DNA of 64,000 bases from Asanoa sp. WMMD1127 (GTDB lineage Bacteria; Actinomycetota; Actinomycetes; Mycobacteriales; Micromonosporaceae): assembly GCF_029626225.1 (NCBI RefSeq), contig NZ_JARUBP010000001.1, forward strand, positions 1,364,001 to 1,428,000. The letters are read 5' to 3'. The position numbers were made by a program, and so were the translations under genes. The first letter of the stretch is position 1; every line of letters starts with the position of its first letter. Under the pieces are notes generated by a model. The model was given only the letters and a program-made list of their open reading frames with translations. It did no database searches and was not told where the DNA came from. This document shows positions 1-64,000 of this stretch, piece by piece.

Positions 1-186
1 GTATCGACATCGGTCGCCAGAAGGTTGAAACCGACGTCGATCCGACGACAAGCCGGGACCGGTTGGCGTTGAGTGGAACCACAAGCCTGCGGGGGGTGCA
101 GGAAACGGCCACGGCGTCGCAGCTGGAGCGGAACGCTCCCGAGCGCGACGCCGTCGCCGTTTACGTACGTCGGGCACAATGCATCG
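1..186. other. Left edge, no supportable gene
   Basis: No reading frame here shows a recognisable product. A reading frame beginning before the window closes at the TGA at 70-72, so the 3' end of an unseen gene cannot be excluded, but 23 codons are too few to judge. The stretch ends just before the small membrane protein at 187. Confidence 0.4.
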
Positions 187-477
187 ATGACCGACACTGC
201 GCCCCGCACGGGCGGCTGGCGAACCTGGCTCCGCTTCCCGTTCGACAACTGGCCGAGCCGCGCCTACCTGCTCCTCGTCGCGGCCGCAGTGGTGTTCTTC
301 CTGGTCGACCGCGCAGTCACCGGCCCGGACGCGTCCTTCGCCGCGATCTACATGATCATTTTGACGGCGCCGATCTCCCTGCTGGCGACCCTGCCGCTGG
401 TCGGGGTGTTGGTCGGCGCCCTGGTCAACGCCACGGTCATCGGCGCCCTCACGCACCTGGCCAAAAACCGCCGTTGA
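187..477 (+). CDS. Small two-helix membrane protein (SCO4225-like)
   Basis: A 96-residue protein with a polar N-terminus of about 30 residues and two long hydrophobic stretches (about 30-47 and 57-88), separated by a short loop with charged residues. It ends in a basic tail, LAKNRR. This is the look of the small actinobacterial SCO4225-type membrane proteins, whose function is unknown. The ATG at 187 is chosen because the upstream in-frame extension is arginine-rich and unlike a coding sequence. There is no operon partner: 500 bp of non-coding DNA follow. The family assignment rests on general appearance only. Confidence 0.6.
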   Translation: MTDTAPRTGGWRTWLRFPFDNWPSRAYLLLVAAAVVFFLVDRAVTGPDASFAAIYMIILTAPISLLATLPLVGVLVGALVNATVIGALTHLAKNRR

Positions 478-524
478 CGCACCCGCTCGGCGGGCGGGGG
501 GTCACCTCGCGCGAGCGCACATGC

Positions 525-548
525 TTTGGCATGTACGCACATGCCAAA
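525..548. repeat. Perfect 10-bp inverted repeat
   Basis: TTTGGCATGT at 525-534 and its exact reverse complement ACATGCCAAA at 539-548 are separated by ACGC. Arms and spacing fit an operator or a short hairpin. It lies 50 bp beyond the stop of the small membrane protein, has no T-run, and no gene starts near it. Confidence 0.7.
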
Positions 549-627
549 ACGCGTCGGCTCGCTGAACAACCTTCCGGCGAGGGACGCGACGGCCAAGCCG
601 GCTGCGCCTGCCGGGTCGGCGCCACTG

Positions 628-782
628 GGGCCTATCCGGTGGATCAGGGTGGTGCTCCGGCGAGGTCCAGGCGGCGTGCGTAATGAGGGGTCGGATACCG
701 GTGTCGTATCCGGCCCTCCCCACGTGCGGTCGGTCGCCGCCTGGGCCCGCCGGAGCGCCGCCATGATCCACCGGATGGGCCC
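628..782. repeat. Large imperfect palindrome (about 49-bp arms)
   Basis: The left arm 628-676 (GGGCCTATCCGGTGGATCA...) matches the reverse complement of 734-782 (GGGCCCATCCGGTGGATCA...) at roughly 43 of 48 positions with one single-base gap. The 57-bp centre holds a second hairpin in which GGTCGGATAC pairs imperfectly with GTATCCGGCC around 689-715. As RNA or single-stranded DNA it would form one long stem. No terminal T-run, transposase or target duplication is visible, so MITE-like or REP-like element is only a guess. Confidence 0.75.
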
Positions 783-981
783 TAGCCCGGTGCCTTGGCA
801 CCGCAGCCGCCGCAGCCCGGTCGGCGCCGCCAATCCGATCGGCCTTGGCACCGCAGGCAGCGCCAGCCGAACCTGCAAGGCGGACCCCGTCGCTCCTTCT
901 CACCGCCGGCAGCGCCAACCTCGTCGCGCTGCCATGCCGGCGGCTCTTCGGTGCCTCGAGCGGCACCAACCGCATCGGCCG

Positions 982-1713
982 CTAGTCCCGCGGTTCCTTG
1001 GCGCCGCGGGCGGCGCCGGTGGGGTCGGCTCGGAACTCTACGCAGCACTGACCCGGGCGGGGTGACAGCACCGCGTCGATGCCGGCGGTTTCCAGGCCCG
1101 TGAGCAGGCCGCTGAGGTAGGCGTGGTTGATGCCGCACACGACCTCGGGCGAGCGGGCGGCCAGCGCGTGGAACGGGCAGTTGAGCAGGCGCATCTCGGT
1201 CGGTGCCGGGCGGTGCGGCTCGAAGCCCGTGCGTTCCAGAACCGACTCGCACAGCGACAGCGAGCGTTCCGGGCCGAGGCGGCCCGGCCTCGTGCGCGCG
1301 CGTTCGTCGGCGCCGGCCTCGAGGCCGCGGCGGTGGGCCGTGCGCAGGGCGGCATCGCGGGGGTCCTCGCCGGGCTCGTGGTCGAGCACCGCCTCCAGCA
1401 GGATCTCCGCGATCATGTCGGGCCGCCGCTCCGGGATGCTGACGCGGATGTCAGCCTCCGCCGGCTCGTAGACCTTCGGTTTGCGACCGGGCCCTATGCG
1501 CGCGCTGCCCGGCCGGGTCCGCAGCAGGCCCGCCGCGACGAGTTTGTCGAGGTGGAAGGCGGCCAGCTTCACCGAGATGCCCGCTTCGGCGGCGGCCTCT
1601 TCGCGGGTCACGGGCCGGCGCACGCGGCGGATGAACGCGTACATCCGGCTGCGCTGCTCGTCGGCCAGCACCGCTACGGCCGCGACAGGCGTCCGGTCGT
1701 CGGGCGAGGTCAC
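982..1713 (-). CDS. SufR-like ArsR/DeoR-type regulator with C-terminal cysteines
   Basis: A 243-residue predicted transcription factor of the COG2345 type. The N-terminal winged helix-turn-helix (about residues 10-85) contains TREEAAAEAGIS followed by AAFHLDKLVAAGLL. The C-terminal half carries clustered cysteines (NCPFHAL, EVVCGIN, GQCC), the arrangement used in SufR-type proteins to hold an iron-sulfur cluster. The GTG at 1713 is chosen because further upstream the frame runs through the folE promoter and into folE. It is divergent from folE, and a perfect palindrome lies over the folE -10 box, so it most likely represses or senses for folE and the reductase. Cluster binding is inferred, not shown. 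Confidence 0.8.
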   Translation of the reverse strand: MTSPDDRTPVAAVAVLADEQRSRMYAFIRRVRRPVTREEAAAEAGISVKLAAFHLDKLVAAGLLRTRPGSARIGPGRKPKVYEPAEADIRVSIPERRPDMIAEILLEAVLDHEPGEDPRDAALRTAHRRGLEAGADERARTRPGRLGPERSLSLCESVLERTGFEPHRPAPTEMRLLNCPFHALAARSPEVVCGINHAYLSGLLTGLETAGIDAVLSPRPGQCCVEFRADPTGAARGAKEPRD

Positions 1714-1746
1714 CCCACAAGCATAACGCCAACTATCGCTGTCGTC

Positions 1747-1787
1747 TTGACTCCAAAAGCTCGTTTCACTAATACTTGTTAGTGAAA
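1747..1787 (+). promoter_or_regulatory. folE promoter with palindromic operator
   Basis: TTGACT (1747-1752), a 17-bp spacer, then TAATAC (1770-1775) form a near-consensus -35/-10 pair reading toward folE. A perfect inverted repeat, TTTCACTAA (1764-1772) and TTAGTGAAA (1779-1787) with a 6-bp spacer, covers the -10 and the probable start of transcription. A strong ribosome site, GGGAGGAG, sits at 1792-1799. A protein bound at the palindrome would block RNA polymerase; the adjacent divergent SufR-like regulator is the obvious candidate. Confidence 0.85.
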
Positions 1788-1804
1788 TTGCGGGAGGAGA
1801 CACC

Positions 1805-2398
1805 ATGTCGATCGAGCTACTCGCGGACCGCGACACCGAAGTCGGTGTCGACCTGGCCGCCGCCGCGGAAGCGGCCGACCAGTTCCTGCGCGCCCTCGGG
1901 GTCGACACCGACACCGAGAGCATGCGCCGGACGCCGCACCGGATGGCCCACGCGTACGCCGAGCTGTTCACTCCCCGCCCGTTCGACCTGACGACGTTTC
2001 CCAACGACGAGGGCTACGACGAGCTCGTGCTGGCCCGCCGCATCCCGGTGCGCTCGGTCTGTGAGCACCACCTGCTGCCGTTCGTCGGCACCGCGCACGT
2101 GGGCTACCTGCCCGGCGCCCGGATCCTCGGCCTGTCCAAGCTCGCCCGCGTCGTCGAGCACTTCGCCTGCCGCCCGCAGGTGCAGGAACGCCTCACCAAG
2201 CAGATCGCCGACTGGCTGCACGACCAGCTCGACCCCAAGGGCGTCGGCGTGGTCATCGAGGCGGAGCACACCTGCATGACGCTGCGCGGCGTACGGGCGA
2301 CCGGCTCGTCCACCATCACCTCCACCCTGCTGGGTTCGCTGCGCCACGACCCACGGTCGCGGGGCGAGTTCCTCGCGCTCGCCGGGGTCGCCAACTGA
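1805..2398 (+). CDS. folE: GTP cyclohydrolase I
   Basis: Converts GTP to 7,8-dihydroneopterin triphosphate, the first step of folate and pterin synthesis; a cytosolic zinc enzyme. The 197 residues include the family signature CEHHLLPFVG, giving the zinc ligands Cys86 and His89, and HTCMTLRG with the third ligand Cys157. Length is normal for the unextended bacterial enzyme. The ATG at 1805 follows a strong GGAGGAG. The neighbours are not folate genes: a divergent SufR-like regulator and, 14 bp downstream, a ferredoxin-reductase-type flavoprotein. This suggests a second, stress- or iron-controlled copy rather than the housekeeping one. That role is inference; the enzyme assignment is firm. Confidence 0.95.
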   Translation: MSIELLADRDTEVGVDLAAAAEAADQFLRALGVDTDTESMRRTPHRMAHAYAELFTPRPFDLTTFPNDEGYDELVLARRIPVRSVCEHHLLPFVGTAHVGYLPGARILGLSKLARVVEHFACRPQVQERLTKQIADWLHDQLDPKGVGVVIEAEHTCMTLRGVRATGSSTITSTLLGSLRHDPRSRGEFLALAGVAN

Positions 2399-2412
2399 CG
2401 GAAGGAACGGCC

Positions 2413-3612
2413 ATGGACGCGCACGTGATCGTCGGAGCGGGTCTCGCCGGCGCCAAGACGGCACAGGCCCTGCGCGACGAGGGCTACACCGGCCCGCTCG
2501 TGTTGATCGGCGAGGAGCACGAACGCCCCTATGAACGACCCCCGCTGTCCAAGGGCTACCTGCTGGGCAAGGACGAGCGGGAGCAGATCTACGTTCACCC
2601 ACCACAGTGGTACGCCGAGCACGACGTCGACCTGCTCCTCGGCACCCGGGTCACCGCCCTCGACCCCGGCGCGCACCGGCTGACGCTCGCCGACGGCAGC
2701 CGGCTGGCGTACGCGAAGCTGCTGTTGACCACCGGCTCCTCGCCGCGCGTGCTGCCGGATGCGCCGGGAGTCCGCTATCTGCGGCGGGCCGAGGAGAGCG
2801 ACCGCCTGAAGGCCGACTTCGCGCCGGGCGCCCGGATCGTCGTCGTCGGCGGTGGCTGGATCGGCCTGGAGGCCGCCGCGGCCGCCCGCCTCGCCGGTGC
2901 GGACGTCACCGTCCTGGAGTCGGCGGACCTCCCGTTGCTGCGTGTGCTCGGCCCGGAGGTGGCCACGGTCTTCGCGGACCTGCACCGCGACCACGGCGTC
3001 CACCTGGTGACCGGCGCCCGGATAGCCGGTGTCGATGCGGACGGCGTGCGGCTCGCCGACGGCACCCGGATCGCCGCCGACGCGGTGCTGGTCGGCATCG
3101 GGGTCACCCCCAACACCGAGCTCGCGGCGGCCGCGGGGCTGACGGTCGACAACGGCATCGTCACCGACGAGCACCTGCGCGCTTCGGCCGCCGACGTCTA
3201 CGCGGCGGGTGACGTGGCCAACGCGTACCACCCGTTCCTGGGCCGGCGCATCCGCGTCGAGCACTGGGCCAACGCGCTCAACCAGCCGGTCGCGGCGGCG
3301 CGGTCGATGCTCGGGCAGGACGCCGCCTACGACCGGCTGCCCTACTTCTTCACCGACCAGTACGACCTGGGCATGGAATACACCGGCCACGTCGAGCCGG
3401 ACGGTTACGACCAGGTCGTCTTCCGCGGCGACACCAAGGCCGGCGAGTTCATCGCCTTCTGGTTGGCCGGCGGCCGGGTGCTGGCCGGCATGAACGTCAA
3501 CGTCTGGGACGTCACGGATCCCATCCAGCGGCTGATCCGCTCGCGGGCGGTGATCGATCCGGCCGAGCTGGCAGACCCGGACGTACCCCTGGATTCGCTC
3601 CTCAGCTCATGA
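2413..3612 (+). CDS. FAD-dependent NAD(P)H oxidoreductase (ferredoxin reductase type)
   Basis: A 399-residue flavoprotein of the BphA4/putidaredoxin-reductase type, which passes electrons from NAD(P)H through FAD to a ferredoxin. It shows an N-terminal FAD Rossmann motif (VIVGAGLAGAKTAQAL), the family motif RPPLSKGYL, a second dinucleotide fold (VVVGGGWIGLEAAAAA, about 137-152), the FAD-contacting segment DVYAAGDVA, and a C-terminal dimerisation/reductase domain. It begins 14 bp after folE and almost certainly shares its transcript. No ferredoxin or oxygenase gene lies beside it, so its electron acceptor is unknown; a link to pterin redox chemistry is speculative. Confidence 0.88.
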   Translation: MDAHVIVGAGLAGAKTAQALRDEGYTGPLVLIGEEHERPYERPPLSKGYLLGKDEREQIYVHPPQWYAEHDVDLLLGTRVTALDPGAHRLTLADGSRLAYAKLLLTTGSSPRVLPDAPGVRYLRRAEESDRLKADFAPGARIVVVGGGWIGLEAAAAARLAGADVTVLESADLPLLRVLGPEVATVFADLHRDHGVHLVTGARIAGVDADGVRLADGTRIAADAVLVGIGVTPNTELAAAAGLTVDNGIVTDEHLRASAADVYAAGDVANAYHPFLGRRIRVEHWANALNQPVAAARSMLGQDAAYDRLPYFFTDQYDLGMEYTGHVEPDGYDQVVFRGDTKAGEFIAFWLAGGRVLAGMNVNVWDVTDPIQRLIRSRAVIDPAELADPDVPLDSLLSS

Positions 3613-3679
3613 CCACCAGCTTGCCGGTCGGGTGGCCTGGTGGCCGGCGACCTGGGACCCGCCTGAGGCGCCGCGGTCG

Positions 3680-4318
3680 CTAGAACGTGAGGCGGGTGAC
3701 GCGTTCGTAGCTCGCCGGTGGGAGCGGGCCGGTCGGCCGCCGACCGCCCGTGGGGCGCGGCTGGTCGAGAAGCGTCTCGCCGTCGGTGATGGCGGCGTCG
3801 AGGGCGGTCAGCACGCGGGTGGCGATGGCGGCCGCGGCGCCCGCGGCGGCGTCGCCGCCGAGTATCACCGCCACGGCTTCGGCGCTGCCGAGGGCGCTGG
3901 CCAGGGCCGCCGCTAGGCGCGCTCGGGTGCGGGAGGTCCAGGCCGCGATCTCGTCGGCCAGCCGGGCGGTCGCCGCGGCTTTGTCGGCCGCCTCGCCGAG
4001 GCCGGCGGCCAGCGCGGCCGCGTGGGCGGCGAACGCCTCGCCGGCCGGGCCCTCCCAGGCCACCGGCGCGGTCACCGTCGCGCGGGCGTCGGCGAAGGTG
4101 GCCGATCGGGCCCGCACCGCGTCGGCCGCCGCCTCGAACGGGCCGGGCCGCAGCGAGACGGCGAGCGCCGCCACGGCTTCGCCGGGCAGGGCCCGCACTC
4201 GCCGCAGGAGTGGCCAGACCGGATCGTCGTCGGGCGCGCCGAAGCGGGCGAGCAGATCGTCGACCCGCGCGAGCAGGTCACCACCCGGTCCGGCCAGATG
4301 GTCGAGCGCGTCGCTCAC
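3680..4318 (-). CDS. Unknown protein, third gene of YbaB/ESX-like trio
   Basis: A 212-residue, alanine-rich, predominantly helical protein with no signal peptide or membrane segment that I recognise. Its GTG start overlaps the stop of the preceding gene as GTGA (4318-4315), so it is translationally coupled to it. Long amphipathic helices containing EAFAAHAAALAAGLGEAADKA recall the helical hairpins of ESX-secreted proteins. The C-terminus is proline-rich followed by SYERVTRLTF. Function unknown; a type VII secretion substrate or partner of the upstream gene is a guess from context. Confidence 0.65.
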   Translation of the reverse strand: MSDALDHLAGPGGDLLARVDDLLARFGAPDDDPVWPLLRRVRALPGEAVAALAVSLRPGPFEAAADAVRARSATFADARATVTAPVAWEGPAGEAFAAHAAALAAGLGEAADKAAATARLADEIAAWTSRTRARLAAALASALGSAEAVAVILGGDAAAGAAAAIATRVLTALDAAITDGETLLDQPRPTGGRRPTGPLPPASYERVTRLTF

Positions 4319-4743
4319 GCCTGATCACCACCGGCCTCGCTCGCGCGGCGGGCAGTCGATTCCTCGACGCCGGCGTAGCCGGCACCGGCGGAACGCAGGG
4401 CGGCGGCCGTCTCGGTCAGCCGCGCGGCGAGGGACGCCGCCGCCCGGGCATGGTCGAACTCGGCGGCCTCCCAGCGCCCGTGGAGCGACCGGCCCAGCGC
4501 GCCCAGCGCGCCCGGTAGGTTGCCGCCGAACGCGGTCGGTCCGAGCTCGCCCGCCACCGCGCCGCGCAGGCCGGCGGGCGCCACGCCGCGCAGGCCGGCG
4601 GGCCCCGCACCGCGCAGACCGGCGGGCCCTGCACCGCGCAAACCGGCGGGTGCCGCGCCGCTCAGGTCGGCGGGTGCCGCGTCGCCCAGGTCGGCGGCGA
4701 GGGCGTCCAGGTGGTCGGCGGTGCGGGAGAGCGGCGACGTCAC
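4315..4743 (-). CDS. ESX/WXG100-like small helical protein with 8-residue repeats
   Basis: A 142-residue protein with an N-terminal helix (SRTADHLDALAADL), a central repeat of about five copies of PAGLRGAG (roughly residues 22-63), and a C-terminal helical half with the WEAAEFDHARAAASLA pattern common in type VII secretion targets. GTG start and GTGA overlap with the YbaB gene upstream, and GTGA overlap again downstream, so the three genes form one tightly coupled operon. The repeat array looks like recent slippage expansion. Export by a type VII system is inferred from shape and from the YbaB-ESX-type pairing common in actinobacteria. Confidence 0.65.
   Translation of the reverse strand: MTSPLSRTADHLDALAADLGDAAPADLSGAAPAGLRGAGPAGLRGAGPAGLRGVAPAGLRGAVAGELGPTAFGGNLPGALGALGRSLHGRWEAAEFDHARAAASLAARLTETAAALRSAGAGYAGVEESTARRASEAGGDQA
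4557..4698. repeat. 24-bp tandem repeat inside a coding gene
   Basis: Four to six copies of a 24-bp unit resembling CCGCGCAGGCCGGCGGGC plus six bases, the outer copies more diverged. It encodes the PAGLRGAG array of the 4315-4743 gene and keeps its frame (24 = 8 codons). Confidence 0.8.
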
Positions 4744-5066
4744 GACTCCCCCAGCGGCGGATAGTCGGCGAAGGTCTCGGCGCGTAGTTTGTCGCGGGCC
4801 CAGCGCGCCGCGTCGGTGGCCGCCGCGATCGTTGTCGTCAGTGACACCGACAGGTCGCGGTTGCCGCGGCCCGCGAGCGAACCCACCACGCGCACCGCCG
4901 TCACCTCCCCCGCTGCCGTCACCACCACCTCGACGAGGCCGTCGGGTGAGCGGACCGTCACCTCGGTCGCGCGCACGGCCTTGTCGAACTCGTCACGCAA
5001 GGACTCGATGCGGCGGTAGCGCGCGATGGCCTCTTCGACCCAGGCTTCGTCGATCTCGCGCGGCAT
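4740..5066 (-). CDS. YbaB/EbfC-family nucleoid-associated protein
   Basis: 108 residues, close to the usual family length. The core matches YbaB/EbfC: an N-terminal helix (EEAIARYRRIESLRDEFDKAV), a beta sheet (TVRSPDGLVEVVVTAAGEVTAVRV in pieces) and a long C-terminal helix (TTIAAATDAARWARDKL). Family members are DNA-binding dimers. This one is not beside dnaX/recR but heads an operon with an ESX-like gene, as do many actinobacterial YbaB paralogues, so it may bind a protein partner instead of DNA. The ATG at 5066 leaves a 99-bp leader containing a TGTGGATAA box. Confidence 0.8.
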   Translation of the reverse strand: MPREIDEAWVEEAIARYRRIESLRDEFDKAVRATEVTVRSPDGLVEVVVTAAGEVTAVRVVGSLAGRGNRDLSVSLTTTIAAATDAARWARDKLRAETFADYPPLGES

Positions 5067-5155
5067 TCGGCTCCCTCACCGACGGTGTCGCGACCACCAC
5101 TACATGTTGTCCAGGCATCGAACCGTACCGCTGCCCGGCACCGCAAGAAAGGCCC

Positions 5156-5164
5156 TGTGGATAA
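5156..5164. promoter_or_regulatory. DnaA-box-like TGTGGATAA
   Basis: TGTGGATAA is the exact complement of the DnaA box TTATCCACA. It lies between the holB stop and the ybaB-like start. Two further intergenic sites in this window carry pairs of the same motif. A single box may be chance; DnaA binding is untested. Confidence 0.4.
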
Positions 5165-5165
5165 C

Positions 5166-6350
5166 TCAGCGCCAGAGGGAGAGCATCATCGCCTCGACGG
5201 CGATGCGGGGTTTGACGTTCGCCTCGATCGCGGTGCGGCATTCGAGCACCGCCTCCAGGCGGCGCAGGGCGTCGTCGGGGGTCCACTTGCGGGCGGCCGC
5301 CTCGGCCAGCGGCGAGGCGTCGGTGTGCACCGGCGCGACCGGCGCCGACATCGTGCGGACCAGCACGTCGCGGTAGAACCCGGCCAGGTCGACCAACGCG
5401 CGGTCGAGCGCGTCGCGCTGCGCCCGGGTGGCCCGGGACTTCTGTTTGCGCTCGAGGTCCTTCAGCTGACCGGCGGCCCCGCGGAGGGCGCCGGAGGCGC
5501 CGCGGCCGGTGCCGCCCGCGCCGAGCGCCGTCTCCAGCGCGGTCCGTTCGGTGGCGTCCATCTCGGACACCGCCGCCTCGGCCTCGGCCTCGGCTGCCTC
5601 GATCAGCGCCGACGCCGCGTCGAAGCACGCGCCGACGTTGGTCAGCCGGCGTGGCACGGCCAGCACCGCCTCGCGGCGCCGGCGGGCGTCGGCGTCGCGG
5701 GCCAACCGGCGCGCCCGGCCGACGTGACCCTGGGCCGCCGCGGCCGCCCACGCCGCCGTGTCGGGCTCGACGCTGTCGCGGGACACCAGCACGGACGCCA
5801 CCGCGGCGGCGGGCGGCTGGCGCAGCGTGACCACCCGGCAGCGGGACCGGATCGTCACGGAGATGTCGTCGGGGTGGGTCGAGGGGGTGCAGAGCAGGAA
5901 GACCGTACGCGGCGGCGGCTCCTCGATCGCCTTCAGCAGCGCGTTGCCGGCCTGCTCGGTGAGCCGGTCGGCGTCCTCGATGACCACGACCTGCCAGCGC
6001 CCGCCGGTCGGGGCGCTCGCGGCCCGCAGCACCAGTGCCCGCATGTCGTTGACGCCGATCGACAACCCGTCGGGGGTGACCATCCGCACGTCGGCGTGGG
6101 TGCCGCTGAGCGTGGTGTGGCAGCCGGTGCACTCGCCGCAGCCGACGCCGGTGGCGCACTGCAGCGCCGCGGCCAGCGCGCGGGCGGCGACCGAGCGGCC
6201 GGAGCCCGGCGGGCCGGTGAAGATCCAGGCATGGGTCATCGCCGCGCCGCTGCCCGAGCCGTCGAGGATGGCCACCGCACCCGCCGCCGCCCGGCGCAGG
6301 GTGTCGACGGCCTCCTCCTGGCCGACCAGGTCGGCGAAGACGTCAGCCAC
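5166..6350 (-). CDS. holB: DNA polymerase III subunit delta'
   Basis: Clamp-loader subunit that works with DnaX and HolA to load the sliding clamp. Starting at GTG 6350 (VADVFADLVGQEEAV) the protein has 394 residues: an AAA+ domain with GPPGSGRS (46-53, Arg where the catalytic Walker lysine would be, fitting a non-hydrolysing delta'), a four-cysteine zinc module (C65, C71, C74, C77) and the downstream lid and collar. The start overlaps the end of the MFS-dTMP kinase gene by 8 bp, the usual actinobacterial tmk-holB pairing. An in-frame start 30 bp upstream exists but lies deeper in the kinase gene. Confidence 0.92.
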   Translation of the reverse strand: MADVFADLVGQEEAVDTLRRAAAGAVAILDGSGSGAAMTHAWIFTGPPGSGRSVAARALAAALQCATGVGCGECTGCHTTLSGTHADVRMVTPDGLSIGVNDMRALVLRAASAPTGGRWQVVVIEDADRLTEQAGNALLKAIEEPPPRTVFLLCTPSTHPDDISVTIRSRCRVVTLRQPPAAAVASVLVSRDSVEPDTAAWAAAAAQGHVGRARRLARDADARRRREAVLAVPRRLTNVGACFDAASALIEAAEAEAEAAVSEMDATERTALETALGAGGTGRGASGALRGAAGQLKDLERKQKSRATRAQRDALDRALVDLAGFYRDVLVRTMSAPVAPVHTDASPLAEAAARKWTPDDALRRLEAVLECRTAIEANVKPRIAVEAMMLSLWR

Positions 6351-8721
6351 GTGGTTCGAGCTCCCGATCCGGCGGTCCACTGCGCTGACGGGTCTCCACC
6401 AGCGCCGACGGTCGGCCGTTGTCTGGTTCGTCCGGTTCCTCGGAGGACGAGGGTGCCGGCTCGCCCCGCCTGGCCGCGTCGGCTATCGAGGCTATCTCCT
6501 GCTCCGACAGCTCTGGCTCCGTCGAGGTGTCGGGCTGCTTGGCGGGGCCGGGATGCTCCGGGCCGGGGTCGCCGAGCATCGGCTGCACCCGCTCGAACAC
6601 CGCCAGCGCGATCTCGTCGGTCGGCCGCGTGCCGTCGAGCACCAGGTAGCGGCGGGGGTCGGCGGCGGCCAGGTCGAGGAACGCGTAGCGCACCCGCTCG
6701 TGGAACGTCAGCGACTCGGTCTCGAGCCGGTCGTGCGGGCCGCGGGACGCGGCTCGGGCCAGGCCCACCGACGGGTCGACGTCGAGCAGCACGACCAGGT
6801 CGGGCTTGAGGCCGCCGGTCGCCCAGGACGACAGCCAGGACACCTCTTCGACCGGCAGCGTACGGCCGGCGCCCTGGTAGGCCAGCGACGAGTCGACGTA
6901 GCGGTCGCTGATCACCACGGCGCCCCGGGCCAGCGCCGGGCGCACGACGGCGGCGACGTGGTGGGCGCGGTCGGCGGCGTACAACAGGGCTTCGGATCGG
7001 GGTGAGAGGTCGGTGTCGCCGTCGAGCACCATCTCGCGGATCCGCCGGCCGGCGTCGGTGGCGCCCGGCTCCCGCGTGACGACCACGTCGCGGCCCTCGG
7101 CCCGCAGCGCGTCGGCCAGCGCGTTGACCTGGGTCGACTTGCCGCTGCCCTCGCCGCCCTCGAACACGACGAAGACGCCCCGCCAGGCCGACGGCTCGGC
7201 GGCCGACAGTGGCCGGCCGCGCATCGAGCCCCACAGGTCGGCCAGCACGCCGACGCCGGGTTTGTCGTCCATCTGCTTGAAGGCGCTGATCCCGGACAGG
7301 ATGCCGGCGACGCCGGCGGCCAGCAGGAGCAGCCGGGTCGAGGAGATCGAGATGCCCAGCGACGCGACGTCCAGGGTGCGCGAACCGCCGACGCCGACCA
7401 GCAGGCTGGACAGCGCGATCGCGATCATCAGGACGACCCGGGTGCCGGTCTGCACGACCGCGAACACCCGGCCGCGCACCTCGTCGGCGACCTCCTGGCC
7501 GAGCAGCGTGATGCCGGCCAGGAAGGCCATGCCGGCGCCGGCGCCGACGAGCACCGCGCCGACGATCGCCATCGACAGGTGGATCGAGGCGGCGAGCACG
7601 ATCACCGAGGCGGCGGCCAGCACGATGCTCATGCCGAACCAGCGCCGCCGCGACAGGTCCTTGATGATCGCCGGGCCGAGGCCGATGCCGACCGAGAGCC
7701 CGACGAAGAGGAACGCGAAGAGCAGGTAGAACGCGGCGTCACCGGCGTCGAGCGACTGGGTGAAGAAGCGGGCCGTGCCGATCACCACACCGCCGCCCGC
7801 GAACGCGCCGAAGATGCCCAGCACGAGACCGCGGACCAGTGGTGAGTTGCCGATGAACTTCCAGCCGTCGACGAACTGCCGCAGCATGCTGGTGTTCTCG
7901 CGGTCCTGCGGCGAGGTGCGGCCGCTGATCTCCTTGATGCCGTAGAAGACGACGATCGCGGTGGCCAGCCGGGAGAACGCGTTGAACCAGAGCGCGAGCT
8001 GGGCCGGCTCGGCCCAGTCGGCCGGCGCGGCGCCGGTGATGCCCCGGACGCTCGCGTCGAGCGCCGCGAGCCCGATGGCCGCGAGCACCGGCGTCAGGCC
8101 GTACGTCGTGATCAGGGTCAGCTGGTTGGAGACCTCGAGGCGGGACTTGGGGATCAGGTTGGGGACCGCGGCCTCCTTGGCCGGGATCCAGATCAGCGTG
8201 ATCGCCTCGATGATGAAGGTGGCGATCGCCGCCCAACCCACGACCAGCCCGCCCGAGAAGCCGAGCAGGGCGACCAGGGGGATCGACGCGAACAGCACGA
8301 ACCGCAGCAGGTCGCAGATGACCATGGTGTAGCGGCGGTCGAACCGGTCGGCCAGCACGCCGGCCACGGGGCCGAGAAGAAGTGCGGGCAGCAGGCGTAC
8401 GGCGATCACGCCACCGAACGCGAGCCCCTTGGCGGTGTCGCCGCTGACCTGGGCCGAGGCGAAGATCGAGGTGGCCAGCAGGCCGAGCCAGTCACCGAGC
8501 GACGCGACGCCGAGGACGAGCCAGAGCCGGCGGAACGGCCGGATGCGCAGCACGGCCCGCAGCGCACCGACCCCGGAGAGGTCGACCTGCTGCGAACGGT
8601 TGGTGGTGTTCGGTGCCGTGCGCGGAGTGTCGGCGGGCCGCTCGAGCTCTTCGCCGCTGACGTTCGTGTCGATGGCCGTACCTCCGCGTGCCGGCCCATC
8701 GCTGGGCTCCCCCGGATCCAC
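6343..8721 (-). CDS. tmk: Fused MFS transporter and dTMP kinase
   Basis: 792 residues in two parts. Residues about 45-490 are a 12-helix major facilitator transporter with LLLGPVAGVLADRFDRR between helices 2 and 3. From about 512 a complete thymidylate kinase follows, with P-loop FEGGEGSGKS, the DR motif in VISDRYVDSSLAYQG, and DPSVGLARAASRG. The kinase makes dTDP from dTMP for DNA synthesis. The C-terminal 80 residues are acidic and disordered. The fusion is a known arrangement in Micromonosporaceae; whether the transporter half moves a nucleoside or is unrelated is not known. It forms an operon with holB. Confidence 0.93.
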   Translation of the reverse strand: MDPGEPSDGPARGGTAIDTNVSGEELERPADTPRTAPNTTNRSQQVDLSGVGALRAVLRIRPFRRLWLVLGVASLGDWLGLLATSIFASAQVSGDTAKGLAFGGVIAVRLLPALLLGPVAGVLADRFDRRYTMVICDLLRFVLFASIPLVALLGFSGGLVVGWAAIATFIIEAITLIWIPAKEAAVPNLIPKSRLEVSNQLTLITTYGLTPVLAAIGLAALDASVRGITGAAPADWAEPAQLALWFNAFSRLATAIVVFYGIKEISGRTSPQDRENTSMLRQFVDGWKFIGNSPLVRGLVLGIFGAFAGGGVVIGTARFFTQSLDAGDAAFYLLFAFLFVGLSVGIGLGPAIIKDLSRRRWFGMSIVLAAASVIVLAASIHLSMAIVGAVLVGAGAGMAFLAGITLLGQEVADEVRGRVFAVVQTGTRVVLMIAIALSSLLVGVGGSRTLDVASLGISISSTRLLLLAAGVAGILSGISAFKQMDDKPGVGVLADLWGSMRGRPLSAAEPSAWRGVFVVFEGGEGSGKSTQVNALADALRAEGRDVVVTREPGATDAGRRIREMVLDGDTDLSPRSEALLYAADRAHHVAAVVRPALARGAVVISDRYVDSSLAYQGAGRTLPVEEVSWLSSWATGGLKPDLVVLLDVDPSVGLARAASRGPHDRLETESLTFHERVRYAFLDLAAADPRRYLVLDGTRPTDEIALAVFERVQPMLGDPGPEHPGPAKQPDTSTEPELSEQEIASIADAARRGEPAPSSSEEPDEPDNGRPSALVETRQRSGPPDRELEPRG

Positions 8722-8834
8722 ACTTTAGCGGCGTGGACGTGTGCGCCCACCCCGACATAACCCCTAAGGTCCACGGACTTCCCGCAGTACGCGAGGGTGT
8801 TTCGCATTGCCGCACCACCAGCTACGGTGCAGGT

Positions 8835-10040
8835 GTGTCCGGTAAAACCACCGAAACCTCGCAAAGAGCCACGCTCGACAAGGCGACCGCGGACCTCGAC
8901 CCGCCGTTCGCCGTCGTCGACCTGGCCGCGTTCGACGCCAACGCGAAAGCCCTGGTGGGACGCGCGCAGGGCAAGCCGCTGCGGGTCGCGAGCAAGTCCG
9001 TGCGCTGCCGCGACCTGCTCACCCGCGTGCTCGCGACGCCGGGCTGGCACGGCGTGCTCGCCTACACCCTCGCCGAGGCCAACTGGCTGGTCCGCGAAGG
9101 TGTCACCGAGGACGCGGTCGTCGCCTATCCGACGGCCGACCGGGCGGCCCTGCGTGACCTGGCCCACGACGACCGGCTGCGGGCCGGCGTCACCCTGATG
9201 GTGGACAGCGCCGAACAGCTCGACGCGATCCAGGCGGTCACCGGCCAGGTCGAGATCCGGCTGTGCCTCGATCTGGACGCGTCCTACCGGGTCGCCGGCG
9301 GCCGGGTCCACCTCGGCGTGTTCCGCTCACCGGTGCACGCTCCAGGCCAGGCGCGCGCGCTCGCCGAGACGATCGCCAAGCGCCCGAACGTCCGGCTCGT
9401 CGGGATCATGTCGTACGAGGCCCAGATCGCCGGCCTCGGCGACGCGCCACCCGGCCGGCGCGCCCGGGGTCTCGCGATCCGGGCCATGCAGCGCCGCTCG
9501 TGGCGGGAGCTGCTGGCCCGGCGCGGCGCCGCGGTGGACGCCGTCCGGGAGGTCGCCGACCTGGAGTTCGTCAACGGCGGCGGCACCGGCAGCGTGCGGC
9601 TGACCGGCGCCGACCCGTCGGTCACCGAGATCACCGCCGGTTCGGGGCTCTACGGGCCGACGCTGTTCGACGCGTACACCGCCTGGCGCCCGACCCCGGC
9701 CGCGTTCTTCGCGCAACCGGTGGTCCGGCGGCCGGGCGCCGGTGTGGTCACCGTGCTCGGCGGCGGCTGGATCGCGTCCGGCCCGACCGAGCCGAGCCGG
9801 CAGCCGACGCCCTGGCTGCCCGGTGGCCTCGAGCTGATCGGCACCGAGGGCGCGGGCGAGGTGCAGACTCCGCTGCGCGGCCCGGCCGCCGACTCCTTGC
9901 GGGTCGGCGACCGGGTCTGGTTCCGGCACGCGAAGGCCGGCGAGCTCTGCGAGCACGTCAACGAGCTGCACCTGGTCGACGGCGACGCCGTCACGGCGAC
10001 AGTCGCCACCTACCGCGGCGAAGGCAAGGCCTTCCTCTAG
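8835..10040 (+). CDS. PLP-dependent amino acid deaminase/aldolase (alanine racemase fold)
   Basis: A 401-residue fold-type III PLP enzyme. The N-terminal TIM-barrel starts FAVVDLAAFDANAKAL and carries the likely PLP lysine in LRVASKSVRCRDLL. Mid-barrel motifs include LVGIMSYEAQIAG and FVNGGGTGS, and the C-terminal domain is the D-threonine-aldolase/D-serine-dehydratase type (VWFRHAKAGELCEHVNEL, with the possible metal ligands His and Cys). Likely substrates are D-hydroxy amino acids; the exact one is not readable. GTG 8835 is preferred because upstream codons look non-coding. It converges on tetR with a 4-bp tail overlap. Confidence 0.85.
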   Translation: MSGKTTETSQRATLDKATADLDPPFAVVDLAAFDANAKALVGRAQGKPLRVASKSVRCRDLLTRVLATPGWHGVLAYTLAEANWLVREGVTEDAVVAYPTADRAALRDLAHDDRLRAGVTLMVDSAEQLDAIQAVTGQVEIRLCLDLDASYRVAGGRVHLGVFRSPVHAPGQARALAETIAKRPNVRLVGIMSYEAQIAGLGDAPPGRRARGLAIRAMQRRSWRELLARRGAAVDAVREVADLEFVNGGGTGSVRLTGADPSVTEITAGSGLYGPTLFDAYTAWRPTPAAFFAQPVVRRPGAGVVTVLGGGWIASGPTEPSRQPTPWLPGGLELIGTEGAGEVQTPLRGPAADSLRVGDRVWFRHAKAGELCEHVNELHLVDGDAVTATVATYRGEGKAFL

Positions 10041-10666
10041 ACCGAGACGTGGCGGTGCAGGTATTCGCGGATCAGCGCCTTGGCCTCCGCGAGCACCTGC
10101 TCGTCACCGTCGGTGCGGCGGCGGAAGGCCAGCTTGATCAGCGCGTCGGCCGCCTCGACGGCGATCTCCAGCGCGAACCGCAGCCGCGGCTCGTCGGCCA
10201 CGTGGAACTGCTCGACGAGCAGCCGGGCGAGCTGCTCGGCGATGACCGCGTTGTTGTCGCGTTCCTCGTCGAGCAGGTGCACGTCGACGACGTCGCCGAA
10301 GTGCAGGGTCCGGAAGCCGGGCACGGTGCGGTGCATCTCGATGTATTCGTCGATGCCGGCGTCGACGCCTTCCCACCAGTCGGCGAACGTGCCGCTGCCG
10401 AACCGGTTGGCCAGCCGCTCCAGGTAGGCCTCCATGTTGCGCAGCGTGAGCGCCTGGACGATGGCCCGCTTGTCCGGGAAGAACTGGTAGACGGAACCGA
10501 TGGCCACCTCGGCGCGCTCGGCGAGCAATGTGGTCGTCAGGCCCTCGTAGCCGACCTCGTCGACGATCTCGGCGCACGCATCGAGCATCCGCTGAACGCG
10601 GGCCACACTGCGGCCTTGCACCGGCACCCGGCGCAGCGGGCCCGTGGTGACGGCTGATGTCGTCAT
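10037..10666 (-). CDS. TetR-family regulator
   Basis: 209 residues: an N-terminal TetR helix-turn-helix (about 20-70) with DEVGYEGLTTTLLAERAEVAIGS in pieces and the hallmark SVYQFFPDK, then an all-helical ligand domain. A basic arm precedes the HTH. It is divergent from the aldonolactone oxidase gene; a 19-bp palindrome at 10813-10831 directly before that gene is the likely operator, so it probably represses the oxidase. The ligand is unknown. Its stop overlaps the convergent deaminase gene by 4 bp. Confidence 0.9.
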   Translation of the reverse strand: MTTSAVTTGPLRRVPVQGRSVARVQRMLDACAEIVDEVGYEGLTTTLLAERAEVAIGSVYQFFPDKRAIVQALTLRNMEAYLERLANRFGSGTFADWWEGVDAGIDEYIEMHRTVPGFRTLHFGDVVDVHLLDEERDNNAVIAEQLARLLVEQFHVADEPRLRFALEIAVEAADALIKLAFRRRTDGDEQVLAEAKALIREYLHRHVSV

Positions 10667-10812
10667 GCCTCACCACTTCCTTCCTCTTTCGGCCCCGCGC
10701 GGGGGGAACGTTACTCGGCTCAACGAGCAACCCGGATGAGAGGTATTCAGCAGAAGGGCGGTATTTGCGCCGAGTCTGTTCGTGACGCTCTTACGCGCGA
10801 GCCCGGATACTG

Positions 10813-10831
10813 ATATGAAGGCTGTTCATAT
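10813..10831. promoter_or_regulatory. Candidate TetR operator
   Basis: ATATGAA (10813-10819) and TTCATAT (10825-10831) are exact inverted repeats around GGCTG. This AT-rich island stands out in GC-rich DNA and lies 3 bp before the GGAGGG ribosome site of the oxidase gene, between it and the divergent tetR. Confidence 0.75.
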
Positions 10832-10844
10832 TATGGAGGGCGCC

Positions 10845-12167
10845 GTGACCGCGAGTCGAGCCGCCACGACCAGCGTGACGCAGTGGCGCAACTGGGCGGG
10901 CAACCAGCAGGCCTCCGCGCGCGTGGCCCGCCCGCACAGCCTCGAGGAGCTCGCCTCGATCATCGGCGCCGCGGCGGCCGGCGGCGAGCGCGTCAAGGCG
11001 GTCGGCTCCGGCCACTCCTTCACCGACATCGCGGTCACGGACGGCGTACGCGTCGACCTGGGCGCATTGCCCGGCCCGGTCGACGTCGACCGCGAACACC
11101 GTCGGGTGACCGTGCCCGCCGGGATGACCCTCGCGACGCTCAACGCGCTGCTCGCCACGCACGGGCTGGCCCTGCCCAACCTGGGCGACATCGACGCGCA
11201 GACCATCGCCGGCGCGATCTCCACCGGGACACACGGCACCGGGGCGGCGTACGGCTGCCTGTCCACGTTCGTGGTCGGTCTGACCCTGGTCACCGGCGCC
11301 GGCGAGGTGGTGCGCTCCGACGCGGAGGCCGCGCCCGAGGTGTTCGGCGCCGCCCGGGTCGGCCTCGGCGCGCTCGGCGTGCTGACCGAGGTGACCCTGC
11401 AGTGCGTCGACGCGTTCACCCTGCGGGCCCACGAGCGCCCCGGGCGGCTGGCCGACGTGCTGACCGACTGGCCGGCGCTGGTGGCCGACAACGACCACTG
11501 CGACCTCTACTGGTTCCCCTACACCGACCGGGTCCAGGTCAAGACCAACAACCGGGTGCCGGCCGACGACCGCCCGCTGCCCGGCTGGCGTGGCTGGCTC
11601 GACGACGACTTCCTCGCCAACACGGTGTTCGCCGGCGCCTGCCGCCTCGGGCGGGCGGTCCCGGCGGCGGTCGGCCCGATCAACGCGGTCTCTGCCCGGG
11701 CGCTCACCGAGCGGGTCTACACCGGCCGGTCGGACGCCGTCTTCTGCACGCCGCGGCGGGTGCGGTTCACCGAGATGGAGTACGGCCTGCCCCGCGACGC
11801 GTTCCCGACGATGCTCGGCGAGCTGCCGCGGCTGGTCGAGGCGCTGCCGTTCAAGGTGCAGTTCCCGGTCGAGGTGCGGTTCACGGCGGCCGACGACATC
11901 CCGCTGTCGCACGGCTACGGGCGCGACTCGGTCTACGTCGCGGTGCACCAGTTCGCCGGCGCACCTTACGAGCCCTACTTCCGGGCCGTCGAGAACCTCG
12001 CCCGTGACCTCGGCGGGCGGCCGCACTGGGGCAAGCTGCACTACCGCGACGCGGAATCGCTGCGCCCGGTCTACCCACGGTTCGACGAGTTCGTCGCGCT
12101 GCGCGACCGGCTGGACCCGCATCGGGTCTTCGCCAACGCGTACACCGAGCGGGTCCTGGGCTCCTAA
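10845..12167 (+). CDS. FAD-linked aldonolactone oxidase (D-arabinono-1,4-lactone oxidase type)
   Basis: A 440-residue oxidase of the vanillyl-alcohol-oxidase FAD family; members oxidise aldono-1,4-lactones or sugar alcohols and reduce oxygen. The N-terminal FAD domain has RVKAVGSGHSFTDIA and AGAISTGTHGTG; the C-terminal ALO domain ends GGRPHWGKLHY, typical of the family. The GTG at 10845 is chosen because GGAGGG ends 4 bp before it; an ATG at 10833 lies within the AT-rich operator region. Regulated by the divergent TetR by inference. Substrate could also be an alditol (xylitol/sorbitol oxidase type). Confidence 0.88.
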   Translation: MTASRAATTSVTQWRNWAGNQQASARVARPHSLEELASIIGAAAAGGERVKAVGSGHSFTDIAVTDGVRVDLGALPGPVDVDREHRRVTVPAGMTLATLNALLATHGLALPNLGDIDAQTIAGAISTGTHGTGAAYGCLSTFVVGLTLVTGAGEVVRSDAEAAPEVFGAARVGLGALGVLTEVTLQCVDAFTLRAHERPGRLADVLTDWPALVADNDHCDLYWFPYTDRVQVKTNNRVPADDRPLPGWRGWLDDDFLANTVFAGACRLGRAVPAAVGPINAVSARALTERVYTGRSDAVFCTPRRVRFTEMEYGLPRDAFPTMLGELPRLVEALPFKVQFPVEVRFTAADDIPLSHGYGRDSVYVAVHQFAGAPYEPYFRAVENLARDLGGRPHWGKLHYRDAESLRPVYPRFDEFVALRDRLDPHRVFANAYTERVLGS

Positions 12168-12886
12168 CCCGCCACCACGGCGTCGGCGACGACCACGGTG
12201 ACGTTGTCGAACGTGCCCGCCGCGAGCGCCAGCGCGACCAGTTCCTCCGCACACGCCCGCGGGTCGCGGATCTCCCGCAGCGTCTTGCCGATCGTCGCGT
12301 CCTCGACGTAGTCGGAGAGCCCGTCGCTGCACAGCAACAGCCGGTCGCCCGGCTCGAGCGGCAGCAGCGCGGTCGCCGGGCGGTAGGTCTCGCCCTGCAC
12401 AGCCTGGGTGATCACCGAGCGGCGCGGGTGGGCCCGGGCTTCCTCGGCGGTCAGCGCGCCCCGGTCGACCAGCAACTGGACGAAGGTGTCGTCGCGGGTC
12501 AACCGCACCATGTCGGTCGCGCCGGCGGCCAGCAGGTAGCCCCGCGAGTCACCCACGTGCAGCAGCCCGAGCTGGTCATCGTGCAACAGCCCGGCCGTCA
12601 CGGTGGTCCCGGCGCCCTGCCCCTCCGCCGCGATCCGGGCGTTGGCCTCCTCGACCGCGGTGACCAGCGCCCCCGCCGGGTCGGTGGTCTCCGCCTCTTC
12701 GAGGGCGCGCAGCGTCTCGATCACGATCTCGCTGGCCATCTCCCCGGCCGGCATGCCACCCACGCCGTCGGCGATCACCACCAGGCGGCGGCCGGCGAAC
12801 GCGGCGTCCTCGTTGTTGGGCCGCGCCGGGCCGACGTCGGTCACGGTCACGGCGCGCAAGATCAGGCGGGGCATGGGTACGAGCAT
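12164..12886 (-). CDS. PP2C-family serine/threonine phosphatase
   Basis: 240 residues with all PP2C metal-site motifs: NNEDAAF, VIADGVGGMPAGEMAS, LLHVGDSRGYLL, LLLCSDGLSDYV and FDNVTVVV. These bind two metal ions that activate water for removing phosphate from Ser/Thr. No membrane anchor is present, so it is a soluble, stand-alone regulator; no kinase gene is adjacent. Two ATGs (12886 and 12874) are possible. The 3' end overlaps the convergent oxidase gene by 4 bp. Confidence 0.92.
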   Translation of the reverse strand: MLVPMPRLILRAVTVTDVGPARPNNEDAAFAGRRLVVIADGVGGMPAGEMASEIVIETLRALEEAETTDPAGALVTAVEEANARIAAEGQGAGTTVTAGLLHDDQLGLLHVGDSRGYLLAAGATDMVRLTRDDTFVQLLVDRGALTAEEARAHPRRSVITQAVQGETYRPATALLPLEPGDRLLLCSDGLSDYVEDATIGKTLREIRDPRACAEELVALALAAGTFDNVTVVVADAVVAG

Positions 12887-12909
12887 GCCAAACCCGTCGA
12901 TCGCAGTCT

Positions 12910-12928
12910 CTACGCAGTATTTCGTAGG
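12910..12928. promoter_or_regulatory. CTACGCAGT / CGTAGG site before the LuxR gene
   Basis: CTACG (12910-12914) and CGTAG (12923-12927) are inverted around 8 bp. The 9-mer CTACGCAGT recurs at 13975-13983 before the M14 peptidase gene, which also has CGTAGG at 13935-13940. Shared sites suggest that one regulator, probably the LuxR protein between them, controls both. Confidence 0.5.
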
Positions 12929-12939
12929 GTGTGTGCGTG

Positions 12940-13932
12940 ATGCCGGTGACGCTGGTCGGTCGAGCGCGGGAACGCGCCGAGCTGGCCGCTGCGTGGACCG
13001 CCATCTCCGGCGGCACCGGCCCGCAGGTGGCCGTGGTGACCGGCGAGCCCGGCACGGGCAAGAGCGCGCTGGTCGCGGCCGTGCTCGGCGAGCTGGCGCC
13101 GGCGCCCGTGACCGTGCTCGCCGGCCAGGCCCGGATCCACTCGCCGGCGCCCTACGACTGGCTGGCCGCCGTGCTCAGCGGCCGCGACACCCGGGGCCTG
13201 CGCGTTCCGGCGCCGGCGCTGGCCTGGTTGGCCCAGCACGACGCGGCGCCGGTCGAGCGGTTCGCGCCGGGCGCGCTGCTGCGGGTGGCCACCCGGGTGG
13301 TCCGCGCGCTGGTCGGCGACGGCCCGGCCGTGCTGGTGGTCGAGGACCTGCACGCGCTCGACCCGGCCAGTCTCAATCTGGTCGCCGAGCTGGCCGCCGC
13401 GCCGGGGTTGCCGGCCCTGCTGCTGGTGACCAGCCGGCCGAGCGCCGACCCGCTGGTCGCCCGCACCCTGGCCCGGCTGACCGGGACACCCGGCGCCATC
13501 CGGCAACATCTCGGACCCCTGCGGCCCGACGACGTCGCCGGGGTGCTGGCCCAGGTCTACCCGGGCCGGGAGGTCACGCCGGCCGCGGCGCGCGAGGTCT
13601 GGCAGCGCACCGGGGGCAACGCGTACCGGCTGACCGAGCTCGTCGCGACCACCGCGCCGGACGACGTGCCGGCCCTGCTGCGTGCGGCGGCCCCGGGCGG
13701 CGAGCCGCCGGCGGAGCTGACCGCCCGCGAGGTCGAGGTGCTCGTCTGCCTGCGCGACGGCATGGCCAACAAGCAGATCGCCCGCGTGCTGGGCATCTCC
13801 GTGCGGACGGTCACCGTGCACGTCTCCAATCTGCTGCGCAAGACCGGCACCACGTCGCGCACCGAAGCCGCCCTCTGGGCCGTCCGCCACACTCCTTCGG
13901 CTCCGTCGTTGACCCCGCGTAGCCACCCGTAA
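12940..13932 (+). CDS. Short AAA-ATPase LuxR-type regulator
   Basis: 330 residues: an N-terminal AAA/STAND-type ATPase with Walker A GEPGTGKSALV (about 28-38) and Walker B VLVVEDLHALD, then a C-terminal LuxR helix-turn-helix (ELTAREVEVLVCL, then NKQIARVLGISVRTVTVHVS). It looks like a LAL regulator with the large TPR region removed (the family is usually about 900 residues). GTG starts at 12931 and 12937 are also possible; ATG 12940 is chosen. It is followed in the same direction by the M14 peptidase gene, and a shared 9-mer upstream of both suggests autoregulation and control of that gene. Confidence 0.85.
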   Translation: MPVTLVGRARERAELAAAWTAISGGTGPQVAVVTGEPGTGKSALVAAVLGELAPAPVTVLAGQARIHSPAPYDWLAAVLSGRDTRGLRVPAPALAWLAQHDAAPVERFAPGALLRVATRVVRALVGDGPAVLVVEDLHALDPASLNLVAELAAAPGLPALLLVTSRPSADPLVARTLARLTGTPGAIRQHLGPLRPDDVAGVLAQVYPGREVTPAAAREVWQRTGGNAYRLTELVATTAPDDVPALLRAAAPGGEPPAELTAREVEVLVCLRDGMANKQIARVLGISVRTVTVHVSNLLRKTGTTSRTEAALWAVRHTPSAPSLTPRSHP

Positions 13933-14048
13933 ACCGTAGGGATCCGTCAAGGGTCGACATCCATTGACCGGCGCCTACGCAGTCGGCAGGCTCCACATTG
14001 GTGCTCTTCGACGTGGAGGAGCCCCTTTGTCATGAGCGAGGGGGATGG

Positions 14049-17000
14049 ATGAGATCGAGACGATGGCTGGCGGCGGCAACCGCCGCCACGCTGGTCGCCG
14101 CGTTCGCGGCGTCGCCGGCCCGGGCCCAGGCACCCGGGCAGGGTGACCGGCTCGAGGTATACGTGGGCACGGTGACGCCGACCCAGCTCGACGAGCTACG
14201 CGCGGCGGGGCTCGACGCCGAGGAGGTCACCGTCGGGGCCGACGGGGCCAACACCAAGGTCGAGGCCGTGCTGAGCAAGCGGGAGGCCGACCGCCTCGCC
14301 GACCAGGGCGTCAAGCTCGGCGTCAAGAAGATCCGTGGCAAGGCCGCCTCGCAGGTGCTGCGCGAGCAGGCAGCGGCCGGCTGGGAGGCGTTCCGGCCCT
14401 ACGACGCGCCGGGCGGCATCCGCGACGAGCTGTTCGCCACCGCCGCGCGCTACCCGAAGCTGACCGAGGTGGTCAACTTCGGCAAGACGCACCAGGGCAA
14501 GACGATGACCGCGGTCCGCGTCACCAAGAACGCCAAGAACGTACGCGACGGCGCGCGGCCGGCGACCCTCTACATGGGAGCGCAGCACGCCCGCGAGTGG
14601 ATCACCGTCGAGATGACCCGCCGCCTGCTGCACTACGTGCTCGACAACTACGGCAAGGACCCGGCGATCACCGCGCTGGTCGACAAGACCGAGCTGTGGT
14701 TCGTGCCGGTGGCCAACCCCGACGGCTACGACTACACCTTCACCCCCGACAACCGGCTGTGGCGCAAGAACCTGCGCGACAACGACGGCGACGGCCAGAT
14801 CACCAGCGTCGACGGCGTCGACCCCAACCGCAACTTCGACTACAAGTGGGGTTACGACAACGAGGGCTCGTCGCCGAACCCCACCAGTGACACCTACCGC
14901 GGCCCGGCGCCCAACTCGGAGCCCGAGAGCCGCGCGCTGGACAGCCTCTACCGCAAGATCCGCCCCGAGTTCTTCATCAACTACCACTCGGCGGCCGAGC
15001 TCCTGCTCTACGGCGTCGGTTGGCAGGTGAGCACGCCGTCTCCGGACGACGTGGTTCAGCAGGCGATGGTCGGCGACGACGCGCACCCGGCGGTGCCGGG
15101 CTACGACCCCGACCTGTCCGCCGAGCTCTACACCACCAACGGCGACACGGACTCCTACCTGTCCAACCGGTACGGCGGCCTGGGCTTCACGCCGGAGATG
15201 AGCACCTGCGCCGCGGCGGCCAACTCGGTGCCCGACGACGAGTGGGTGGCCGAGGACTGCGTCAGCGACTTCATCTTCCCGGACGACGAAGAGCTGATCC
15301 AGGCGGAGTTCGAGAAGAACATCCCGTTCGCGATCGCCACCGGCCAGTCCGCGCTCGACCCGGACAACCCCGTGTCCGCGGTGGGCCGCAGCACACCGGA
15401 CTTCGTCGTCGACAAGTTCGACGTCTCCTACGGCACGAAGCAGCCGGTCGCGGCGATCATCCGCCGGGCACTGCGAGACGTCCGGATGCACTACACCGTC
15501 AACGGCGGCCGCCCGCGCACCAGCGGGGTCAGGGAGTGGCGGGGCGGTGAGCGCTACGGCGACGAGAACGACGAGTGGTACGCCGAGATGCGCGGCACCG
15601 TCAACAGTGCCAAGAAGGGCGACCGGGTCGAGGTCTGGTTCACCGGCCGCAAGCCCGGCACGGGCGTCGTGGCCAGCGAGCACTTCACCTACACCGTGTC
15701 GCAGGACATCGGCGGCGAGGTGCTGGTGCTGGCGGCCGAGGACGTGACCGGCCTGAGCCCGGCCCAGGAGGGCACCTCGGCCAAGTACGCCGACGAGATG
15801 CAGGCCGCGCTGACCGCCGCCGGGCGCAGCAGCGACGTCTACGACTTCGACACCCAGGGCCGCAAGGCACCGCACCACCTGGGCGTGCTGTCGCACTACA
15901 AGGCCGTCGTCTGGGAGACCGGCGACGACATCATCCCGCGGGCGCCGGGTCAGGTCGGCGGCACGGCGACCAAGTCGGCGCTGGAGACCGAGCTCGCGGT
16001 CCGCGACTACGTCAACGAGGGCGGCAAGCTCTTCCTGACCGGCAAGTACGCCATGTACGCGCAGGGCATCAACGGCTCGTACTACTACGAGCCCGACTTC
16101 CCGGCGCAGCCCGAGTGCACGGACCCGCACGACCCGCCGTGCCTGCCGCTGTTCAACGACTTCCAGCAGTACTACCTCGGGGCGTACGCGTACATCGACG
16201 GCTCGGGTTCTGACGAGGAGGGCAACCCGCAGCCGCTCGCCGGCCGCAGTGGCCGGTTCACCGGCTTCGAGGGCACGCTCAACGCGCCGGGCTCGGCGGA
16301 GAACCAGGACCACACCGCGTCGTTCCTGGCGACGTCGAGCATCCTGCCGGAGGACGAGTTCCCGTGGTTCGGGCCGAGCTCGGCCCCGGTCGGCTGGGTC
16401 CGCCCGGGCGCGCCGCCGTTCGACCCCTACGAGGGCGACTACTACGCCTTCAGCGGGCGCGGTGACGAGGCCTACAAGCGGCTGGGTCGCACGGTGGACC
16501 TGACCGGGAAGACCTCGGGCGAGCTGCGGTTCTTCACGTCGTACGACATCGAGACGAACTGGGACTTCATGTTCGTCGAGGCGCACGTCGTGGGCACTGA
16601 CGAGTGGACGACGCTGCCGGACGTCAACGGCAAGACCGGCACCGACCCGGGTGACAGCTGCGCGGCCAACTCGCCGGGCCGGCTGCACCCGCAGCTCTAC
16701 CACTACGTCACCTTCAACGCCACCGACCAGCCGTGCGGCAACACCGGCACGACGGGCGCGTGGCACGCCGCCACCGGCTCGTCGGGCGGCTGGAAGGAAT
16801 GGGTGGCCGACCTGACGCCGTACGCCGGCAAGCAGGTCGAGCTGTCGATCACGTACATGACCGACTGGGGCACCGAGGGCCTGGCCGTGTTCGTCGACGA
16901 CGTCCGCGTCCTCGCCGACGGCGCCGAGGTCGCGTCGACCGGGTTCGAGACGGACCTGGGCGGCTTCACGGTGCTCGGGCCGCCCGAGGGCTCGGGCCCG

Positions 17001-17156
17001 AACGTGACCGACTGGACCCGCACGCAGCTCGGCTTCGAAGAAGGCGCCGTGATCACCACCCGCGACACCGTCTACACGGGCTTCGGCTTCGAGGGCATGG
17101 CCCCGGCACAGCGCGACGACCTGGTCAAGCGCGCGTTGCGCCACCTGCTCGGCTGA
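14049..17156 (+). CDS. Secreted M14 zinc carboxypeptidase with C-terminal domains
   Basis: 1035 residues with a signal peptide (RSRRWLAAATAATLVAAFA, ending near ARA). A propeptide region precedes an M14 domain whose zinc ligands are His180 and Glu183 (QHAREW) and His313 (INYHSAAE), with catalytic Glu383 (FTPEMS). Substrate contacts such as NPDGYDYTF and DPNRNFDYKWG are present. The 600 residues after the catalytic domain include a flavodoxin/GATase-like section (about 560-680) and a jelly-roll section resembling immune-inhibitor-A tails (SGELRFFTSYDIE, WVADLTPYAGKQVELSI). It digests extracellular peptides. The preceding LuxR gene may control it; a terminator follows. Confidence 0.92.
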   Translation: MRSRRWLAAATAATLVAAFAASPARAQAPGQGDRLEVYVGTVTPTQLDELRAAGLDAEEVTVGADGANTKVEAVLSKREADRLADQGVKLGVKKIRGKAASQVLREQAAAGWEAFRPYDAPGGIRDELFATAARYPKLTEVVNFGKTHQGKTMTAVRVTKNAKNVRDGARPATLYMGAQHAREWITVEMTRRLLHYVLDNYGKDPAITALVDKTELWFVPVANPDGYDYTFTPDNRLWRKNLRDNDGDGQITSVDGVDPNRNFDYKWGYDNEGSSPNPTSDTYRGPAPNSEPESRALDSLYRKIRPEFFINYHSAAELLLYGVGWQVSTPSPDDVVQQAMVGDDAHPAVPGYDPDLSAELYTTNGDTDSYLSNRYGGLGFTPEMSTCAAAANSVPDDEWVAEDCVSDFIFPDDEELIQAEFEKNIPFAIATGQSALDPDNPVSAVGRSTPDFVVDKFDVSYGTKQPVAAIIRRALRDVRMHYTVNGGRPRTSGVREWRGGERYGDENDEWYAEMRGTVNSAKKGDRVEVWFTGRKPGTGVVASEHFTYTVSQDIGGEVLVLAAEDVTGLSPAQEGTSAKYADEMQAALTAAGRSSDVYDFDTQGRKAPHHLGVLSHYKAVVWETGDDIIPRAPGQVGGTATKSALETELAVRDYVNEGGKLFLTGKYAMYAQGINGSYYYEPDFPAQPECTDPHDPPCLPLFNDFQQYYLGAYAYIDGSGSDEEGNPQPLAGRSGRFTGFEGTLNAPGSAENQDHTASFLATSSILPEDEFPWFGPSSAPVGWVRPGAPPFDPYEGDYYAFSGRGDEAYKRLGRTVDLTGKTSGELRFFTSYDIETNWDFMFVEAHVVGTDEWTTLPDVNGKTGTDPGDSCAANSPGRLHPQLYHYVTFNATDQPCGNTGTTGAWHAATGSSGGWKEWVADLTPYAGKQVELSITYMTDWGTEGLAVFVDDVRVLADGAEVASTGFETDLGGFTVLGPPEGSGPNVTDWTRTQLGFEEGAVITTRDTVYTGFGFEGMAPAQRDDLVKRALRHLLG

Positions 17157-17173
17157 CACCGGGCACAACGGAC

Positions 17174-17208
17174 GCGGCCGGCTTCTCGATCCCAGGGAAG
17201 CCGGCCGC
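17174..17208 (+). terminator. Hairpin after the M14 gene
   Basis: GCGGCCGGCTT (17174-17184) pairs perfectly with AAGCCGGCCGC (17198-17208) across a 13-nt loop, 18 bp after the stop codon. There is no T-run, as is usual in GC-rich actinobacteria. Confidence 0.75.
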
Positions 17209-17294
17209 ACCCGTTATGGAACACGGGTCGGCCGGCGTTCAGGGGGCTTCGGGGGCAGGTCCGGACGTTTGGTCCGCGGGCTGGTCCGGTGCGG

Positions 17295-17657
17295 CTAATC
17301 CGTTGGGGCTCGGCGCTGGTCGAGCATCACGCGGACGACGCGGGTGATCAGGTCCCAGGGGATCGGTTCGGACCAGCGGAACTGCAGAGCGTCCTTGGCC
17401 CCGCGGTACGGCGCCACGGCGCGCTCGAAGTCGTCGTCGGCCCGCGGGGCCGGGTAGAGCGACACGAACTTCTTCCAGGCCGCGTAGTAGACCAGCACCT
17501 TGCCGTCGACCGTGACCGCGGGGATGTTGTAGCTGATCTTTTCGCCAGTGGACGGCAGCGCGTCGAGCACCGTACGCCGCAGCCGTTGGGTGATCTCCTG
17601 TTGCTCGGCGGGCAGCGCGGCGATGTAGTCGTCGACAGACGCGAACTTGGCGGCCAT
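17295..17657 (-). CDS. DUF1801 / iron-chaperone-like protein
   Basis: 120 residues of the YdhG/DUF1801 family: EVxQ-like helix YIAALPAEQQEITQRLRRTV, the signature KISYNIPAVTVDGKVLVYYAAWKKFVSLYP (seen in parts) and a C-terminal helix. Related proteins resemble frataxin-fold Fra/YdhG proteins, but activity in this group is not established. The ATG at 17657 gives the usual length. It lies 26 bp after the GNAT gene on the same strand and may be co-transcribed. Confidence 0.88.
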   Translation of the reverse strand: MAAKFASVDDYIAALPAEQQEITQRLRRTVLDALPSTGEKISYNIPAVTVDGKVLVYYAAWKKFVSLYPAPRADDDFERAVAPYRGAKDALQFRWSEPIPWDLITRVVRVMLDQRRAPTD

Positions 17658-17683
17658 GGAGCCAGGATGCCCGACGACGCGGC

Positions 17684-18484
17684 TCAGAACTCGTAGATCT
17701 GCCGGTCCTCGACGGGCCGGTAGCCGATCTTCTGGTAGATCGAGTTGCTGGTCGGGTTGGCCAGGTCGGTGAAGAGCACCACCTCGTGCGGCCGGGCGGA
17801 GGCGCTGATCGCGGCCGTCACCGCCGAACCATAGCCGTGCCCGCGGTGCTCCCGCGGCGTGTAGACCGGGCCGACCCGCACCACGCCACCGGACGGCTGG
17901 CGGGCCCCGGCCAGCGCGACCGCGGCGCCGCCGACCTCCCAGAGTTGGTAGCCGCCGTAGCTCAGGCCGTTGTCGACGGTCTCGACCGCCGACGAGAGGG
18001 GCTCGTGCAACTCCTCGGCGCACACGATGAGCCACTCGACCAGCAGCTCACGATCGGCAGGGCCGGCGACCCGGGCCCGGCCCGGCACGTCGGGCTGGAC
18101 GAGCGCGCCGAGCCGGTAGAGCCGGGATCGGACGCCGGGGCGGGCGGTGGCGCCCGTGCGGGCGGTCCAGGCCGCGGCGAACGCCTTCGCGGCCTCGTCG
18201 GTCGCGTTGACGCCCGGCACGCCGTCGAGCACGCCGGCCAGCTCGGTCGCCGCGGCGACGGTGGCCGTGCCGCCGAGCAGCAGCTGGCGGGGCGGTGTCC
18301 AGACGAAGGCGCTGCCGTCGGGGTGCCAGCCGAACACCGGGCCGTCGTCGCCGAAGGCGCCGGGGCCGATGTCGGCGACGGCCCGGGACACGGTCAGCAG
18401 CAGCGTGTTCTCAACCGGGCGGGCGAGCAGCAGATCGCCCGCTGCCGACTGGAACTCGTCGACGTCCGAGGTGATGGACCACAT
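17684..18484 (-). CDS. GNAT-family N-acetyltransferase
   Basis: 266 residues. The C-terminal half is a GNAT domain with the acetyl-CoA loop in EHRGHGYGSAVTAAIS and the closing beta-alpha element ANPTSNSIYQKIGYRPV. The N-terminal half is a degenerate second GNAT-like lobe, as in two-domain acetyltransferases. The substrate cannot be read. The ATG at 18484 is chosen, leaving 10 bp to the topA stop, so the gene likely sits on the topA transcript. Confidence 0.88.
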   Translation of the reverse strand: MWSITSDVDEFQSAAGDLLLARPVENTLLLTVSRAVADIGPGAFGDDGPVFGWHPDGSAFVWTPPRQLLLGGTATVAAATELAGVLDGVPGVNATDEAAKAFAAAWTARTGATARPGVRSRLYRLGALVQPDVPGRARVAGPADRELLVEWLIVCAEELHEPLSSAVETVDNGLSYGGYQLWEVGGAAVALAGARQPSGGVVRVGPVYTPREHRGHGYGSAVTAAISASARPHEVVLFTDLANPTSNSIYQKIGYRPVEDRQIYEF

Positions 18485-18494
18485 CGGAGAGACG

Positions 18495-21317
18495 CTACTC
18501 GGACGCCTTCTTCGCCGCACTCGCCTTCTTCGGGGCGGCCTTCTTGGCTGAGGTCGTCTTCTTCGCGGCCGTCGCTTTCTTGGCCGTCGTCTTCTTGGCG
18601 GCAGTCGCCTTCTTGCCGGTGCCGGTCGCCTTGGTGGCCGCCTTCTTCGCCGCCTTCTTGCGCGGCGCCGGGCCCTTCGCCCGCTTCTCGGCCAGCATCT
18701 CGGAGGCCTGCTCGATCGAGAGCGTCTCGGGCGACATGCCCCGGCGCAGCGACGCGTTGACCTCGCCGTCGGTCACGTAGGGCCCGAACCGGCCGTCCTT
18801 GATCACCAGTGGCTTCTCGGTCAGCGGGTCGTTGCCCATCTCGCGCAGCGGCGGCGCGGCGGCGCGGCGCTGACGGGTCTTCGGCGCCGCGAGCAGCGCC
18901 TTGGCCTCGTCGAGGGTGACCGTGAAGAGCTTCTCCTCGGAGTCCAGCGAGCGGAACTCGTCGCCCTTCTTCACGTAGGGCCCGTAGCGGCCCGACGCGG
19001 CCAGGATCTCGGCGCCGTCGTCGTCCTTGCCGACCACCCGGGGCAGCGAGAGCAGCCGCAGCGCCTCGTCGAGCGAGAGCGTCTCCGGGGAGTGCGACTT
19101 GAACAGCGACGCGTTGCGCTCGCCGCTGGACACGTAGGGCCCGTAGCGGCCGGACTTGAGCACGATGTCTTCGCCGGTCTCCGGGTGGGTGCCCAGCGAA
19201 CGCTCGCCGCCACCGCCCAGGAACAGCTCGTTGACCTTTTCCGGCGTCAGCTCGTCGGGCGCCAGGCCGTCCGGGATGGACGCCCGGTCGTCGTGGTCGC
19301 CGCCCTCGGCGCCGTTGCCGTTGCCGTTGGCCGCCGCGTGGTCGACGCCGCGCTGCAGGTAGGGGCCGTAGCGACCGACCCGGACCACGATGTCGCGGCC
19401 CTCGTCGTCACGGAACAGCGGGATCGAGTTGACGCTGCGCGCGTCGATCTCGCTGAGGTTGTCGGTGACCAGCCGCTTGAGGCCGCCCGCGGCCGCGATC
19501 GTGCCGTCGGCCGAGACGTCGCTGCCGAAATAGAACGAGGTCAGGAAGTCGGCCGCGGCCATGTCGCCGCCGGCGATCTCGTCGAGCTCGTTTTCCATGG
19601 CGGCGGTGAAGTTGTAGTCGACCAGCCGGGGGTAGTGCCCCTCCAGCAGGCCGACCACCGCGAACGCGAGGAACGACGGGATCAGCGCCTGGCCGCGCTT
19701 GGACACGTAGCCGCGGTCCTGGATGGTCGCCATGATCGACGCGTAGGTCGACGGGCGGCCGATGCCCAGCTCTTCGAGCTGCTTGACCAGCGAGGCCTCG
19801 GTGTAGCGGGCCGGCGGCTGGGTCGAGTGGCCCAGCGCCTCGAGCTGCTCGGCGGTCAGCGGCTGGTCCTTGACCAGGTTGGGCAGCCGGCGCTCGGCGT
19901 CCTCGGCCTCGGCCGACTCGTCGTCGGACGACTCGACGTAGGCCCGCAGGAAGCCGGGGTCGGTGATGGTCTTGCCGGTCGCCGCGAAGTCGGCCTCTTC
20001 GCCGGTGTTGGAGACGGCCCGGATCCGGATCGACACCGACATGCCGACCGCGTCGGTCATCTGGGAGGCGATCGTGCGGCGCCAGATCAGCTCGTAGAGC
20101 TTGAACTCCTCGGCGGAGAGCTCGTTGGCCAGCTCGCCCGGGGTGCGGAAGTGGTCGCCGGCGGGCCGGATGGCCTCGTGCGCCTCCTGGGCGTTCTTGA
20201 CCTTGCCCGTGTAGCGGCGCGGCTCCGGCGGCACGCTGCCCTGGCCGTAGAGGTCGGCGATCTGGCGGCGGGCGGCGGCGATGGCGGTCTCGGACAGGTT
20301 GACCGAGTCCGTACGCATATAGGTGATGTAGCCGTTCTCGTAGAGCCGTTGCGCGGTGCGCATCGTCTGCTGTGACGAGAAACGCAGCTTGCGGGCCGCC
20401 TCCTGCTGGAGCGTCGAGGTGATGAACGGCGCGTAGGGCCGGCGCCGGTAGGGCTTCTCCTCGACCCGGGTCACAGTGAACGGCCGCCCGTCGAGGCGAG
20501 CGGCCAACCCACGGGCGCCGTCGGCGTCGAGGTGCACCACCGCAGCTCCCGGCCGCACCCGTCCCGTCGTGGGCTCGAAGTCCTTGCCGGTGGCGACCCG
20601 GTCGCCGTCGAGGGCGATCAGGTTGGCGGTGAAGGTGCGGGGACCCTCCTTGGCGGCCGCGGCGTCGACCGCGAGCGTCGCCTGGATGTCCCAGTAGTCG
20701 GCCGAGCGGAACGCCATGCGCTGCCGCTCGCGCTCGACCACGATGCGGGTCGCGACGGACTGCACGCGGCCGGCGGACAGCCGGGGCATGACCTTCTTCC
20801 AGAGGACGGGCGACACCTCGTAGCCGTAGAGCCGGTCGAGGATGCGCCGCGCCTCCTGGGCGTCGACCAGGTCGCGGTCGATGTCGCGCGGGTTGGCCAC
20901 GGCGGCCTGGATCGCCTGCCGGGTGATCTCGTGGAAGACCATCCGCTTGACCGGGACCTTGGGCTTGAGCGTCTCCACCAGGTGCCAGGCGATCGCCTCG
21001 CCCTCGCGGTCCTCATCGGTCGCGAGGAAGACCTCGTCGACCTCCTTGGCCAGCTTGGTCAGCTTGGTGATCTGCTGCTTGCGGTCGGCGGACACGACGT
21101 AGAGGGCGGCGAAGCCGTTGTCGACGTCGACGCCGAGCCGGGCCCAGGGCTCCTTCTTGTATTTGGCCGGCACGTCCGCGGCGTTGCGCGGCAGGTCACG
21201 GACGTGACCCAGGCTGGCCTCCACCACGTACCCCGGGCCGAGATAGCCCGAGATCGTCTTGGCCTTCGCCGGTGACTCGACGATGACCAGACGGGTGCTC
21301 CTGGCGTTGCTCGGCAC
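18495..21317 (-). CDS. topA: DNA topoisomerase I
   Basis: A 940-residue type IA topoisomerase that relaxes negative supercoils by cutting one strand. It has the N-terminal Toprim domain (VIVESPAKAKTISGYLG; DEDREGEAIAWH with the acidic metal site) and catalytic Tyr333 in ITYMRTDSV. Instead of zinc ribbons the C-terminus carries several repeats of the GRYGPYV type, then a 55-residue Lys/Ala tail (KKAAKKAATKATGTGKK and on). This tail, found in actinobacterial TopA, is thought to raise processivity. GTG start at 21317; a palindrome lies 75-90 bp upstream. Confidence 0.97.
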   Translation of the reverse strand: MPSNARSTRLVIVESPAKAKTISGYLGPGYVVEASLGHVRDLPRNAADVPAKYKKEPWARLGVDVDNGFAALYVVSADRKQQITKLTKLAKEVDEVFLATDEDREGEAIAWHLVETLKPKVPVKRMVFHEITRQAIQAAVANPRDIDRDLVDAQEARRILDRLYGYEVSPVLWKKVMPRLSAGRVQSVATRIVVERERQRMAFRSADYWDIQATLAVDAAAAKEGPRTFTANLIALDGDRVATGKDFEPTTGRVRPGAAVVHLDADGARGLAARLDGRPFTVTRVEEKPYRRRPYAPFITSTLQQEAARKLRFSSQQTMRTAQRLYENGYITYMRTDSVNLSETAIAAARRQIADLYGQGSVPPEPRRYTGKVKNAQEAHEAIRPAGDHFRTPGELANELSAEEFKLYELIWRRTIASQMTDAVGMSVSIRIRAVSNTGEEADFAATGKTITDPGFLRAYVESSDDESAEAEDAERRLPNLVKDQPLTAEQLEALGHSTQPPARYTEASLVKQLEELGIGRPSTYASIMATIQDRGYVSKRGQALIPSFLAFAVVGLLEGHYPRLVDYNFTAAMENELDEIAGGDMAAADFLTSFYFGSDVSADGTIAAAGGLKRLVTDNLSEIDARSVNSIPLFRDDEGRDIVVRVGRYGPYLQRGVDHAAANGNGNGAEGGDHDDRASIPDGLAPDELTPEKVNELFLGGGGERSLGTHPETGEDIVLKSGRYGPYVSSGERNASLFKSHSPETLSLDEALRLLSLPRVVGKDDDGAEILAASGRYGPYVKKGDEFRSLDSEEKLFTVTLDEAKALLAAPKTRQRRAAAPPLREMGNDPLTEKPLVIKDGRFGPYVTDGEVNASLRRGMSPETLSIEQASEMLAEKRAKGPAPRKKAAKKAATKATGTGKKATAAKKTTAKKATAAKKTTSAKKAAPKKASAAKKASE

Positions 21318-21389
21318 TGCGCTCCCTCACAAGTTCGTGGATGTCCAAGGTAACGCGCGGCACGGCGGAGAGGTCGCGATACGCCAGCC

Positions 21390-21406
21390 GAGCCATACCA
21401 TGGCTC
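21390..21406. promoter_or_regulatory. Palindrome upstream of topA
   Basis: GAGCCAT (21390-21396) and ATGGCTC (21400-21406) are exact inverted repeats around ACC, 73 bp before the topA start. It may be an operator or overlap the promoter; no regulator is adjacent. Confidence 0.45.
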
Positions 21407-21503
21407 TGCGTCACCGGGGACGGCGACACCGTACACCCAGGTCGAAGGGTGACGGGTGCCACCGCACCGGAACCGGTGTCGATCGAACAGCTGAACAACG
21501 CGT

Positions 21504-22091
21504 TCACCCTGGCCAGCATTCCTGCGGCGCGGGAGTTGGACGATCTCCGACAAGTTCCGCCAACCGGGCCAGCCGGCGGCGGCCCGTCACCCGGTAGGCC
21601 GGGCCGCCGGCGCGCGGACCGAGCAGCGCGGCGGGCAGGCCGACGGCGGCGAGGGCGGCGCCGACCTGGTCCCACTGGCCCTCGTCGTTGGCGCCGAGCC
21701 GGAGCGCGTATCCGGCGTCGTCCGGTGCCCCCGCCGCTGCCACCCAAAGGCGGAGCCTTCGCCCATCGAGGAAGAAACCGGGCGGGGGACGCTTGACGGC
21801 GCCGCGGAGCCACGCGACGCCGAGGGTGGCCAGCGCCGTGGAGTAAGAGGTACGCACCCCGAGATGCCCGTCCACCTCGGTCGGCGACCAGGTCGGCGCC
21901 AGGCCGCGCAAGGTCAGCTCCGCCACGAGCACGTGCACCCGCCAGCCGGCGTCGACGACCACCGACACCCGCGCGGTCCCGCCCATCCGCACGACCTGGC
22001 CCGGCCCGGCGAGCAGGCCCGCCAGGTCTCCCGGCGTGGGTTCGCGGGCCTCGACGCCGAACAGCGAGAGCTGCCGCGGCGTCAGCGACAC
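21504..22091 (-). CDS. Conserved actinobacterial hypothetical protein
   Basis: 195 residues, begins SLTPRQLSLFGVEAREPTPGDLAGLLAG, a pattern I associate with conserved actinobacterial proteins found next to topA but cannot name. No membrane segment or known catalytic motif is visible. The fold looks mixed alpha/beta, with RVSVVVDAGWRVHVLVAEL as a strand pair and two late helices. Its GTG start overlaps the stop of the lipoprotein gene by 10 bp, so the two are co-transcribed. Function unknown. Confidence 0.75.
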   Translation of the reverse strand: MSLTPRQLSLFGVEAREPTPGDLAGLLAGPGQVVRMGGTARVSVVVDAGWRVHVLVAELTLRGLAPTWSPTEVDGHLGVRTSYSTALATLGVAWLRGAVKRPPPGFFLDGRRLRLWVAAAGAPDDAGYALRLGANDEGQWDQVGAALAAVGLPAALLGPRAGGPAYRVTGRRRLARLAELVGDRPTPAPQECWPG

Positions 22092-22603
22092 TCCGGGACC
22101 TCGTCGAAGGCGCGCGCCAGCTCCGGCGAGTTGAGCTTGCTGGTGTCCAGCGCGCTGGCGTCGTACTCCTTGTTGAGGGTCTCGACCGCCGTGCCGACGC
22201 CGTCGTAGAACGACGGGCCGGTGTCGAGGCCCTCGATCGCCCGCTTGGCCTTGCCGTAGGCGTCGCGCACCCCGGCCAGCGACCCGACGAAACCCTCGGC
22301 CACCGTCTCGCCCTGCTCGACGTCGGGCACGCCGGCCTGTTCGACCGAGGCGCGCGCCGTCTCGCTCGCCCGCTCGGCGCCGTCGAGCAACCGCACGAGG
22401 TTCTCCTTCGCCTGCGCGGGAGCGGTCTTGGCGGTCATCTGCTGCTCGGTGCTCGAGGCGAGACTGTCGATCTCTTCCCGCCAGGGGCTCAGTGCCGCGC
22501 AGACGTCCGCCGCCCAGACCTGTGGGCCCGGTTGGTCACCGCCGCAGCCGGCCAACGCCAGCACGACGAAAACGGCGGACAGGACTGCGCGAGGGGTACG
22601 CAT
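22082..22603 (-). CDS. Predicted lipoprotein
   Basis: 173 residues with a lipoprotein signal: MRTPRAVLSAVFVVLALAGC, lipobox LAGC, so the mature protein would be lipid-anchored on the outer face of the membrane. The rest is helical and charged (AALSPWREEIDSLASS and following), with two further cysteines (WAADVCAAL and the C-terminal PECR). ATG 22603 is chosen because it places the basic n-region directly before the hydrophobic core; ATG 22615 is also possible. Function unknown. It overlaps the next gene by 10 bp. Confidence 0.82.
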   Translation of the reverse strand: MRTPRAVLSAVFVVLALAGCGGDQPGPQVWAADVCAALSPWREEIDSLASSTEQQMTAKTAPAQAKENLVRLLDGAERASETARASVEQAGVPDVEQGETVAEGFVGSLAGVRDAYGKAKRAIEGLDTGPSFYDGVGTAVETLNKEYDASALDTSKLNSPELARAFDEVPECR

Positions 22604-22678
22604 GCCGTGCAGCATAAGAGCAACGGCCCCCGGCCGACGCGCCTGCGTCAACCGGGGGCCGTAGTCCGCCAGGGCGGA

Positions 22679-25051
22679 TCAGACGTTCACCCGCTCCGTC
22701 TCGGACGCGCCCGTGCCCTCATCGGCTTTTCCCGAATCGGCCTCCGAGATGGCCACCGGCTTGCGCTTGCTGAACAGCACCGCGCCGACGATGACCGCGA
22801 CCGCGACGACGGCGATGCCGACCCGCAGACCGGTGTTGGCGTCGTCGCCGACGCTGAACGTGATGACGGCCGGGGCGATCAGCAGCGCGACCAGGTTCAT
22901 CACCTTGATCAGCGGGTTGATCGCCGGGCCGGCGGTGTCCTTGAACGGGTCACCGACGGTGTCGCCGATGACGGTCGCGGCGTGCGCCTCGGAGCCCTTG
23001 CCGCCGTAGTGGCCGTCCTCGACCAGCTTCTTCGCGTTGTCCCAGGCGCCACCGGAGTTGGCCAGGAACACGGCCATCAGCGTGCCCGCGCCGATCGCAC
23101 CGGCCAGGTAGGAGGCCAGCGCGCCGGCACCGAGGCCGAAGCCGACGGCGATCGGCGCGAGGATCGCCAGCAGACCCGGGGTGAGCAGCTCGCGCTGCGC
23201 GTCGCGGGTGCAGATGTCGACGACCTTGCCGTACTCGGGCCGCTGGGTGCGGTCCATGATGCCCGGGAACTCCCGGAACTGGCGACGGACCTCGACCACC
23301 ACGGCGCCGGCGGACCGGGCCACCGCGTTGATCGCCAGACCGGAGAAGAGGAACACCACCGCGGCGCCGACGATCAGGCCGACCAGGTTCCGCGGGTTGC
23401 TGATGTTCAGCAGGTTGAGGATGTAGTTGTCGACGTCCGCGATGCCCGCGTCGGTCAGCGACGTCGCCACCGAGCTCGTGTACGAGCCGAACAGCGCGGT
23501 CGCGGCGAGGACGGCCGTAGCGATCGCGATGCCCTTGGTGATGGCCTTCGTGGTGTTGCCGACCGCGTCGAGCTCGGTCAGCGTCTTCGCGCCGGCCTCG
23601 TCGATGTCGCCGGACATCTCGGCGATGCCCTGCGCGTTGTCGGAGATCGGGCCGAAGGTGTCCATCGCGACGATGACGCCGACCGTGGTCAGCAGGCCGA
23701 TGCCGGCCAGCGCGACCGCGAACAGCGACAGGATCAGCGAACCGCCACCCAGCAGGAACGCGCCGAACACGCCGGCGCCGATCAGCAGCGCGGAGTAGAC
23801 GGCCGACTCGAGACCCACACTGATGCCGGCGAGCACGACGGTGGCCGCACCGGTCTGCGAGCTCTTGCCGATGTCCTGCACCGGACGCCGCTCGACCTCG
23901 GTGAAGTAGCCGGTCAGCGCCTGGATGGCGGCGGCCAGCACGATGCCGATGACGACGGCGCCGATCGCGACCCAGCGCGGGTCGCGGGTGATGCCGGCGA
24001 TCTCGGGCGACACGCCGTTGAACTCGGCGAACGACGGCTTGAGGTAGAACCAGGAGACGACCGCGACCGCGACCGCGGAGATCGCCGCCGAGATGTAGAA
24101 CGCGCGGTTGATCGCCTGCAGGCCGTTGCGGTCGCTCGCGCGCAGCCGGGTGATGAACACGCCGACGATCGCGATGATCGCGCCGATGGCCGAGACGATC
24201 AGGGGGAACACCAGGCCGTCCTCGCCGAACGCGGCCCGGCCCAGGATCAGGGCGGCGACCAGGGTCACGGCGTACGACTCGAACAGGTCGGCCGCCATGC
24301 CGGCGCAGTCACCGACGTTGTCGCCCACGTTGTCGGCGATCGTCGCCGCGTTGCGCGGGTCGTCCTCCGGGATGCCCTGCTCGACCTTGCCGACCAGGTC
24401 GGCGCCGACGTCGGCGGCCTTGGTGAAGATGCCGCCGCCGACCCGCATGAACATGGCGAGCAGCGCGGCGCCGAAGCCGAAGCCCTCGAGCACCGTCGGG
24501 GCGTCGCCCTTGTAGAGCAGCACGACGACGGTCGCGCCGACCAGGCCGAGGCCGACGGTCAGGAAGCCGACGACACCGCCCGTGCGGAATGCGATCTGCA
24601 TCGCCTTCTCACGGCCGCCCTCGGCCTCGCGGGCCGCGGCCGCGACGCGCAGGTTGGCGCGGGTCGCCAGCGCCATGCCGGCGCCACCGATGAACGCGCT
24701 GAACGCCGCGCCGACGATGAAGAACAGCGAGCGCCCGAGCTTGACCAGCGTCTCGTTGCCGTCCGCGCCGTGCACCGGCAGCACGTAGAGCAGGATCACC
24801 GCGATCACAACGAAGATCGCAAGCGTTCTGAACTGGCGGCGCAGGTATGCGGAAGCGCCCTCCTGCACAGCGCCGGCGATGTCCTGCATATTGGTGGTGC
24901 CCTTACCGGTCGCCAGAACCGCCCGCCGCAGCGTGGCCGCGAAGCCAAGCGCCACCAGGGCGATGACCAAGGCGACGATCACGTACGAGAAGTTCGCACC
25001 AGTAAGGGACAGCCCGCCGCCATCGGCGGCCAAGGTCCCGGTCCCGGACAT
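22679..25051 (-). CDS. hppA: Membrane-bound proton-pumping pyrophosphatase
   Basis: 790 residues, about 16 membrane helices. It hydrolyses pyrophosphate and pumps H+ (possibly Na+) across the membrane. The substrate site is clear: DVGADLVGKVEQGIPEDD in the first loop, then NVGDNVGDCAGMAADLFES and a C-terminal acidic cluster around GDTVGDPFKDTAGP. A K+-independent form would have Lys in place of the key Ala near GNTTKAITKG; here both A and K occur close together, so the type is left open. Strong GGAGG before ATG 25051. Topology and length are complete. Confidence 0.96.
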   Translation of the reverse strand: MSGTGTLAADGGGLSLTGANFSYVIVALVIALVALGFAATLRRAVLATGKGTTNMQDIAGAVQEGASAYLRRQFRTLAIFVVIAVILLYVLPVHGADGNETLVKLGRSLFFIVGAAFSAFIGGAGMALATRANLRVAAAAREAEGGREKAMQIAFRTGGVVGFLTVGLGLVGATVVVLLYKGDAPTVLEGFGFGAALLAMFMRVGGGIFTKAADVGADLVGKVEQGIPEDDPRNAATIADNVGDNVGDCAGMAADLFESYAVTLVAALILGRAAFGEDGLVFPLIVSAIGAIIAIVGVFITRLRASDRNGLQAINRAFYISAAISAVAVAVVSWFYLKPSFAEFNGVSPEIAGITRDPRWVAIGAVVIGIVLAAAIQALTGYFTEVERRPVQDIGKSSQTGAATVVLAGISVGLESAVYSALLIGAGVFGAFLLGGGSLILSLFAVALAGIGLLTTVGVIVAMDTFGPISDNAQGIAEMSGDIDEAGAKTLTELDAVGNTTKAITKGIAIATAVLAATALFGSYTSSVATSLTDAGIADVDNYILNLLNISNPRNLVGLIVGAAVVFLFSGLAINAVARSAGAVVVEVRRQFREFPGIMDRTQRPEYGKVVDICTRDAQRELLTPGLLAILAPIAVGFGLGAGALASYLAGAIGAGTLMAVFLANSGGAWDNAKKLVEDGHYGGKGSEAHAATVIGDTVGDPFKDTAGPAINPLIKVMNLVALLIAPAVITFSVGDDANTGLRVGIAVVAVAVIVGAVLFSKRKPVAISEADSGKADEGTGASETERVNV

Positions 25052-25251
25052 CTATGTCCTCCAATAACCGACCAACGCGTCCCGCCGGAGGACTAACCCG
25101 GCCTTGGGACGTCTCCCTGTGGAGAGCAACGACGCACCGACCTGGCGGATGGCGAGGTCAGGGCGTTAGCTGATAACCCGCGTACTCTAGCCGCACACAG
25201 TGTTGACATTCACATCGGCGCGGGGTTGTCGCGCACAAAACGTGATCTCTG

Positions 25252-25689
25252 CTAGCGCCCGACCGGCCAGACCATGCGTACTTCGGTGCCGATGCCGTCG
25301 TCGACGGGACGCACCTGGAGATCTTCGACGAACCCCGCGAGCAGGGCGAACCCGACACCGACGGTCAGCGCCTCGTCGGTCAGCGACTCGTTGGCGAGCT
25401 CGTCCGGGGGCAACGCGGCGATGCCGAGACCAGCCTCGATCGGCGCGCGGTCGATGACCCGGACGATGTAGCTGCCGCCGTCGGACATCTCGACCAGCAC
25501 GAGATCGGTCAGCCCGTACTGCCGGTGCAGCGCGACCGCCCGCGTGCACGCCTCGCCGATCGCGAGCCGCACCTCGTCGAGCAGTTCCTCGGCGACACCG
25601 GCGCGCCGGGCCACCGCCACGCCGACCAGGCGGGCGGTCCGGACGTGCACCGGAGCCGGGGAGAACGAGAGACGAACCGTCGCCATCAC
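25252..25689 (-). CDS. Anti-sigma factor kinase-fold protein partnered with BldG
   Basis: 145 residues of the RsbW/SpoIIAB HATPase fold: N-box region [17 protein letters not shown], a degenerate G1 loop around VRVIDRAP and a late [16 protein letters not shown]. Such proteins bind a sigma factor and phosphorylate the antagonist. It corresponds in position to SCO3548 of Streptomyces, the partner of BldG. The GTG at 25689 overlaps the bldG stop (GTGA); an ATG three bases on is equally possible. Which sigma factor it holds cannot be read here. Confidence 0.85.
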
Positions 25690-26033
25690 GCGGCCGGACC
25701 GGCCTCGGTCGCCGCTTCGACGGTCGCGAACAGGGGGAAGACCTGGTCGAGGGCGGTGATCCGGAAGATCTTCAGCAGCGGTTCCTTGTCACACACGAGG
25801 CTGAGGCCGCCGCCGGCCTGGCGTAGCCGCTTGAGCGCGCCGACGAGCACCCCCAACCCGGTGGAGTCGAGGAAGTCGACCCGGCCGAGGTCGACGACGA
25901 TCTGGGTCGCCCCGGCGTCGGTCAGCTCGATCAGGCGCTCACGCAGGCGGGGTGCCGTGTAGACGTCGACCTCGCCGCCGACCTCCAGCACGGTGTGCTC
26001 GCCCTGGGTCCGGGTCGAGAGCGACAGCTCCAT
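25686..26033 (-). CDS. bldG: STAS anti-anti-sigma factor, BldG orthologue
   Basis: 115 residues of STAS fold: [11 protein letters not shown] start, [18 protein letters not shown], and the phosphorylation loop [12 protein letters not shown] with the conserved serine that controls partner binding. I recognise close similarity to Streptomyces BldG, needed for aerial growth and antibiotic production. The ATG at 26033 follows GGGAGGCG. It overlaps the anti-sigma gene (GTGA) and is divergent from the helicase gene, the same order as SCO3548-SCO3549-SCO3550. Likely a global switch in development or stress here too. Confidence 0.9.
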
Positions 26034-26150
26034 CGAACGCCTCCCGCGGTCGTCTGGGTTTCCCTGCGATCTAACCATCGACACGCTGTGTACGCAGCGA
26101 GGACCTGACCCGGCGTCGACTGATCAGTACATCAGTGCGAGAGTGCTTGC

Positions 26151-28727
26151 ATGACCACCGCGGTTGGGGCGCCGGCATCCGTGCTCGCCGGCCTGCTGAC
26201 CCGGCCGCCGGTCACGCATGTCGAAGAGGTGGCGGCCCGGGTCGGCGACACCGTGCCATGGCCGTCGTGGGTGCCACCCTCCGTGATCTCCGCGTACGCG
26301 GACCGGGGCGTTCCTTCGCCGTGGCGGCATCAGGCGGCGGCGGCGACGCTGGCGTTCGAGGGTCAGCACGTGGTGGTCGCGACGGGCACCGCTTCCGGGA
26401 AGTCGCTCGCCTATCAGCTGCCGGCGTTGTCCCGCCTGGTGCTCGATCCGCGGGCCACGGCGCTTTATCTCGCGCCGACCAAGGCGTTGGCCGCGGACCA
26501 GTTACGGTCCGTGGCCGCTTTGGACGTGGAGGGCGTACGCCCGGCGTGTTATGACGGCGACACGCCGCGAGCGGAACGGGAGTGGATCCGCCAGCACTCG
26601 CGTTTCGTCCTGACAAATCCCGACATGTTGCACCGCAGCATCCTGCCGGGGCATGCCGCCTGGGGCACCTTCCTGCGGCGGCTCGCGTTCGTGGTGGTCG
26701 ACGAGTGCCACACCTACCGGGGTGTGTTCGGCTCGCACGTCGCCCACGTGTTGCGGCGGCTGCGGCGGGCGGCGGCGCGCTACGGACGCAGCCCGGTGTT
26801 CGTGCTGGCGTCCGCGACGGCCGGTGACCCCGAGACGGCCGCGGCCCGGCTGACCGGGCTGCGGGTCGAGGCGGTGACCGAGGACGCGTCGCCGCGGGGT
26901 GGCGTGACGTTCGCGTTGTGGGAGCCGCCGCTGGAGTCGGCGTCCTCGTCGGCCACGGTGCGGCGGTCCGCTGTGCGGGAGACGGCGTCGTTGCTGACCG
27001 ACACGGTCGCCGCCGGGGTGCGGACCGTCGCGTTCGTCCGGTCGCGGCGCGGCGCGGAGACGGTGGCGACGGTGGCCCGGCGCTCGTTGGAGGAGATCTC
27101 ACCGTCGCTGGCCTCGCGGGTGGCGGCCTATCGGGCCGGCTACCTGCGCGAGGAGCGGCGGGCGCTGGAAGAGGGCTTGCTGTCCGGCTCGCTGCTCGGT
27201 CTGGCGTCGACCAACGCGCTGGAGTTGGGCGTCGACCTGGTCGGCCTCGACGCGGTGCTGATCTGCGGCTACCCCGGCACGCGGGCGTCGCTGTGGCAGC
27301 AGGCGGGCCGAGCGGGCCGCGCCGGCGGCGACGCGCTGGCCGTGCTGGTGGCCCGCGACGACCCGCTGGACACCTATCTCGTGCACCACCCGGAGGCGCT
27401 GTTCGGCCACCCGGTCGAGGCCACGGTCCTCGACCCGTCCAACCCCTATGTGCTGGGCCCCCAACTGTGCTGCGCGGCGGCCGAGGGCCCGCTGACCCAG
27501 GCTGATCTCTCGCTGTTCGGCCCGGCCGCGGCGCCGGTGCTGGAGGAGCTCGTGGCCGCCGGCCTGCTGCGCCGCCGCCCGTCGGGCTGGTATTGGCGTC
27601 CCTACAAGCGCCCCGAGGTCGACCTGCGCGGCAGCGGCGGCCAACCGATCTGCATCGTCGAGTCGGCCACCGGCCGGCTGTTGGGAATGACCGACGCGGG
27701 CTCGTCCCACTTCATGCTCCACGAGGGCGCGGTCTATCTGCACCAGGGCGCGTCTTTCGTCGTGGACTCCCTGGACTTCGACGACGGCTGCGCGCTGGTG
27801 CACGCGGACGAGCCGGACTACACGACCCACGCCCGCGACGTGACGACGCTGTCGGTGGCCGGGGTCGGTTCGTCGGTGCAGGCGGGCCCGGTCGAGATGC
27901 ACCTGGGCGAGGTCGACGTGACGAGCCAGGTGGTCTCCTACCAACGGCGCCGACTCGGCTCGGGCGAGGTGATCGACACTCGACCGCTGGACCTGCCGCC
28001 GCGCGAGCTGCGTACGGTCGCGGTCTGGTTCACGGTCTCCCCGACCGCCCTCGCCGCCTGCGGAGTGGCCGAAGCGGACATCCCGGGCGCCCTGCACGCA
28101 GCCGAACACGCGGCGATCGGCTTGCTGCCGCTGGTCGCGACCTGCGACCGCTGGGACATCGGCGGCATCTCGACGGCCGCACACCCGGACACCGGCCTAC
28201 CGACGGTCTTCGTCTACGACGGCCACCCGGGCGGCGCCGGCTTCGCGGAACGCGCCTACGCCGCCGCGTCGTCCTGGCTGCAGGCGACCCGCGACGTGAT
28301 CGCCGAATGCGCGTGCGAGGTCGGATGTCCGTCGTGCGTCCAGTCACCGAAGTGCGGCAACGGCAACAACCCACTGGCCAAGGCGGAAGCGGTCAAGCTC
28401 CTGGACGTGGTCCTGACCAACCTCGCAGCCGAGCACCCGCCGGTCGCGGAGGATCCTGGGGTGGCCTCCGCCGTCGATGGCGCGCTTGTAGCTCCGCCGA
28501 CGACCGACCGGCACCCGGATGCGGCTGCCGTTGCAGCGAACGCGGCGAAGGACGCGGGCGCTGAGCCGGCCGCGGTGAGCCCAGCCGGCAACGCTGGCTC
28601 CAAGCCTGCGGTCGCGGCTGGCGGGCCAGCCGGCAACGCCGGCTCCGGGCCCACGGTCGCGGCTGGCGGGCTAGGTCGCGTCTCTCGGATCATGGCCGGG
28701 TCCAGAGCAGGATTCCGGCCAAGGTAA
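26151..28727 (+). CDS. DEAD/DEAH-box helicase (DUF1998), tail truncated by an IS
   Basis: 858 residues as read now. RecA-like domain 1 has Walker A ATGTASGKS (77-85) and DECH (184-187); domain 2 has LASTNALELGVDL and QAGRAGRAG. A C-terminal DUF1998 region holds a four-cysteine cluster (CACEVGCPSC, then C in SPKCGNG; about 719-740). Family members (Rv3649, SCO3550) are 3'-5' DNA helicases linked to repair. At 28674 an IS5-family element enters the alanine/glycine repeat tail; the frame runs 18 codons into it and stops. All catalytic parts precede the insertion, so the protein may still work. Without the IS the protein would be about 1003 residues. Confidence 0.92.
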   Translation: MTTAVGAPASVLAGLLTRPPVTHVEEVAARVGDTVPWPSWVPPSVISAYADRGVPSPWRHQAAAATLAFEGQHVVVATGTASGKSLAYQLPALSRLVLDPRATALYLAPTKALAADQLRSVAALDVEGVRPACYDGDTPRAEREWIRQHSRFVLTNPDMLHRSILPGHAAWGTFLRRLAFVVVDECHTYRGVFGSHVAHVLRRLRRAAARYGRSPVFVLASATAGDPETAAARLTGLRVEAVTEDASPRGGVTFALWEPPLESASSSATVRRSAVRETASLLTDTVAAGVRTVAFVRSRRGAETVATVARRSLEEISPSLASRVAAYRAGYLREERRALEEGLLSGSLLGLASTNALELGVDLVGLDAVLICGYPGTRASLWQQAGRAGRAGGDALAVLVARDDPLDTYLVHHPEALFGHPVEATVLDPSNPYVLGPQLCCAAAEGPLTQADLSLFGPAAAPVLEELVAAGLLRRRPSGWYWRPYKRPEVDLRGSGGQPICIVESATGRLLGMTDAGSSHFMLHEGAVYLHQGASFVVDSLDFDDGCALVHADEPDYTTHARDVTTLSVAGVGSSVQAGPVEMHLGEVDVTSQVVSYQRRRLGSGEVIDTRPLDLPPRELRTVAVWFTVSPTALAACGVAEADIPGALHAAEHAAIGLLPLVATCDRWDIGGISTAAHPDTGLPTVFVYDGHPGGAGFAERAYAAASSWLQATRDVIAECACEVGCPSCVQSPKCGNGNNPLAKAEAVKLLDVVLTNLAAEHPPVAEDPGVASAVDGALVAPPTTDRHPDAAAVAANAAKDAGAEPAAVSPAGNAGSKPAVAAGGPAGNAGSGPTVAAGGLGRVSRIMAGSRAGFRPR
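28583..28672. repeat. 45-bp tandem repeat (two units before the IS)
   Basis: Two 45-bp units (28583-28627, 28628-28672) begin AGCCGGCAACGC and end GGCGGGCC/T, encoding 15 residues (AGNAGS, then GPTVAAGG). A third unit lies at 29597-29641 and a fourth partial one starts at 29642, beyond the insertion element. The IS therefore landed in a unit junction. Confidence 0.9.
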
Positions 28728-29558
28728 GCGCGGCCTGGTAGTGCACGGCGAGTTTGTCGGTGCGCATGGCCAGGCCGCGCCATTGTTTAAGCCGGTTGAT
28801 ACATCGCTCGGCCACGTTGCGTTGCCGGTACGCCTGCGGGTCGAAGGCCGGTGGGCGGCCGCCTCGGCTGCCCCGCCGCCGGCGGTGCGATTTTTGATCG
28901 TCCGGTTGCGGGATCGTCGCGGCGATGCCGCGCTGGCGCAGCCAGCCGCGGATGGCCCGTGACGAGTACGCCTTGTCGGCCAGCACCCGCATCGGGCGTT
29001 GGCGGGGTCGTCCAGGGCCCCGGCGGGGCACCGCGATGGCGTCCATGACGGCGGTGAACTGTGGTGCGTCACCGGCCTGCCCCGCGGTGACGAGCAGGCT
29101 CATCGGCCGGCACCCGGAATCGGCGGCGAGGTGGACCTTCGTGCTCAGACCGCCACGCGAGCGGCCGAGGCCGTGGTCGTCGGGCTCACCGACGCGTGGG
29201 TGTCTTTTCCCGGCCGTAGCCCGGCCGCGTGCTGGTGCGCACGCACGACGGTCGAGTCCACCGCGGCGACGAGCCAGTCCATCTCCCCGGCGGCGTCCGC
29301 GTCGGCCTGCACCGCCGTCAGCAACCGTTGCCACGTGCCGTCGAGAGTCCAGCGGCGAAACCGCGAGTACGCGCCTTTCCACGACCCGAACTCGGTCGGC
29401 AGGTCCCGCCACGGTGACCCGGTGCGGTATTTCCACGCGATCGCCTCGATCACCTCACGGTGATCCGCCCACCGGCCACCGCGCTGCGGCGACCGGTCCG
29501 GCAGATACGGCTCCAACCGCGCCCACATGTCATCAGTGATCCATCGACGAACCGGCAC
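28690..29558 (-). CDS. IS5-family transposase read by -1 frameshift
   Basis: The first frame (29558 to 29145) gives an N-terminal DUF4096-type domain (RRWITDDMWARLEPYLPD) and the first catalytic aspartate in VAAVDSTVVRAHQ. The second frame (open to 28690) gives the second aspartate in VLADKAYSSRAI and the Y-R-E-K signature in YRQRNVAERCINRLK. The frames join at a GGGAAAA heptamer; a -1 slip there makes one DDE transposase of about 289 residues. GTG start. No damage is visible, so the element may be active. Confidence 0.9.
29205..29211 (-). promoter_or_regulatory. Programmed -1 frameshift heptamer
   Basis: On the minus strand the sequence reads G GGA AAA (TTTTCCC on the plus strand), a canonical XXXYYYZ slippery site exactly where the two transposase frames overlap. 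A -1 slip turns GGA-AAA into GGG-AAA and continues as KRHPRVGEP. Confidence 0.8.
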
Positions 29559-29595
29559 CCTGGACCAACGAGTCAGTGATCCGAGAGACGCGCCC

Positions 29596-30086
29596 TAGCC
29601 GGCAACGCTGGCTCCGGGCCCACGGTCGCGGCTGGCGGGTCAGCCGGCAACGCCGGCTCGGAGCAGGTGGCGAGTGCGAAGGTCCCCGGGGCGTCGACCG
29701 GCGTTCGGCGCAGGCGTGGTTCGGCCGCCGCGAAGCGCGCCGGAGCCCACACCGCTCACACGACCGACCCGGCGGCCGCTGCCGCGGATGCTGGCGCCGC
29801 GGCGCCGCGCGTGCCGAAGGCGCGGGCCAAGTTGGCTCAGCCGTCGACCGAGCCGACCACCGAGCCAACCGCCGAGCCGCCGCCGACCGAGGCCGTCGGC
29901 GCCGATGAGGCGGCGCGGCCGGCAGCGACGACGCCCAAGCGTCGGCGGGCCAAACGCACGACCGCCGTCGCACCGGTAAGCCGGCATGAGAGCTCCGTCG
30001 AAGACGACTCGGCCGACGACGCGCCAGCGGCTGGCGCGGCGCGGCCGTCGTTGGCGTTGCGGCCGGCCGGGGACGCGGCGGCCTGA
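29596..30086 (+). pseudogene. Severed C-terminal tail of the helicase
   Basis: From 29596 the same frame as the helicase continues (30086 minus 26151 plus 1 is a multiple of three) with one and a half more copies of the 45-bp repeat, then a low-complexity Ala/Pro/Thr/Lys tail (TEPTTEPTAEPPPTEA; TPKRRRAKRTT) to a stop at 30086. It was the last 160 or so residues of the helicase. An ATG at about 29667 could in principle start a separate peptide, but there is no sign that it is translated. Confidence 0.85.
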
Positions 30087-30125
30087 CCGGTTCCCGGCGG
30101 CCCGCCGACCGGTGATGATGGCGGG

Positions 30126-31247
30126 ATGGTGCCCGCGCCCATCGAACCTTCAGCGCTCGAATCCGCCCTCCGTCCGTTCGGCGAGTCGACGATGCTTCCC
30201 GCGGTCGCCTACCTCAGCGACGACGTGCTGGCCTGGGAACGCCGGCACCTGTTCGCCGGCTCGTGGGTCGCGTTGGGTCGCACGACCGCTCTGGCCGCGC
30301 CCGGCAACCAACGCGCCGTCACCGTAGGCGATGTCGGCGTGCTGCTGACGTTCGACGGCGGCGGACCGCGGGCGTTCGCCAACGTCTGCCGCCACCGCGG
30401 GCACGAGCTGCTGGCCGCCGGCGAGACCGCGGACCGACCGGCGGTGCTCTGCCCGTACCACGGCTGGTCCTATGCCCTGGACGGCCACGTACGGACCGCG
30501 CCCCGGATGGGCCCCTCCTTCGACGCCGACGCGTACGGCCTCGTCGAACTGCCGGCCGTCGACTGGCACGGCTGGCTGTTCGTCAACGCGACCGGCACGG
30601 CCCGGCCGTTCACCGAGCACGTCGGGGCGATGGCCCGCCACGTCGCGCCGTACCGACCGGAGGCGCTGGTCGGCAAGGCCCGCCACGAGTACGAGGCGGC
30701 CGCCAACTGGAAGCTCCTCGTGGAGAACTACCACGAGTGCTACCACTGCCCGCTGATCCACCCTGAACTCTGCGCCGTCTCGCCGCCGAGCTCCGGCAGC
30801 AACTGGCGCGAGCCGGGCGCCTGGGTCGGCGGCTCGATGGACCTGCGCGACCACGCGGAAACGATGTCGCTGGACGGCCGTTCCCACGGCGTCGCACTGG
30901 CCGGTGTCGACCCGCGGCTGGTCCGCTACCTCGGCCTCTTCCCCAATCTGCTCGTCTCGCTGCATCCCGACTACGTCATGACCCACCTCCTCGAACCCCT
31001 GTCACCACAGCGCACCCGGGTCACCTGCGAGTGGCTGTTCCCGGACGAGGTCGCCGACCCCGCGTACGCCGTCGAGTTCTGGGATCTCACCAACCGCCAG
31101 GACTGGGCGGCCTGCGAGTCCGTCCAACGTGGAGTATCGTCACCTCACTTCGTGCCGGGACCGCTGGCGCCCAACGAGAACGCGGTCTACGACTGGGTGT
31201 CGCTCGTCGCCCGCGTTTACCGCGACCCGGCGGCCGAGCTCTCCTGA
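30126..31247 (+). CDS. Rieske oxygenase alpha subunit
   Basis: 373 residues. Rieske [2Fe-2S] motif: C88-x-H90 (NVCRHRGHE) and C109-x2-H112 (LCPYHGWSY). The catalytic non-heme iron site follows in ENYHECYHCPLIHPEL (His203, His207). Such enzymes hydroxylate aromatics or demethylate quaternary amines (the choline monooxygenase/glycine-betaine type has this length and motif spacing). No reductase or beta-subunit gene is adjacent; the ferredoxin-reductase-type gene at 2413 is 28 kb away. Substrate not readable. ATG 30126, 39 bp after the helicase remnant. Confidence 0.88.
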   Translation: MVPAPIEPSALESALRPFGESTMLPAVAYLSDDVLAWERRHLFAGSWVALGRTTALAAPGNQRAVTVGDVGVLLTFDGGGPRAFANVCRHRGHELLAAGETADRPAVLCPYHGWSYALDGHVRTAPRMGPSFDADAYGLVELPAVDWHGWLFVNATGTARPFTEHVGAMARHVAPYRPEALVGKARHEYEAAANWKLLVENYHECYHCPLIHPELCAVSPPSSGSNWREPGAWVGGSMDLRDHAETMSLDGRSHGVALAGVDPRLVRYLGLFPNLLVSLHPDYVMTHLLEPLSPQRTRVTCEWLFPDEVADPAYAVEFWDLTNRQDWAACESVQRGVSSPHFVPGPLAPNENAVYDWVSLVARVYRDPAAELS

Positions 31248-31252
31248 CGTGC

Positions 31253-31735
31253 TCACGACGGCCAGCCGACCGGCCCAGCCCGAGCCCGCGCCGTCGCGGC
31301 CCGCAGCACACCGCCTGGTGGCAGCCGGACGATGACCTCCACGGCCACCACGATCTCGAAGCCGTGGACGACGCAGCTGGTCACCCGACCGCCGTTGGCG
31401 CCGGCGATCTCGCCGGCACGGGCGCACGCGGCCGCCGGTCCTTCCAGCGTGCGGGCCGCACCGGCGAGCGCGCCGAAGTCGGCCGCCGTCTGCGCGCGAT
31501 GCCGACCGACCGCGGCCACGCCGACCGCCGCGCACGCCATGCCGAGCAGCACGAACGCCAACCCGACGGCCAGCACCCACACCGTCGCCGCGCCGCTGTC
31601 GCGGGGCCGAGCGCTCACCCCGGGAGATCGTCGCCACACCATCGCCGCGCCATCGTCGTGAGGCCGTGGACTCGCCCCGGGAGATCGTCCCCACAACGTC
31701 GCCGCGCCGCCGTCGCGATGCCGAGCACTCACCAT
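31253..31735 (-). CDS. TadE-like protein of the Rv3654c type
   Basis: 160 residues. After an arginine-rich N-terminus (about 45 residues) comes GAATVWVLAVGLAFVLLGMA, a pilin-like helix of the TadE/RecA-secretion neighbourhood, then ADFGALAGAARTLEG and a C-terminal beta region with two cysteines. It is the last gene of the tad operon, equivalent to Rv3654c, and its start overlaps the preceding gene by 7 bp. A minor component of the Flp-type pilus or its export machine is likely. The long N-terminal extension repeats RPRDSGAA-like text and may mean that the true start lies further in. Confidence 0.78.
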   Translation of the reverse strand: MVSARHRDGGAATLWGRSPGASPRPHDDGAAMVWRRSPGVSARPRDSGAATVWVLAVGLAFVLLGMACAAVGVAAVGRHRAQTAADFGALAGAARTLEGPAAACARAGEIAGANGGRVTSCVVHGFEIVVAVEVIVRLPPGGVLRAATARARAGPVGWPS

Positions 31736-32199
31736 GAAAGATCGGCCTCCTCGGGTTCGCGGGCAGCCACCGCGGTCGCCGACACCTCGATCGGCGGCAG
31801 GCGCGTGCCGGCGACGCGGGCCGGTGCGCGCACCGTTGCGGTGACGGTGTCGCCGCTGATCTCGACGGTGACGGTGGCGCCGTCGGGCGCGACGTGCGTT
31901 GCCGACAGTCCGCCGGCCTGGCCTCGGGCGGCGGCCAGCGCCGCGTCGCGGGCGGCGTCAGCGCACTGCAGTTTGGTTTGGGTGGCCGCGACCGCGGCGA
32001 CGCCGACGAAGAGCAGCAGCACCAACGCCGGTGTGGCGGCTGCCATCTCTGCCGTTGTCGAACCGCGGTCGCGGCCACGGCCCGTCCACCGCGACCACGT
32101 CCGGTCGCGCCGGCCCCGGAGGACTCCCGGCGGCGTCGGAGGTTCACCGCACGGGAGTCGACGCGCCGGTACGGGTCGCATGCGACGGGCCCTGGCCAT
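31729..32199 (-). CDS. TadE-family minor pilin (Rv3655c type)
   Basis: 156 residues. A basic N-terminus precedes DRGSTTAEMAAATPALVLLLFVGVA, the TadE hallmark in which a glutamate follows Thr-Thr-Ala just before the hydrophobic helix. The C-terminal half is beta-rich. The ATG at 32199 shares one base with the stop of the DUF4244 pilin gene (TGATG), so translation is coupled. It would be an inner-membrane or pilus-tip component of the tad system. Confidence 0.85.
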   Translation of the reverse strand: MARARRMRPVPARRLPCGEPPTPPGVLRGRRDRTWSRWTGRGRDRGSTTAEMAAATPALVLLLFVGVAAVAATQTKLQCADAARDAALAAARGQAGGLSATHVAPDGATVTVEISGDTVTATVRAPARVAGTRLPPIEVSATAVAAREPEEADLSW

Positions 32200-32366
32200 C
32201 AGCCGAGCGCTCGGCTGATGACCGCGGCAAGCGCGGCGGTTATCTTGTCGGATCCGACGACTTTCAGCAGCGTGGCAGCGAAGGCGACGGCGGCGAGGGT
32301 GCCGACGGCGTACTCCGCGGTCGTCATGCCCGCGTCGTCGCGCAGCCCGTTGAGGAGTTTGCGCAC
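32199..32366 (-). CDS. DUF4244 Flp-type pilin
   Basis: A 55-residue gene: VRKLLNGLRDDAGMTTAEYA then VGTLAAVAFAATLL. The DAGMTTAEYA segment before a hydrophobic helix is the Flp pilin processing region (cleavage normally follows the glycine, with Glu at +5). It is the likely major pilin, matching Rv3656c. AAAGGAG precedes the GTG at 32366. It lies between the TadC and TadE genes on one transcript. Confidence 0.9.
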   Translation of the reverse strand: MRKLLNGLRDDAGMTTAEYAVGTLAAVAFAATLLKVVGSDKITAALAAVISRALG

Positions 32367-32387
32367 GGTGTGACTCCTTTCAGTCGG

Positions 32388-33056
32388 TCAGAGGACGTCG
32401 CCGAGAAGAGCGACGATCACCGGTACGAGACCGGCGAGGATGAAGGCCGGCAGGAAACAGAAGCCGAGTGGGAGTACGACAAGCACGCCGGCCCTGCGCG
32501 CCGCCGCCTCCAGGGCCGCGGCCCGGTCGGCGCGTAGGTCGTCGGCCAAGCGGGTGAGCGCCCCCGCGAGCGCGGACCCGCTCGCCGACGATCGGATGGC
32601 GGCCGCGGCGATCCGGCTGCCGCCCGGCATCCCAGCAATATGGCTCCAGGCCTCGTCGGGGTCGGCGCCCAACCGCAGCGAGCGACCCACCGTGGTCAGC
32701 CGTTCCCGCAGCGGTCCGCCGAGCGCTTCGGCGACGCCGAGTACCGCCACGTCGACCGGCGCGCCGGCACGGAGCGCGGCGGCGATCAGGTCAGCGCAGA
32801 TCGGCGCGTCGGCCGTCTCGCGCAGTCGCCGCTCCTTCGCCTCGGGCGGTTCGAGGCGTCCGAGGATCCGGTGCGCGGCGAAGGCCGCCGGTGGTGCCAG
32901 CCCGAGCCCCCACCAGCCGTCGACGACCAGGGCCGTCGCGGCCGCAGTGGCCAAGGCGCCGAGCTTCGCCACGTCAGGACGCTTGCGCTGCTTGGGCACG
33001 CCCGCGATGCGCGCCAGCCGGCGCCGCGCAGCCGAAGCCCGCCTCAACGGCGCCAT
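32388..33056 (-). CDS. Tad secretion F-type protein (TadC-like)
   Basis: 222 residues of the T2SS-F fold: a helical cytoplasmic part (CADLIAAALRAGAPVDVAV; RLADDLRADRAAALEAAARRAG) and a strong C-terminal membrane pair (VLVVLPLGFCFLPAFILAGL, then PVIVALLGDVL). It forms the inner-membrane platform with TadB on which the ATPase acts. ATG 33056. 40 bp separate it from the tadB-like gene. Confidence 0.88.
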   Translation of the reverse strand: MAPLRRASAARRRLARIAGVPKQRKRPDVAKLGALATAAATALVVDGWWGLGLAPPAAFAAHRILGRLEPPEAKERRLRETADAPICADLIAAALRAGAPVDVAVLGVAEALGGPLRERLTTVGRSLRLGADPDEAWSHIAGMPGGSRIAAAAIRSSASGSALAGALTRLADDLRADRAAALEAAARRAGVLVVLPLGFCFLPAFILAGLVPVIVALLGDVL

Positions 33057-33096
33057 GACGCGGCCTCCTTGCCGAGCTGGGCCACCTGGATGGTGG

Positions 33097-33984
33097 TCAT
33101 GACGGCCTCGGTTGGAGGCGTTGCGACCAGAGCAGGCCGAGGATCTGCAGACCGATCGCACCGAAGGCGCAAACGGCGCCGAGTGGGGTGTGCAGCAACA
33201 TCTCGAGCGGATTCGTGCCGATGGCATAGCCCATTGCCAGCCCGCCGATGGGGAGCGCGGCGAGCAGGACGGCGGTCGCCTGGGTTCCGGCTGTCTGCGC
33301 CAGCGCCGCCGCACGGGCGCGATCGCCGGCGCGGGCGTCGGCCTCGATGCGGTCGATCAGGTCCGCGAGCGGAGCTCCGGTGCGTTCGGCCAAGGTCACC
33401 GCCGCCGCGGCCAGCTCAGCCAGATCCACACCGCGCCGCGCGGACGCGGCATCCGACCGCGACGGAGCCGGATCGGTGATCAAGGCCAGATTCACGCCGT
33501 GCGGCGCGGAGGCCGCGCTGGCTCCCGCGGCGGGATCGGTTGCGATGATGCTTGCCGCTTGGGCCGCGGCCTGGACCGGCAGGCCGGCTCGAAGGTCAGC
33601 CGCCAAGCCGGTCAATCTGTCGAGCTGGGCCGACCGCTCGGCCCGGCGCGCAGCCTCGCCGCGCCGCTCACGGATGAAGGACACCGCGACCGCGCCGTAG
33701 GCGCCGAGCCCGATCGCCGCGACCACCCCGCCGACGAACCAACCCGGCAGAGCCGCAAGACCGAAGGACAGCGAGAGCGCCCGCCACCGCGGCCCGGCAA
33801 GGATCATCGCGGCAAGTCGCGACGCGAGAGCATGCCGTCGACGGACCGACGCCGGCCGCGAAGCCGACCTCGACGCCGAGAGCACCGCGAGCTGCCGCCG
33901 CCGCAGCCGGCGGGAACGCCGGACGACGACGAGTAGAACCGCGACCAGAGACAGCGCGACACCACCGAGAATCGCGATGGTCAT
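33097..33984 (-). CDS. Tad secretion F-type protein (TadB-like)
   Basis: 295 residues: N-terminal membrane helix (IAILGGVALSLVAVLLVVV), a basic stretch, a central pair (LSFGLAALPGWFVGGVVAA), the F-domain helices (AAVTLAERTGAPLADLIDRIE) and a C-terminal pair (AVLLAALPIGGLAMGYAIG; GAVCAFGAIGLQILGLLW). It has a non-conserved linker of about 50 residues (ITDPAPSRSDAAS) between the helices. It is the platform partner of TadC, in the order of Rv3657c-Rv3658c. ATG 33984 is chosen; upstream codons run into the ATPase gene. Confidence 0.88.
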   Translation of the reverse strand: MTIAILGGVALSLVAVLLVVVRRSRRLRRRQLAVLSASRSASRPASVRRRHALASRLAAMILAGPRWRALSLSFGLAALPGWFVGGVVAAIGLGAYGAVAVSFIRERRGEAARRAERSAQLDRLTGLAADLRAGLPVQAAAQAASIIATDPAAGASAASAPHGVNLALITDPAPSRSDAASARRGVDLAELAAAAVTLAERTGAPLADLIDRIEADARAGDRARAAALAQTAGTQATAVLLAALPIGGLAMGYAIGTNPLEMLLHTPLGAVCAFGAIGLQILGLLWSQRLQPRPS

Positions 33985-34072
33985 CGCGCACCGCCCCAGC
34001 ACCGCACGCCGAGCGGTGGGCGGAGACCAGGCACGCGAATTGCGCGACGCCGGCCAAGCCGTCGGACCGCGT

Positions 34073-35290
34073 TCATCGGGCACCCGGCCAGAGCAGTTCC
34101 GGGACGCGGACGCCGCGGGCGGCCAACAGGGAGCCCAGGTCCGGGGCCGCGACTCCTATGCCGGTCGAGCGTTCCCACACCGGTCGCACTGTCACGAACC
34201 GGTCCGGTCCCTCGGCGGCGACCAGGCCGACTGTTTCCAGCACCCGCCCCGACATCGAGCGCCGCATCTGCAGGACGACCTGCAGCGCCGCCGTCACCTG
34301 GGCGTGCAGCGCCAGCCGGGGCAAACCGCCCAGCAACCCCAAAGCCTCGAGCCGCGCCGGGACGTCGGCGATCGCGTTGGCGTGCAGCGTCCCCGCGCCG
34401 CCCTCGTGGCCTGTGTTCAGCGCCCGCAACAGGTCGACGATCTCGGCGCCGCGGCACTCGCCTACGACCAGGCGGTCCGGGCGCATCCGGAGCGCCTGGC
34501 GGACCAGGTCGGTCATCTCGACCTCGCCTTCGCCCTCCACGTTGGACACTCGGCACTGCAGGCTGACCACGTGCGGATGGGCCGGGCGCAGCTCGGTCGC
34601 GTCCTCCACCAGCACGATCCGCTCGTCGCGCGGGACCAGCTCGATCAGCGTGTTGAGCAACGTGGTCTTGCCGGAGCCGGTGCCACCGACCACCAGATAC
34701 GCCAGGCGGGCCGCCACCACCGCCGCCAGCAGATCGGCCACCGGCGCCGGGACCGTGCGGCAGGTCACCAGGTCGGCGAGGGTGAACGGGCGGCGCCGGA
34801 ACGTACGCAGCGAGAGGTAGGGCCCGCCCGTCGCCACCGGCGGCAGCACCGCGTGCAACCGGGTGCCGTCGGGCAGGATCGCGTCCGCGTAGGGCGAACC
34901 GTCGTCGAGGCGTCGCCCCGTCGCCCCCACCAGCCGTTGCGCGAGCCGCCGGGCCGCCTCGGGCGACGGCAGCCCGACCCGCTCCCGCCGCAACCCGCTC
35001 CCGCGGTCGACCCACACCTCCGTCGCGTTGACCAGCACGTCGGTGACCTCCGGGTCGGCCAGCAACGGCCCGAGCGGACCGGCGCCGACCAGGTCGTCGT
35101 GCACCCGGGTCGCCAACCGCAGCACGTCGCGATCGCCGAGCGCCGGGCCGCCGGTCTCCCGCACCGCGGCAACGACGGCGGCCGGGCTGACCTCGTCGCG
35201 CCCCGCCGCGAACCGCCGGCGGACCCGCCCGGCCAGGTCGGCCGACGAGTGCCCGAACGGCGGCGGATTCGCCGGCAACACCGCCGTCAC
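34073..35290 (-). CDS. tadA: TadA/CpaF-type pilus assembly ATPase
   Basis: 405 residues of the secretion ATPase (VirB11/PulE) family, which powers Flp pilus export. It carries Walker A GGTGSGKTT (about 200-208), an Asp box VLVEDATEL, Walker B-like DRLVVGECRGAE and a His box GTLHANA. An N-terminal domain contains DVLVNATEVWVDRG. GTG 35290 overlaps the stop of the upstream ssd-like gene (GTGA). Equivalent to Rv3659c. Confidence 0.93.
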   Translation of the reverse strand: MTAVLPANPPPFGHSSADLAGRVRRRFAAGRDEVSPAAVVAAVRETGGPALGDRDVLRLATRVHDDLVGAGPLGPLLADPEVTDVLVNATEVWVDRGSGLRRERVGLPSPEAARRLAQRLVGATGRRLDDGSPYADAILPDGTRLHAVLPPVATGGPYLSLRTFRRRPFTLADLVTCRTVPAPVADLLAAVVAARLAYLVVGGTGSGKTTLLNTLIELVPRDERIVLVEDATELRPAHPHVVSLQCRVSNVEGEGEVEMTDLVRQALRMRPDRLVVGECRGAEIVDLLRALNTGHEGGAGTLHANAIADVPARLEALGLLGGLPRLALHAQVTAALQVVLQMRRSMSGRVLETVGLVAAEGPDRFVTVRPVWERSTGIGVAAPDLGSLLAARGVRVPELLWPGAR

Positions 35291-36369
35291 GCCGCCACCT
35301 CCCCGGTCGCGTCGAACAGCGAACCCAGCACCTCGCGACACAACGCGACCAGCGGCCCCCTGCCCGCCGCGGCCGGTGCCTGGCCGTGCTCGAGCCCGCG
35401 CGCCAGGCCCGGCTCGGGCGCCAACAGGCCGGCCAACGGGAAGCCGACGGACCGCGCCACCTCGGCCGCCGACAGGTTCCCGGGCGCGGGCCCGCGGACC
35501 ACGACCGAGACCGACGCGCAGTGCAGCGCCACCGCCTTGGCCAGCTGGGTCGCCGCCGCGGTCGCGCGGAGCTCGGCCGGCACCACCAGCAAGGCCAGGT
35601 CGGCGCCCTGCAGCGCCGCCACGGCCGCGTCGTCGAGCCGGCGGGGCAGGTCGACCACCACGACGTCGCGGGCCCGGCGGCCGGCGTCGAGCACGGCGGC
35701 CATCGCGGCGGCCGGCAGGGGCAGTGGCTCGCCGCGGTCGAACGAGACCATCACCAGGTCGCCGCGCTGCGGCAGCGAGCGGACCAGGGCCAGCGGGTCG
35801 AGCGCACCCTCGGCACCGGCCAGGCCGGGCCAGCGCAGCCCGTCGACGCCCTCCCAGCCGAGGATGAGATCGAGGCCGCCGCCGAACGGGTCGGCGTCGA
35901 CCAGCAACGTCCGCCGGCCATCGCGGGCTGCCGTCACCGCCAGGGCGCCGGCCAGCACGCTTGCGCCGGCCCCACCGCGACCGCCGAGCACCGCGACCAC
36001 CCGACCGGCGCCATCGGCTGGCGACAGTGCGCTGAACCGCCGCAAAAGCCACTCTTCAGCCTCGGGTAGCCGCACGACATATTCGGCGCCGAGTGACTCG
36101 GCCGGCGACGCCACGGCGCCCGGCCCACAACCGGCCAGGACCACCCGCTGGCGACGCGGCAGGCGCGCCCCGAGGCAGGGGCCGGCCTGATCAGCGCCGA
36201 CCACGACCAGGGGCGCCCGGGACCAGCGTGGTCGCGCGGCCGCCGGGTCGGGCGCGACGTCGACCTCGGTGCCGGCCGCCGCCGCGATGCGCAGCAGCTC
36301 CTCCAGCAGGTCGGCATCGGCCGTCACGACCAGCGGCAGCCGGAATCCGGGCCGAACGGGAGCGGGCAT
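35287..36369 (-). CDS. TadZ/Ssd-type MinD-like protein (Rv3660c)
   Basis: 360 residues. An N-terminal receiver-like part is followed by a MinD/ParA fold with a modified P-loop, VLGGRGGAGASVLAGAL (Lys of the deviant Walker A replaced by alanine/serine context), LLVDADPFGGGLDLIL, and VVVDLPRRLD. The M. tuberculosis counterpart is called Ssd (septum site determining); in other bacteria TadZ places the pilus machine. It heads the tad operon. ATG 36369. Confidence 0.88.
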   Translation of the reverse strand: MPAPVRPGFRLPLVVTADADLLEELLRIAAAAGTEVDVAPDPAAARPRWSRAPLVVVGADQAGPCLGARLPRRQRVVLAGCGPGAVASPAESLGAEYVVRLPEAEEWLLRRFSALSPADGAGRVVAVLGGRGGAGASVLAGALAVTAARDGRRTLLVDADPFGGGLDLILGWEGVDGLRWPGLAGAEGALDPLALVRSLPQRGDLVMVSFDRGEPLPLPAAAMAAVLDAGRRARDVVVVDLPRRLDDAAVAALQGADLALLVVPAELRATAAATQLAKAVALHCASVSVVVRGPAPGNLSAAEVARSVGFPLAGLLAPEPGLARGLEHGQAPAAAGRGPLVALCREVLGSLFDATGEVAA

Positions 36370-36458
36370 CGCGGGGCCTCCACGAGATGGAAGGGACGGG
36401 AAATGACCCGCCAACCTTCGCCGCCGGACCGAGTCAGCGGCGGACCCAAGCGAAACCC

Positions 36459-36485
36459 TGTGGATAACCCAGAACCTGTGGACAA
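36459..36485. promoter_or_regulatory. Pair of DnaA-box-like sites
   Basis: TGTGGATAA (36459-36467) and TGTGGACAA (36477-36485), complements of TTATCCACA and TTGTCCACA, lie in the same orientation 18 bp apart, about 100 bp before the tad operon. Confidence 0.5.
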
Positions 36486-36532
36486 CCACCCAGCGCAGCA
36501 GACGATCAGCTACGGGCCACAGAGGACGGACG

Positions 36533-36569
36533 AAAAACGACGACCCCCGTCGGGGGGAGACGGGGGTCG
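36533..36569 (-). terminator. Intrinsic terminator of the 6C RNA
   Basis: An 11-bp perfect stem (36541-36551 with 36559-36569) followed by TCG and TTTTT on the minus strand, one of the few clear T-runs in the window. Confidence 0.9.
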
Positions 36570-36612
36570 CCTGAGGTTCGGCTCCGGGGGGGTCGAGCCG
36601 AACCCACTCAGC
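36533..36612 (-). ncRNA. 6C small RNA
   Basis: Two stem-loops with C-rich loops on the minus strand define this actinobacterial sRNA class. Stem 1: 36595-36604 with 36575-36584 (10 bp), loop with seven cytosines. Stem 2: 36559-36569 with 36541-36551 (11 bp, CGACCCCCGTC), loop TCCCCCC with six. Five T residues follow (36537-36533), so stem 2 is also the terminator. The position between the ssd-like and HAD genes matches B11/6C of mycobacteria and the 6C RNA of Streptomyces. In mycobacteria 6C pairs through its C-loops with G-rich mRNA starts. The 5' end is an estimate. Confidence 0.88.
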
Positions 36613-36856
36613 GGTCACGGGGGGTGCAACCGCCGAGGGTCGGAAACACGACTCGAAATCGTGTCTCAACTAGCATGCCTGATATGCGCGGTGCGCGTCG
36701 AGTGGCGTTTGCCCCAACTCGCACGACACGCCGAGGGAGATCCGTGACATCCGTCGCCGTGTCCCCAGGGCGGTACCAAGTTGTACCAGGCTGTGCGGTA
36801 GTTGTCGTGCCCCGGGCGGGGCAGCGCGTTTCGCTCCGCACATTAGACTTTCGATC

Positions 36857-37657
36857 GTGGGCCGAAGTGCCGCGTTTTTCGACCTGGACAAGACCGTCAT
36901 CGCCAAGTCAAGTGCCTTGGCGTTCGGTCGACCGTTCTATCGTGACGGCCTCATCACGCGCCGTGACGTCGTCAAGTCGGCGTATGCCCAGTTGATGTTC
37001 CGTCTCGGCGGCACCGACGACCAGTCGATGGCGCGGATCCGTGACTACTTGGCTACCCTCTGCAAGGGCTGGCCGGTCGACCAGGTCGGTCAGATCGTCA
37101 CCGAGACCCTGCACGAGCTCATCAACCCCTACATCTACGCCGAGGCCGCCGCCCTGATCGACGAGCACCAGGCGGCCGGCCGCGACGTCGTGCTGGTCTC
37201 CGCCTCCGGCGAGGAGATCGTCAAGCCGATCGGCGCTCTGCTCGGCATCACCGACGTGATCGCCACCCGGATGGGCGTCACCGACGGCCGCTACAACGGC
37301 GAGGTCGAGTTCTACGCCGCCGGTTCGGCCAAGGTCGACGCGGTCACCTCGCTGGCCAAGGAGCGCGGCTACGACCTGGCCGACTGCTACGCCTACTCCG
37401 ACTCGACCTCCGACATCCCGCTCCTCGAGTGCGTCGGCCACCCCAGCGCCGTCAACCCCGGCCGGGTCCTGCGTCGCCTCGCCGCCGACAACGGCTGGCC
37501 GGTGCTCGAGTTCCGCCACCCGATCCCGATCGGCCGGCGACTCCGCGAACGCCCGGCCGTCCCGGTCGCCGCCGCCGCGATCGGCGTCGGTGTCGGCGTA
37601 GCGATCGGCATCGCCTGGTACGGCCGCCACCGCCGCACCCGCCCAGCCCCGGCCTGA
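36857..37657 (+). CDS. HAD-IB family phosphatase (SerB-like), membrane-tailed
   Basis: 266 residues. Catalytic motif I is DLDKT (Asp9, Asp11), motif II is in VLVSASGEEIV, motif III lysine in GSAKVDAV and motif IV in YSDSTSDIPLLE. It removes phosphate from a small molecule; the HAD-IB subgroup includes phosphoserine and lysophospholipid phosphatases. Unlike SerB, it ends in a hydrophobic helix (PVAAAAIGVGVGVAIGIAWYG) with a basic tail, suggesting membrane attachment. Orthologues are Rv3661 and SCO3558, the latter called morphological-differentiation associated. GTG 36857; long leader next to the 6C RNA. Confidence 0.9.
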   Translation: MGRSAAFFDLDKTVIAKSSALAFGRPFYRDGLITRRDVVKSAYAQLMFRLGGTDDQSMARIRDYLATLCKGWPVDQVGQIVTETLHELINPYIYAEAAALIDEHQAAGRDVVLVSASGEEIVKPIGALLGITDVIATRMGVTDGRYNGEVEFYAAGSAKVDAVTSLAKERGYDLADCYAYSDSTSDIPLLECVGHPSAVNPGRVLRRLAADNGWPVLEFRHPIPIGRRLRERPAVPVAAAAIGVGVGVAIGIAWYGRHRRTRPAPA

Positions 37658-37904
37658 CACGCCAGAACGCGAGCAGCCCGTAACCACACCCGAACGCGCC
37701 GCCACGAAGCCTTCCGATCAAGCGGTCATCGGCGTAGAAATGGGGATGCGGACACCGAGCGATCGGGCTCCGTGCACGGCCACCGGGCACCCACGCGCGA
37801 CCAGCCGCGGCAGGCACGTCCCGGCGGATCAACCGGCCCCGAAAGGGCCCAAGACCGCCGACGACGACTCAGGTGCACGCTTGGTAACCCGGCCGGACGT
37901 GAGT

Positions 37905-37932
37905 GACGGCGCCTCAGCCTTGAGGCGCCGTC
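37905..37932. terminator. Strong hairpin over the stop of the Fic-like gene
   Basis: GACGGCGCCTCA (37905-37916) pairs perfectly with TGAGGCGCCGTC (37921-37932) over a GCCT loop. It contains the minus-strand stop codon and faces the convergent HAD gene, so it may end transcription from both sides. No long T-run. Confidence 0.75.
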
Positions 37933-38663
37933 CACGTCTGTTCGGCCACCTCGGTCAACGACTCGGCGCCCAACGACACTGCCACGAAGCAGTGCCGCAA
38001 CCACGACCGCACTCCGTCCGGCGTGCCGGTCGCGAACGCGCCAGCCGCACCCACGTACTCCGGCTCCCGGGCCAGATGCCCCACCTCGGGCGCGATCAGC
38101 CCACGCGGGTCGAAGCCCGACGACATCAGCGTCAACCGGGCAGCCGCCCGCGCCACCACGCCCGGAGCACCGGCAAAGGGCTGCAGAGCCAACAACTCAC
38201 CGTGTACGACCGCCGCCAGCACCAGTGGCGGCGCCGACGTCCCACCGGCGACCAACGCGGCCAGCGCGTCCAACCGCGGGCCGGCGGCGGCCGAAACGGG
38301 GTGCCCGAGTGAGGACGCAGGCACGGAACCTCGCGCCGCCAGCACGTGCAACCGCGCCAGCACCTGCCGCGGCGCCCTGTGCCACGTGTCGACCAGCGTC
38401 GGCAGCGCCGCCGCCACCCGCAGGCACCCCTGCACCACCGGGTCGGTCACGACCCCGGCGCGGACCTGCTCGCGATCGTGCGCGTACCCCGCCAAAGCCG
38501 CCGACGCGACCGCGGACCGCAGGCTCACCTCGGCCGCGACCGCCCCACCCTGCCGGCGCAACGCGCGATGCCGCATCGCGGCGTCGGCGGCCTCCCGGGC
38601 GGTGGTGACGGCGTCCTGCACGTCGGCGAGCGCCAGCAGCGGCGCGAGCGGGTCAGCGAGCAC
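37914..38663 (-). CDS. Degenerate Fic-like protein
   Basis: 249 all-helical residues. The stretch HGELLALQPFAGAPGVVAR (about 154-172) lines up with the Fic active site HPFxxGNGRxxR, but the catalytic histidine is Gln161, Asn is lost (GAPG for GNGR) and only the last arginine remains. SAVASAALAGY near 50 resembles the Fic N-terminal S/T-x-x-x-E/A-G. Fic enzymes attach AMP to proteins; this one probably cannot. Databases often call such neighbours oxidoreductase without basis. It precedes acs divergently, as the equivalent gene does in Streptomyces to my recollection. Confidence 0.6.
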   Translation of the reverse strand: MLADPLAPLLALADVQDAVTTAREAADAAMRHRALRRQGGAVAAEVSLRSAVASAALAGYAHDREQVRAGVVTDPVVQGCLRVAAALPTLVDTWHRAPRQVLARLHVLAARGSVPASSLGHPVSAAAGPRLDALAALVAGGTSAPPLVLAAVVHGELLALQPFAGAPGVVARAAARLTLMSSGFDPRGLIAPEVGHLAREPEYVGAAGAFATGTPDGVRSWLRHCFVAVSLGAESLTEVAEQTWTAPQG

Positions 38664-38879
38664 GAGGCAACGCTAGCGGAGCGTACTGAGGCTGCGCGAA
38701 ACAGCGCGCTGATGGCAAGATTCGAACAAGTACGGACGCCGTCTGCGCGGCCGGCGCGCGTGCGGGTTCACTCGGCGCGTGCTCCGCCCCACCGAGCCCT
38801 CCCAGCCCAGGCGGCCCGGACACTAGATTTCTCCACAAGCCCGAAACAGACCCCGAACCCCGGCGCAGGGAGCGTGACG

Positions 38880-40844
38880 ATGAGCGAGACCTTGGCGAAC
38901 TTGCTACAGGAGAATCGACGTTTCGAACCACCGGCCGCGCTCGCCGAGGCAGCCAATGTCAAGGCGGACGCCTACGCGGAGGCCGACAGCGACCGGCTGG
39001 CCTACTGGGCCACGCAGGCGAAGCGGCTCCACTGGGCCAAGGAGTGGGACCAGGTCCTCGACTGGACGAACCCGCCGTTCGCGAAGTGGTTCGTCGGCGG
39101 CGAGCTCAACGTGGCCTACAACTGCCTCGACCGGCACGTGGCGGCCGGCAACGGCGACAAGGTCGCGATCCACTGGGAGGGCGAGCCGGGCGACACCCGT
39201 ACCCTCACCTATTCCGACCTGCACAAGCTGACCTGCCAGGCGGCCAACGCGCTGACCGACCTCGGCGTCACGGCCGGCGACCGGGTCGCGATCTACCTGC
39301 CGATGATCCCCGAGGCCGCGGTGGCGATGCTGGCCTGTGCCCGGATCGGCGCCACCCACAGCGTGGTGTTCGGCGGCTTCTCGGCCGACGCGCTGTCGGG
39401 CCGCATCCAGGACGCCAGCGCCAAGGTGGTGATCACCGCCGACGGCGGCTACCGGCGCGGCAAGCCGTCGGGGCTCAAGACGATCGTCGACGAGGCGGTC
39501 GCGCAGTGCCCGACGATCGAGCACGTGCTGGTCGTCCGCCGCACCGAGCAGGACGTGGCCTGGGGCGACAAGGACCTGTGGTGGCACGAGACCGTCGAGA
39601 CGGCCAGTGCCGAGCACGAGGCGCAGCCGTTCGACGCCGAGCACCCGCTGTTCATCCTCTACACCAGCGGCACGACGGCCAAGCCCAAGGGCATCCTGCA
39701 CACGTCGGGCGGCTACCTGACGCAGGCCTCGTACACCCATCATGCGGTGTTCGACCTGAAGCCGGAGACCGACGTCTACTGGTGCACGGCCGACATCGGC
39801 TGGGTGACCGGCCACTCCTACATCGTCTACGGGCCGCTCTCCAACGGCGCGACCCAGGTGATGTACGAGGGCACGCCGGACACTCCCCACAAAGGACGGT
39901 TCTGGGACATCGTCGACAAGTACGGCGTAACCATCCTTTACACGGCCCCGACGTTGATCCGCACGATGATGAAGTGGGGCGACGAGTTCCCGGCAGCGGC
40001 GAACCTGTCGTCACTGCGCGTGCTCGGCTCGGTCGGTGAGCCGATCAACCCCGAGGCCTGGATGTGGTACCGCAAGAACATCGGCCACGACAACACCCCC
40101 GTCGTCGACACGTGGTGGCAGACGGAGACCGGCGCCATCATGATCTCCCCGTTGCCGGGCGACACCGCGGCCAAGCCGGGCAGCGCGATGCGGCCGTTGC
40201 CGGGCATCAGCGCAGACGTGGTCGACGACGAGGGCAAGACCGTGCCCAACGGCGGTGGCGGTTTCCTCGTGCTGCGCGAGCCGTGGCCGTCGATGCTGCG
40301 CACCATCTGGGGCGACGACCAGCGCTTCATCGACACCTACTGGAGCCGGTTCGAGGGCATGTACTTCGCCGGCGACGGCGCCAAGAAGGACTCCGACGGT
40401 GACCTGTGGCTGCTGGGCCGGGTTGACGACGTGATGCTGGTGTCGGGCCACAACATCTCCACCACCGAGGTCGAGTCGGCGCTGGTGTCGCACCCGTCGG
40501 TGGCCGAGGCCGCGGTGGTCGGCGCGACCGACCCCACCACCGGCCAGGCGATCGTCGCGTTCACGATCCCGCGCGGCTCGGTCGACAGCTCGGGCGAGGC
40601 CGGCGAGGCGCTGATCAAGGAACTGCGCGACCACGTGGCGAAGACGCTCGGCCCGATCGCCAAGCCGCGGCAGATCATGCTCGTACCCGAACTGCCCAAG
40701 ACCCGGTCCGGAAAGATCATGCGGCGGCTGTTGCGGGACGTGGCCGAGCACCGGTCGCTCGGCGATGTGACCACATTGCAAGATTCGACGGTGATGGATC
40801 TCATTTCGGACGGCATGAAAACGTCCAAATCAGACGACGACTAG
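38880..40844 (+). CDS. acs: Acetyl-CoA synthetase
   Basis: 654 residues, normal for Acs. It activates acetate with ATP and CoA in the cytosol. AMP-forming motifs: YTSGTTAKPKGI (phosphate loop), DTWWQTETGAIM, YFAGDGAKKDSDG, and the C-terminal PKTRSGKIMRRLLR with the lysine normally switched off by acetylation. The ATG at 38880 follows GGGAG with 7 bp spacing; a GTG 6 bp upstream is too close. Single-gene unit with a strong terminator. Corresponds to Rv3667/SCO3563. Confidence 0.97.
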   Translation: MSETLANLLQENRRFEPPAALAEAANVKADAYAEADSDRLAYWATQAKRLHWAKEWDQVLDWTNPPFAKWFVGGELNVAYNCLDRHVAAGNGDKVAIHWEGEPGDTRTLTYSDLHKLTCQAANALTDLGVTAGDRVAIYLPMIPEAAVAMLACARIGATHSVVFGGFSADALSGRIQDASAKVVITADGGYRRGKPSGLKTIVDEAVAQCPTIEHVLVVRRTEQDVAWGDKDLWWHETVETASAEHEAQPFDAEHPLFILYTSGTTAKPKGILHTSGGYLTQASYTHHAVFDLKPETDVYWCTADIGWVTGHSYIVYGPLSNGATQVMYEGTPDTPHKGRFWDIVDKYGVTILYTAPTLIRTMMKWGDEFPAAANLSSLRVLGSVGEPINPEAWMWYRKNIGHDNTPVVDTWWQTETGAIMISPLPGDTAAKPGSAMRPLPGISADVVDDEGKTVPNGGGGFLVLREPWPSMLRTIWGDDQRFIDTYWSRFEGMYFAGDGAKKDSDGDLWLLGRVDDVMLVSGHNISTTEVESALVSHPSVAEAAVVGATDPTTGQAIVAFTIPRGSVDSSGEAGEALIKELRDHVAKTLGPIAKPRQIMLVPELPKTRSGKIMRRLLRDVAEHRSLGDVTTLQDSTVMDLISDGMKTSKSDDD

Positions 40845-40863
40845 TCATTAGTACCAGTTGGCG

Positions 40864-40896
40864 GCGGGCGAACCCGGTTCCGGGTTCGCCCGCTTT
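40864..40896 (+). terminator. acs terminator
   Basis: GCGGGCGAACCCGG (40864-40877) and CCGGGTTCGCCCGC (40880-40893) are a perfect 14-bp inverted repeat, followed by TTT, 20 bp after the acs stop. Confidence 0.9.
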
Positions 40897-41010
40897 CGCA
40901 TGCTGGTCGCGGGCGTCTATGTGACGGTGAGTGCGCTCGCCGCCAAGATTTTTGAAATAAATCGACGCGCCCCGCTTCCCTCCGGCCTCAGTAATGCTTA
41001 GTTTCCTCTT

Positions 41011-41030
41011 TGGTCCCTCATTAGGGACCA
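41011..41030 (+). promoter_or_regulatory. Perfect hairpin in the M6 protease leader
   Basis: TGGTCCCT (41011-41018) and AGGGACCA (41023-41030) flank CATT, 57 bp before the GTG start. It could be an operator or an mRNA 5' stem-loop. No regulator gene is adjacent. Confidence 0.6.
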
Positions 41031-41086
41031 GATCGTCCGTCCCCGTTACCCCCCGAGGACGGCTCCCTCACACCGGAGGTATCCAC

Positions 41087-43501
41087 GTGCGCAAAGTCGC
41101 AGTGGGGCTGCTTGGTCTGTCGCTGGCCGCGACGACCAGCTTCGCGCTGAGCGGTGCGGCGCTCGGCCAGTCGCCGTCGGCGGCGGCGAAGGCCCCCACG
41201 CTGTCCGAGCCGAACCTGGTCTCGGACGAGCTACCCAACCCGCTCGAGTCGAAGCGTCGCGAGCTTCGCGACAACGCGATTCAGGACGTCATCGCCGGCA
41301 AGACCACGCCGCAGATGGTCAACGGCAGCAAGGTCGTCAAGGTGGGCCAGCGTGACCTGAGCCGGGCCGCTCAGCAGCGCAGCGGCAAGGCCAAGGTCGA
41401 CCAGTACGTCGAACTGCAGCGGGAGAAGACCGACAAGATCTTCGTGGTCCTGGCGGAGTTCGGCAACGAGCGGCACCCGAGCTACCCCGATCAGGACACC
41501 GCGCCCAACGTCGCGGGTCCGACGACGTTCGAGGGTCCGCTGCACAACCAGATCCCGGCGCCGAACCGCGCTGTCGACAACTCCACTGTCTGGCAGCCGG
41601 ACTACAGCCAGGAGCACTACGAGAAGCTCTACTTCGGCACCGGCAAGAACGACGAGTCGCTCAAGCAGTACTACGAGAAGCAGTCCTCGGGCCGTTACAC
41701 CGTTGACGGTGTGGTGACCGACTGGGTCAAGGTGCCCTACAACGAGGCCCGCTACGGTCGCTCCAACGGCTACCCATGCGGTGGCAACGTCTGCTCCAAC
41801 ACCTGGGCGCTGATCCGCGACGCGGCCAACGCCTGGTACGCCGACCAGCTCGCCAAGGGCCGGCCAGCAGCCGAGGTGAACGCCGATCTGAAGAGCTTCG
41901 ACGAGTGGGACCGCTACGACCACGACGGCGACGGCAACTTCAACGAGTCAGACGGCTACATCGACCACTTCCAGATCGTCCACGCCGGCGGCGACCAGGC
42001 CGACGGTGACCCGCACCAGGGCGAGGACGCCATCTGGAGCCACCGCTGGGCGGCCTTCCAAGGCACCGGCGAGGGTCCGGCCGACTTCCCGATCGGTGGT
42101 GCGCAGATCGGCACCAGTGGCGTGTGGATCTACGACTACACGATCCAGCCGGAAAACGGTGGTCGCAGCGTCTTCTACCACGAGTACGCGCACGACCTGG
42201 GCCTGCCGGACGACTACGACTCGGCCGGCGACAACGCCAACGAGTACTGGACGTTGATGGCCCAGAGCCGGCTCGGCGCCAAGGGTGAGCCGTTCATCGG
42301 CGACCGCGGCGGCGACCTCGGCGCCTGGAACAAGCTGCAGCTCGGCTGGCTGGACTACCACGTTCTCCCGGCCGGTCAGAAGAAGACCATGGAGCTCGGC
42401 CCGGAGGAATACAACTCCGACAAGCCACAGGCGCTGGTCGTGCCGCTCGGCCTCAAGGACGTCAGCCACGAGGTGGGCGCCCCGGCCGACGGCAGCTACC
42501 AGTGGTGGAGCGGCGACGCGGACGACCTGACGAACTCGGCGGCGCACACGCTGACGCGTCAGGTCGCGCTGCCGGCCGGCACTTCCACGCTGACCTTCAA
42601 GGCCCGCTGGGACATCGAGGACTGCGGCCCGGACCCGTGCGACTACGCGTACGTCGAGGTCGACTCGGGCAACGGGGTGTGGACGCCGATCAAGGGCAAC
42701 ATCACCACGGCCACCGAGGCCGAGGGTGGCGCGGGCATCGACGGCATCCAGCAGAACTGGACGGACGCCGTGTTCGACCTGTCGGCGTTCGCCGGCAAGA
42801 CGATCGGCCTGCGGTTCCGTTACGAGACCGACCCGGCACAGCGCGGCAACGACACCCCGCTCGGCAACACGCTGCCCAACGGTCTCTTCGTCGACAAGGT
42901 GACGATCACCAACGGCGCTACCACGGTGTTCGCCGACGGTGACGCGGCCGGCAACATGGGCTGGACGGTGGACGGCTTCCAGAACATCCAGTCGTCGTTC
43001 ATCACCCAGCACCCGCACTACTACATCGCGGGTTGGCGGACGTACGTCAGCTTCGACAAGTACCTCCAGTACGGCCCGTACTACTTCAACCGGCCGACCG
43101 AGGACCGGGTCGACCACTTCCCGTACCAGACCGGTCTGCTGATCTCCTACTGGGACACCTCCCAGTCGGACAACCAGGTCAGCGACCACCCGGGTGAGGG
43201 CCTCAACCTGTACATCGACGCCCGTCCCGAAACCCTGTGGCGCCTCGACGGCCAGCCGTGGCGCACCCGGGTCCAGATCTACGACGCGCCGTTCAGCCTC
43301 CGCAAGGCCGACTCCTTCACCCTGCACCACGAGGACCAGGCCATGTACGTGCGCGGGCCGGCGGCCAACCCGCTCTTCGACGACACCGACGACTACTTCG
43401 ACGAGAACCTGCCGAACCACGGCGTCAAGCTGCCGGCAGTCGGAGTGAAGATCAAGGTGCTCGAGGAGAACGGCACCTCGGTCAAGATCAGGGTCTCCTG
43501 A
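41087..43501 (+). CDS. Secreted M6 metalloprotease (immune inhibitor A type)
   Basis: 804 residues. Signal peptide RKVAVGLLGLSLAATTSFALSG from the GTG at 41087, which follows a perfect GGAGGT. A prodomain leads to the M6 catalytic domain with zinc site HEYAHDLGLPD (His365, Glu366, His369, Asp375). A calcium-like DHDGDGNFNESDGYID lies before it. The C-terminal third is a jelly-roll/MAM-like domain (TLTFKARWDIE; GKTIGLRFRYETD), also found in the M14 protein of this window. It degrades extracellular protein. Single transcript with hairpins at both ends. Confidence 0.94.
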   Translation: MRKVAVGLLGLSLAATTSFALSGAALGQSPSAAAKAPTLSEPNLVSDELPNPLESKRRELRDNAIQDVIAGKTTPQMVNGSKVVKVGQRDLSRAAQQRSGKAKVDQYVELQREKTDKIFVVLAEFGNERHPSYPDQDTAPNVAGPTTFEGPLHNQIPAPNRAVDNSTVWQPDYSQEHYEKLYFGTGKNDESLKQYYEKQSSGRYTVDGVVTDWVKVPYNEARYGRSNGYPCGGNVCSNTWALIRDAANAWYADQLAKGRPAAEVNADLKSFDEWDRYDHDGDGNFNESDGYIDHFQIVHAGGDQADGDPHQGEDAIWSHRWAAFQGTGEGPADFPIGGAQIGTSGVWIYDYTIQPENGGRSVFYHEYAHDLGLPDDYDSAGDNANEYWTLMAQSRLGAKGEPFIGDRGGDLGAWNKLQLGWLDYHVLPAGQKKTMELGPEEYNSDKPQALVVPLGLKDVSHEVGAPADGSYQWWSGDADDLTNSAAHTLTRQVALPAGTSTLTFKARWDIEDCGPDPCDYAYVEVDSGNGVWTPIKGNITTATEAEGGAGIDGIQQNWTDAVFDLSAFAGKTIGLRFRYETDPAQRGNDTPLGNTLPNGLFVDKVTITNGATTVFADGDAAGNMGWTVDGFQNIQSSFITQHPHYYIAGWRTYVSFDKYLQYGPYYFNRPTEDRVDHFPYQTGLLISYWDTSQSDNQVSDHPGEGLNLYIDARPETLWRLDGQPWRTRVQIYDAPFSLRKADSFTLHHEDQAMYVRGPAANPLFDDTDDYFDENLPNHGVKLPAVGVKIKVLEENGTSVKIRVS

Positions 43502-43528
43502 CCTTCCCGGGTACGCCCTAGCACCGCG

Positions 43529-43567
43529 CGCCCCCCGCATCACCTCGGTGGTGCGGGGGGCGTTCCC
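43529..43567 (+). terminator. M6 protease terminator
   Basis: CGCCCCCCGCA (43529-43539) pairs with TGCGGGGGGCG (43552-43562), with an inner CACC/GGTG, followed by TTCCCTTT. Confidence 0.9.
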
Positions 43568-43612
43568 TTTCCGGAACCACCGGTGACGCCGTAGCGTCAA
43601 AGGAGGGTGCAC

Positions 43613-44005
43613 GTGAGACGCCGCGCCGCCGCTCTGTTGCTGGTGACCGCTCTGGCGGTGGCCGGGTGTGGCGCGCAGGACCAGAGCGGAGGGAATGCCG
43701 CCATGCCGACGCCGACGCCGACGGGCTCAGGGCCGTCGTCCGCGCAGCCGCCGCCCAAGGTCGGGCCGAGCACGCCGAGTGACTACATCCCCGGTGACAA
43801 GATCGCCGGCCGGGTGGTCAAGGGCGGCACGGGGCCCTGCTACGCCCTGGTGACCGACGACGGTCGCCGCTACGCCCTCTGGAGCGACCGGGGCCTGCGG
43901 CTCGACGAGGGCACCTACATCACGGCCGTGGTGGAGGAGCTCAAGGTGAAGATCTCGTGTGGTGAAGGCATCCACAAGGCACTGGTGTCCTTCAACGGAC
44001 AGTGA
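43613..44005 (+). CDS. Small predicted lipoprotein
   Basis: 130 residues. RRRAAALLLVTALAVAGCGA is a lipoprotein signal with lipobox VAGC. A proline/serine/threonine linker (TPTPTGSGPSSAQPPPK) follows, then a compact beta-rich domain of about 80 residues containing GPCYALVTDDGRRYALWS and KISCGEG, likely an OB-like barrel with one disulfide (two cysteines). GTG 43613 is chosen because AGGAGG ends 6 bp before it; the GTG at 43607 touches that site. Function unknown. Confidence 0.82.
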   Translation: MRRRAAALLLVTALAVAGCGAQDQSGGNAAMPTPTPTGSGPSSAQPPPKVGPSTPSDYIPGDKIAGRVVKGGTGPCYALVTDDGRRYALWSDRGLRLDEGTYITAVVEELKVKISCGEGIHKALVSFNGQ

Positions 44006-44077
44006 CCAGCTGATCTACCCATTGACACCGATCATCTCCCGACGGAGCATTTCCGCAGGAACTCCAACGGGGGAATC

Positions 44078-44998
44078 ATGGATGTCTTCCTGTCCGATGA
44101 CGCGCGCCTGCTCTACGAACGGTTACTTGCCGGCGAGGTGGGCCACGAGCACAGCGACGCGGTCGACGAGCTTCTCGAGAACGGTCTGGTCCGGCACGAG
44201 GGGGCGACCGGCCCGCTGACCGCGGCGCCGCCGGGGATCGCGCTTCGTCGCCTGTTGGCCGGGCGGCAACGCCAACTGCTCGACTCGCTCACCCTGCTCG
44301 GCGACCACTACGCCCACCTCGAGCTGCTCGAGAAGCGGTTCCCGGCCGTGCCCAGCGCGGGCGGCGAGACCGAGGTGCTGCGGGGCCCGGCCGAGATAGC
44401 CGCGCACTGGCACGAGCTGAGCGCGACCGGAGCACTCTTCACCGTGCGCTCCACGCCGGGGCACTCGCCGGTCGAGCAACGGTGGGCCGCGGCCAGACTG
44501 CTGAGCCAACTCGCAACGCCGGCGCGCTTTCGCACCGTCTGCAGCAGTGACGCGCTCGAGCAGCCCGCCGCGCGGGCCGAGGCTGAGCGCCTCGTGCAGT
44601 TGGGCAGCCAGCTACGGGTGTTCCCGGCGGTGCCCGGCGAGCTGCTGATGAGCGACGCGGGCGCGCTGCTGCTCGTCGGTGGGTCGCGCTCGCCGGAGCC
44701 GGTCGCCATGCTGGTGCGCTCGCCGGGCGTGGTGACCGCGCTGAGGCACTACTTCGACCTGCTGTGGAGCCGCTCGGTGCCCTTTGGGCTGCGGCACGGC
44801 GACGCCGACCCGCCGTCGCCGGTGCAGACGCAGGTGCTGCGGCTCGCCGCGGCCGGCCTCAAGGACGAGGCCATCGCCCGCAGTCTGGGTCGCAGCACGC
44901 GATGGGTCCGCCGGCATTTCGAGGCATTGGAAGAACGCCTGGGCGCGACCAATCGCTTCACGCTCGGGGTCGCGGCCGCGCGGCGCGGTTGGGTCTGA
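44078..44998 (+). CDS. LuxR-type HTH regulator with N-terminal wHTH-like part
   Basis: 306 residues. The N-terminus (LLYERLLAGEVGHEHSDAVDELLENGLV) looks like the winged-helix start of TrmB-like regulators; the middle resembles the PLD-like effector part (RTVCSSDAL, EPVAMLVRSPGVV). The C-terminus is a LuxR helix-turn-helix (SPVQTQVLRLAAAGLKDEAIAR then STRWVRRHFEALEERLG). Signal and target are unknown. It precedes the haloperoxidase gene in the same direction by about 110 bp. Confidence 0.82.
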   Translation: MDVFLSDDARLLYERLLAGEVGHEHSDAVDELLENGLVRHEGATGPLTAAPPGIALRRLLAGRQRQLLDSLTLLGDHYAHLELLEKRFPAVPSAGGETEVLRGPAEIAAHWHELSATGALFTVRSTPGHSPVEQRWAAARLLSQLATPARFRTVCSSDALEQPAARAEAERLVQLGSQLRVFPAVPGELLMSDAGALLLVGGSRSPEPVAMLVRSPGVVTALRHYFDLLWSRSVPFGLRHGDADPPSPVQTQVLRLAAAGLKDEAIARSLGRSTRWVRRHFEALEERLGATNRFTLGVAAARRGWV

Positions 44999-45105
44999 GC
45001 GTCCGCTTCCGGCCAGCGTCCACTCTGCCCTCCCGGTGAGCGGCGGCATTGAACAAAGATCGACTCATCTCGATCAGCTCTGCCACCACCACCACGGAGG
45101 CTCCC

Positions 45106-46464
45106 TTGACGTCTCGTCTGTCCCGACGCCGGTTGTTGACCACCGCCGGCGCCACACTGGTCGCGGTGGGCGGTGCGACAACCCTCGCCCGCACGCCGGC
45201 GCTCGCCGTCGAACCCGGTTTCGACAAGGTGCTCTACTGGAACCGCATCCTGCTCAACGCCTACCGGGGCGCCGTCGGCAACCCCGCCGCGTCACCGACG
45301 GTGCTCAGCCGGGCCGGCGCGATGATGCACCTGGCCATCTACGACGCGTACAACTCGTTCAGCAGCCTGGGAGCACCGTATCTGGGCCGTTACTCGCGGA
45401 TCCCCAACTTCAACTACGACCGCAACCAGAACGTCAACTGGGCCGCCTATCGGGTGCTCAAGGCGGTTTTCCCGACCCGGAACTTCGACCAGGCGCTCGC
45501 GGACTCCAACGTGTTCCCGCCCATCGGCGAGCCGGGCCCGGAAGGTTACAGCACCAGCATCGGTGAAGACGCCGCGGTGGCCATCCTCAACAACCGGGCC
45601 AACGACGGTTCGACCAACACCACGCCCTACACGCCGAGCACCGCCCCGGGGCAGTGGCGACCGACCGGATCGGGCGACGCCAAGACGCCGAACTGGGGCC
45701 TGGTGCGACCGTTCTCGCTGACCTCCGGCGCGCAGTTCCGGCCGCCGCTGCCGGGCGGGTTCGCCACCGTCACCGCGATGCTGCAGAGCGCCGCCTACAA
45801 GGCGCAGTTCGACGAGGTACGCGACCTCGGGCGCGACGTGGGCTCCACGCGCACGACGGAGCAGACCAACATCGCCTTCTTCTGGGCCAACGATCTCGAC
45901 GGCACCTACAAGCCGCCGGGTCAGCACTTCCACCACACCGCCCAGATCTCCCAGACGCGCAAGTTGTCGGAGGGGCAGAACGCCAAGCTCTTCGCGCTGC
46001 TCGCGATGGGGATGGCCGACGCGGGCATCGCGGCGTGGGACGCCAAATATCAGACGGCGATCGACCTTTGGCGGCCCGAGACGGGCATCCGGGAGGCGGC
46101 CGGCGACGGCAACCCCAACACCGCCCCGATCAGCACCTGGAAGCCGCTGTCGGTGATGCGCGACAACGTGACCCGGTTCTCGCCCAACTTCCCCGCGTAC
46201 ATTTCGGGGCACGCCACTTTCGGCGCGGTCTGGGCCGGGATCCTGCGGCGCTACTTCAACAGCGACAGCCTGCCGGAGGTGCTGACCACCGAGGACCCGC
46301 ACGCGGTCGGGGTGACCCGGGCGCCCGGCACGTTCACCGCCGCGGCGCGGGAGGACGGGCGCAGCCGGATCTATCTCGGCGTGCACTGGCAGTGGGACGC
46401 GGACCAGGGCTACAACACCGGCGAGGCGATCGCGAACCAGGTGTTCAACAGCCGCCTGCGCTAA
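45106..46464 (+). CDS. Tat-exported vanadium-haloperoxidase/PAP2 family protein
   Basis: 452 residues. The N-terminus SRLSRRRLLTTAGATLVAVG is a twin-arginine signal, so the protein is exported folded. The PAP2/vanadate site is present in order: K and RP in KYQTAIDLWRP, SGH in YISGHATFG, and SRIYLGVHWQWD (SRx5Hx3D). The family binds vanadate and oxidises halides, or acts as an acid phosphatase; the two cannot be told apart here. The TTG at 45106 is preferred because GGAGG lies 5 bp before it; a TTG at 45049 would give 19 extra residues. Confidence 0.88.
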   Translation: MTSRLSRRRLLTTAGATLVAVGGATTLARTPALAVEPGFDKVLYWNRILLNAYRGAVGNPAASPTVLSRAGAMMHLAIYDAYNSFSSLGAPYLGRYSRIPNFNYDRNQNVNWAAYRVLKAVFPTRNFDQALADSNVFPPIGEPGPEGYSTSIGEDAAVAILNNRANDGSTNTTPYTPSTAPGQWRPTGSGDAKTPNWGLVRPFSLTSGAQFRPPLPGGFATVTAMLQSAAYKAQFDEVRDLGRDVGSTRTTEQTNIAFFWANDLDGTYKPPGQHFHHTAQISQTRKLSEGQNAKLFALLAMGMADAGIAAWDAKYQTAIDLWRPETGIREAAGDGNPNTAPISTWKPLSVMRDNVTRFSPNFPAYISGHATFGAVWAGILRRYFNSDSLPEVLTTEDPHAVGVTRAPGTFTAAAREDGRSRIYLGVHWQWDADQGYNTGEAIANQVFNSRLR

Positions 46465-47576
46465 GGGTTTTCGGCGGGCAGCTCGAGCCAGGTCAGCTCA
46501 TGGTGGCACGGTGGGCCTTCGGCGATCCCGATCCGGCGGTCGTCGAGGTCCATCACCACCGTGTAGACGGTCTCCGAGCGATCGGCGTACGCGTCCAGCT
46601 CGTCGACGTGGCGGCAGATCGCATTGGGGTGGCTCTGGTGGTCGCGGAGGATCTCGAGCAGGTCGTCGTCGGTCAGCTTGCCCTGCTCGGCGGCTGCGGT
46701 CAGGAGGCGGCGGGCCCGGGCGCCCCGGAACAGGGTGGAGCCGCCGAAGTCGTTGACAGTGTCGCGTACACCCGGCAGCGCGGTTTCCAGGTGGTTGGCG
46801 TGGGCCAGCACGCCGCCCTCCGGGTGCAGCCAGCCCGCGACGCCCGGCACGAGCTCGAGGTCGATCAGCTCGCCGCCGGCCGGGCCGGACTGGCCGAGCA
46901 GCAGGTTGAGGCTCGCGTTGCGTGGCGCGGGGACGACCTTCTTGAGGGCGCGGCCGAGCGTGTCGGACTCGAGGGCGGCGCGGAGCACCACGTGGTACGG
47001 GATGCCCGGGTTGTCGTTACTGGCGCCGTCGCGGTCGGTGCCCAGCATGTTAACGCAGATGCCCAGGCCAGCCGAGTTGAGGCCGGTCTTGGCGAGCATG
47101 CCGGCCTCGGTGAGGGCGACGACCCGGTGGCCGCGCTCGTCGGTGGTGCTCAGCAGGACCATCGCGTGGCGCTGGTCGGGGTGCCAGTCCCAGTTCTGGG
47201 CGAGCAGGGTGTGGCCGGTGGCGGTGTGGGTGCCGAGCGCGCCGAGCACCGTGCAGGCGCCGGTCGCGCCGTCCGGCGGCGTGCCGTAGATCAACTCGGT
47301 GCGGGCGTTGACCGCGTAGAGGTCGCCGGTGGTGACGCCGGCACCCTCGGCGGTGCCGTCGAGCATCTCGGCGATCCGGGGGAAGAGGCGGCGGGTCTGG
47401 GCGCGGAAGGTTTCTCCCGCGGCTTCGGTCACGTCGGCGGTCAGGCCCACGGCGCGGAAGCGGCCCGCGTAAAGGTCCAGGTTGGCGGCGATCTGGTCGC
47501 GCGCGGCCCGTCCGTACGCGAAGCCAATCTCACCGGGCGTGCCGCTGACGTCGACGTAAGGTACGGGCAGTGTCAT
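46461..47576 (-). CDS. C45 family acyltransferase/amidohydrolase
   Basis: 371 residues of the Ntn-hydrolase C45 family (isopenicillin-N N-acyltransferase type). The putative nucleophile is Cys108 in TGACTVLGA, preceded by VNARTEL; further family motifs are LAQNWDWHPDQ and AGMLAKTGLNSAGLG. These enzymes normally self-cleave before the cysteine to free an N-terminal nucleophile; substrates range from beta-lactam precursors to carcinine. The ATG at 47576 starts TLPVPYVDVSG. It converges with the haloperoxidase gene (4-bp overlap) and is divergent from the hydrolase gene. Confidence 0.87.
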   Translation of the reverse strand: MTLPVPYVDVSGTPGEIGFAYGRAARDQIAANLDLYAGRFRAVGLTADVTEAAGETFRAQTRRLFPRIAEMLDGTAEGAGVTTGDLYAVNARTELIYGTPPDGATGACTVLGALGTHTATGHTLLAQNWDWHPDQRHAMVLLSTTDERGHRVVALTEAGMLAKTGLNSAGLGICVNMLGTDRDGASNDNPGIPYHVVLRAALESDTLGRALKKVVPAPRNASLNLLLGQSGPAGGELIDLELVPGVAGWLHPEGGVLAHANHLETALPGVRDTVNDFGGSTLFRGARARRLLTAAAEQGKLTDDDLLEILRDHQSHPNAICRHVDELDAYADRSETVYTVVMDLDDRRIGIAEGPPCHHELTWLELPAENP

Positions 47577-47657
47577 GGCCCTGACACTAATCCCTAGGAG
47601 TCCCCTCCGGGAGATCTCCGGAGCCGCTCGCGGGCGTCCCTGACCTAGGCTGGCCGG

Positions 47658-48578
47658 GTGGAACAGGTGGTGGACGAGACAAGTGTCCTGGTCGACGGGC
47701 CGTGGACGCACCGGTCGGTGGGGGCCAACGGCAACCGCTTCCACGTCGTGGAGGCCGGCACCGGGCCGCTCGTGCTGTTCCTGCACGGCTTCCCGGAGTT
47801 CTGGTGGGCGTGGCACGAGATGCTGCCCGCCGTCGCCGACGCCGGTTTCCGGGCGGTGGCGGTCGACATGCGGGGGTACGGGGCGAGCGACAAGCCACCG
47901 CGCGGGTACGACGGGTTCACGATGGCGGCCGACGTCGCCGGGCTGATCCGGGCGCTCGGCGAGCGGCAGGCGACGATCGTCGGCGCCGGGTTCGGCGGGA
48001 TGGTCGGATGGGCGGCCGCGGCGTTCCACCCCAAGATGGTGCGGCGGTTGGTGGTGCTGGGGGCGGCCCACCCGCTTCGGTTGCGGGCCGCGATCTTCTC
48101 GGACCCGCGCGGGCAGTTCAACGCCGCGACGCCGACGCTGCGGTTCCAGATCCCGCGCTACGAGCACGTGCTCGTCCGCGACGAGGCGGCGATGGTCGGC
48201 GAGTTCCTGCGGCGGTGGTCGGGGCCTTCGTGGCCGGCGACGCCCGGGTTCGCCGACTATGCGCAGCGGTGCCGCGAGGCGATGCGGATCCCGCAGGCGG
48301 CGTTCTGCGCGCTGGAGGGTTACCGGTGGGCGTTCCGGTCAGTGCTGCGGCTGCACGGATATCGGTTCGTCAAGCAGATGCAGACGCCGCTGACGACGCC
48401 GACACTTCAGCTGCACGGCGCGCTCGACACCGCGGTGCTGCCACGGACGGCGCAGGGGTCAGGGCGTTACGTCGTCGCGCCGTACGAGTGGCGGTTGTTG
48501 GACGGGGTTGGCCACTATCCGCATCTCGAGGCGCCGGATCTGGTGCTGGGCGAGGTGCTGCGGTGGGCGAAGTCCTGA
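47658..48578 (+). CDS. EphE-like alpha/beta hydrolase lacking its nucleophile
   Basis: 306 residues with an alpha/beta hydrolase fold: oxyanion motif LHGFPEFWW, VAVDMRGYGASDKPPRGYDG (a stretch typical of epoxide hydrolases), acid in HGALDTAVLP and histidine in GVGHYPHLE. At the nucleophile elbow the sequence is VGAGFGGM (109-114), with Gly111 where Asp (epoxide hydrolase) or Ser should be. Either it is catalytically dead or it uses another mechanism. The mycobacterial neighbour of acs, EphE (Rv3670), is its likely relative. GTG start 47658. Confidence 0.8.
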   Translation: MEQVVDETSVLVDGPWTHRSVGANGNRFHVVEAGTGPLVLFLHGFPEFWWAWHEMLPAVADAGFRAVAVDMRGYGASDKPPRGYDGFTMAADVAGLIRALGERQATIVGAGFGGMVGWAAAAFHPKMVRRLVVLGAAHPLRLRAAIFSDPRGQFNAATPTLRFQIPRYEHVLVRDEAAMVGEFLRRWSGPSWPATPGFADYAQRCREAMRIPQAAFCALEGYRWAFRSVLRLHGYRFVKQMQTPLTTPTLQLHGALDTAVLPRTAQGSGRYVVAPYEWRLLDGVGHYPHLEAPDLVLGEVLRWAKS

Positions 48579-48590
48579 TGTGATCGGTGT

Positions 48591-48625
48591 TGCCGCTGCC
48601 GCTGCCGCTGCCGCTGCCGTTGTCG
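48591..48625. repeat. TGCCGC hexamer microsatellite
   Basis: Four perfect TGCCGC units and two degenerate ones (48591-48626) fill the space between the hydrolase gene and the convergent stop at 48626. A slippage-prone tract; no obvious function. Confidence 0.85.
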
Positions 48626-48991
48626 CTAGGCGCGGTGTTCGCGGAGGTCGCTGACCTCGTTGGCCGGGGCCCAGCCCTGGTAGACGCCGAAGTCGAACGC
48701 TTCTAAGCCGAGCGCTTCGGCGATGGGGGCGCGACCGCCGGTGTATTCGACGCGCAGCCAGCCGTCGTGTTCGGCGAGGACGATGAACGGCTCGCCCTTC
48801 CACATGCACGTCGTGCGCACGTAGGCCAGCTCGTCGACCTCGGCGGTCGGGACGACGCGGACGTGCCGCCCGGCGCGTACCTCGGTGAAGCCGTCACCCG
48901 GATCCGGTTGGTAGATGCGGATTTCGTCGCCGGCGGGGCTGGCGTCGTATTCGCGACCCTGCCAGCGGGCCACGTAGCCGTCGCGCATCAT
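48626..48991 (-). CDS. Small unknown protein coupled to the giant SseB protein
   Basis: 121 residues, soluble, mixed alpha/beta, acidic overall. It has RDGYVARWQGREYDASP, RHVRVVPTAEVDEL, two aromatic/cysteine features (RTTCMWKGEPFIV) and a C-terminal FGVYQGWAPANEVSDL. I do not recognise a family. Its ATG overlaps the stop of the 1619-residue gene as ATGA (48991-48988), so the two proteins are made together. This size, position and coupling are what an immunity protein or dedicated chaperone of a secreted effector would show; neither is established. Confidence 0.75.
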   Translation of the reverse strand: MMRDGYVARWQGREYDASPAGDEIRIYQPDPGDGFTEVRAGRHVRVVPTAEVDELAYVRTTCMWKGEPFIVLAEHDGWLRVEYTGGRAPIAEALGLEAFDFGVYQGWAPANEVSDLREHRA

Positions 48992-51900
48992 TGGCCACCG
49001 CCGTCCCTGACCCAGCCCGGGGCGTCTGCGTCCAGGGTGGCGACGACCTGCTCGGTGCCGTCGGGGCGGATCAGCCAGAGCTGCGCCCCGTGGGGTAGTC
49101 GAGCACTGTCCACTTTGAACTCGGCGATGACGTCGCTGCCCTCGCCTGGCGCGAAGCCGTTGCCGCGGAAGGGTGCCCGCTCGATGACCCAACCCTCCAT
49201 GGCCCGCATGGCGTTCTCGTTCTGGCCGCCGTAGGGGATGCGGTAGAGGCTCGGCCGGTAGGCGGGCCAGCGCAGGACGTAGACCTCGGTGGCGTCGGCG
49301 CTGAAAGGGCTGTTGGCGTAACCGAGGCCGAGCGCGGTGAAGAGTTGGGCCGGGGTGCGCAGGTGCGCGACCTCGGTGGTGCGGTGCACGAAGCCCGAGA
49401 CCCGGTCGTAGCCCCGCTCCAGGTAGTAGTCGACCTGACTCGGCGCGATCGTCTTCTGCATCATCGTCGGCATTGCGGGGTCGACCGCCGGTGCCGCGGG
49501 CGCAGGGGCCGGGGCCTCTTGAGCGGGCTCGGCCGCGACCGCGGGCTCGTCGTCGCCGGCGCCGAGGCCGAACTCGGCGGCCCAACTCGCCAGCGCCACG
49601 ATCTGCGCGCCGGGCAGCTTGGCGCCGACGGGGGTGCCCGGGTTGACGGCGAACGACCAGTCTTCCTGCGGCCAACTGTTGATCAGCCTGACGAACTTGA
49701 CGGTGACGGTGTCCTGGCCCTTGTCGAGATGCTCGGCCATCCGCTCGGCGGACGTGAACACGACGACGTAGCGGTCGCCGTCGATCGTCTCGGTGCGCCA
49801 GACGAAGCCGTCGCTGCCGGGTTGCGCGCCCGCCTTGGACTCCGGCGAGACGGGGAGGAGCACCTTCGCGAGCAGCAATGTGGACAGGAAGGTGTCGGTG
49901 CTGCCCTCGCCGGCTGCGGTGAGCAGGCTTTCCTCGACGTCGTTGGCGGGTTGGAAGTCCGCCGGAACGGCGCCAGGGGTGAACACGGGCGCTTCCTGCT
50001 GCGGCGCGGGCTGGTCCAACCAGGACGGTGCGGCCGTGCCGGTGCTCGGGGTTGGGTCGATCCATCCGCCGGGCTGTGGGGTCGCGACCGGGTTCTCGGC
50101 GGTGCTCGCCGAGCTCTGGTGCCAGGCAGCTGGCTGGGTGGCCGGGCTCGCCGCCGTGGGCTGGCCCTCTTCGGCCCAGCGCTCCCCCGCTGTGGGGTTC
50201 GGGCTCGGGGCGCGGCCCTCCCACCGAGTTCCGGTGGGCTGCTGGTCCGGCGCTTGCGGCTGGCGGTTGGACCACAGGTCGGTGGCGTGTGATCCGGAAG
50301 CGATGGCGGCGGCCCGACCCTTGGCGGGCGCCGCTGCCGCGGGTTCGCTCGTCGTCGGTTTCTGTGCGGCCTCGGGTTGCGGCGTCGCGTCCGCGCTACC
50401 GGCCCGTAGTTCGTCGGCCGGGATGGCCTCACCTGGGTCTGACGGGGCGGCCGGCGGTTGCCCAGGAGAGTCGCTTCCGGCGGGCTTGCGCTCCGACCAC
50501 AGGTCGTCGACGGCGTTCGGCGTTGGGCGATCAGCGGGTCCGCCCGCAGTGCCGGCGGCCGGCGACCATAGGTTGACGGCAGCCGGATCCGTGGCGCTGG
50601 AGGTCAGCGGTGGCATGCGCTCGGACCACAGATCGGCACCGGAGTCCGGTTGAGCGGCACGCTCGGCCCCCGGCTCCCGCCCGGACCATAGGTCGGTCGC
50701 CCGCGGCGCCGCGCGATCCGCGCTGTCCTGCGCAGCGGCTGCCTGCCACAGGTCGACTCCCCCGTCGGAAGCCGGCCGGTCCTGCGTTGCTCTCGAGTCA
50801 GCGGGCCGCGAAGTCGAGCCCGCGTCAGCTGTGGCCCGGTCGATGGGCGAACCCAGCCCGCGCTCGGCCACCGGAGATTCAGCCGCGACGCTTGGGGGCC
50901 GCTCCGCCGCCAGGTCCGCGGCCCGAGGGTCTTCACCGTCGACGTTGCGCTGGCCAGACCACAGGTCTGTCGCGCGGGCCGTACCGGTGGCCCGCGTCTC
51001 CTCGGCTCCGGCCTTGCGCTCCGACCACAGATCGGTCGCGCGCGACTCCGGCTGGGTGGGCGCGGGTTCGTCGGACCTCGGTGCCGTCGGTGGCTGACCG
51101 GACCACAGATCGGTCGCCCGAGGGGTCGCCGGCGCGAGGGGCGTCTGACTCGGGCTCGGCGCTGCTGCCGCCTGGTCAGGTGTGGCCGAGGTAAGACCCG
51201 ACCCCGCTGCGGACGGCGTCAGACCTTGGCCCGGCGCAGACGGCGAGCCCGACCCGGAGAACAACAGCCCTTCAGTCCCGGTAGGCGAGATCGAGTCCGA
51301 GGGCGGGACAGACTGCGCCAAGCCCTGACCCGCCGCGGAGGCCGAGCCCTGACCCGCCGCGGACGCCGAACCCTGACTCGCCGCGCGCGGCGCTGAGCCC
51401 TGATCCGCCGCGTGCGGCGCCGAGCCCTGATCCGCCGCGTGCGGCGCCGAGCCCTGATCCGCCGCGGCCTGGCCCGTCGCGGACGGCGCCGAGCCCCGAT
51501 CCGCCGCGGCCTGGCCCGTTGCGGACGGCGCCGAGCCCTGATCCGCCGCGGCCTGACCCGTCGCGGACGGCGCCGAGCCCTGATCCGCCGCGGCCTGGCC
51601 CGTCGCGGGCGGCGCCGACGCCTGGCCAGCCGCGGGCGGCAGCGAGCCGGTGCCTTGGGAAGTCATGCGCGAATCCGCCGCAAGGGCATCGGCACCGAAC
51701 GTTCCGGACGGCCGCCGACCCGACCAGAGATCGGTCGCGCGCCCGCCGCCGGCATGCGTCGGCTCGGTCCCGCTGGGAGCAGCGGGCGTCCGACTGGCCC
51801 ATAGGTCTGTGGCCCGCCCACCTGGCTGCCCAGGCGAGCCTGCTTGGGCCCGCCGGGGCGCCGGGTCAGGGGCGCGCTCAGCGCCTGGACCCACCACGGA

Positions 51901-53847
51901 GCCTGACGCGGGCTGCCGGGCCCCGTCCGCGGCCTCAGCACCGCGATCGGTCCAGAACTGGGCTGCCGCAGACTCGGCAGCCGCCTGCTCACGGATCACC
52001 GGCTCCCTGGGGCTGGCCTGATCCGAACGCGACGCATCAGCCGCTCCCGGCCAACCTGACGTCGACGGCCCCGCGCCAAGATCCGACCACCGTTGGGCCG
52101 CAGCCGCCGAACGGTCGGGCCAGCCCTGGGCCGGGTCGATGCCTGTGCTGCTGCCAGAGGTATCAGCCTGATGCGCAGGCCAGCCTTGAGCCGATTCGGC
52201 GCCGGGACCGTCGGCCTGACGCGCAGGCCAACCCTGAGGGGCATCGGCGCCGAGACCGTCCCCTTGGCGTGGAGACCGACCCTGAGCCGAACCAGCGCCG
52301 GGACCCTCCGTCTGACGCGCCGGCCAACCCTGAGCCGAATCAGCGCCGAGACCGTCCCCTCGGCGTGCAGGCCGGCCCTGAGCCGAATCAGAGCCGAGAC
52401 CGTCCCCTTGGCGCGCAGGCCAGCCCTGAGCCGAATCAGAGCCGAGACCGTCCCCTTGGCGCGCAGGCCAGCCCCGAGCCGAATCAACGCCCGGACTGTC
52501 AACCTGGCGGGAGGGCCAGCCCTGCGCCGGCGCTCGGGGTGCGTCGGACGGCGGGACCGTCGGTGGGGCGGGCGCGGCCGCCGCCGGCCAGGCCGGTGCG
52601 GGGCGGGGCGGCAGCGGAGCGTCGGACCAACCCAAGCCGGAGTCGGCCCCGCCGGATACGGGCTGGGCCGGGGCGCCGGCACCGTTGGGCGTACCCGCCG
52701 ATGGTCCGGTTTCTCTCGGCACGCTGGCCGCAGCGCCGTTGGTGGGCGACCAGTTCGTCTGGCGCTGGTCGTCGGCGGGCGGCCGGCCGAAACGGCCGGC
52801 ACCGCGGCCGGGCTCGGGCTGGTCGCCGCCACCGAAGAAGCCCCCGCCCGAGGTGGGTCTGGCGAGGGGACGTGGGGGACGCGGTGGTGCGTCGCCGAGC
52901 CGCCCCGGCGGGTTGGAGCGGGCCGGGTCGTCGCGGAACGGCGACCTCGGCCGCATCGCCGGGGCTGGACGCTCGACGGGCTCCGGCGTCTGGTGGGGCG
53001 GCTGCGGATCGGGCGGCTGGTTGCCGCGAACGACCGGCGGCGGCCAGGCTGACGTCTCGTTGTTGGCCGCGGTCGCGGGCTGCCGGCCGTATCCGTTGTC
53101 GGCCGGCGCCTGCGGATAGGGCGTCGCGTCGGTGACCTGCGGCGGCGGGACCGGGCCGAACGGTGTCGGCGCGGGTGAAGCCGACTGGTTGTCGGCCGGC
53201 GGCACGCCACCGCGGCGCCGGGCCGAAGCGATGGGCGAGTCGTAGCCGGGCGGTCGCGCCGGGCGGTGCCGTTGCGGCGGTTCGATGCTGTCGGGTTCGA
53301 GGACCGGCCCGGTCGCCGCCGCGGCCCGGTCGACGAACGGCGGCTCGACGATCTCGCCTTGCACCACCTGCCCTGGCACGGACGCCCGCGCGCGGGCACG
53401 CGCGGCGGACTCCGCCCGGTCGAGGCGGGCGCGCGCGCCCATGGTGCGGCCGGGAAGGCGCACGTCGCCGCGGGCCAGCTGGGCCACGAACCAGGCCGGC
53501 AGGTAGCCCTCGATCGGTAGGCCCGGGTTGACCGCGAGCCACCATTCGAGGTTGGGCCAGGTCGAGGCCAGGTCGTGGTAGGGCATCTTCCGCGCCGACC
53601 CGGCGTTGTCGGCCAGGCAGATGCGCAGAGCGTCACCGGACGTGAAGGCGAGGACGTGCGTGCGGCCGTTGGTGGTCCAGGTGCCCCACCCGACCTGGGC
53701 GCGGCCGGCCAGGGCATCGGACGACACGGGCAGGAGAAGCTCGGACCGGGCCAGGATGCGGAAGTAGAGTTCCTGGTCTCCGGCCCGTAGCGCGTCTCGC
53801 ATCGCGGCCTCGACCTCGGTGGCCGGTTCCCAGTCGGTCACGGCCAC
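48988..53847 (-). CDS. Giant SseB-domain protein with disordered repeats, ESX island
   Basis: 1619 residues. An N-terminal SseB domain (about 8-140: ELYFRILARSELLLPVSSDA; EWWLAVNPGLPIEGYLPAWF) and a second SseB domain (about 1298-1430: FAVNPGTPVGAKLPGAQIV) flank more than 1100 residues of Ala/Pro/Gln/Ser-rich disorder. The disorder contains a 16-residue tandem repeat, a 14-residue repeat, and 11 copies of a DLW motif. The last 155 residues (from MMQKTIAP) form a separate folded domain with YYLERGYDRV, VLRWPAYRPSLYRIPYGG and GEGSDVIAEFKVD; I do not recognise it. No signal peptide. Beside esx genes and eccB, a type VII secreted effector or its large adaptor is plausible. GTG start. Confidence 0.8.
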   Translation of the reverse strand: MAVTDWEPATEVEAAMRDALRAGDQELYFRILARSELLLPVSSDALAGRAQVGWGTWTTNGRTHVLAFTSGDALRICLADNAGSARKMPYHDLASTWPNLEWWLAVNPGLPIEGYLPAWFVAQLARGDVRLPGRTMGARARLDRAESAARARARASVPGQVVQGEIVEPPFVDRAAAATGPVLEPDSIEPPQRHRPARPPGYDSPIASARRRGGVPPADNQSASPAPTPFGPVPPPQVTDATPYPQAPADNGYGRQPATAANNETSAWPPPVVRGNQPPDPQPPHQTPEPVERPAPAMRPRSPFRDDPARSNPPGRLGDAPPRPPRPLARPTSGGGFFGGGDQPEPGRGAGRFGRPPADDQRQTNWSPTNGAAASVPRETGPSAGTPNGAGAPAQPVSGGADSGLGWSDAPLPPRPAPAWPAAAAPAPPTVPPSDAPRAPAQGWPSRQVDSPGVDSARGWPARQGDGLGSDSAQGWPARQGDGLGSDSAQGRPARRGDGLGADSAQGWPARQTEGPGAGSAQGRSPRQGDGLGADAPQGWPARQADGPGAESAQGWPAHQADTSGSSTGIDPAQGWPDRSAAAAQRWSDLGAGPSTSGWPGAADASRSDQASPREPVIREQAAAESAAAQFWTDRGAEAADGARQPASGSVVGPGAERAPDPAPRRAQAGSPGQPGGRATDLWASRTPAAPSGTEPTHAGGGRATDLWSGRRPSGTFGADALAADSRMTSQGTGSLPPAAGQASAPPATGQAAADQGSAPSATGQAAADQGSAPSATGQAAADRGSAPSATGQAAADQGSAPHAADQGSAPHAADQGSAPRAASQGSASAAGQGSASAAGQGLAQSVPPSDSISPTGTEGLLFSGSGSPSAPGQGLTPSAAGSGLTSATPDQAAAAPSPSQTPLAPATPRATDLWSGQPPTAPRSDEPAPTQPESRATDLWSERKAGAEETRATGTARATDLWSGQRNVDGEDPRAADLAAERPPSVAAESPVAERGLGSPIDRATADAGSTSRPADSRATQDRPASDGGVDLWQAAAAQDSADRAAPRATDLWSGREPGAERAAQPDSGADLWSERMPPLTSSATDPAAVNLWSPAAGTAGGPADRPTPNAVDDLWSERKPAGSDSPGQPPAAPSDPGEAIPADELRAGSADATPQPEAAQKPTTSEPAAAAPAKGRAAAIASGSHATDLWSNRQPQAPDQQPTGTRWEGRAPSPNPTAGERWAEEGQPTAASPATQPAAWHQSSASTAENPVATPQPGGWIDPTPSTGTAAPSWLDQPAPQQEAPVFTPGAVPADFQPANDVEESLLTAAGEGSTDTFLSTLLLAKVLLPVSPESKAGAQPGSDGFVWRTETIDGDRYVVVFTSAERMAEHLDKGQDTVTVKFVRLINSWPQEDWSFAVNPGTPVGAKLPGAQIVALASWAAEFGLGAGDDEPAVAAEPAQEAPAPAPAAPAVDPAMPTMMQKTIAPSQVDYYLERGYDRVSGFVHRTTEVAHLRTPAQLFTALGLGYANSPFSADATEVYVLRWPAYRPSLYRIPYGGQNENAMRAMEGWVIERAPFRGNGFAPGEGSDVIAEFKVDSARLPHGAQLWLIRPDGTEQVVATLDADAPGWVRDGGGQ
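50274..51815 (-). repeat. Eleven dispersed DLW motifs
   Basis: Within the giant SseB protein, short motifs of the form RATDLWSxR recur at about 51800, 51720, 51099, 51023, 50961, 50745, 50687, 50627, 50571 (NLW), 50495 and 50274. The spacing is irregular (about 40-620 bp), so these are not slippage repeats but conserved linear motifs in disordered sequence, likely docking sites. Confidence 0.85.
51320..51640 (-). repeat. 42-bp tandem repeat, then shorter units
   Basis: About four copies of a 14-residue unit (ATGQAAADQGSAPS) followed downstream in the protein by three 8-residue units (HAADQGSAP type) and two QGSASAAG units. Confidence 0.85.
52110..52512 (-). repeat. 48-bp tandem repeat, about eight units
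   Basis: Units of 16 residues of the form RQGDGLGSDSAQGWPA, the last with a short insertion (DTSGSSTGIDPAQGWPD). Neighbouring units differ by a few bases, some pairs being nearly identical, so it is a recently expanded in-frame array. Confidence 0.88.
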
Positions 53848-54290
53848 CCCCTTCCCGGACAGGCCAGACGCATCGCGTACAACCTACAAGGTGTCGGCTA
53901 GATCACGATGTAGGGACGTCACGGGTGGTGTCACCGCGGCCGCCGTCGATACCGTCCGGAGTCGGACCCGCGGGTAGACCCGAAAGGTGCTCGACGACCG
54001 CCGGTTGCGCACCACGTCCCTTCGCGACCGTAGTCGCCGCCGCCTTCTCCCCCTGCCAATCGTCATCTTGCCAGTTGCCCTTGCATCCGTCACCGCCCGT
54101 CGACCGCACGGCCGGGACGCCCCCACCGCGCCGGCCGCCCCCGATCCGCTGGACCGCGACCGACACCGGCGTGACGGTAGCGGTAGTTGACCGTGGAGTG
54201 GACACGGATCACCCGTAACTCCGCGACCGGGTGACAATCGGCACGGACTTTCTGGACACCACTGACGCACGACCGGCGTACGCCGTCGTC
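53848..54290. other. 440-bp spacer in the ESX island
   Basis: Between the giant SseB gene and the esx pair. One short frame on the minus strand may be coding (see the next entry). I see no terminator with a T-run and no clear promoter; transcription of the SseB gene probably starts in here. Confidence 0.4.
53903..54205 (-). CDS. Possible small hypothetical protein
   Basis: A GTG-started frame of 100 residues, with glycine-rich and polar sequence (GKGNWQ-like tract CKGNWQDDDWQGEK; VVEHLSGLPAGPTP). No domain, membrane segment or good ribosome site is seen. It is on the same strand as, and between, the esx genes and the giant SseB gene, the only reason to list it. It may well be non-coding. Confidence 0.25.
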   Translation of the reverse strand: MSTPRSTTATVTPVSVAVQRIGGGRRGGGVPAVRSTGGDGCKGNWQDDDWQGEKAAATTVAKGRGAQPAVVEHLSGLPAGPTPDGIDGGRGDTTRDVPTS

Positions 54291-54584
54291 TCACTGGAAC
54301 AGGTTGGCGTTTCTCCTTTCCGTGCTGAGGTAGTCGGACGCGGAATCGTCGAGCGCGCGCTTGATGTCGCGGAGCATGGACTGCAGATCCGCCGAGGCGG
54401 CGCGCCACCGGGACTGGCGCTGGTCGTAGGCCTGTCTGGCCTCGCCGTCCCAGGTGGCGACCAGCGGCGCGGCGTCCCGCTCGAGCTGGCCTAGCTGGGT
54501 GTCGAGGGTGTTGAGGGCCTTCTGGATGTCGGCGCTGGCCTGCCGCAGGGCCGGGAAGTTGACGACCAGGATGTCGTCGCGCAT
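54291..54584 (-). CDS. WXG100-family ESX protein (second of pair)
   Basis: 97 residues, the typical size. Two helices joined by the W-x-G turn, TWDGEARQAY (Trp45-Asp-Gly47). The C-terminus has a YLSTERRNANLF stretch; a Yxxx[DE]-type export signal (YLSTE) fits the family pattern. It would pair with the upstream WXG protein and be exported by a type VII system. ATG 54584, 11 bp after the partner gene's stop, with GGAGAG before it. Confidence 0.92.
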   Translation of the reverse strand: MRDDILVVNFPALRQASADIQKALNTLDTQLGQLERDAAPLVATWDGEARQAYDQRQSRWRAASADLQSMLRDIKRALDDSASDYLSTERRNANLFQ

Positions 54585-54595
54585 CACGTCTCTCC

Positions 54596-54913
54596 TTACA
54601 ACGGCAGCTGGATGCCGCGGCTGGTGGTGGCGATCCGGCTGGCCGCCTCGGTGTCGGTGGCCTCGTATTGCGTGCCGGCGCTGCGGATGGCGCCGGCCGT
54701 CTCGCGCAGGGCGCGCTGCATCGCCCCCTGGTCCTGCGACCACTGCTGCTTGACCTGCTCGAACGAGCGGCCGCCGGCGCCACGCCAGGCGGTCTGCAGG
54801 ACCGCGAGCTCGGCCATCAGACTCGTCAACATGCTCTGTAGCGACTGGTCGACCTGCTCGAACCTGGCCGCGGTCTGCTGCATCACCGCCGCCTGTGCCT
54901 GCGTCTGGGACAC
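54596..54913 (-). CDS. WXG100-family ESX protein (first of pair)
   Basis: 105 residues in a helical hairpin, turn TAWRGAGGRSFEQV (Trp43-Arg-Gly45). The helix before it is QSLQSMLTSLMAELAVLQ. The two WXG genes are adjacent in the usual order of an ESX heterodimer pair. GTG 54913. Its 5' region contains two DnaA-like boxes and it probably starts the esx-SseB transcript. Confidence 0.92.
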   Translation of the reverse strand: MSQTQAQAAVMQQTAARFEQVDQSLQSMLTSLMAELAVLQTAWRGAGGRSFEQVKQQWSQDQGAMQRALRETAGAIRSAGTQYEATDTEAASRIATTSRGIQLPL

Positions 54914-55017
54914 CCGGACGTCACCCCGCTCTCGCGTCGAAGTTGGCGAATGTCTCGCATGCCGTCGCTGACGCTAGACCGTCGGGGCACACGTTCGGTA
55001 GCCCCGAAAACACCGCC

Positions 55018-55043
55018 TGTGGACAACTCCTGCCTGTGGATAA
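55018..55043. promoter_or_regulatory. Pair of DnaA-box-like sites before the esx genes
   Basis: TGTGGACAA (55018-55026) and TGTGGATAA (55035-55043) in the same orientation, 17 bp apart, just beyond the stop of eccB (55046) and 105 bp before the esx start. The spacing resembles the pair before the tad operon. Confidence 0.5.
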
Positions 55044-55045
55044 CC

Positions 55046-56389
55046 TCAAGCCGGCTCCCGTGCCCGGGCAGGATCGAGTGATGCACCCGACTCCACCAGC
55101 GCCACCATCGCCGCCGGCAGGCGCGCCGGTCGCACGCCGCCATAGCCCAGCATGGCCAGCGTCTCGGCACCGACGACCTCATGACGGCGGCCCAGGTCCG
55201 TGACGACGTTGACGGCTCCGTCGGTGGCGCCGGGCGACCCGACGGCCGTGACCACGGCAGCCCGTCCCGGCGGCACCACCACGTAGTCCGCCCCGGCACC
55301 GCGCCGCGATCTGGCGGCATCCGCGACATCGGGCACGTCGGCGTCGACGACGACGTTGGCGACACCGCGTTCGTCGCGCACGACCGCGCACAGGGCGCCG
55401 GTGAACGGACCGACCAACGAGGGGGTCGACGTGGGTACGGGTCCGTCAGGCGCCAAGGCCGCCGCCTTCCGGGTGGCCGCGAACCGGCCCTGGCTGAGGT
55501 CGGTCGGGCGGTCCTGGCGGTTGGCGGTCAGCAGCAGGTCGGCCTGGACCTGGGTGATGCTGGCGAGTCCGTTCCGCACGGCTACGGCGTACTGCCGATC
55601 GCCGCCCTGACTCGTCACGACGAACACCTCGCCAATGCGGGCCGCGGGCACTTCGGTGGACGGGTCGCCGGTGTCGAGGATGGGCGGCACGGTGATGTCT
55701 GCGCCGGCGGGTAGCGCGGAGAGGAACGCCGGGGCCGTGGGCAGCGGTTTCGCGGTCGTCCAGCCCAGGGCGGTCAGGGTGAGCCGCGGGTCGCGCAACA
55801 GATGGCGATGGTTCTGCCAGACGAGATGCAGGGAGCCGTCCGGATGTTCGGCCAGCACCGCGCGGTCCTCGAGCCGCGTGCCTCCGCTGCTCGCGGCGCC
55901 GACAAGCAGGGCAGAGGCCGCGCCGGGCAGGTTGCACACCGTCCATGGTGGACCGGTGACGCGGTTGGCCGCCGGCAGCGAGTCGGGCGCCTCGGTGATG
56001 CCCAACGTCGTGCCGCGTGGCACGCCCTCGATCGAGCGGCGGGAGACGAGCACCGTCTTGGGCTGCGCCGCGCCGACCGCGAGCAGTGCCGACGCGTAAT
56101 TGACCATGAGGTGCAGCTTGCCGTCGCGATAGACGTAGCGGGCCCCGGACTCGCGCTCGACGATCACCGCCGAGGTGTCGCGCCACGCGGTGCCGCCGCC
56201 GCCCACCAGCACGCCATAAACGACGAATCCGCCCAAGGCGATGGCCGCCACCAGCAATCCGGCCAACGTCGCACCGGCAGTCCGGCGAAAGGGTGGCTGT
56301 GCCGGGTCAGTCTCATGCATGACCAACGCGGAGACCACCCGCTGCACGGTGAACTGGTGCGACTGCAGCTGGTCCTGCCGCGACGGCAT
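55046..56389 (-). CDS. eccB: Type VII secretion protein EccB
   Basis: 447 residues, close to the family norm. A short cytoplasmic start (PSRQDQLQSHQFTVQRVVSALV) precedes a single membrane helix (TLAGLLVAAIALGGFVVYGVL, in part), and the large extracytoplasmic domain carries the EccB repeats and signature SRRSIEGVPRGTTLGITEAPDSLP, with a disulfide-forming pair around VCNLPG and ALCAVV. EccB is part of the ESX membrane core with EccC, EccD and EccE; C, D and mycosin are absent here. ATG 56389; same strand as the esx genes, divergent from eccE. Confidence 0.93.
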   Translation of the reverse strand: MPSRQDQLQSHQFTVQRVVSALVMHETDPAQPPFRRTAGATLAGLLVAAIALGGFVVYGVLVGGGGTAWRDTSAVIVERESGARYVYRDGKLHLMVNYASALLAVGAAQPKTVLVSRRSIEGVPRGTTLGITEAPDSLPAANRVTGPPWTVCNLPGAASALLVGAASSGGTRLEDRAVLAEHPDGSLHLVWQNHRHLLRDPRLTLTALGWTTAKPLPTAPAFLSALPAGADITVPPILDTGDPSTEVPAARIGEVFVVTSQGGDRQYAVAVRNGLASITQVQADLLLTANRQDRPTDLSQGRFAATRKAAALAPDGPVPTSTPSLVGPFTGALCAVVRDERGVANVVVDADVPDVADAARSRRGAGADYVVVPPGRAAVVTAVGSPGATDGAVNVVTDLGRRHEVVGAETLAMLGYGGVRPARLPAAMVALVESGASLDPARAREPA

Positions 56390-56466
56390 CGGGGCTCCCT
56401 TGTGGGCAGTGACAGTTTCAGGTTGCGGCGCGTAATCGCGCCGAATACGGAGGGGAGGCTACCGCG

Positions 56467-58572
56467 ATGACATCGACGATGGTGGACCCCTCCGGAAAGG
56501 TGGCACAGTCATCTCCACATTGGAGTCGCTTGCGCGTCGGCCAGGTCGTGGTCGCCCAGGCCGCGATGGCGGGCGTGCTCGCCACCCTTGACCGTGGTCC
56601 GCTGCTGCTCGGCACCGCTTGCGCGCTGGGCGCGGTGACGGTCGTGGCGGCTTTGGCCCGTGTACGCGGACGCTGGCTGTTCGTCTGGCTCGGCATCGGC
56701 CTCCGCTATGCGACCCGTCGCCGGCTGCTTCCCGCGCCTTCGGCTGACCGCGGCCTGATGCGTTTCGTCGCGCCCGACGTGGCATTGACCGACGACGGCG
56801 CCTTCGTCGACGCCGACGGTCTGCTCGTGGTGTTCGAGCTGGACGAGCCTGTCGTCGCCTCCGATCCGACCCAGCTGCCTGATCTGGGTGATCTATTGGT
56901 GGGTCACCGGGGGCCGCCGCGCGCGCGGATCGAGCTGCTGATCAGTGCTGAAGGTCAGGGCGCGGTGCCGGCACTACGACGGGTCTTCGTCGTGCTGCGC
57001 GTGAACGGTCCACCCGACTGGTCCGACGGAGACCTGCGTCCAACCTTGACCGGGTTGGCGCGACGCGTGGCCAGGCGGATCGGGCCGCACCATCGGCTCG
57101 ACCGTGAGAGCGCCCTGGCGACGGTGGCCGAGCTGCTTCGTCATGACGGCCGCCACGGGGTCGAGGAACGCTGGTCCTTCGTGGTTATCGGCGGGCTGCG
57201 CCAGGCGATCTATTGGTTGGCCGGGCACGAGTCGCAACACGCATGCGGGGTCGCGGCCCGGCTGCTCACCATCCCTGCCGCTGCGGTCGTTCTGGCCGTC
57301 AGTCACGACAGGCTCGTGGTGCGCCTCGCCTGCGAATCACCGGAGCGGCTCGAACACGCCGACAGGGCGCTTCACCAGTTGGCAGCGGCGGAGCAGCTAC
57401 GGGTGGAGCGACTCGACGGCGAGCATCTCGTGGCGACGACCCAGACTCTTCCTTTCAGTGGCCATTCAGGCTCGCTAGGCCTACCGAGCGGTCCGACAAT
57501 CGGGCTCGGCGGCACTGGGTCGGTGGGGTTCGGGTTCGTGGGTCGTGGATTGGCCAGGCACGGGCCGAGCGGACACGGACCAAGCGGACACGGACCAAGC
57601 GGACACGGACCAAGCGGGCACGGACCAAGCGGGCACGGCGCAGGCGGGCACGGCGCAGGCGGGCACGGCGCAGGCGGGGTCCGATCTGAGCGTCAGGCGG
57701 CTTCATCGTCGCCTTCTGACCGCCGGTCGAGGCCGAGCCCGCGACCCCGCCGGGCTCCGCCCGTGGAGTGGCTGCCGGAGGCGCCCGCACGGCCGCCGAG
57801 TGGGTTGCTCCCGCCCGCAGGGATGGTGCTCGGTCGGGACCGGCACGGATCCTGGGTGGTTGCTAGGGCGTTTCGGCCGGCCGGCACACGGATCCTGGTC
57901 GTTGGGGGGCTCGGGGCTGGGCAGCTGATCGCCCTGCGCGCGCTGGCGTCGGGCGCTCGGATCGACGTGCGCACGCGTCGGTGGGGCGCTTGGAACGAGC
58001 TCGCGCAGGCGATCGCCGCGCCGGTCGACAGCATGAGGGTGATACCCGACGCGGCGCCGGTCCATCGGTGGGTCACGGCCGGTGACCTGCCGAGGGCAGG
58101 GCGGCCTTCGCTCACGATCCTCGACATCGCAGCCGCGAAGGTGAGCACCCCGGCCGCGGTCAGTGCCGTCGGCACCGCGCTGCTCTCTCGGGAAGCGCCT
58201 CGCGCCACGGCGACCCGGCGGCATGTGCTCGAAGTTGGTCGTGAAGACCAGCCGAGCGAAGAACAAGCGGTGGGCGGGGGTGACGACGCCGCGCAGCGGG
58301 CGCGGTGGCAGACCGTGCTCACCTTGCGCGATGACGTGGTGGACGCCGACGCGGCGCTGCTGCGGGAGGCGGACGTGGTGGTGCTTCAGGCGCTACGGCC
58401 GGAGGGGGCGGCGGCCGCGGCGGCGTCGCTCGGGCTGGCGGACGGCTCCACCGGCTGGCTCAGCCAGATGCCCGACGACGTGATCGCGGTCGTCAGTAGC
58501 GGCCGGCTGCAATGGGCGAGGATGGGGGTGACGCCGGCGGAGCGGTTCGCGATGGGGATGCGCACCGAATGA
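56467..58572 (+). CDS. eccE: Type VII secretion protein EccE with extra C-terminal domain
   Basis: 701 residues, longer than the usual EccE (about 400-500). Two membrane helices near the N-terminus (VVVAQAAMAGVLATL; TACALGAVTVVAALAR) lead into the cytoplasmic EccE domain (about 85-330). A repeat of HGPSG/HGAGG (365-404) and a proline/arginine linker follow. The C-terminal 280 residues start DRHGSWVVARAFRPAGTRILVVGG and include a P-loop-like VVGGLGAGQLIAL without Lys, then a Rossmann-like run to the end. ATG 56467 after GGAGGGGAG. Divergent from eccB by 77 bp, so the pair shares a control region. Confidence 0.82.
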   Translation: MTSTMVDPSGKVAQSSPHWSRLRVGQVVVAQAAMAGVLATLDRGPLLLGTACALGAVTVVAALARVRGRWLFVWLGIGLRYATRRRLLPAPSADRGLMRFVAPDVALTDDGAFVDADGLLVVFELDEPVVASDPTQLPDLGDLLVGHRGPPRARIELLISAEGQGAVPALRRVFVVLRVNGPPDWSDGDLRPTLTGLARRVARRIGPHHRLDRESALATVAELLRHDGRHGVEERWSFVVIGGLRQAIYWLAGHESQHACGVAARLLTIPAAAVVLAVSHDRLVVRLACESPERLEHADRALHQLAAAEQLRVERLDGEHLVATTQTLPFSGHSGSLGLPSGPTIGLGGTGSVGFGFVGRGLARHGPSGHGPSGHGPSGHGPSGHGPSGHGAGGHGAGGHGAGGVRSERQAASSSPSDRRSRPSPRPRRAPPVEWLPEAPARPPSGLLPPAGMVLGRDRHGSWVVARAFRPAGTRILVVGGLGAGQLIALRALASGARIDVRTRRWGAWNELAQAIAAPVDSMRVIPDAAPVHRWVTAGDLPRAGRPSLTILDIAAAKVSTPAAVSAVGTALLSREAPRATATRRHVLEVGREDQPSEEQAVGGGDDAAQRARWQTVLTLRDDVVDADAALLREADVVVLQALRPEGAAAAAASLGLADGSTGWLSQMPDDVIAVVSSGRLQWARMGVTPAERFAMGMRTE
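57559..57678 (+). repeat. 15-bp tandem repeat in eccE
   Basis: Eight 15-bp units: five near CACGGACCAAGCGGA (HGPSG) and three near CACGGCGCAGGCGGG (HGAGG). In-frame array between the EccE domain and the C-terminal domain. Confidence 0.92.
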
Positions 58573-58658
58573 CGTCAATGCGTCGCACGCCGTGAGCAGG
58601 GCGGAAAACTCATGGTGAGGGGGCGACTGGCGGCGATCTCCATGGCACTATGCCGCGC

Positions 58659-59045
58659 ATGGGTTTCATGAAAGGCGTTCTTGTCAGGCTGCTCGCCACG
58701 GCGTTCGCGTTCTGGCTGGCGACCCTGATCATTCCCGGCATCACGCTGGACACGGACTCGACCGGTGAGGTGGTGCTTACCGTTCTGCTGGTCGCCGTGA
58801 TCTTCGGTGTGGTCAACGCCGTGCTTCAGCCGATCATCAAGACGCTCGGGTGCGGGCTCTACATCCTGACGCTCGGCTTGATCGCCATCGTGGTGAACGC
58901 GCTGCTCTTCCTGTTGACCGGCTGGATCGCCGAGCAGGTGGACCTGCCGTTCGACGTCGAGAACTTCTGGCCCGCCGCCGTGCTCGGCGCGCTGTTCGTG
59001 AGCCTCGTCACCTGGGTGCTCGGCTTGATCTTCGACCGCGACTGA
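58659..59045 (+). CDS. Phage-holin-family (PF04020) membrane protein
   Basis: 128 residues with four membrane helices: VRLLATAFAFWLATLIIPGI, VVLTVLLVAVIFGVVNAVL, LYILTLGLIAIVVNALLFLL and VLGALFVSLVTWVLGLIFDRD. This is the DUF360/Mycobacterial 4-TM (YvlD-type) family; despite its holin-like name it is a chromosomal protein of unknown role. ATG 58659 (GFMKGVL) is chosen; ATG 58650 adds three residues. An 11-bp-stem hairpin follows. Confidence 0.88.
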   Translation: MGFMKGVLVRLLATAFAFWLATLIIPGITLDTDSTGEVVLTVLLVAVIFGVVNAVLQPIIKTLGCGLYILTLGLIAIVVNALLFLLTGWIAEQVDLPFDVENFWPAAVLGALFVSLVTWVLGLIFDRD

Positions 59046-59101
59046 ACCACCGCGCAAAAGCAGTGAAAGCGGTCCCTGGCGGGGCCGCAGGCACGACATT
59101 G

Positions 59102-59128
59102 GCCCGCGACCGCAGATCGGTCGCGGGC
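59102..59128 (+). terminator. Hairpin between the holin-like and GNAT genes
   Basis: GCCCGCGACCG (59102-59112) and CGGTCGCGGGC (59118-59128) form a perfect 11-bp stem over CAGAT. It has no T-run and ends 13 bp before the annotated GNAT start. Confidence 0.7.
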
Positions 59129-59141
59129 TAACGTCGGCTGC

Positions 59142-59672
59142 GTGGATACGACCACACGGGACGCCGCGCGCCCGACCACCGAACAGGGCAACCGCACCGA
59201 CCCGGAAGCCACCCACAATGCCGCCGTGGCCAACACCGCGGGTGAGCAGACCCGGGACGGCTACCAGCTCTCGAGCGACCCCAAGCGGATCGACGTCGAC
59301 CGGGTCTATGCCTGGCTGTCGACCGACAGCTACTGGGCCGCCAACCGCCCCCGGGACATCGTCGAGCGCTCCCTCGCCAACTCCCTCGTCCTGGGCATCT
59401 ACCGCGACGACAACCAGGTCGCCTTCGCGCGCATCGTCACCGACCACGCCACCTTCGGCTGGCTCTGCGACGTCTACGTCGACCGCGACGAACGCGGCCA
59501 CGGCCTCGGCACCTGGCTCGCCGAGGCCGCCCGCGACCTCCTCGAAGAGTCCGGCGTCCTGCGGATCATCCTCGCCACCTTGGACGCACACGGCGTCTAC
59601 GAGAAGGCGGGCTTCGTCCCCGTCGCCAGGCCGGACCGCTGGATGGAGATCGACCGGCGGAACACCCCATGA
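59142..59672 (+). CDS. GNAT-family N-acetyltransferase
   Basis: 176 residues with GNAT motifs: CDVYVDRDERGHGLGTWLAE (acetyl-CoA pyrophosphate loop RGHGLG), strand LRIILATLDAHGVYEKAGF and the C-terminal VPVARPDRWMEI. The substrate is unreadable. The first 30 residues are disordered; a GTG at 59226 may be the true start, which would also leave more room after the hairpin at 59102-59128. The stop overlaps the rarD start (ATGA). Confidence 0.88.
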   Translation: MDTTTRDAARPTTEQGNRTDPEATHNAAVANTAGEQTRDGYQLSSDPKRIDVDRVYAWLSTDSYWAANRPRDIVERSLANSLVLGIYRDDNQVAFARIVTDHATFGWLCDVYVDRDERGHGLGTWLAEAARDLLEESGVLRIILATLDAHGVYEKAGFVPVARPDRWMEIDRRNTP

Positions 59673-60583
59673 CGGATCTGCGCAAGGGCTACCTGTTCGG
59701 CCTGGGCGCGTACCTCCTGTGGGGGTTCATGCCCGTCTACATCAAACAACTGAAACAGGCCGGCTCCATCGAGATCCTCGCCCACCGCGTCGTCTGGTCC
59801 GTCGTCCTGGTCGCCCTGCTCCTGCTCGCGATGCGCCGCACCAAGCAGGTCAAGGCCCTCCTCCAACGCCCCAAAGCGCTGGCCGCCATCGCGTTCGCCG
59901 CGACTCTCTTGGCGATCAACTGGTGGATGTACATCTACGGCGTCAACAGCGACCGCGTCGTCGAGACGGCTCTCGGCTACTTCATCAACCCGCTGGTCAC
60001 CGTGGTCCTCGGCGTGACGGTGCTCAGCGAGCGACTGCGCCCGCTGCAGTGGGTCGCCGTCGGCATCGGCGCCGCCGCCGTCGCGGTGCTGACCATCGAC
60101 TACGGCCGCCTGCCCTACATCGCGCTGACGCTGGCGGTCAGCTTCGGCGGGTACGGCCTCGTGAAGAAGCGCCTGCGGCTCGGTGCGGCCGAGGGGCTGC
60201 TGGTCGAGTCCGGCGTGCTGGCGATCCCGTGCCTCGCCTACCTAATCTGGCTGACCAGCACCCCGGACAGCACGTTCGGCGACGAGCCGCACACCACCGT
60301 CCTGCTGGTGCTGGCCGGCGCCGTCACCGCCGTACCGCTGCTGTTCTTCGCCGGCGCCGCCAACCGGATCCCGCTGACGGCGCTCGGCATCCTGCAATAT
60401 CTAACGCCGATCATGCAGCTCGCCCTCGGCGTCTTCCTCTATCACGAACCCATGCCACCGGCCCGGCTCGCCGGCTTCGCGCTGGTCTGGCTGGCGCTGA
60501 TCGTCTTCACCGCCGACGGCCTCCGCTCCGCCCGCCGCACGGCGAAAGCCACGCAACAAGCACGGGAACTGGCCAGAACCTAG
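59669..60583 (+). CDS. rarD: RarD-type EamA transporter
   Basis: 304 residues, ten membrane helices in two EamA halves. Start TDLRKGYLFGLGAYLLWGFMPVYIK; AINWWMYIYGVNSDRVVETALGYFINP (in parts) is the RarD hallmark; the second half contains LGILQYLTPIMQLALGVFLYHE. The family exports drugs/metabolites (E. coli RarD was named from chloramphenicol resistance), though the natural substrate is unknown. It overlaps the acetyltransferase gene by 4 bp, so the two may act on the same compound. Confidence 0.92.
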   Translation: MTDLRKGYLFGLGAYLLWGFMPVYIKQLKQAGSIEILAHRVVWSVVLVALLLLAMRRTKQVKALLQRPKALAAIAFAATLLAINWWMYIYGVNSDRVVETALGYFINPLVTVVLGVTVLSERLRPLQWVAVGIGAAAVAVLTIDYGRLPYIALTLAVSFGGYGLVKKRLRLGAAEGLLVESGVLAIPCLAYLIWLTSTPDSTFGDEPHTTVLLVLAGAVTAVPLLFFAGAANRIPLTALGILQYLTPIMQLALGVFLYHEPMPPARLAGFALVWLALIVFTADGLRSARRTAKATQQARELART

Positions 60584-60593
60584 GGCACAGAAC

Positions 60594-61319
60594 CTAGGGC
60601 ACGTCGTACGCCAGCAGCGGCGTCCCGTCGTACCGCGTCAGCTCCAACCGCACCAGCTCGCGCCCGGTGAACCGCGTCGCCCCGTTGAGCGAAACCGTCT
60701 CCCCCGCGCCGGCCATCCACGAGCCGACCTGTTCCTTGGCCCCGTCGGCACCGTGCGCGACCAGGCGGAACGTCCACGACTTGGTGCGGTCGCCACCGGA
60801 CTTGTAGGTGCACCGCATGCTGATCTCGGTGCCCCAGTTGGTCCCGTGCATCCCGACCTCGGCGGTCACCGGCACCTGCCCGTCGACCGGCTGCATCGAC
60901 ACCAGCGTGTCCGCGGACTGCCCGCCCCGCCCGGCGACCTGCCCGGCCCCCGACCGACCACCGAACCAGCCCGCGTCGTAGCCGGACACCCCGACCCCGA
61001 CGACGGCCGCCAGCGCGGCGGCCACGAGCGCGGCGCCCGCGTACCGCCGGCGCCGCACCCGGCGGACCCGGCGGCGCTCGGCGCCCACGGCGGTGAGCAG
61101 CGCCGGCATGCGGTCCGGCGGCGGCCCCGTCACCGACAGGTCGAGCGCGTCGGGGTCGGCCAGCCGCCCGAGCAGCCCGGGCAGCACGGCGATCTCCGCG
61201 ACCGCCTCGCGGCAGGACGGGCAACCACCCAGGTGCCGTTCGTACTCGGCGCGCTCACTGGGCGACAGGGCCCCGAGAACGTATGCGCCGTCGTCGAGCG
61301 CGTGCGGGCAGTGCGTCAC
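60594..61319 (-). CDS. Zinc-finger anti-sigma factor
   Basis: 241 residues. The N-terminal ZAS domain has CPHALDDGAYVLGALSPSE and HLGGCPSC (H-x3-C-x2-C), the zinc anti-sigma signature. A single membrane helix (YAGAALVAAALAAVVGVGV) follows, with an outer beta-rich domain of about 115 residues (WGTEISMRCTYKSGG). It holds the ECF sigma factor at the membrane until a signal releases it. GTG 61319 overlaps the sigma gene stop (GTGA). Confidence 0.92.
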   Translation of the reverse strand: MTHCPHALDDGAYVLGALSPSERAEYERHLGGCPSCREAVAEIAVLPGLLGRLADPDALDLSVTGPPPDRMPALLTAVGAERRRVRRVRRRRYAGAALVAAALAAVVGVGVSGYDAGWFGGRSGAGQVAGRGGQSADTLVSMQPVDGQVPVTAEVGMHGTNWGTEISMRCTYKSGGDRTKSWTFRLVAHGADGAKEQVGSWMAGAGETVSLNGATRFTGRELVRLELTRYDGTPLLAYDVP

Positions 61320-61831
61320 TGGGTCACCCCCATCTCTTCCAGTACGAGCCGCAGCGAGCGCAGCGCGTAGTGCGTGCGCGACTTGACCGTGCCCGGTGGC
61401 ACGCCCAGCCGGGCGGCCGCCTCGGCGACGGATCGCCCTTGGTAGAAGCATTCGACGAGGACGTCGCGATGGGCGGGCGACAACCGGCCCAGCGCCTCGG
61501 CGACGGTCCACGCCTCGACCGCCCGGTCGGCCTCGTCGACCTCGGGCGGCGGCTCGGGCAGGTCGTCAGTCACCACCTCGCCGACCCGCGACGTGCGCCG
61601 GCGCCACGCGTCGATGGCGAGGTGTCGGGCGGTCGTGAACAGCCACGCCCGCACGGAGCCGCGTTCGGGGTCGAGCGCCTCGGGATGGCGCCAGGCCCGC
61701 AGCAGCGTTTCCTGCACCAGGTCTTCGGCCCGCTGCCGGTCGCCGCTCACGAGCCGCAGCGCGTGCGCGAAGAGCGCGTCGCCGTGCTCGTCGTTGAGCG
61801 CGCGCAACAGCTCAGCGTCGTCGTCGGCCAA
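61316..61831 (-). CDS. ECF sigma factor (SigK/SigL-like)
   Basis: 171 residues. Region 2: DALFAHALRLVSGDRQRAEDLVQETLLRAWRH with the -10-binding LVQETLLRAWR. Region 4: LGRLSPAHRDVLVECFYQGRSVAEAAARLGVPPGTVKSR. A TTG at 61831 is chosen because GGGGAGG lies 7 bp before it and the earlier in-frame codons run through the ribosome site. It guides RNA polymerase to a stress or envelope regulon; likely paired with the downstream anti-sigma. Confidence 0.92.
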   Translation of the reverse strand: MADDDAELLRALNDEHGDALFAHALRLVSGDRQRAEDLVQETLLRAWRHPEALDPERGSVRAWLFTTARHLAIDAWRRRTSRVGEVVTDDLPEPPPEVDEADRAVEAWTVAEALGRLSPAHRDVLVECFYQGRSVAEAAARLGVPPGTVKSRTHYALRSLRLVLEEMGVTQ

Positions 61832-61876
61832 GCTCCGGCCTCCCCTGGTCTGGTGGTCGACCAACCGTCAACCAAC

Positions 61877-61892
61877 CCTGTGCACGCACAGG
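61877..61892. promoter_or_regulatory. Palindrome upstream of the ECF sigma gene
   Basis: CCTGTGC (61877-61883) and GCACAGG (61886-61892) are exact inverted repeats around AC. TCAACCAACC-like tracts lie between it and the gene. It sits in the 74 bp between sigma and the iclR-family stop. Confidence 0.5.
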
Positions 61893-61905
61893 TGACGGGA
61901 GCGGT

Positions 61906-62706
61906 TCAGCCGTTTCCGTTGTCGGGTGCGCCCAGTGCGTCGGAGACCGTCCGCGCCACCGCGAGCAGCTTCGCCCGCACCACGCGAGCCGAGGTCATCA
62001 TCTCTGCCGCCGGCAACGCGCAGGCAAGCACCACCCGGCGTTCCATGTCGCGGTCGGGCGAGACGATGACGGCCGCGCAGGCGACGCCGGGTCGGTATTG
62101 GCCCATCTCGAGGTGCATGCCCCGCCGCTCGCCGGCGGCCAGGTCGCTCTCGAACGCCTCGGTCGTCGTCAGCGTCTGCGGGGTGAACGGCCGCATGCCG
62201 TATTCCCGGAGGTAGCGGAACCGCTGATCGGGCGTCAGCGTGGCCAGCAGGGCCTTGCCGAGCGCCGTCGCGTGCGCGCCCTCGTCGAAGCCGGGAACCA
62301 TCTCCTCCAGGTACGGTGACCGCGGGCCCTCCGCTGCCGCGGTGATCGCAACCTGGCCGCCGACGAAGCGGCCGAGATAGTGGCTGTAGCCGCTGTCGAC
62401 GGCCGCCTTGCGCAGCGCATCACCGACCGCGGGTGGGCCCCGGAACGCCGCGACGAGCTCGCGATAGCGGTCGGCGACTTCGAGCCCCACGATGTAGGTG
62501 CCGTCCTCCCGGCGGATGACGTAGCCCTCGTAGGCCAGCGTCCGCACGAGGTGATAGGTCGTCGCGACGGTCAGCTCGCAGCGCCGGGCGACCTGTTTGA
62601 CGGTGAGTCCCTTCGGGGCCCGACCCACTGCCTCCAGCACGCGTAGGGCGCGGGACACACTGCGGATCAGATCCGATGGTTCTGCCAGAGGGTCGCGCAC
62701 ACCCAC
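61906..62706 (-). CDS. IclR-family regulator
   Basis: 266 residues. N-terminal winged helix (SVSRALRVLEAV; VKQVARRCELTVATTYHLVRTLAYEGYV) and the C-terminal effector domain with GFDEGAHATALGKALLA and YRPGVACAAVIV. It usually responds to a small organic acid and represses or activates a catabolic operon; no catabolic genes are adjacent. GTG 62706 or GTG 62700. A palindrome about 60 bp upstream is a likely own operator. Confidence 0.92.
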   Translation of the reverse strand: MGVRDPLAEPSDLIRSVSRALRVLEAVGRAPKGLTVKQVARRCELTVATTYHLVRTLAYEGYVIRREDGTYIVGLEVADRYRELVAAFRGPPAVGDALRKAAVDSGYSHYLGRFVGGQVAITAAAEGPRSPYLEEMVPGFDEGAHATALGKALLATLTPDQRFRYLREYGMRPFTPQTLTTTEAFESDLAAGERRGMHLEMGQYRPGVACAAVIVSPDRDMERRVVLACALPAAEMMTSARVVRAKLLAVARTVSDALGAPDNGNG

Positions 62707-62767
62707 CTCCGCGGGCCGGGGCTTACACCATATGAAAAAGCTCCCGTCCGCGAAATGCCTGTTGGTA

Positions 62768-62789
62768 TCGAGAACGCCAAATTTCTCGA
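62768..62789. promoter_or_regulatory. Candidate IclR operator
   Basis: TCGAGAA (62768-62774) and TTCTCGA (62783-62789) are exact inverted repeats with 8 AT-rich bases between. It lies 62 bp before the iclR start in an AT-rich patch, the usual place for an autoregulatory site. Confidence 0.55.
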
Positions 62790-62859
62790 CACGGAGCGTC
62801 GATGCGCCCGATACGCGGAGTTCATCCGCCCGCGAGTGTCGGCGACTTGACGAAGACGA

Positions 62860-63879
62860 TCAGCCGGTGCGGTCGGCGATGAAGTCGCACAGGGACTCGA
62901 GCGCCGCCCGGGTGGCGTTGTCGGGCAGCGGCGCCAGCCGTTCCCGCGCCTCCTCGGCGTAGCTGCGCACCGTCTCCCGGGCCTGCTTCATCGCGACCGA
63001 CTCGCGCAGCAGGCAGAGCGCCTCGGCGTGCAGGGCGTCGTCGGTCACCGGGCCGGCGGCCAGGATCTCGCGGAGCCGGGTCGCGGCGGCGTCGCTGTCC
63101 TCGGAGGCGAGCGCGTAGAGCACCGGCAGGGTCGGCACGCCCTCGCGGAGGTCGGTGCCGGGCGTCTTGCCGCTCTGCTCCGACTCGGACGCGATGTCGA
63201 GCAGGTCGTCGGAGAGCTGGAACGCGATGCCCATCTTCTCGCCGTAGCGGGCCAGCGCCTCGATCTGCTCCGGCGAGGCGCCGCCGAACATGCCGCCGAA
63301 CCGGGCGGACGTGGCGATCAGCGAGCCGGTCTTCTCGGCCAGCACGTGCAGGTAGTGGTCGACCGGGTCCACACCGGACCGCGGGCCGACCGTCTCGGCG
63401 ATCTGGCCGTGCACGAGCCGGGCGAACGTGCGGGCCTGCAGCCGCACCGCGTCGGTGCCGAGGTCGGCGGCGATGTCGGCCGCCCGGGCGAACAGGTAGT
63501 CGCCGACCAGGATGGCCACCGAGTTGGTCCAGCGCGAGTTGGCGCTGCGGACCCCGCGCCGCACGGGCGCCTCGTCCATCACGTCGTCGTGGTAGAGCGT
63601 CGCGAGGTGGGTCAGCTCCATCACCACCGCGGCCGGCACCACCATCGGGGCCGTCGGGTCGCCGAACTGGGCGCCGAGCGCGACCAGCAACGGCCGGAAC
63701 CGCTTCCCGCCCGCCTCGACGAGATGCCGCGCCGCTTCCGTGACCATCGGGTCGGCACTCGTCACGCAACTGCGCAACTCGTCTTCGACCGCGGCCAGGA
63801 CCGCACGCGCCGACGCCTCGACCTCTGGATCGACGAAGTCGAGCCCGATCGAGGTCAGCTCCTCAGCCCCCCTCACCAC
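62860..63879 (-). CDS. Polyprenyl diphosphate synthase (menaquinone side-chain type)
   Basis: 339 residues of the trans-isoprenyl synthase family. First Asp-rich motif in LYHDDVMDEAPVRRG, second in QLSDDLLDIASES; basic FRPLL and GGKRF segments bind diphosphates. It extends allylic diphosphates with IPP; its length and sequence fit the long-chain heptaprenyl/nonaprenyl type used for menaquinone (GrcC/HepT-like), but chain length is not directly readable. GTG 63879 is chosen, with GTG 63876 equal; the earlier frame is non-conserved. No terminator T-run downstream. Confidence 0.9.
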   Translation of the reverse strand: MVRGAEELTSIGLDFVDPEVEASARAVLAAVEDELRSCVTSADPMVTEAARHLVEAGGKRFRPLLVALGAQFGDPTAPMVVPAAVVMELTHLATLYHDDVMDEAPVRRGVRSANSRWTNSVAILVGDYLFARAADIAADLGTDAVRLQARTFARLVHGQIAETVGPRSGVDPVDHYLHVLAEKTGSLIATSARFGGMFGGASPEQIEALARYGEKMGIAFQLSDDLLDIASESEQSGKTPGTDLREGVPTLPVLYALASEDSDAAATRLREILAAGPVTDDALHAEALCLLRESVAMKQARETVRSYAEEARERLAPLPDNATRAALESLCDFIADRTG

Positions 63880-64000
63880 GTAACCCACGATGCCACACCG
63901 CGAAATCGACTCAGCGTGGGGATAGGCACCGCCACCACCGCAAATGCCGGAAAGGGGGCCGCGAAAGCGACCCCCGACCGGCAAACTCCCCAATTTCGGG
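63880..64000. other. Right edge, leader of the polyprenyl synthase
   Basis: The last 121 bases contain the upstream region of the polyprenyl synthase gene on the minus strand. GCATTTGCGGTGGTG-like and TCGCGGTGTGGCATCG tracts are present but I cannot assign promoter elements. A short GCCGCGAAAGCGAC-type inverted stretch near 63958-63980 may be a terminator of the next gene outside the window. Confidence 0.3.

Follow-up and report, generated by a model that had tools for sequence, protein, structure and literature searches.

The window analysed here, a stretch of 64,000 nucleotides from Asanoa sp. WMMD1127 (a genus of soil actinomycetes classified in the Micromonosporaceae), carries on its minus strand a very long open reading frame that starts with GTG and encodes a protein of 1619 aa (48988..53847). 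The protein is built as an SseB domain, a disordered linker, a second SseB domain and a C-terminal domain (CTD). Pfam family PF07179 matches twice over its cut-off of 21 bits, which makes the protein a member of the SseB family: at about residues 16–117 (53497..53802, minus strand; 30.4 bits) and at 1309–1416 (49600..49926, minus strand; 54.2 bits), both sets of positions being converted from genome coordinates. SseB is the only Pfam family in the protein, and Pfam finds no WXG or LXG export domain there. The linker between the domains (residues 151–1295; 49963..53397, minus strand) is 1145 aa long with 89.5% disorder-promoting residues. The CTD occupies about residues 1461–1619, some 159 residues (48988..49470, minus strand). 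Taken as a separate stretch it has no match in Pfam or NCBIfam at E up to 1. PDB sequence searches gave weak, unconvincing rows, with a photosystem I chain as the best (E 0.0024 and 0.0052). A preliminary description of this DNA had claimed just these features, namely 1619 residues with two SseB-like domains, more than 1100 disordered residues and a C-terminal stretch matching no known family, and all of them are borne out.

The large gene is followed on the same strand by a gene for a protein of 121 aa (48626..48991, minus strand), here called the partner. The junction of the two genes reads CCAATGATGCG. The first ATG of the partner overlaps the TGA of the large gene by four bases and a second ATG overlaps it by one, so the first candidate start of the small gene lies on the stop codon (ATGA), as had been described. 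In Pfam the partner has sub-threshold SH3 matches, the best with E 0.0017 and 18.5 bits against a cut-off of 25.8. The arrangement was followed in the best 80 of 253 relatives, all from the Micromonosporaceae (Asanoa, Micromonospora, Plantactinospora, Phytohabitans, Actinoplanes, Paractinoplanes and Symbioplanes), and the partner lies directly downstream of the CTD gene in all 80, at most 79 of which are independent since L097 and L099 represent the two mirrored ends of a single contig. An in-frame start overlaps the stop of the large gene in 78 of the best 80 loci; in L133 the start follows the stop by 3 bases and in L150 by about 145–165 bases. The candidate starts are GTG or TTG overlapping by four bases (58), ATG by four (3) and ATG by one (44), and these counts exceed the number of loci since some loci carry two such starts; ATGA exactly as in the window is found in 3 of the 80. 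Absence or separation of the small gene in most relatives, which would have told against a functional pair, thus did not occur. Chance adjacency of two unrelated genes can be dismissed on the strength of these 80 loci, the gene fusions and the partner hits near CTDs described below.

Linker length ranges from 87 to 1126 residues in the 61 relatives counted, while both ends of the protein persist. In the window, part of it (50272..51807, minus strand) carries 11 [D/N]LW motifs, many of them ATDLWS, against a mean of 0.07 and a maximum of 2 in 2000 shuffles. Counts were made in the 62 loci that showed both ends, with L111 left out for a frame difference: three other Asanoa loci hold 12, 20 and 11 copies and the 58 others hold 0–2. 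Among the loci counted, this array of short linear motifs is confined to Asanoa, and the motif is ruled out as part of a mechanism common to the family.

Upstream of the large gene are two WXG100 genes (54291..54584 and 54596..54913, minus strand; PF06013, 64.5 and 57.4 bits) and eccB (55046..56389, minus strand; PF05108, 260.5 bits), with an EccE-like gene divergent from them (56467..58572, plus strand; TIGR03923, 53.3 bits, below the cut-off of 108). Between the WXG100 pair and the large gene lies the remnant of a mycosin gene (54033..54257, plus strand), a region that contains stop codons; over 75 residues it has 44% identity to a subtilase of Micromonospora lupini in the corresponding position. 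The genome has three EccC genes and three mycosins that exceed their cut-offs, all of them away from this locus. The ‘ESX island’ of the preliminary description therefore holds for the WXG100 pair, EccB and the EccE-like protein but not for EccC or a full mycosin. Flanks were long enough for this comparison in 59 loci: the WXG100 pair stands upstream in 58, an EccE-like match occurs in 57, a mycosin separates the pair from the large gene in 41, and tblastn matches EccB in 7. The window also contains an M6 metallopeptidase of the immune inhibitor A type (41102–43501, plus strand) and two short open reading frames (28690–29528, minus strand), which resemble fragments of an IS5-type transposase. 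An esxA-esxB-mycP cluster is described for M. lupini Lupac 08 (PMC4182475), and it may be the same locus as L123, which comes from the same strain.

The CTD is present in all 150 genomes sampled from the Micromonosporaceae, representing 44 of 44 genera, and in 148 of them at E <= 1e-39. Identity across these genomes is 45–93% in the rows listed, the nearest named relatives being Asanoa species at 92–93%. The two weakest matches come from G013 and G041, where the middle of the CTD is missing: their SseB-SseB-CTD proteins (L208/L069 and L209/L070, respectively) have lost the active-site-like segment, and the partner gene is kept. A further variant, in G091 (L060, 6381–10625), is a single frame of 1415 residues with two tandem CTDs and no partner within the 20 kb examined. 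Two samples of the phylum gave the CTD in 5/396 and 6/396 genomes, the Asanoa genome and G003 included; nine candidates were scored per genome, and these low counts do not establish wider absence. No relative was found in a search of viral_contigs.

Within the family the two genes evolve evenly. Mean pairwise distances among 62 sequences are 0.19 for the CTD and 0.22 for the partner, compared with 0.17 for a neighbouring hydrolase, 0.22 for the first SseB domain and 0.28 for the second. Distances of the CTD and the partner correlate with those of the hydrolase at r 0.94 and 0.92, and the first SseB domain correlates less well with either (0.69 with the CTD and 0.59 with the partner). The CTD and partner correlate with each other at 0.90, which is no evidence of coevolution in itself because the genes share one history. 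As judged from these distances, vertical inheritance with purifying selection appears a better fit than the patchy, diversifying pattern of a polymorphic toxin. A variable toxin-immunity pair in the Micromonosporaceae is ruled out by the unbroken presence of the CTD in the genomes sampled and by the hydrolase-like distances. The preliminary description had held that a C-terminal domain matching a housekeeping fold invariant across species would refute it; this came true in part, the domain being present in every sampled genome, at 45–93% identity in the rows listed, and tracking the hydrolase.

The pair is not restricted to this locus. A second copy in the Asanoa genome is a 436-aa open reading frame (L034, 1090–2400; C1:2669631–2670938) that fuses a CTD (residues 148–296) to a partner domain (312–431) behind an N-terminal stretch of ~145 residues with no assignment; its neighbours resemble metG and tatD. 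The fused copy has a strong match in 127 of the 150 family genomes; at E <= 0.001 the number is 148, but 21 of these matches are weak, at E 1e-9 or worse, and could reflect the SseB-linked CTD instead. Outside the family the contexts are toxin-like. In G378, from the same class, a CTD forms the end of a 1210-aa WXG100_2 protein whose gene overlaps with a partner-like gene, and two WXG100 genes (Pfam) and a gene of FtsK/EccC-like appearance lie upstream. Behind this partner-like gene come a frame fusing a CTD that lacks the conserved glutamate to a partner domain, and next a PoNi immunity gene; the partner-like gene and the fusion (L207, 6983–8240), beside the PoNi gene, look like a polyimmunity locus. 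The partner gene at L207 7809–8240 was found only by a profile already containing it. In G433 the CTD stands at the end of a proline-rich protein of 540 aa, and two genes, each encoding two partner domains, come next, with an overlap of 4 bases. On a plasmid of Agathobacter rectalis (Bacillota) a CTD-like gene, for which no phage match was found, is surrounded by four partner-like genes, one beginning three bases past its stop; the fourth of them (2956–3270) was missed by the family-only profile and is supported by other searches. The annotation there includes WXG100, two Imm59 immunity proteins, EsaB/YukD and FHA proteins. Nonomuraea gerenzanensis, from another order, has in a row a 296-aa SseB-CTD protein, a partner, a YbaB-like gene, a small gene with no Pfam match and a 3540-aa WXG100_2 protein. 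Within the Micromonosporaceae, G086 and G070 encode giant WXG100_2 proteins with an internal CTD. Gene boundaries outside the named loci come from a crude gene caller.

A CTD profile built from the family alone scores 32 bits in G378, 30 in G433 and 27.5 in Agathobacter, so the domain is shared with these toxin-like proteins; profile A6 gives them 126–136 bits but contains them. A family-only partner profile gave 204 hits in 188 loci, 203 of them within 3 kb of a CTD and the other (L050:37–261) 3.3 kb away, and none in reversed sequences; the loci had been pre-selected for a CTD. Members of the two families accompany each other, as neighbours or as fusions, in several actinobacteria and on one plasmid from the Bacillota. 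Outside the Micromonosporaceae both occupy the gene positions of type VII polymorphic toxins and their immunity proteins. Partner homologues adjoin toxin-like domains in these taxa and are putative immunity proteins. Because of this co-occurrence, the fusions and the toxin-like contexts, the CTD and partner very probably belong to a type VII toxin-immunity lineage. The effector-immunity pair proposed in the preliminary description is thus supported in part: elsewhere the two families look like toxin domain and immunity protein, and in the Micromonosporaceae a variable pair is not supported. Its other proposal, a large cytosolic adaptor for export, enters into the reading preferred below.

The CTD probably has an ADP-ribosyltransferase (ART)-like fold, as judged from its predicted structure. 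A lysine is conserved in 22 of the 22 members of A6, and a glutamate in 21 of the 22; in the Asanoa CTD these are K6 and E117, counted from window position 49470. The putative active-site residues do not vary across 75 sequences and are among the most conserved parts of the domain. Structure-alignment ranges, read with the residue numbers of ART enzymes, support without proving that the lysine lies near the place of the NAD-binding strand-1 arginine and the glutamate near that of the catalytic glutamate. The signature of the domain appears to be K - G - R[WF] - PFxGxG - PE, from which individual members deviate. When the 22 members were compared with Pfam at E up to 10, no family described as a toxin or ART was found; five families matched one or two members each, the best being MoeA_N (E 0.0017). 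The partner is predicted to be all-beta and SH3/KOW-like, which is supported rather than proven.

We prefer, at about even odds, the reading that the CTD and partner are a type VII toxin-immunity module domesticated in the Micromonosporaceae as a cytosolic adaptor or regulated enzyme on an SseB scaffold. The module would no longer be a weapon and would stay in the cytosol on the SseB-linker-SseB scaffold, encoded beside the WXG100 pair and EccE/EccB. The partner may bind the CTD during synthesis, through the overlap of stop and start, and the large protein would be an ESX-linked adaptor of the kind suggested for mycobacterial EspK, with folded ends on a long flexible rope. The head formed by the CTD and partner would either bind cargo or be an NAD-consuming enzyme restrained by the partner. 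Domestication and a cytosolic location are suggested because the module is universal in the sample, evolves evenly and has no delivery domain, and because the self-fused copy is nearly as widespread and two lineages lost the active-site-like region but kept the partner. The conserved putative active site speaks against domestication and for a working enzyme. A more specific version is offered tentatively: a new family of ART-like enzymes with a small all-beta immunity protein, distributed among type VII systems in the Actinomycetota and in one or more of the Bacillota, could now act in the Micromonosporaceae as a fixed, still active NAD-dependent regulator of ESX, with the self-inhibited fused copy as a further cellular regulator.

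It is rather unlikely that the large protein is instead a true type VII effector kept family-wide with its immunity protein, the SseB domains and linker replacing the WXG/LXG delivery domain. Such an effector would be exported through the WXG100 pair and ESX, the CTD would consume NAD or ADP-ribosylate in the target and the partner would protect the producer. The positions held by both families in other taxa, the invariant active-site-like residues and the gene order of WXG100 pair, CTD protein and overlapping partner, as in G378, all suit this. Against it, Pfam finds no WXG100 or LXG domain, the distances follow a neighbouring gene, unlike those of a competition toxin, L069 and L070 keep the partner without the middle of the CTD, and a fused, possibly self-neutralising copy is almost as widespread. 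Less probable still is a purely structural adaptor like EspK, with one folded end on the ESX ATPase, a rope, the other end and the partner on cargo, and the ART-like domain inactive; neither EspK nor Rv3899c chains gave a profile match or appeared among the structure rows shown, though absence from those rows proves nothing, and a putative active site among the most conserved parts of the domain is unexpected in a mere scaffold.

The proposed module links a family-wide ESX-locus protein of unknown function to a toxin-immunity lineage. Its toxin-like relatives and its fused, decayed and scaffolded copies offer a case in which the taming of a secreted toxin can be traced, and it is a testable candidate where non-mycobacterial actinobacteria may have an NAD-dependent step in their type VII secretion. 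It also adds one toxin family and one immunity family; among the members scanned, neither reached the cut-off of any Pfam or NCBIfam model. In the literature covered, itself incomplete, no title or opening of an abstract dealt with the pair, and the passages covered of an article on SseB in Streptomyces (PMC13118837) contain neither ‘type VII’ nor ‘ESX’.

Several known systems invite comparison. CpnT/TNT of mycobacteria is an NAD-consuming type VII toxin with an immunity factor kept across species, and resembles the present pair in this; the CTD differs in having no TNT family among its Pfam matches, and no channel domain was found. Tne2-Tni2 and TreX-TriX, toxin-immunity pairs of type VI/Rhs systems, have no sequence match to the CTD and belong to another secretion system, and the CTD would have a lysine where R-S-E type enzymes have arginine. 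The type VII polymorphic toxins, as described by Zhang et al. 2012 (PMC3482391), share with this locus a CTD common to WXG100_2 proteins of other actinobacteria, an overlapping downstream partner gene and, in other taxa, partner genes in rows. The Asanoa protein differs in its SseB scaffold, without WXG or LXG, and in its family-wide, housekeeping-like evolution. It was not filed as a polymorphic toxin because two defining features that were tested are missing: a WXG100, LXG or WXG100_2 delivery domain, which its relatives in G378, G086 and G070 do possess (WXG100_2), and patchy, diversifying genes. EspK (PMC9811218) acts in mycobacterial ESX-1 as chaperone of EspB, and a rope model has been put forward for it. 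It is likewise a big ESX-locus protein with folded ends and a long flexible linker; it has no detectable sequence relation to the Asanoa protein, though this absence proves nothing, and in the sections covered of that source neither an ART-like domain nor a small partner is mentioned. Toxins of type VII systems, toxins with an ART fold and chaperones like EspK were already known, and what would be new is a toxin-immunity pair turned family-wide component of ESX loci.
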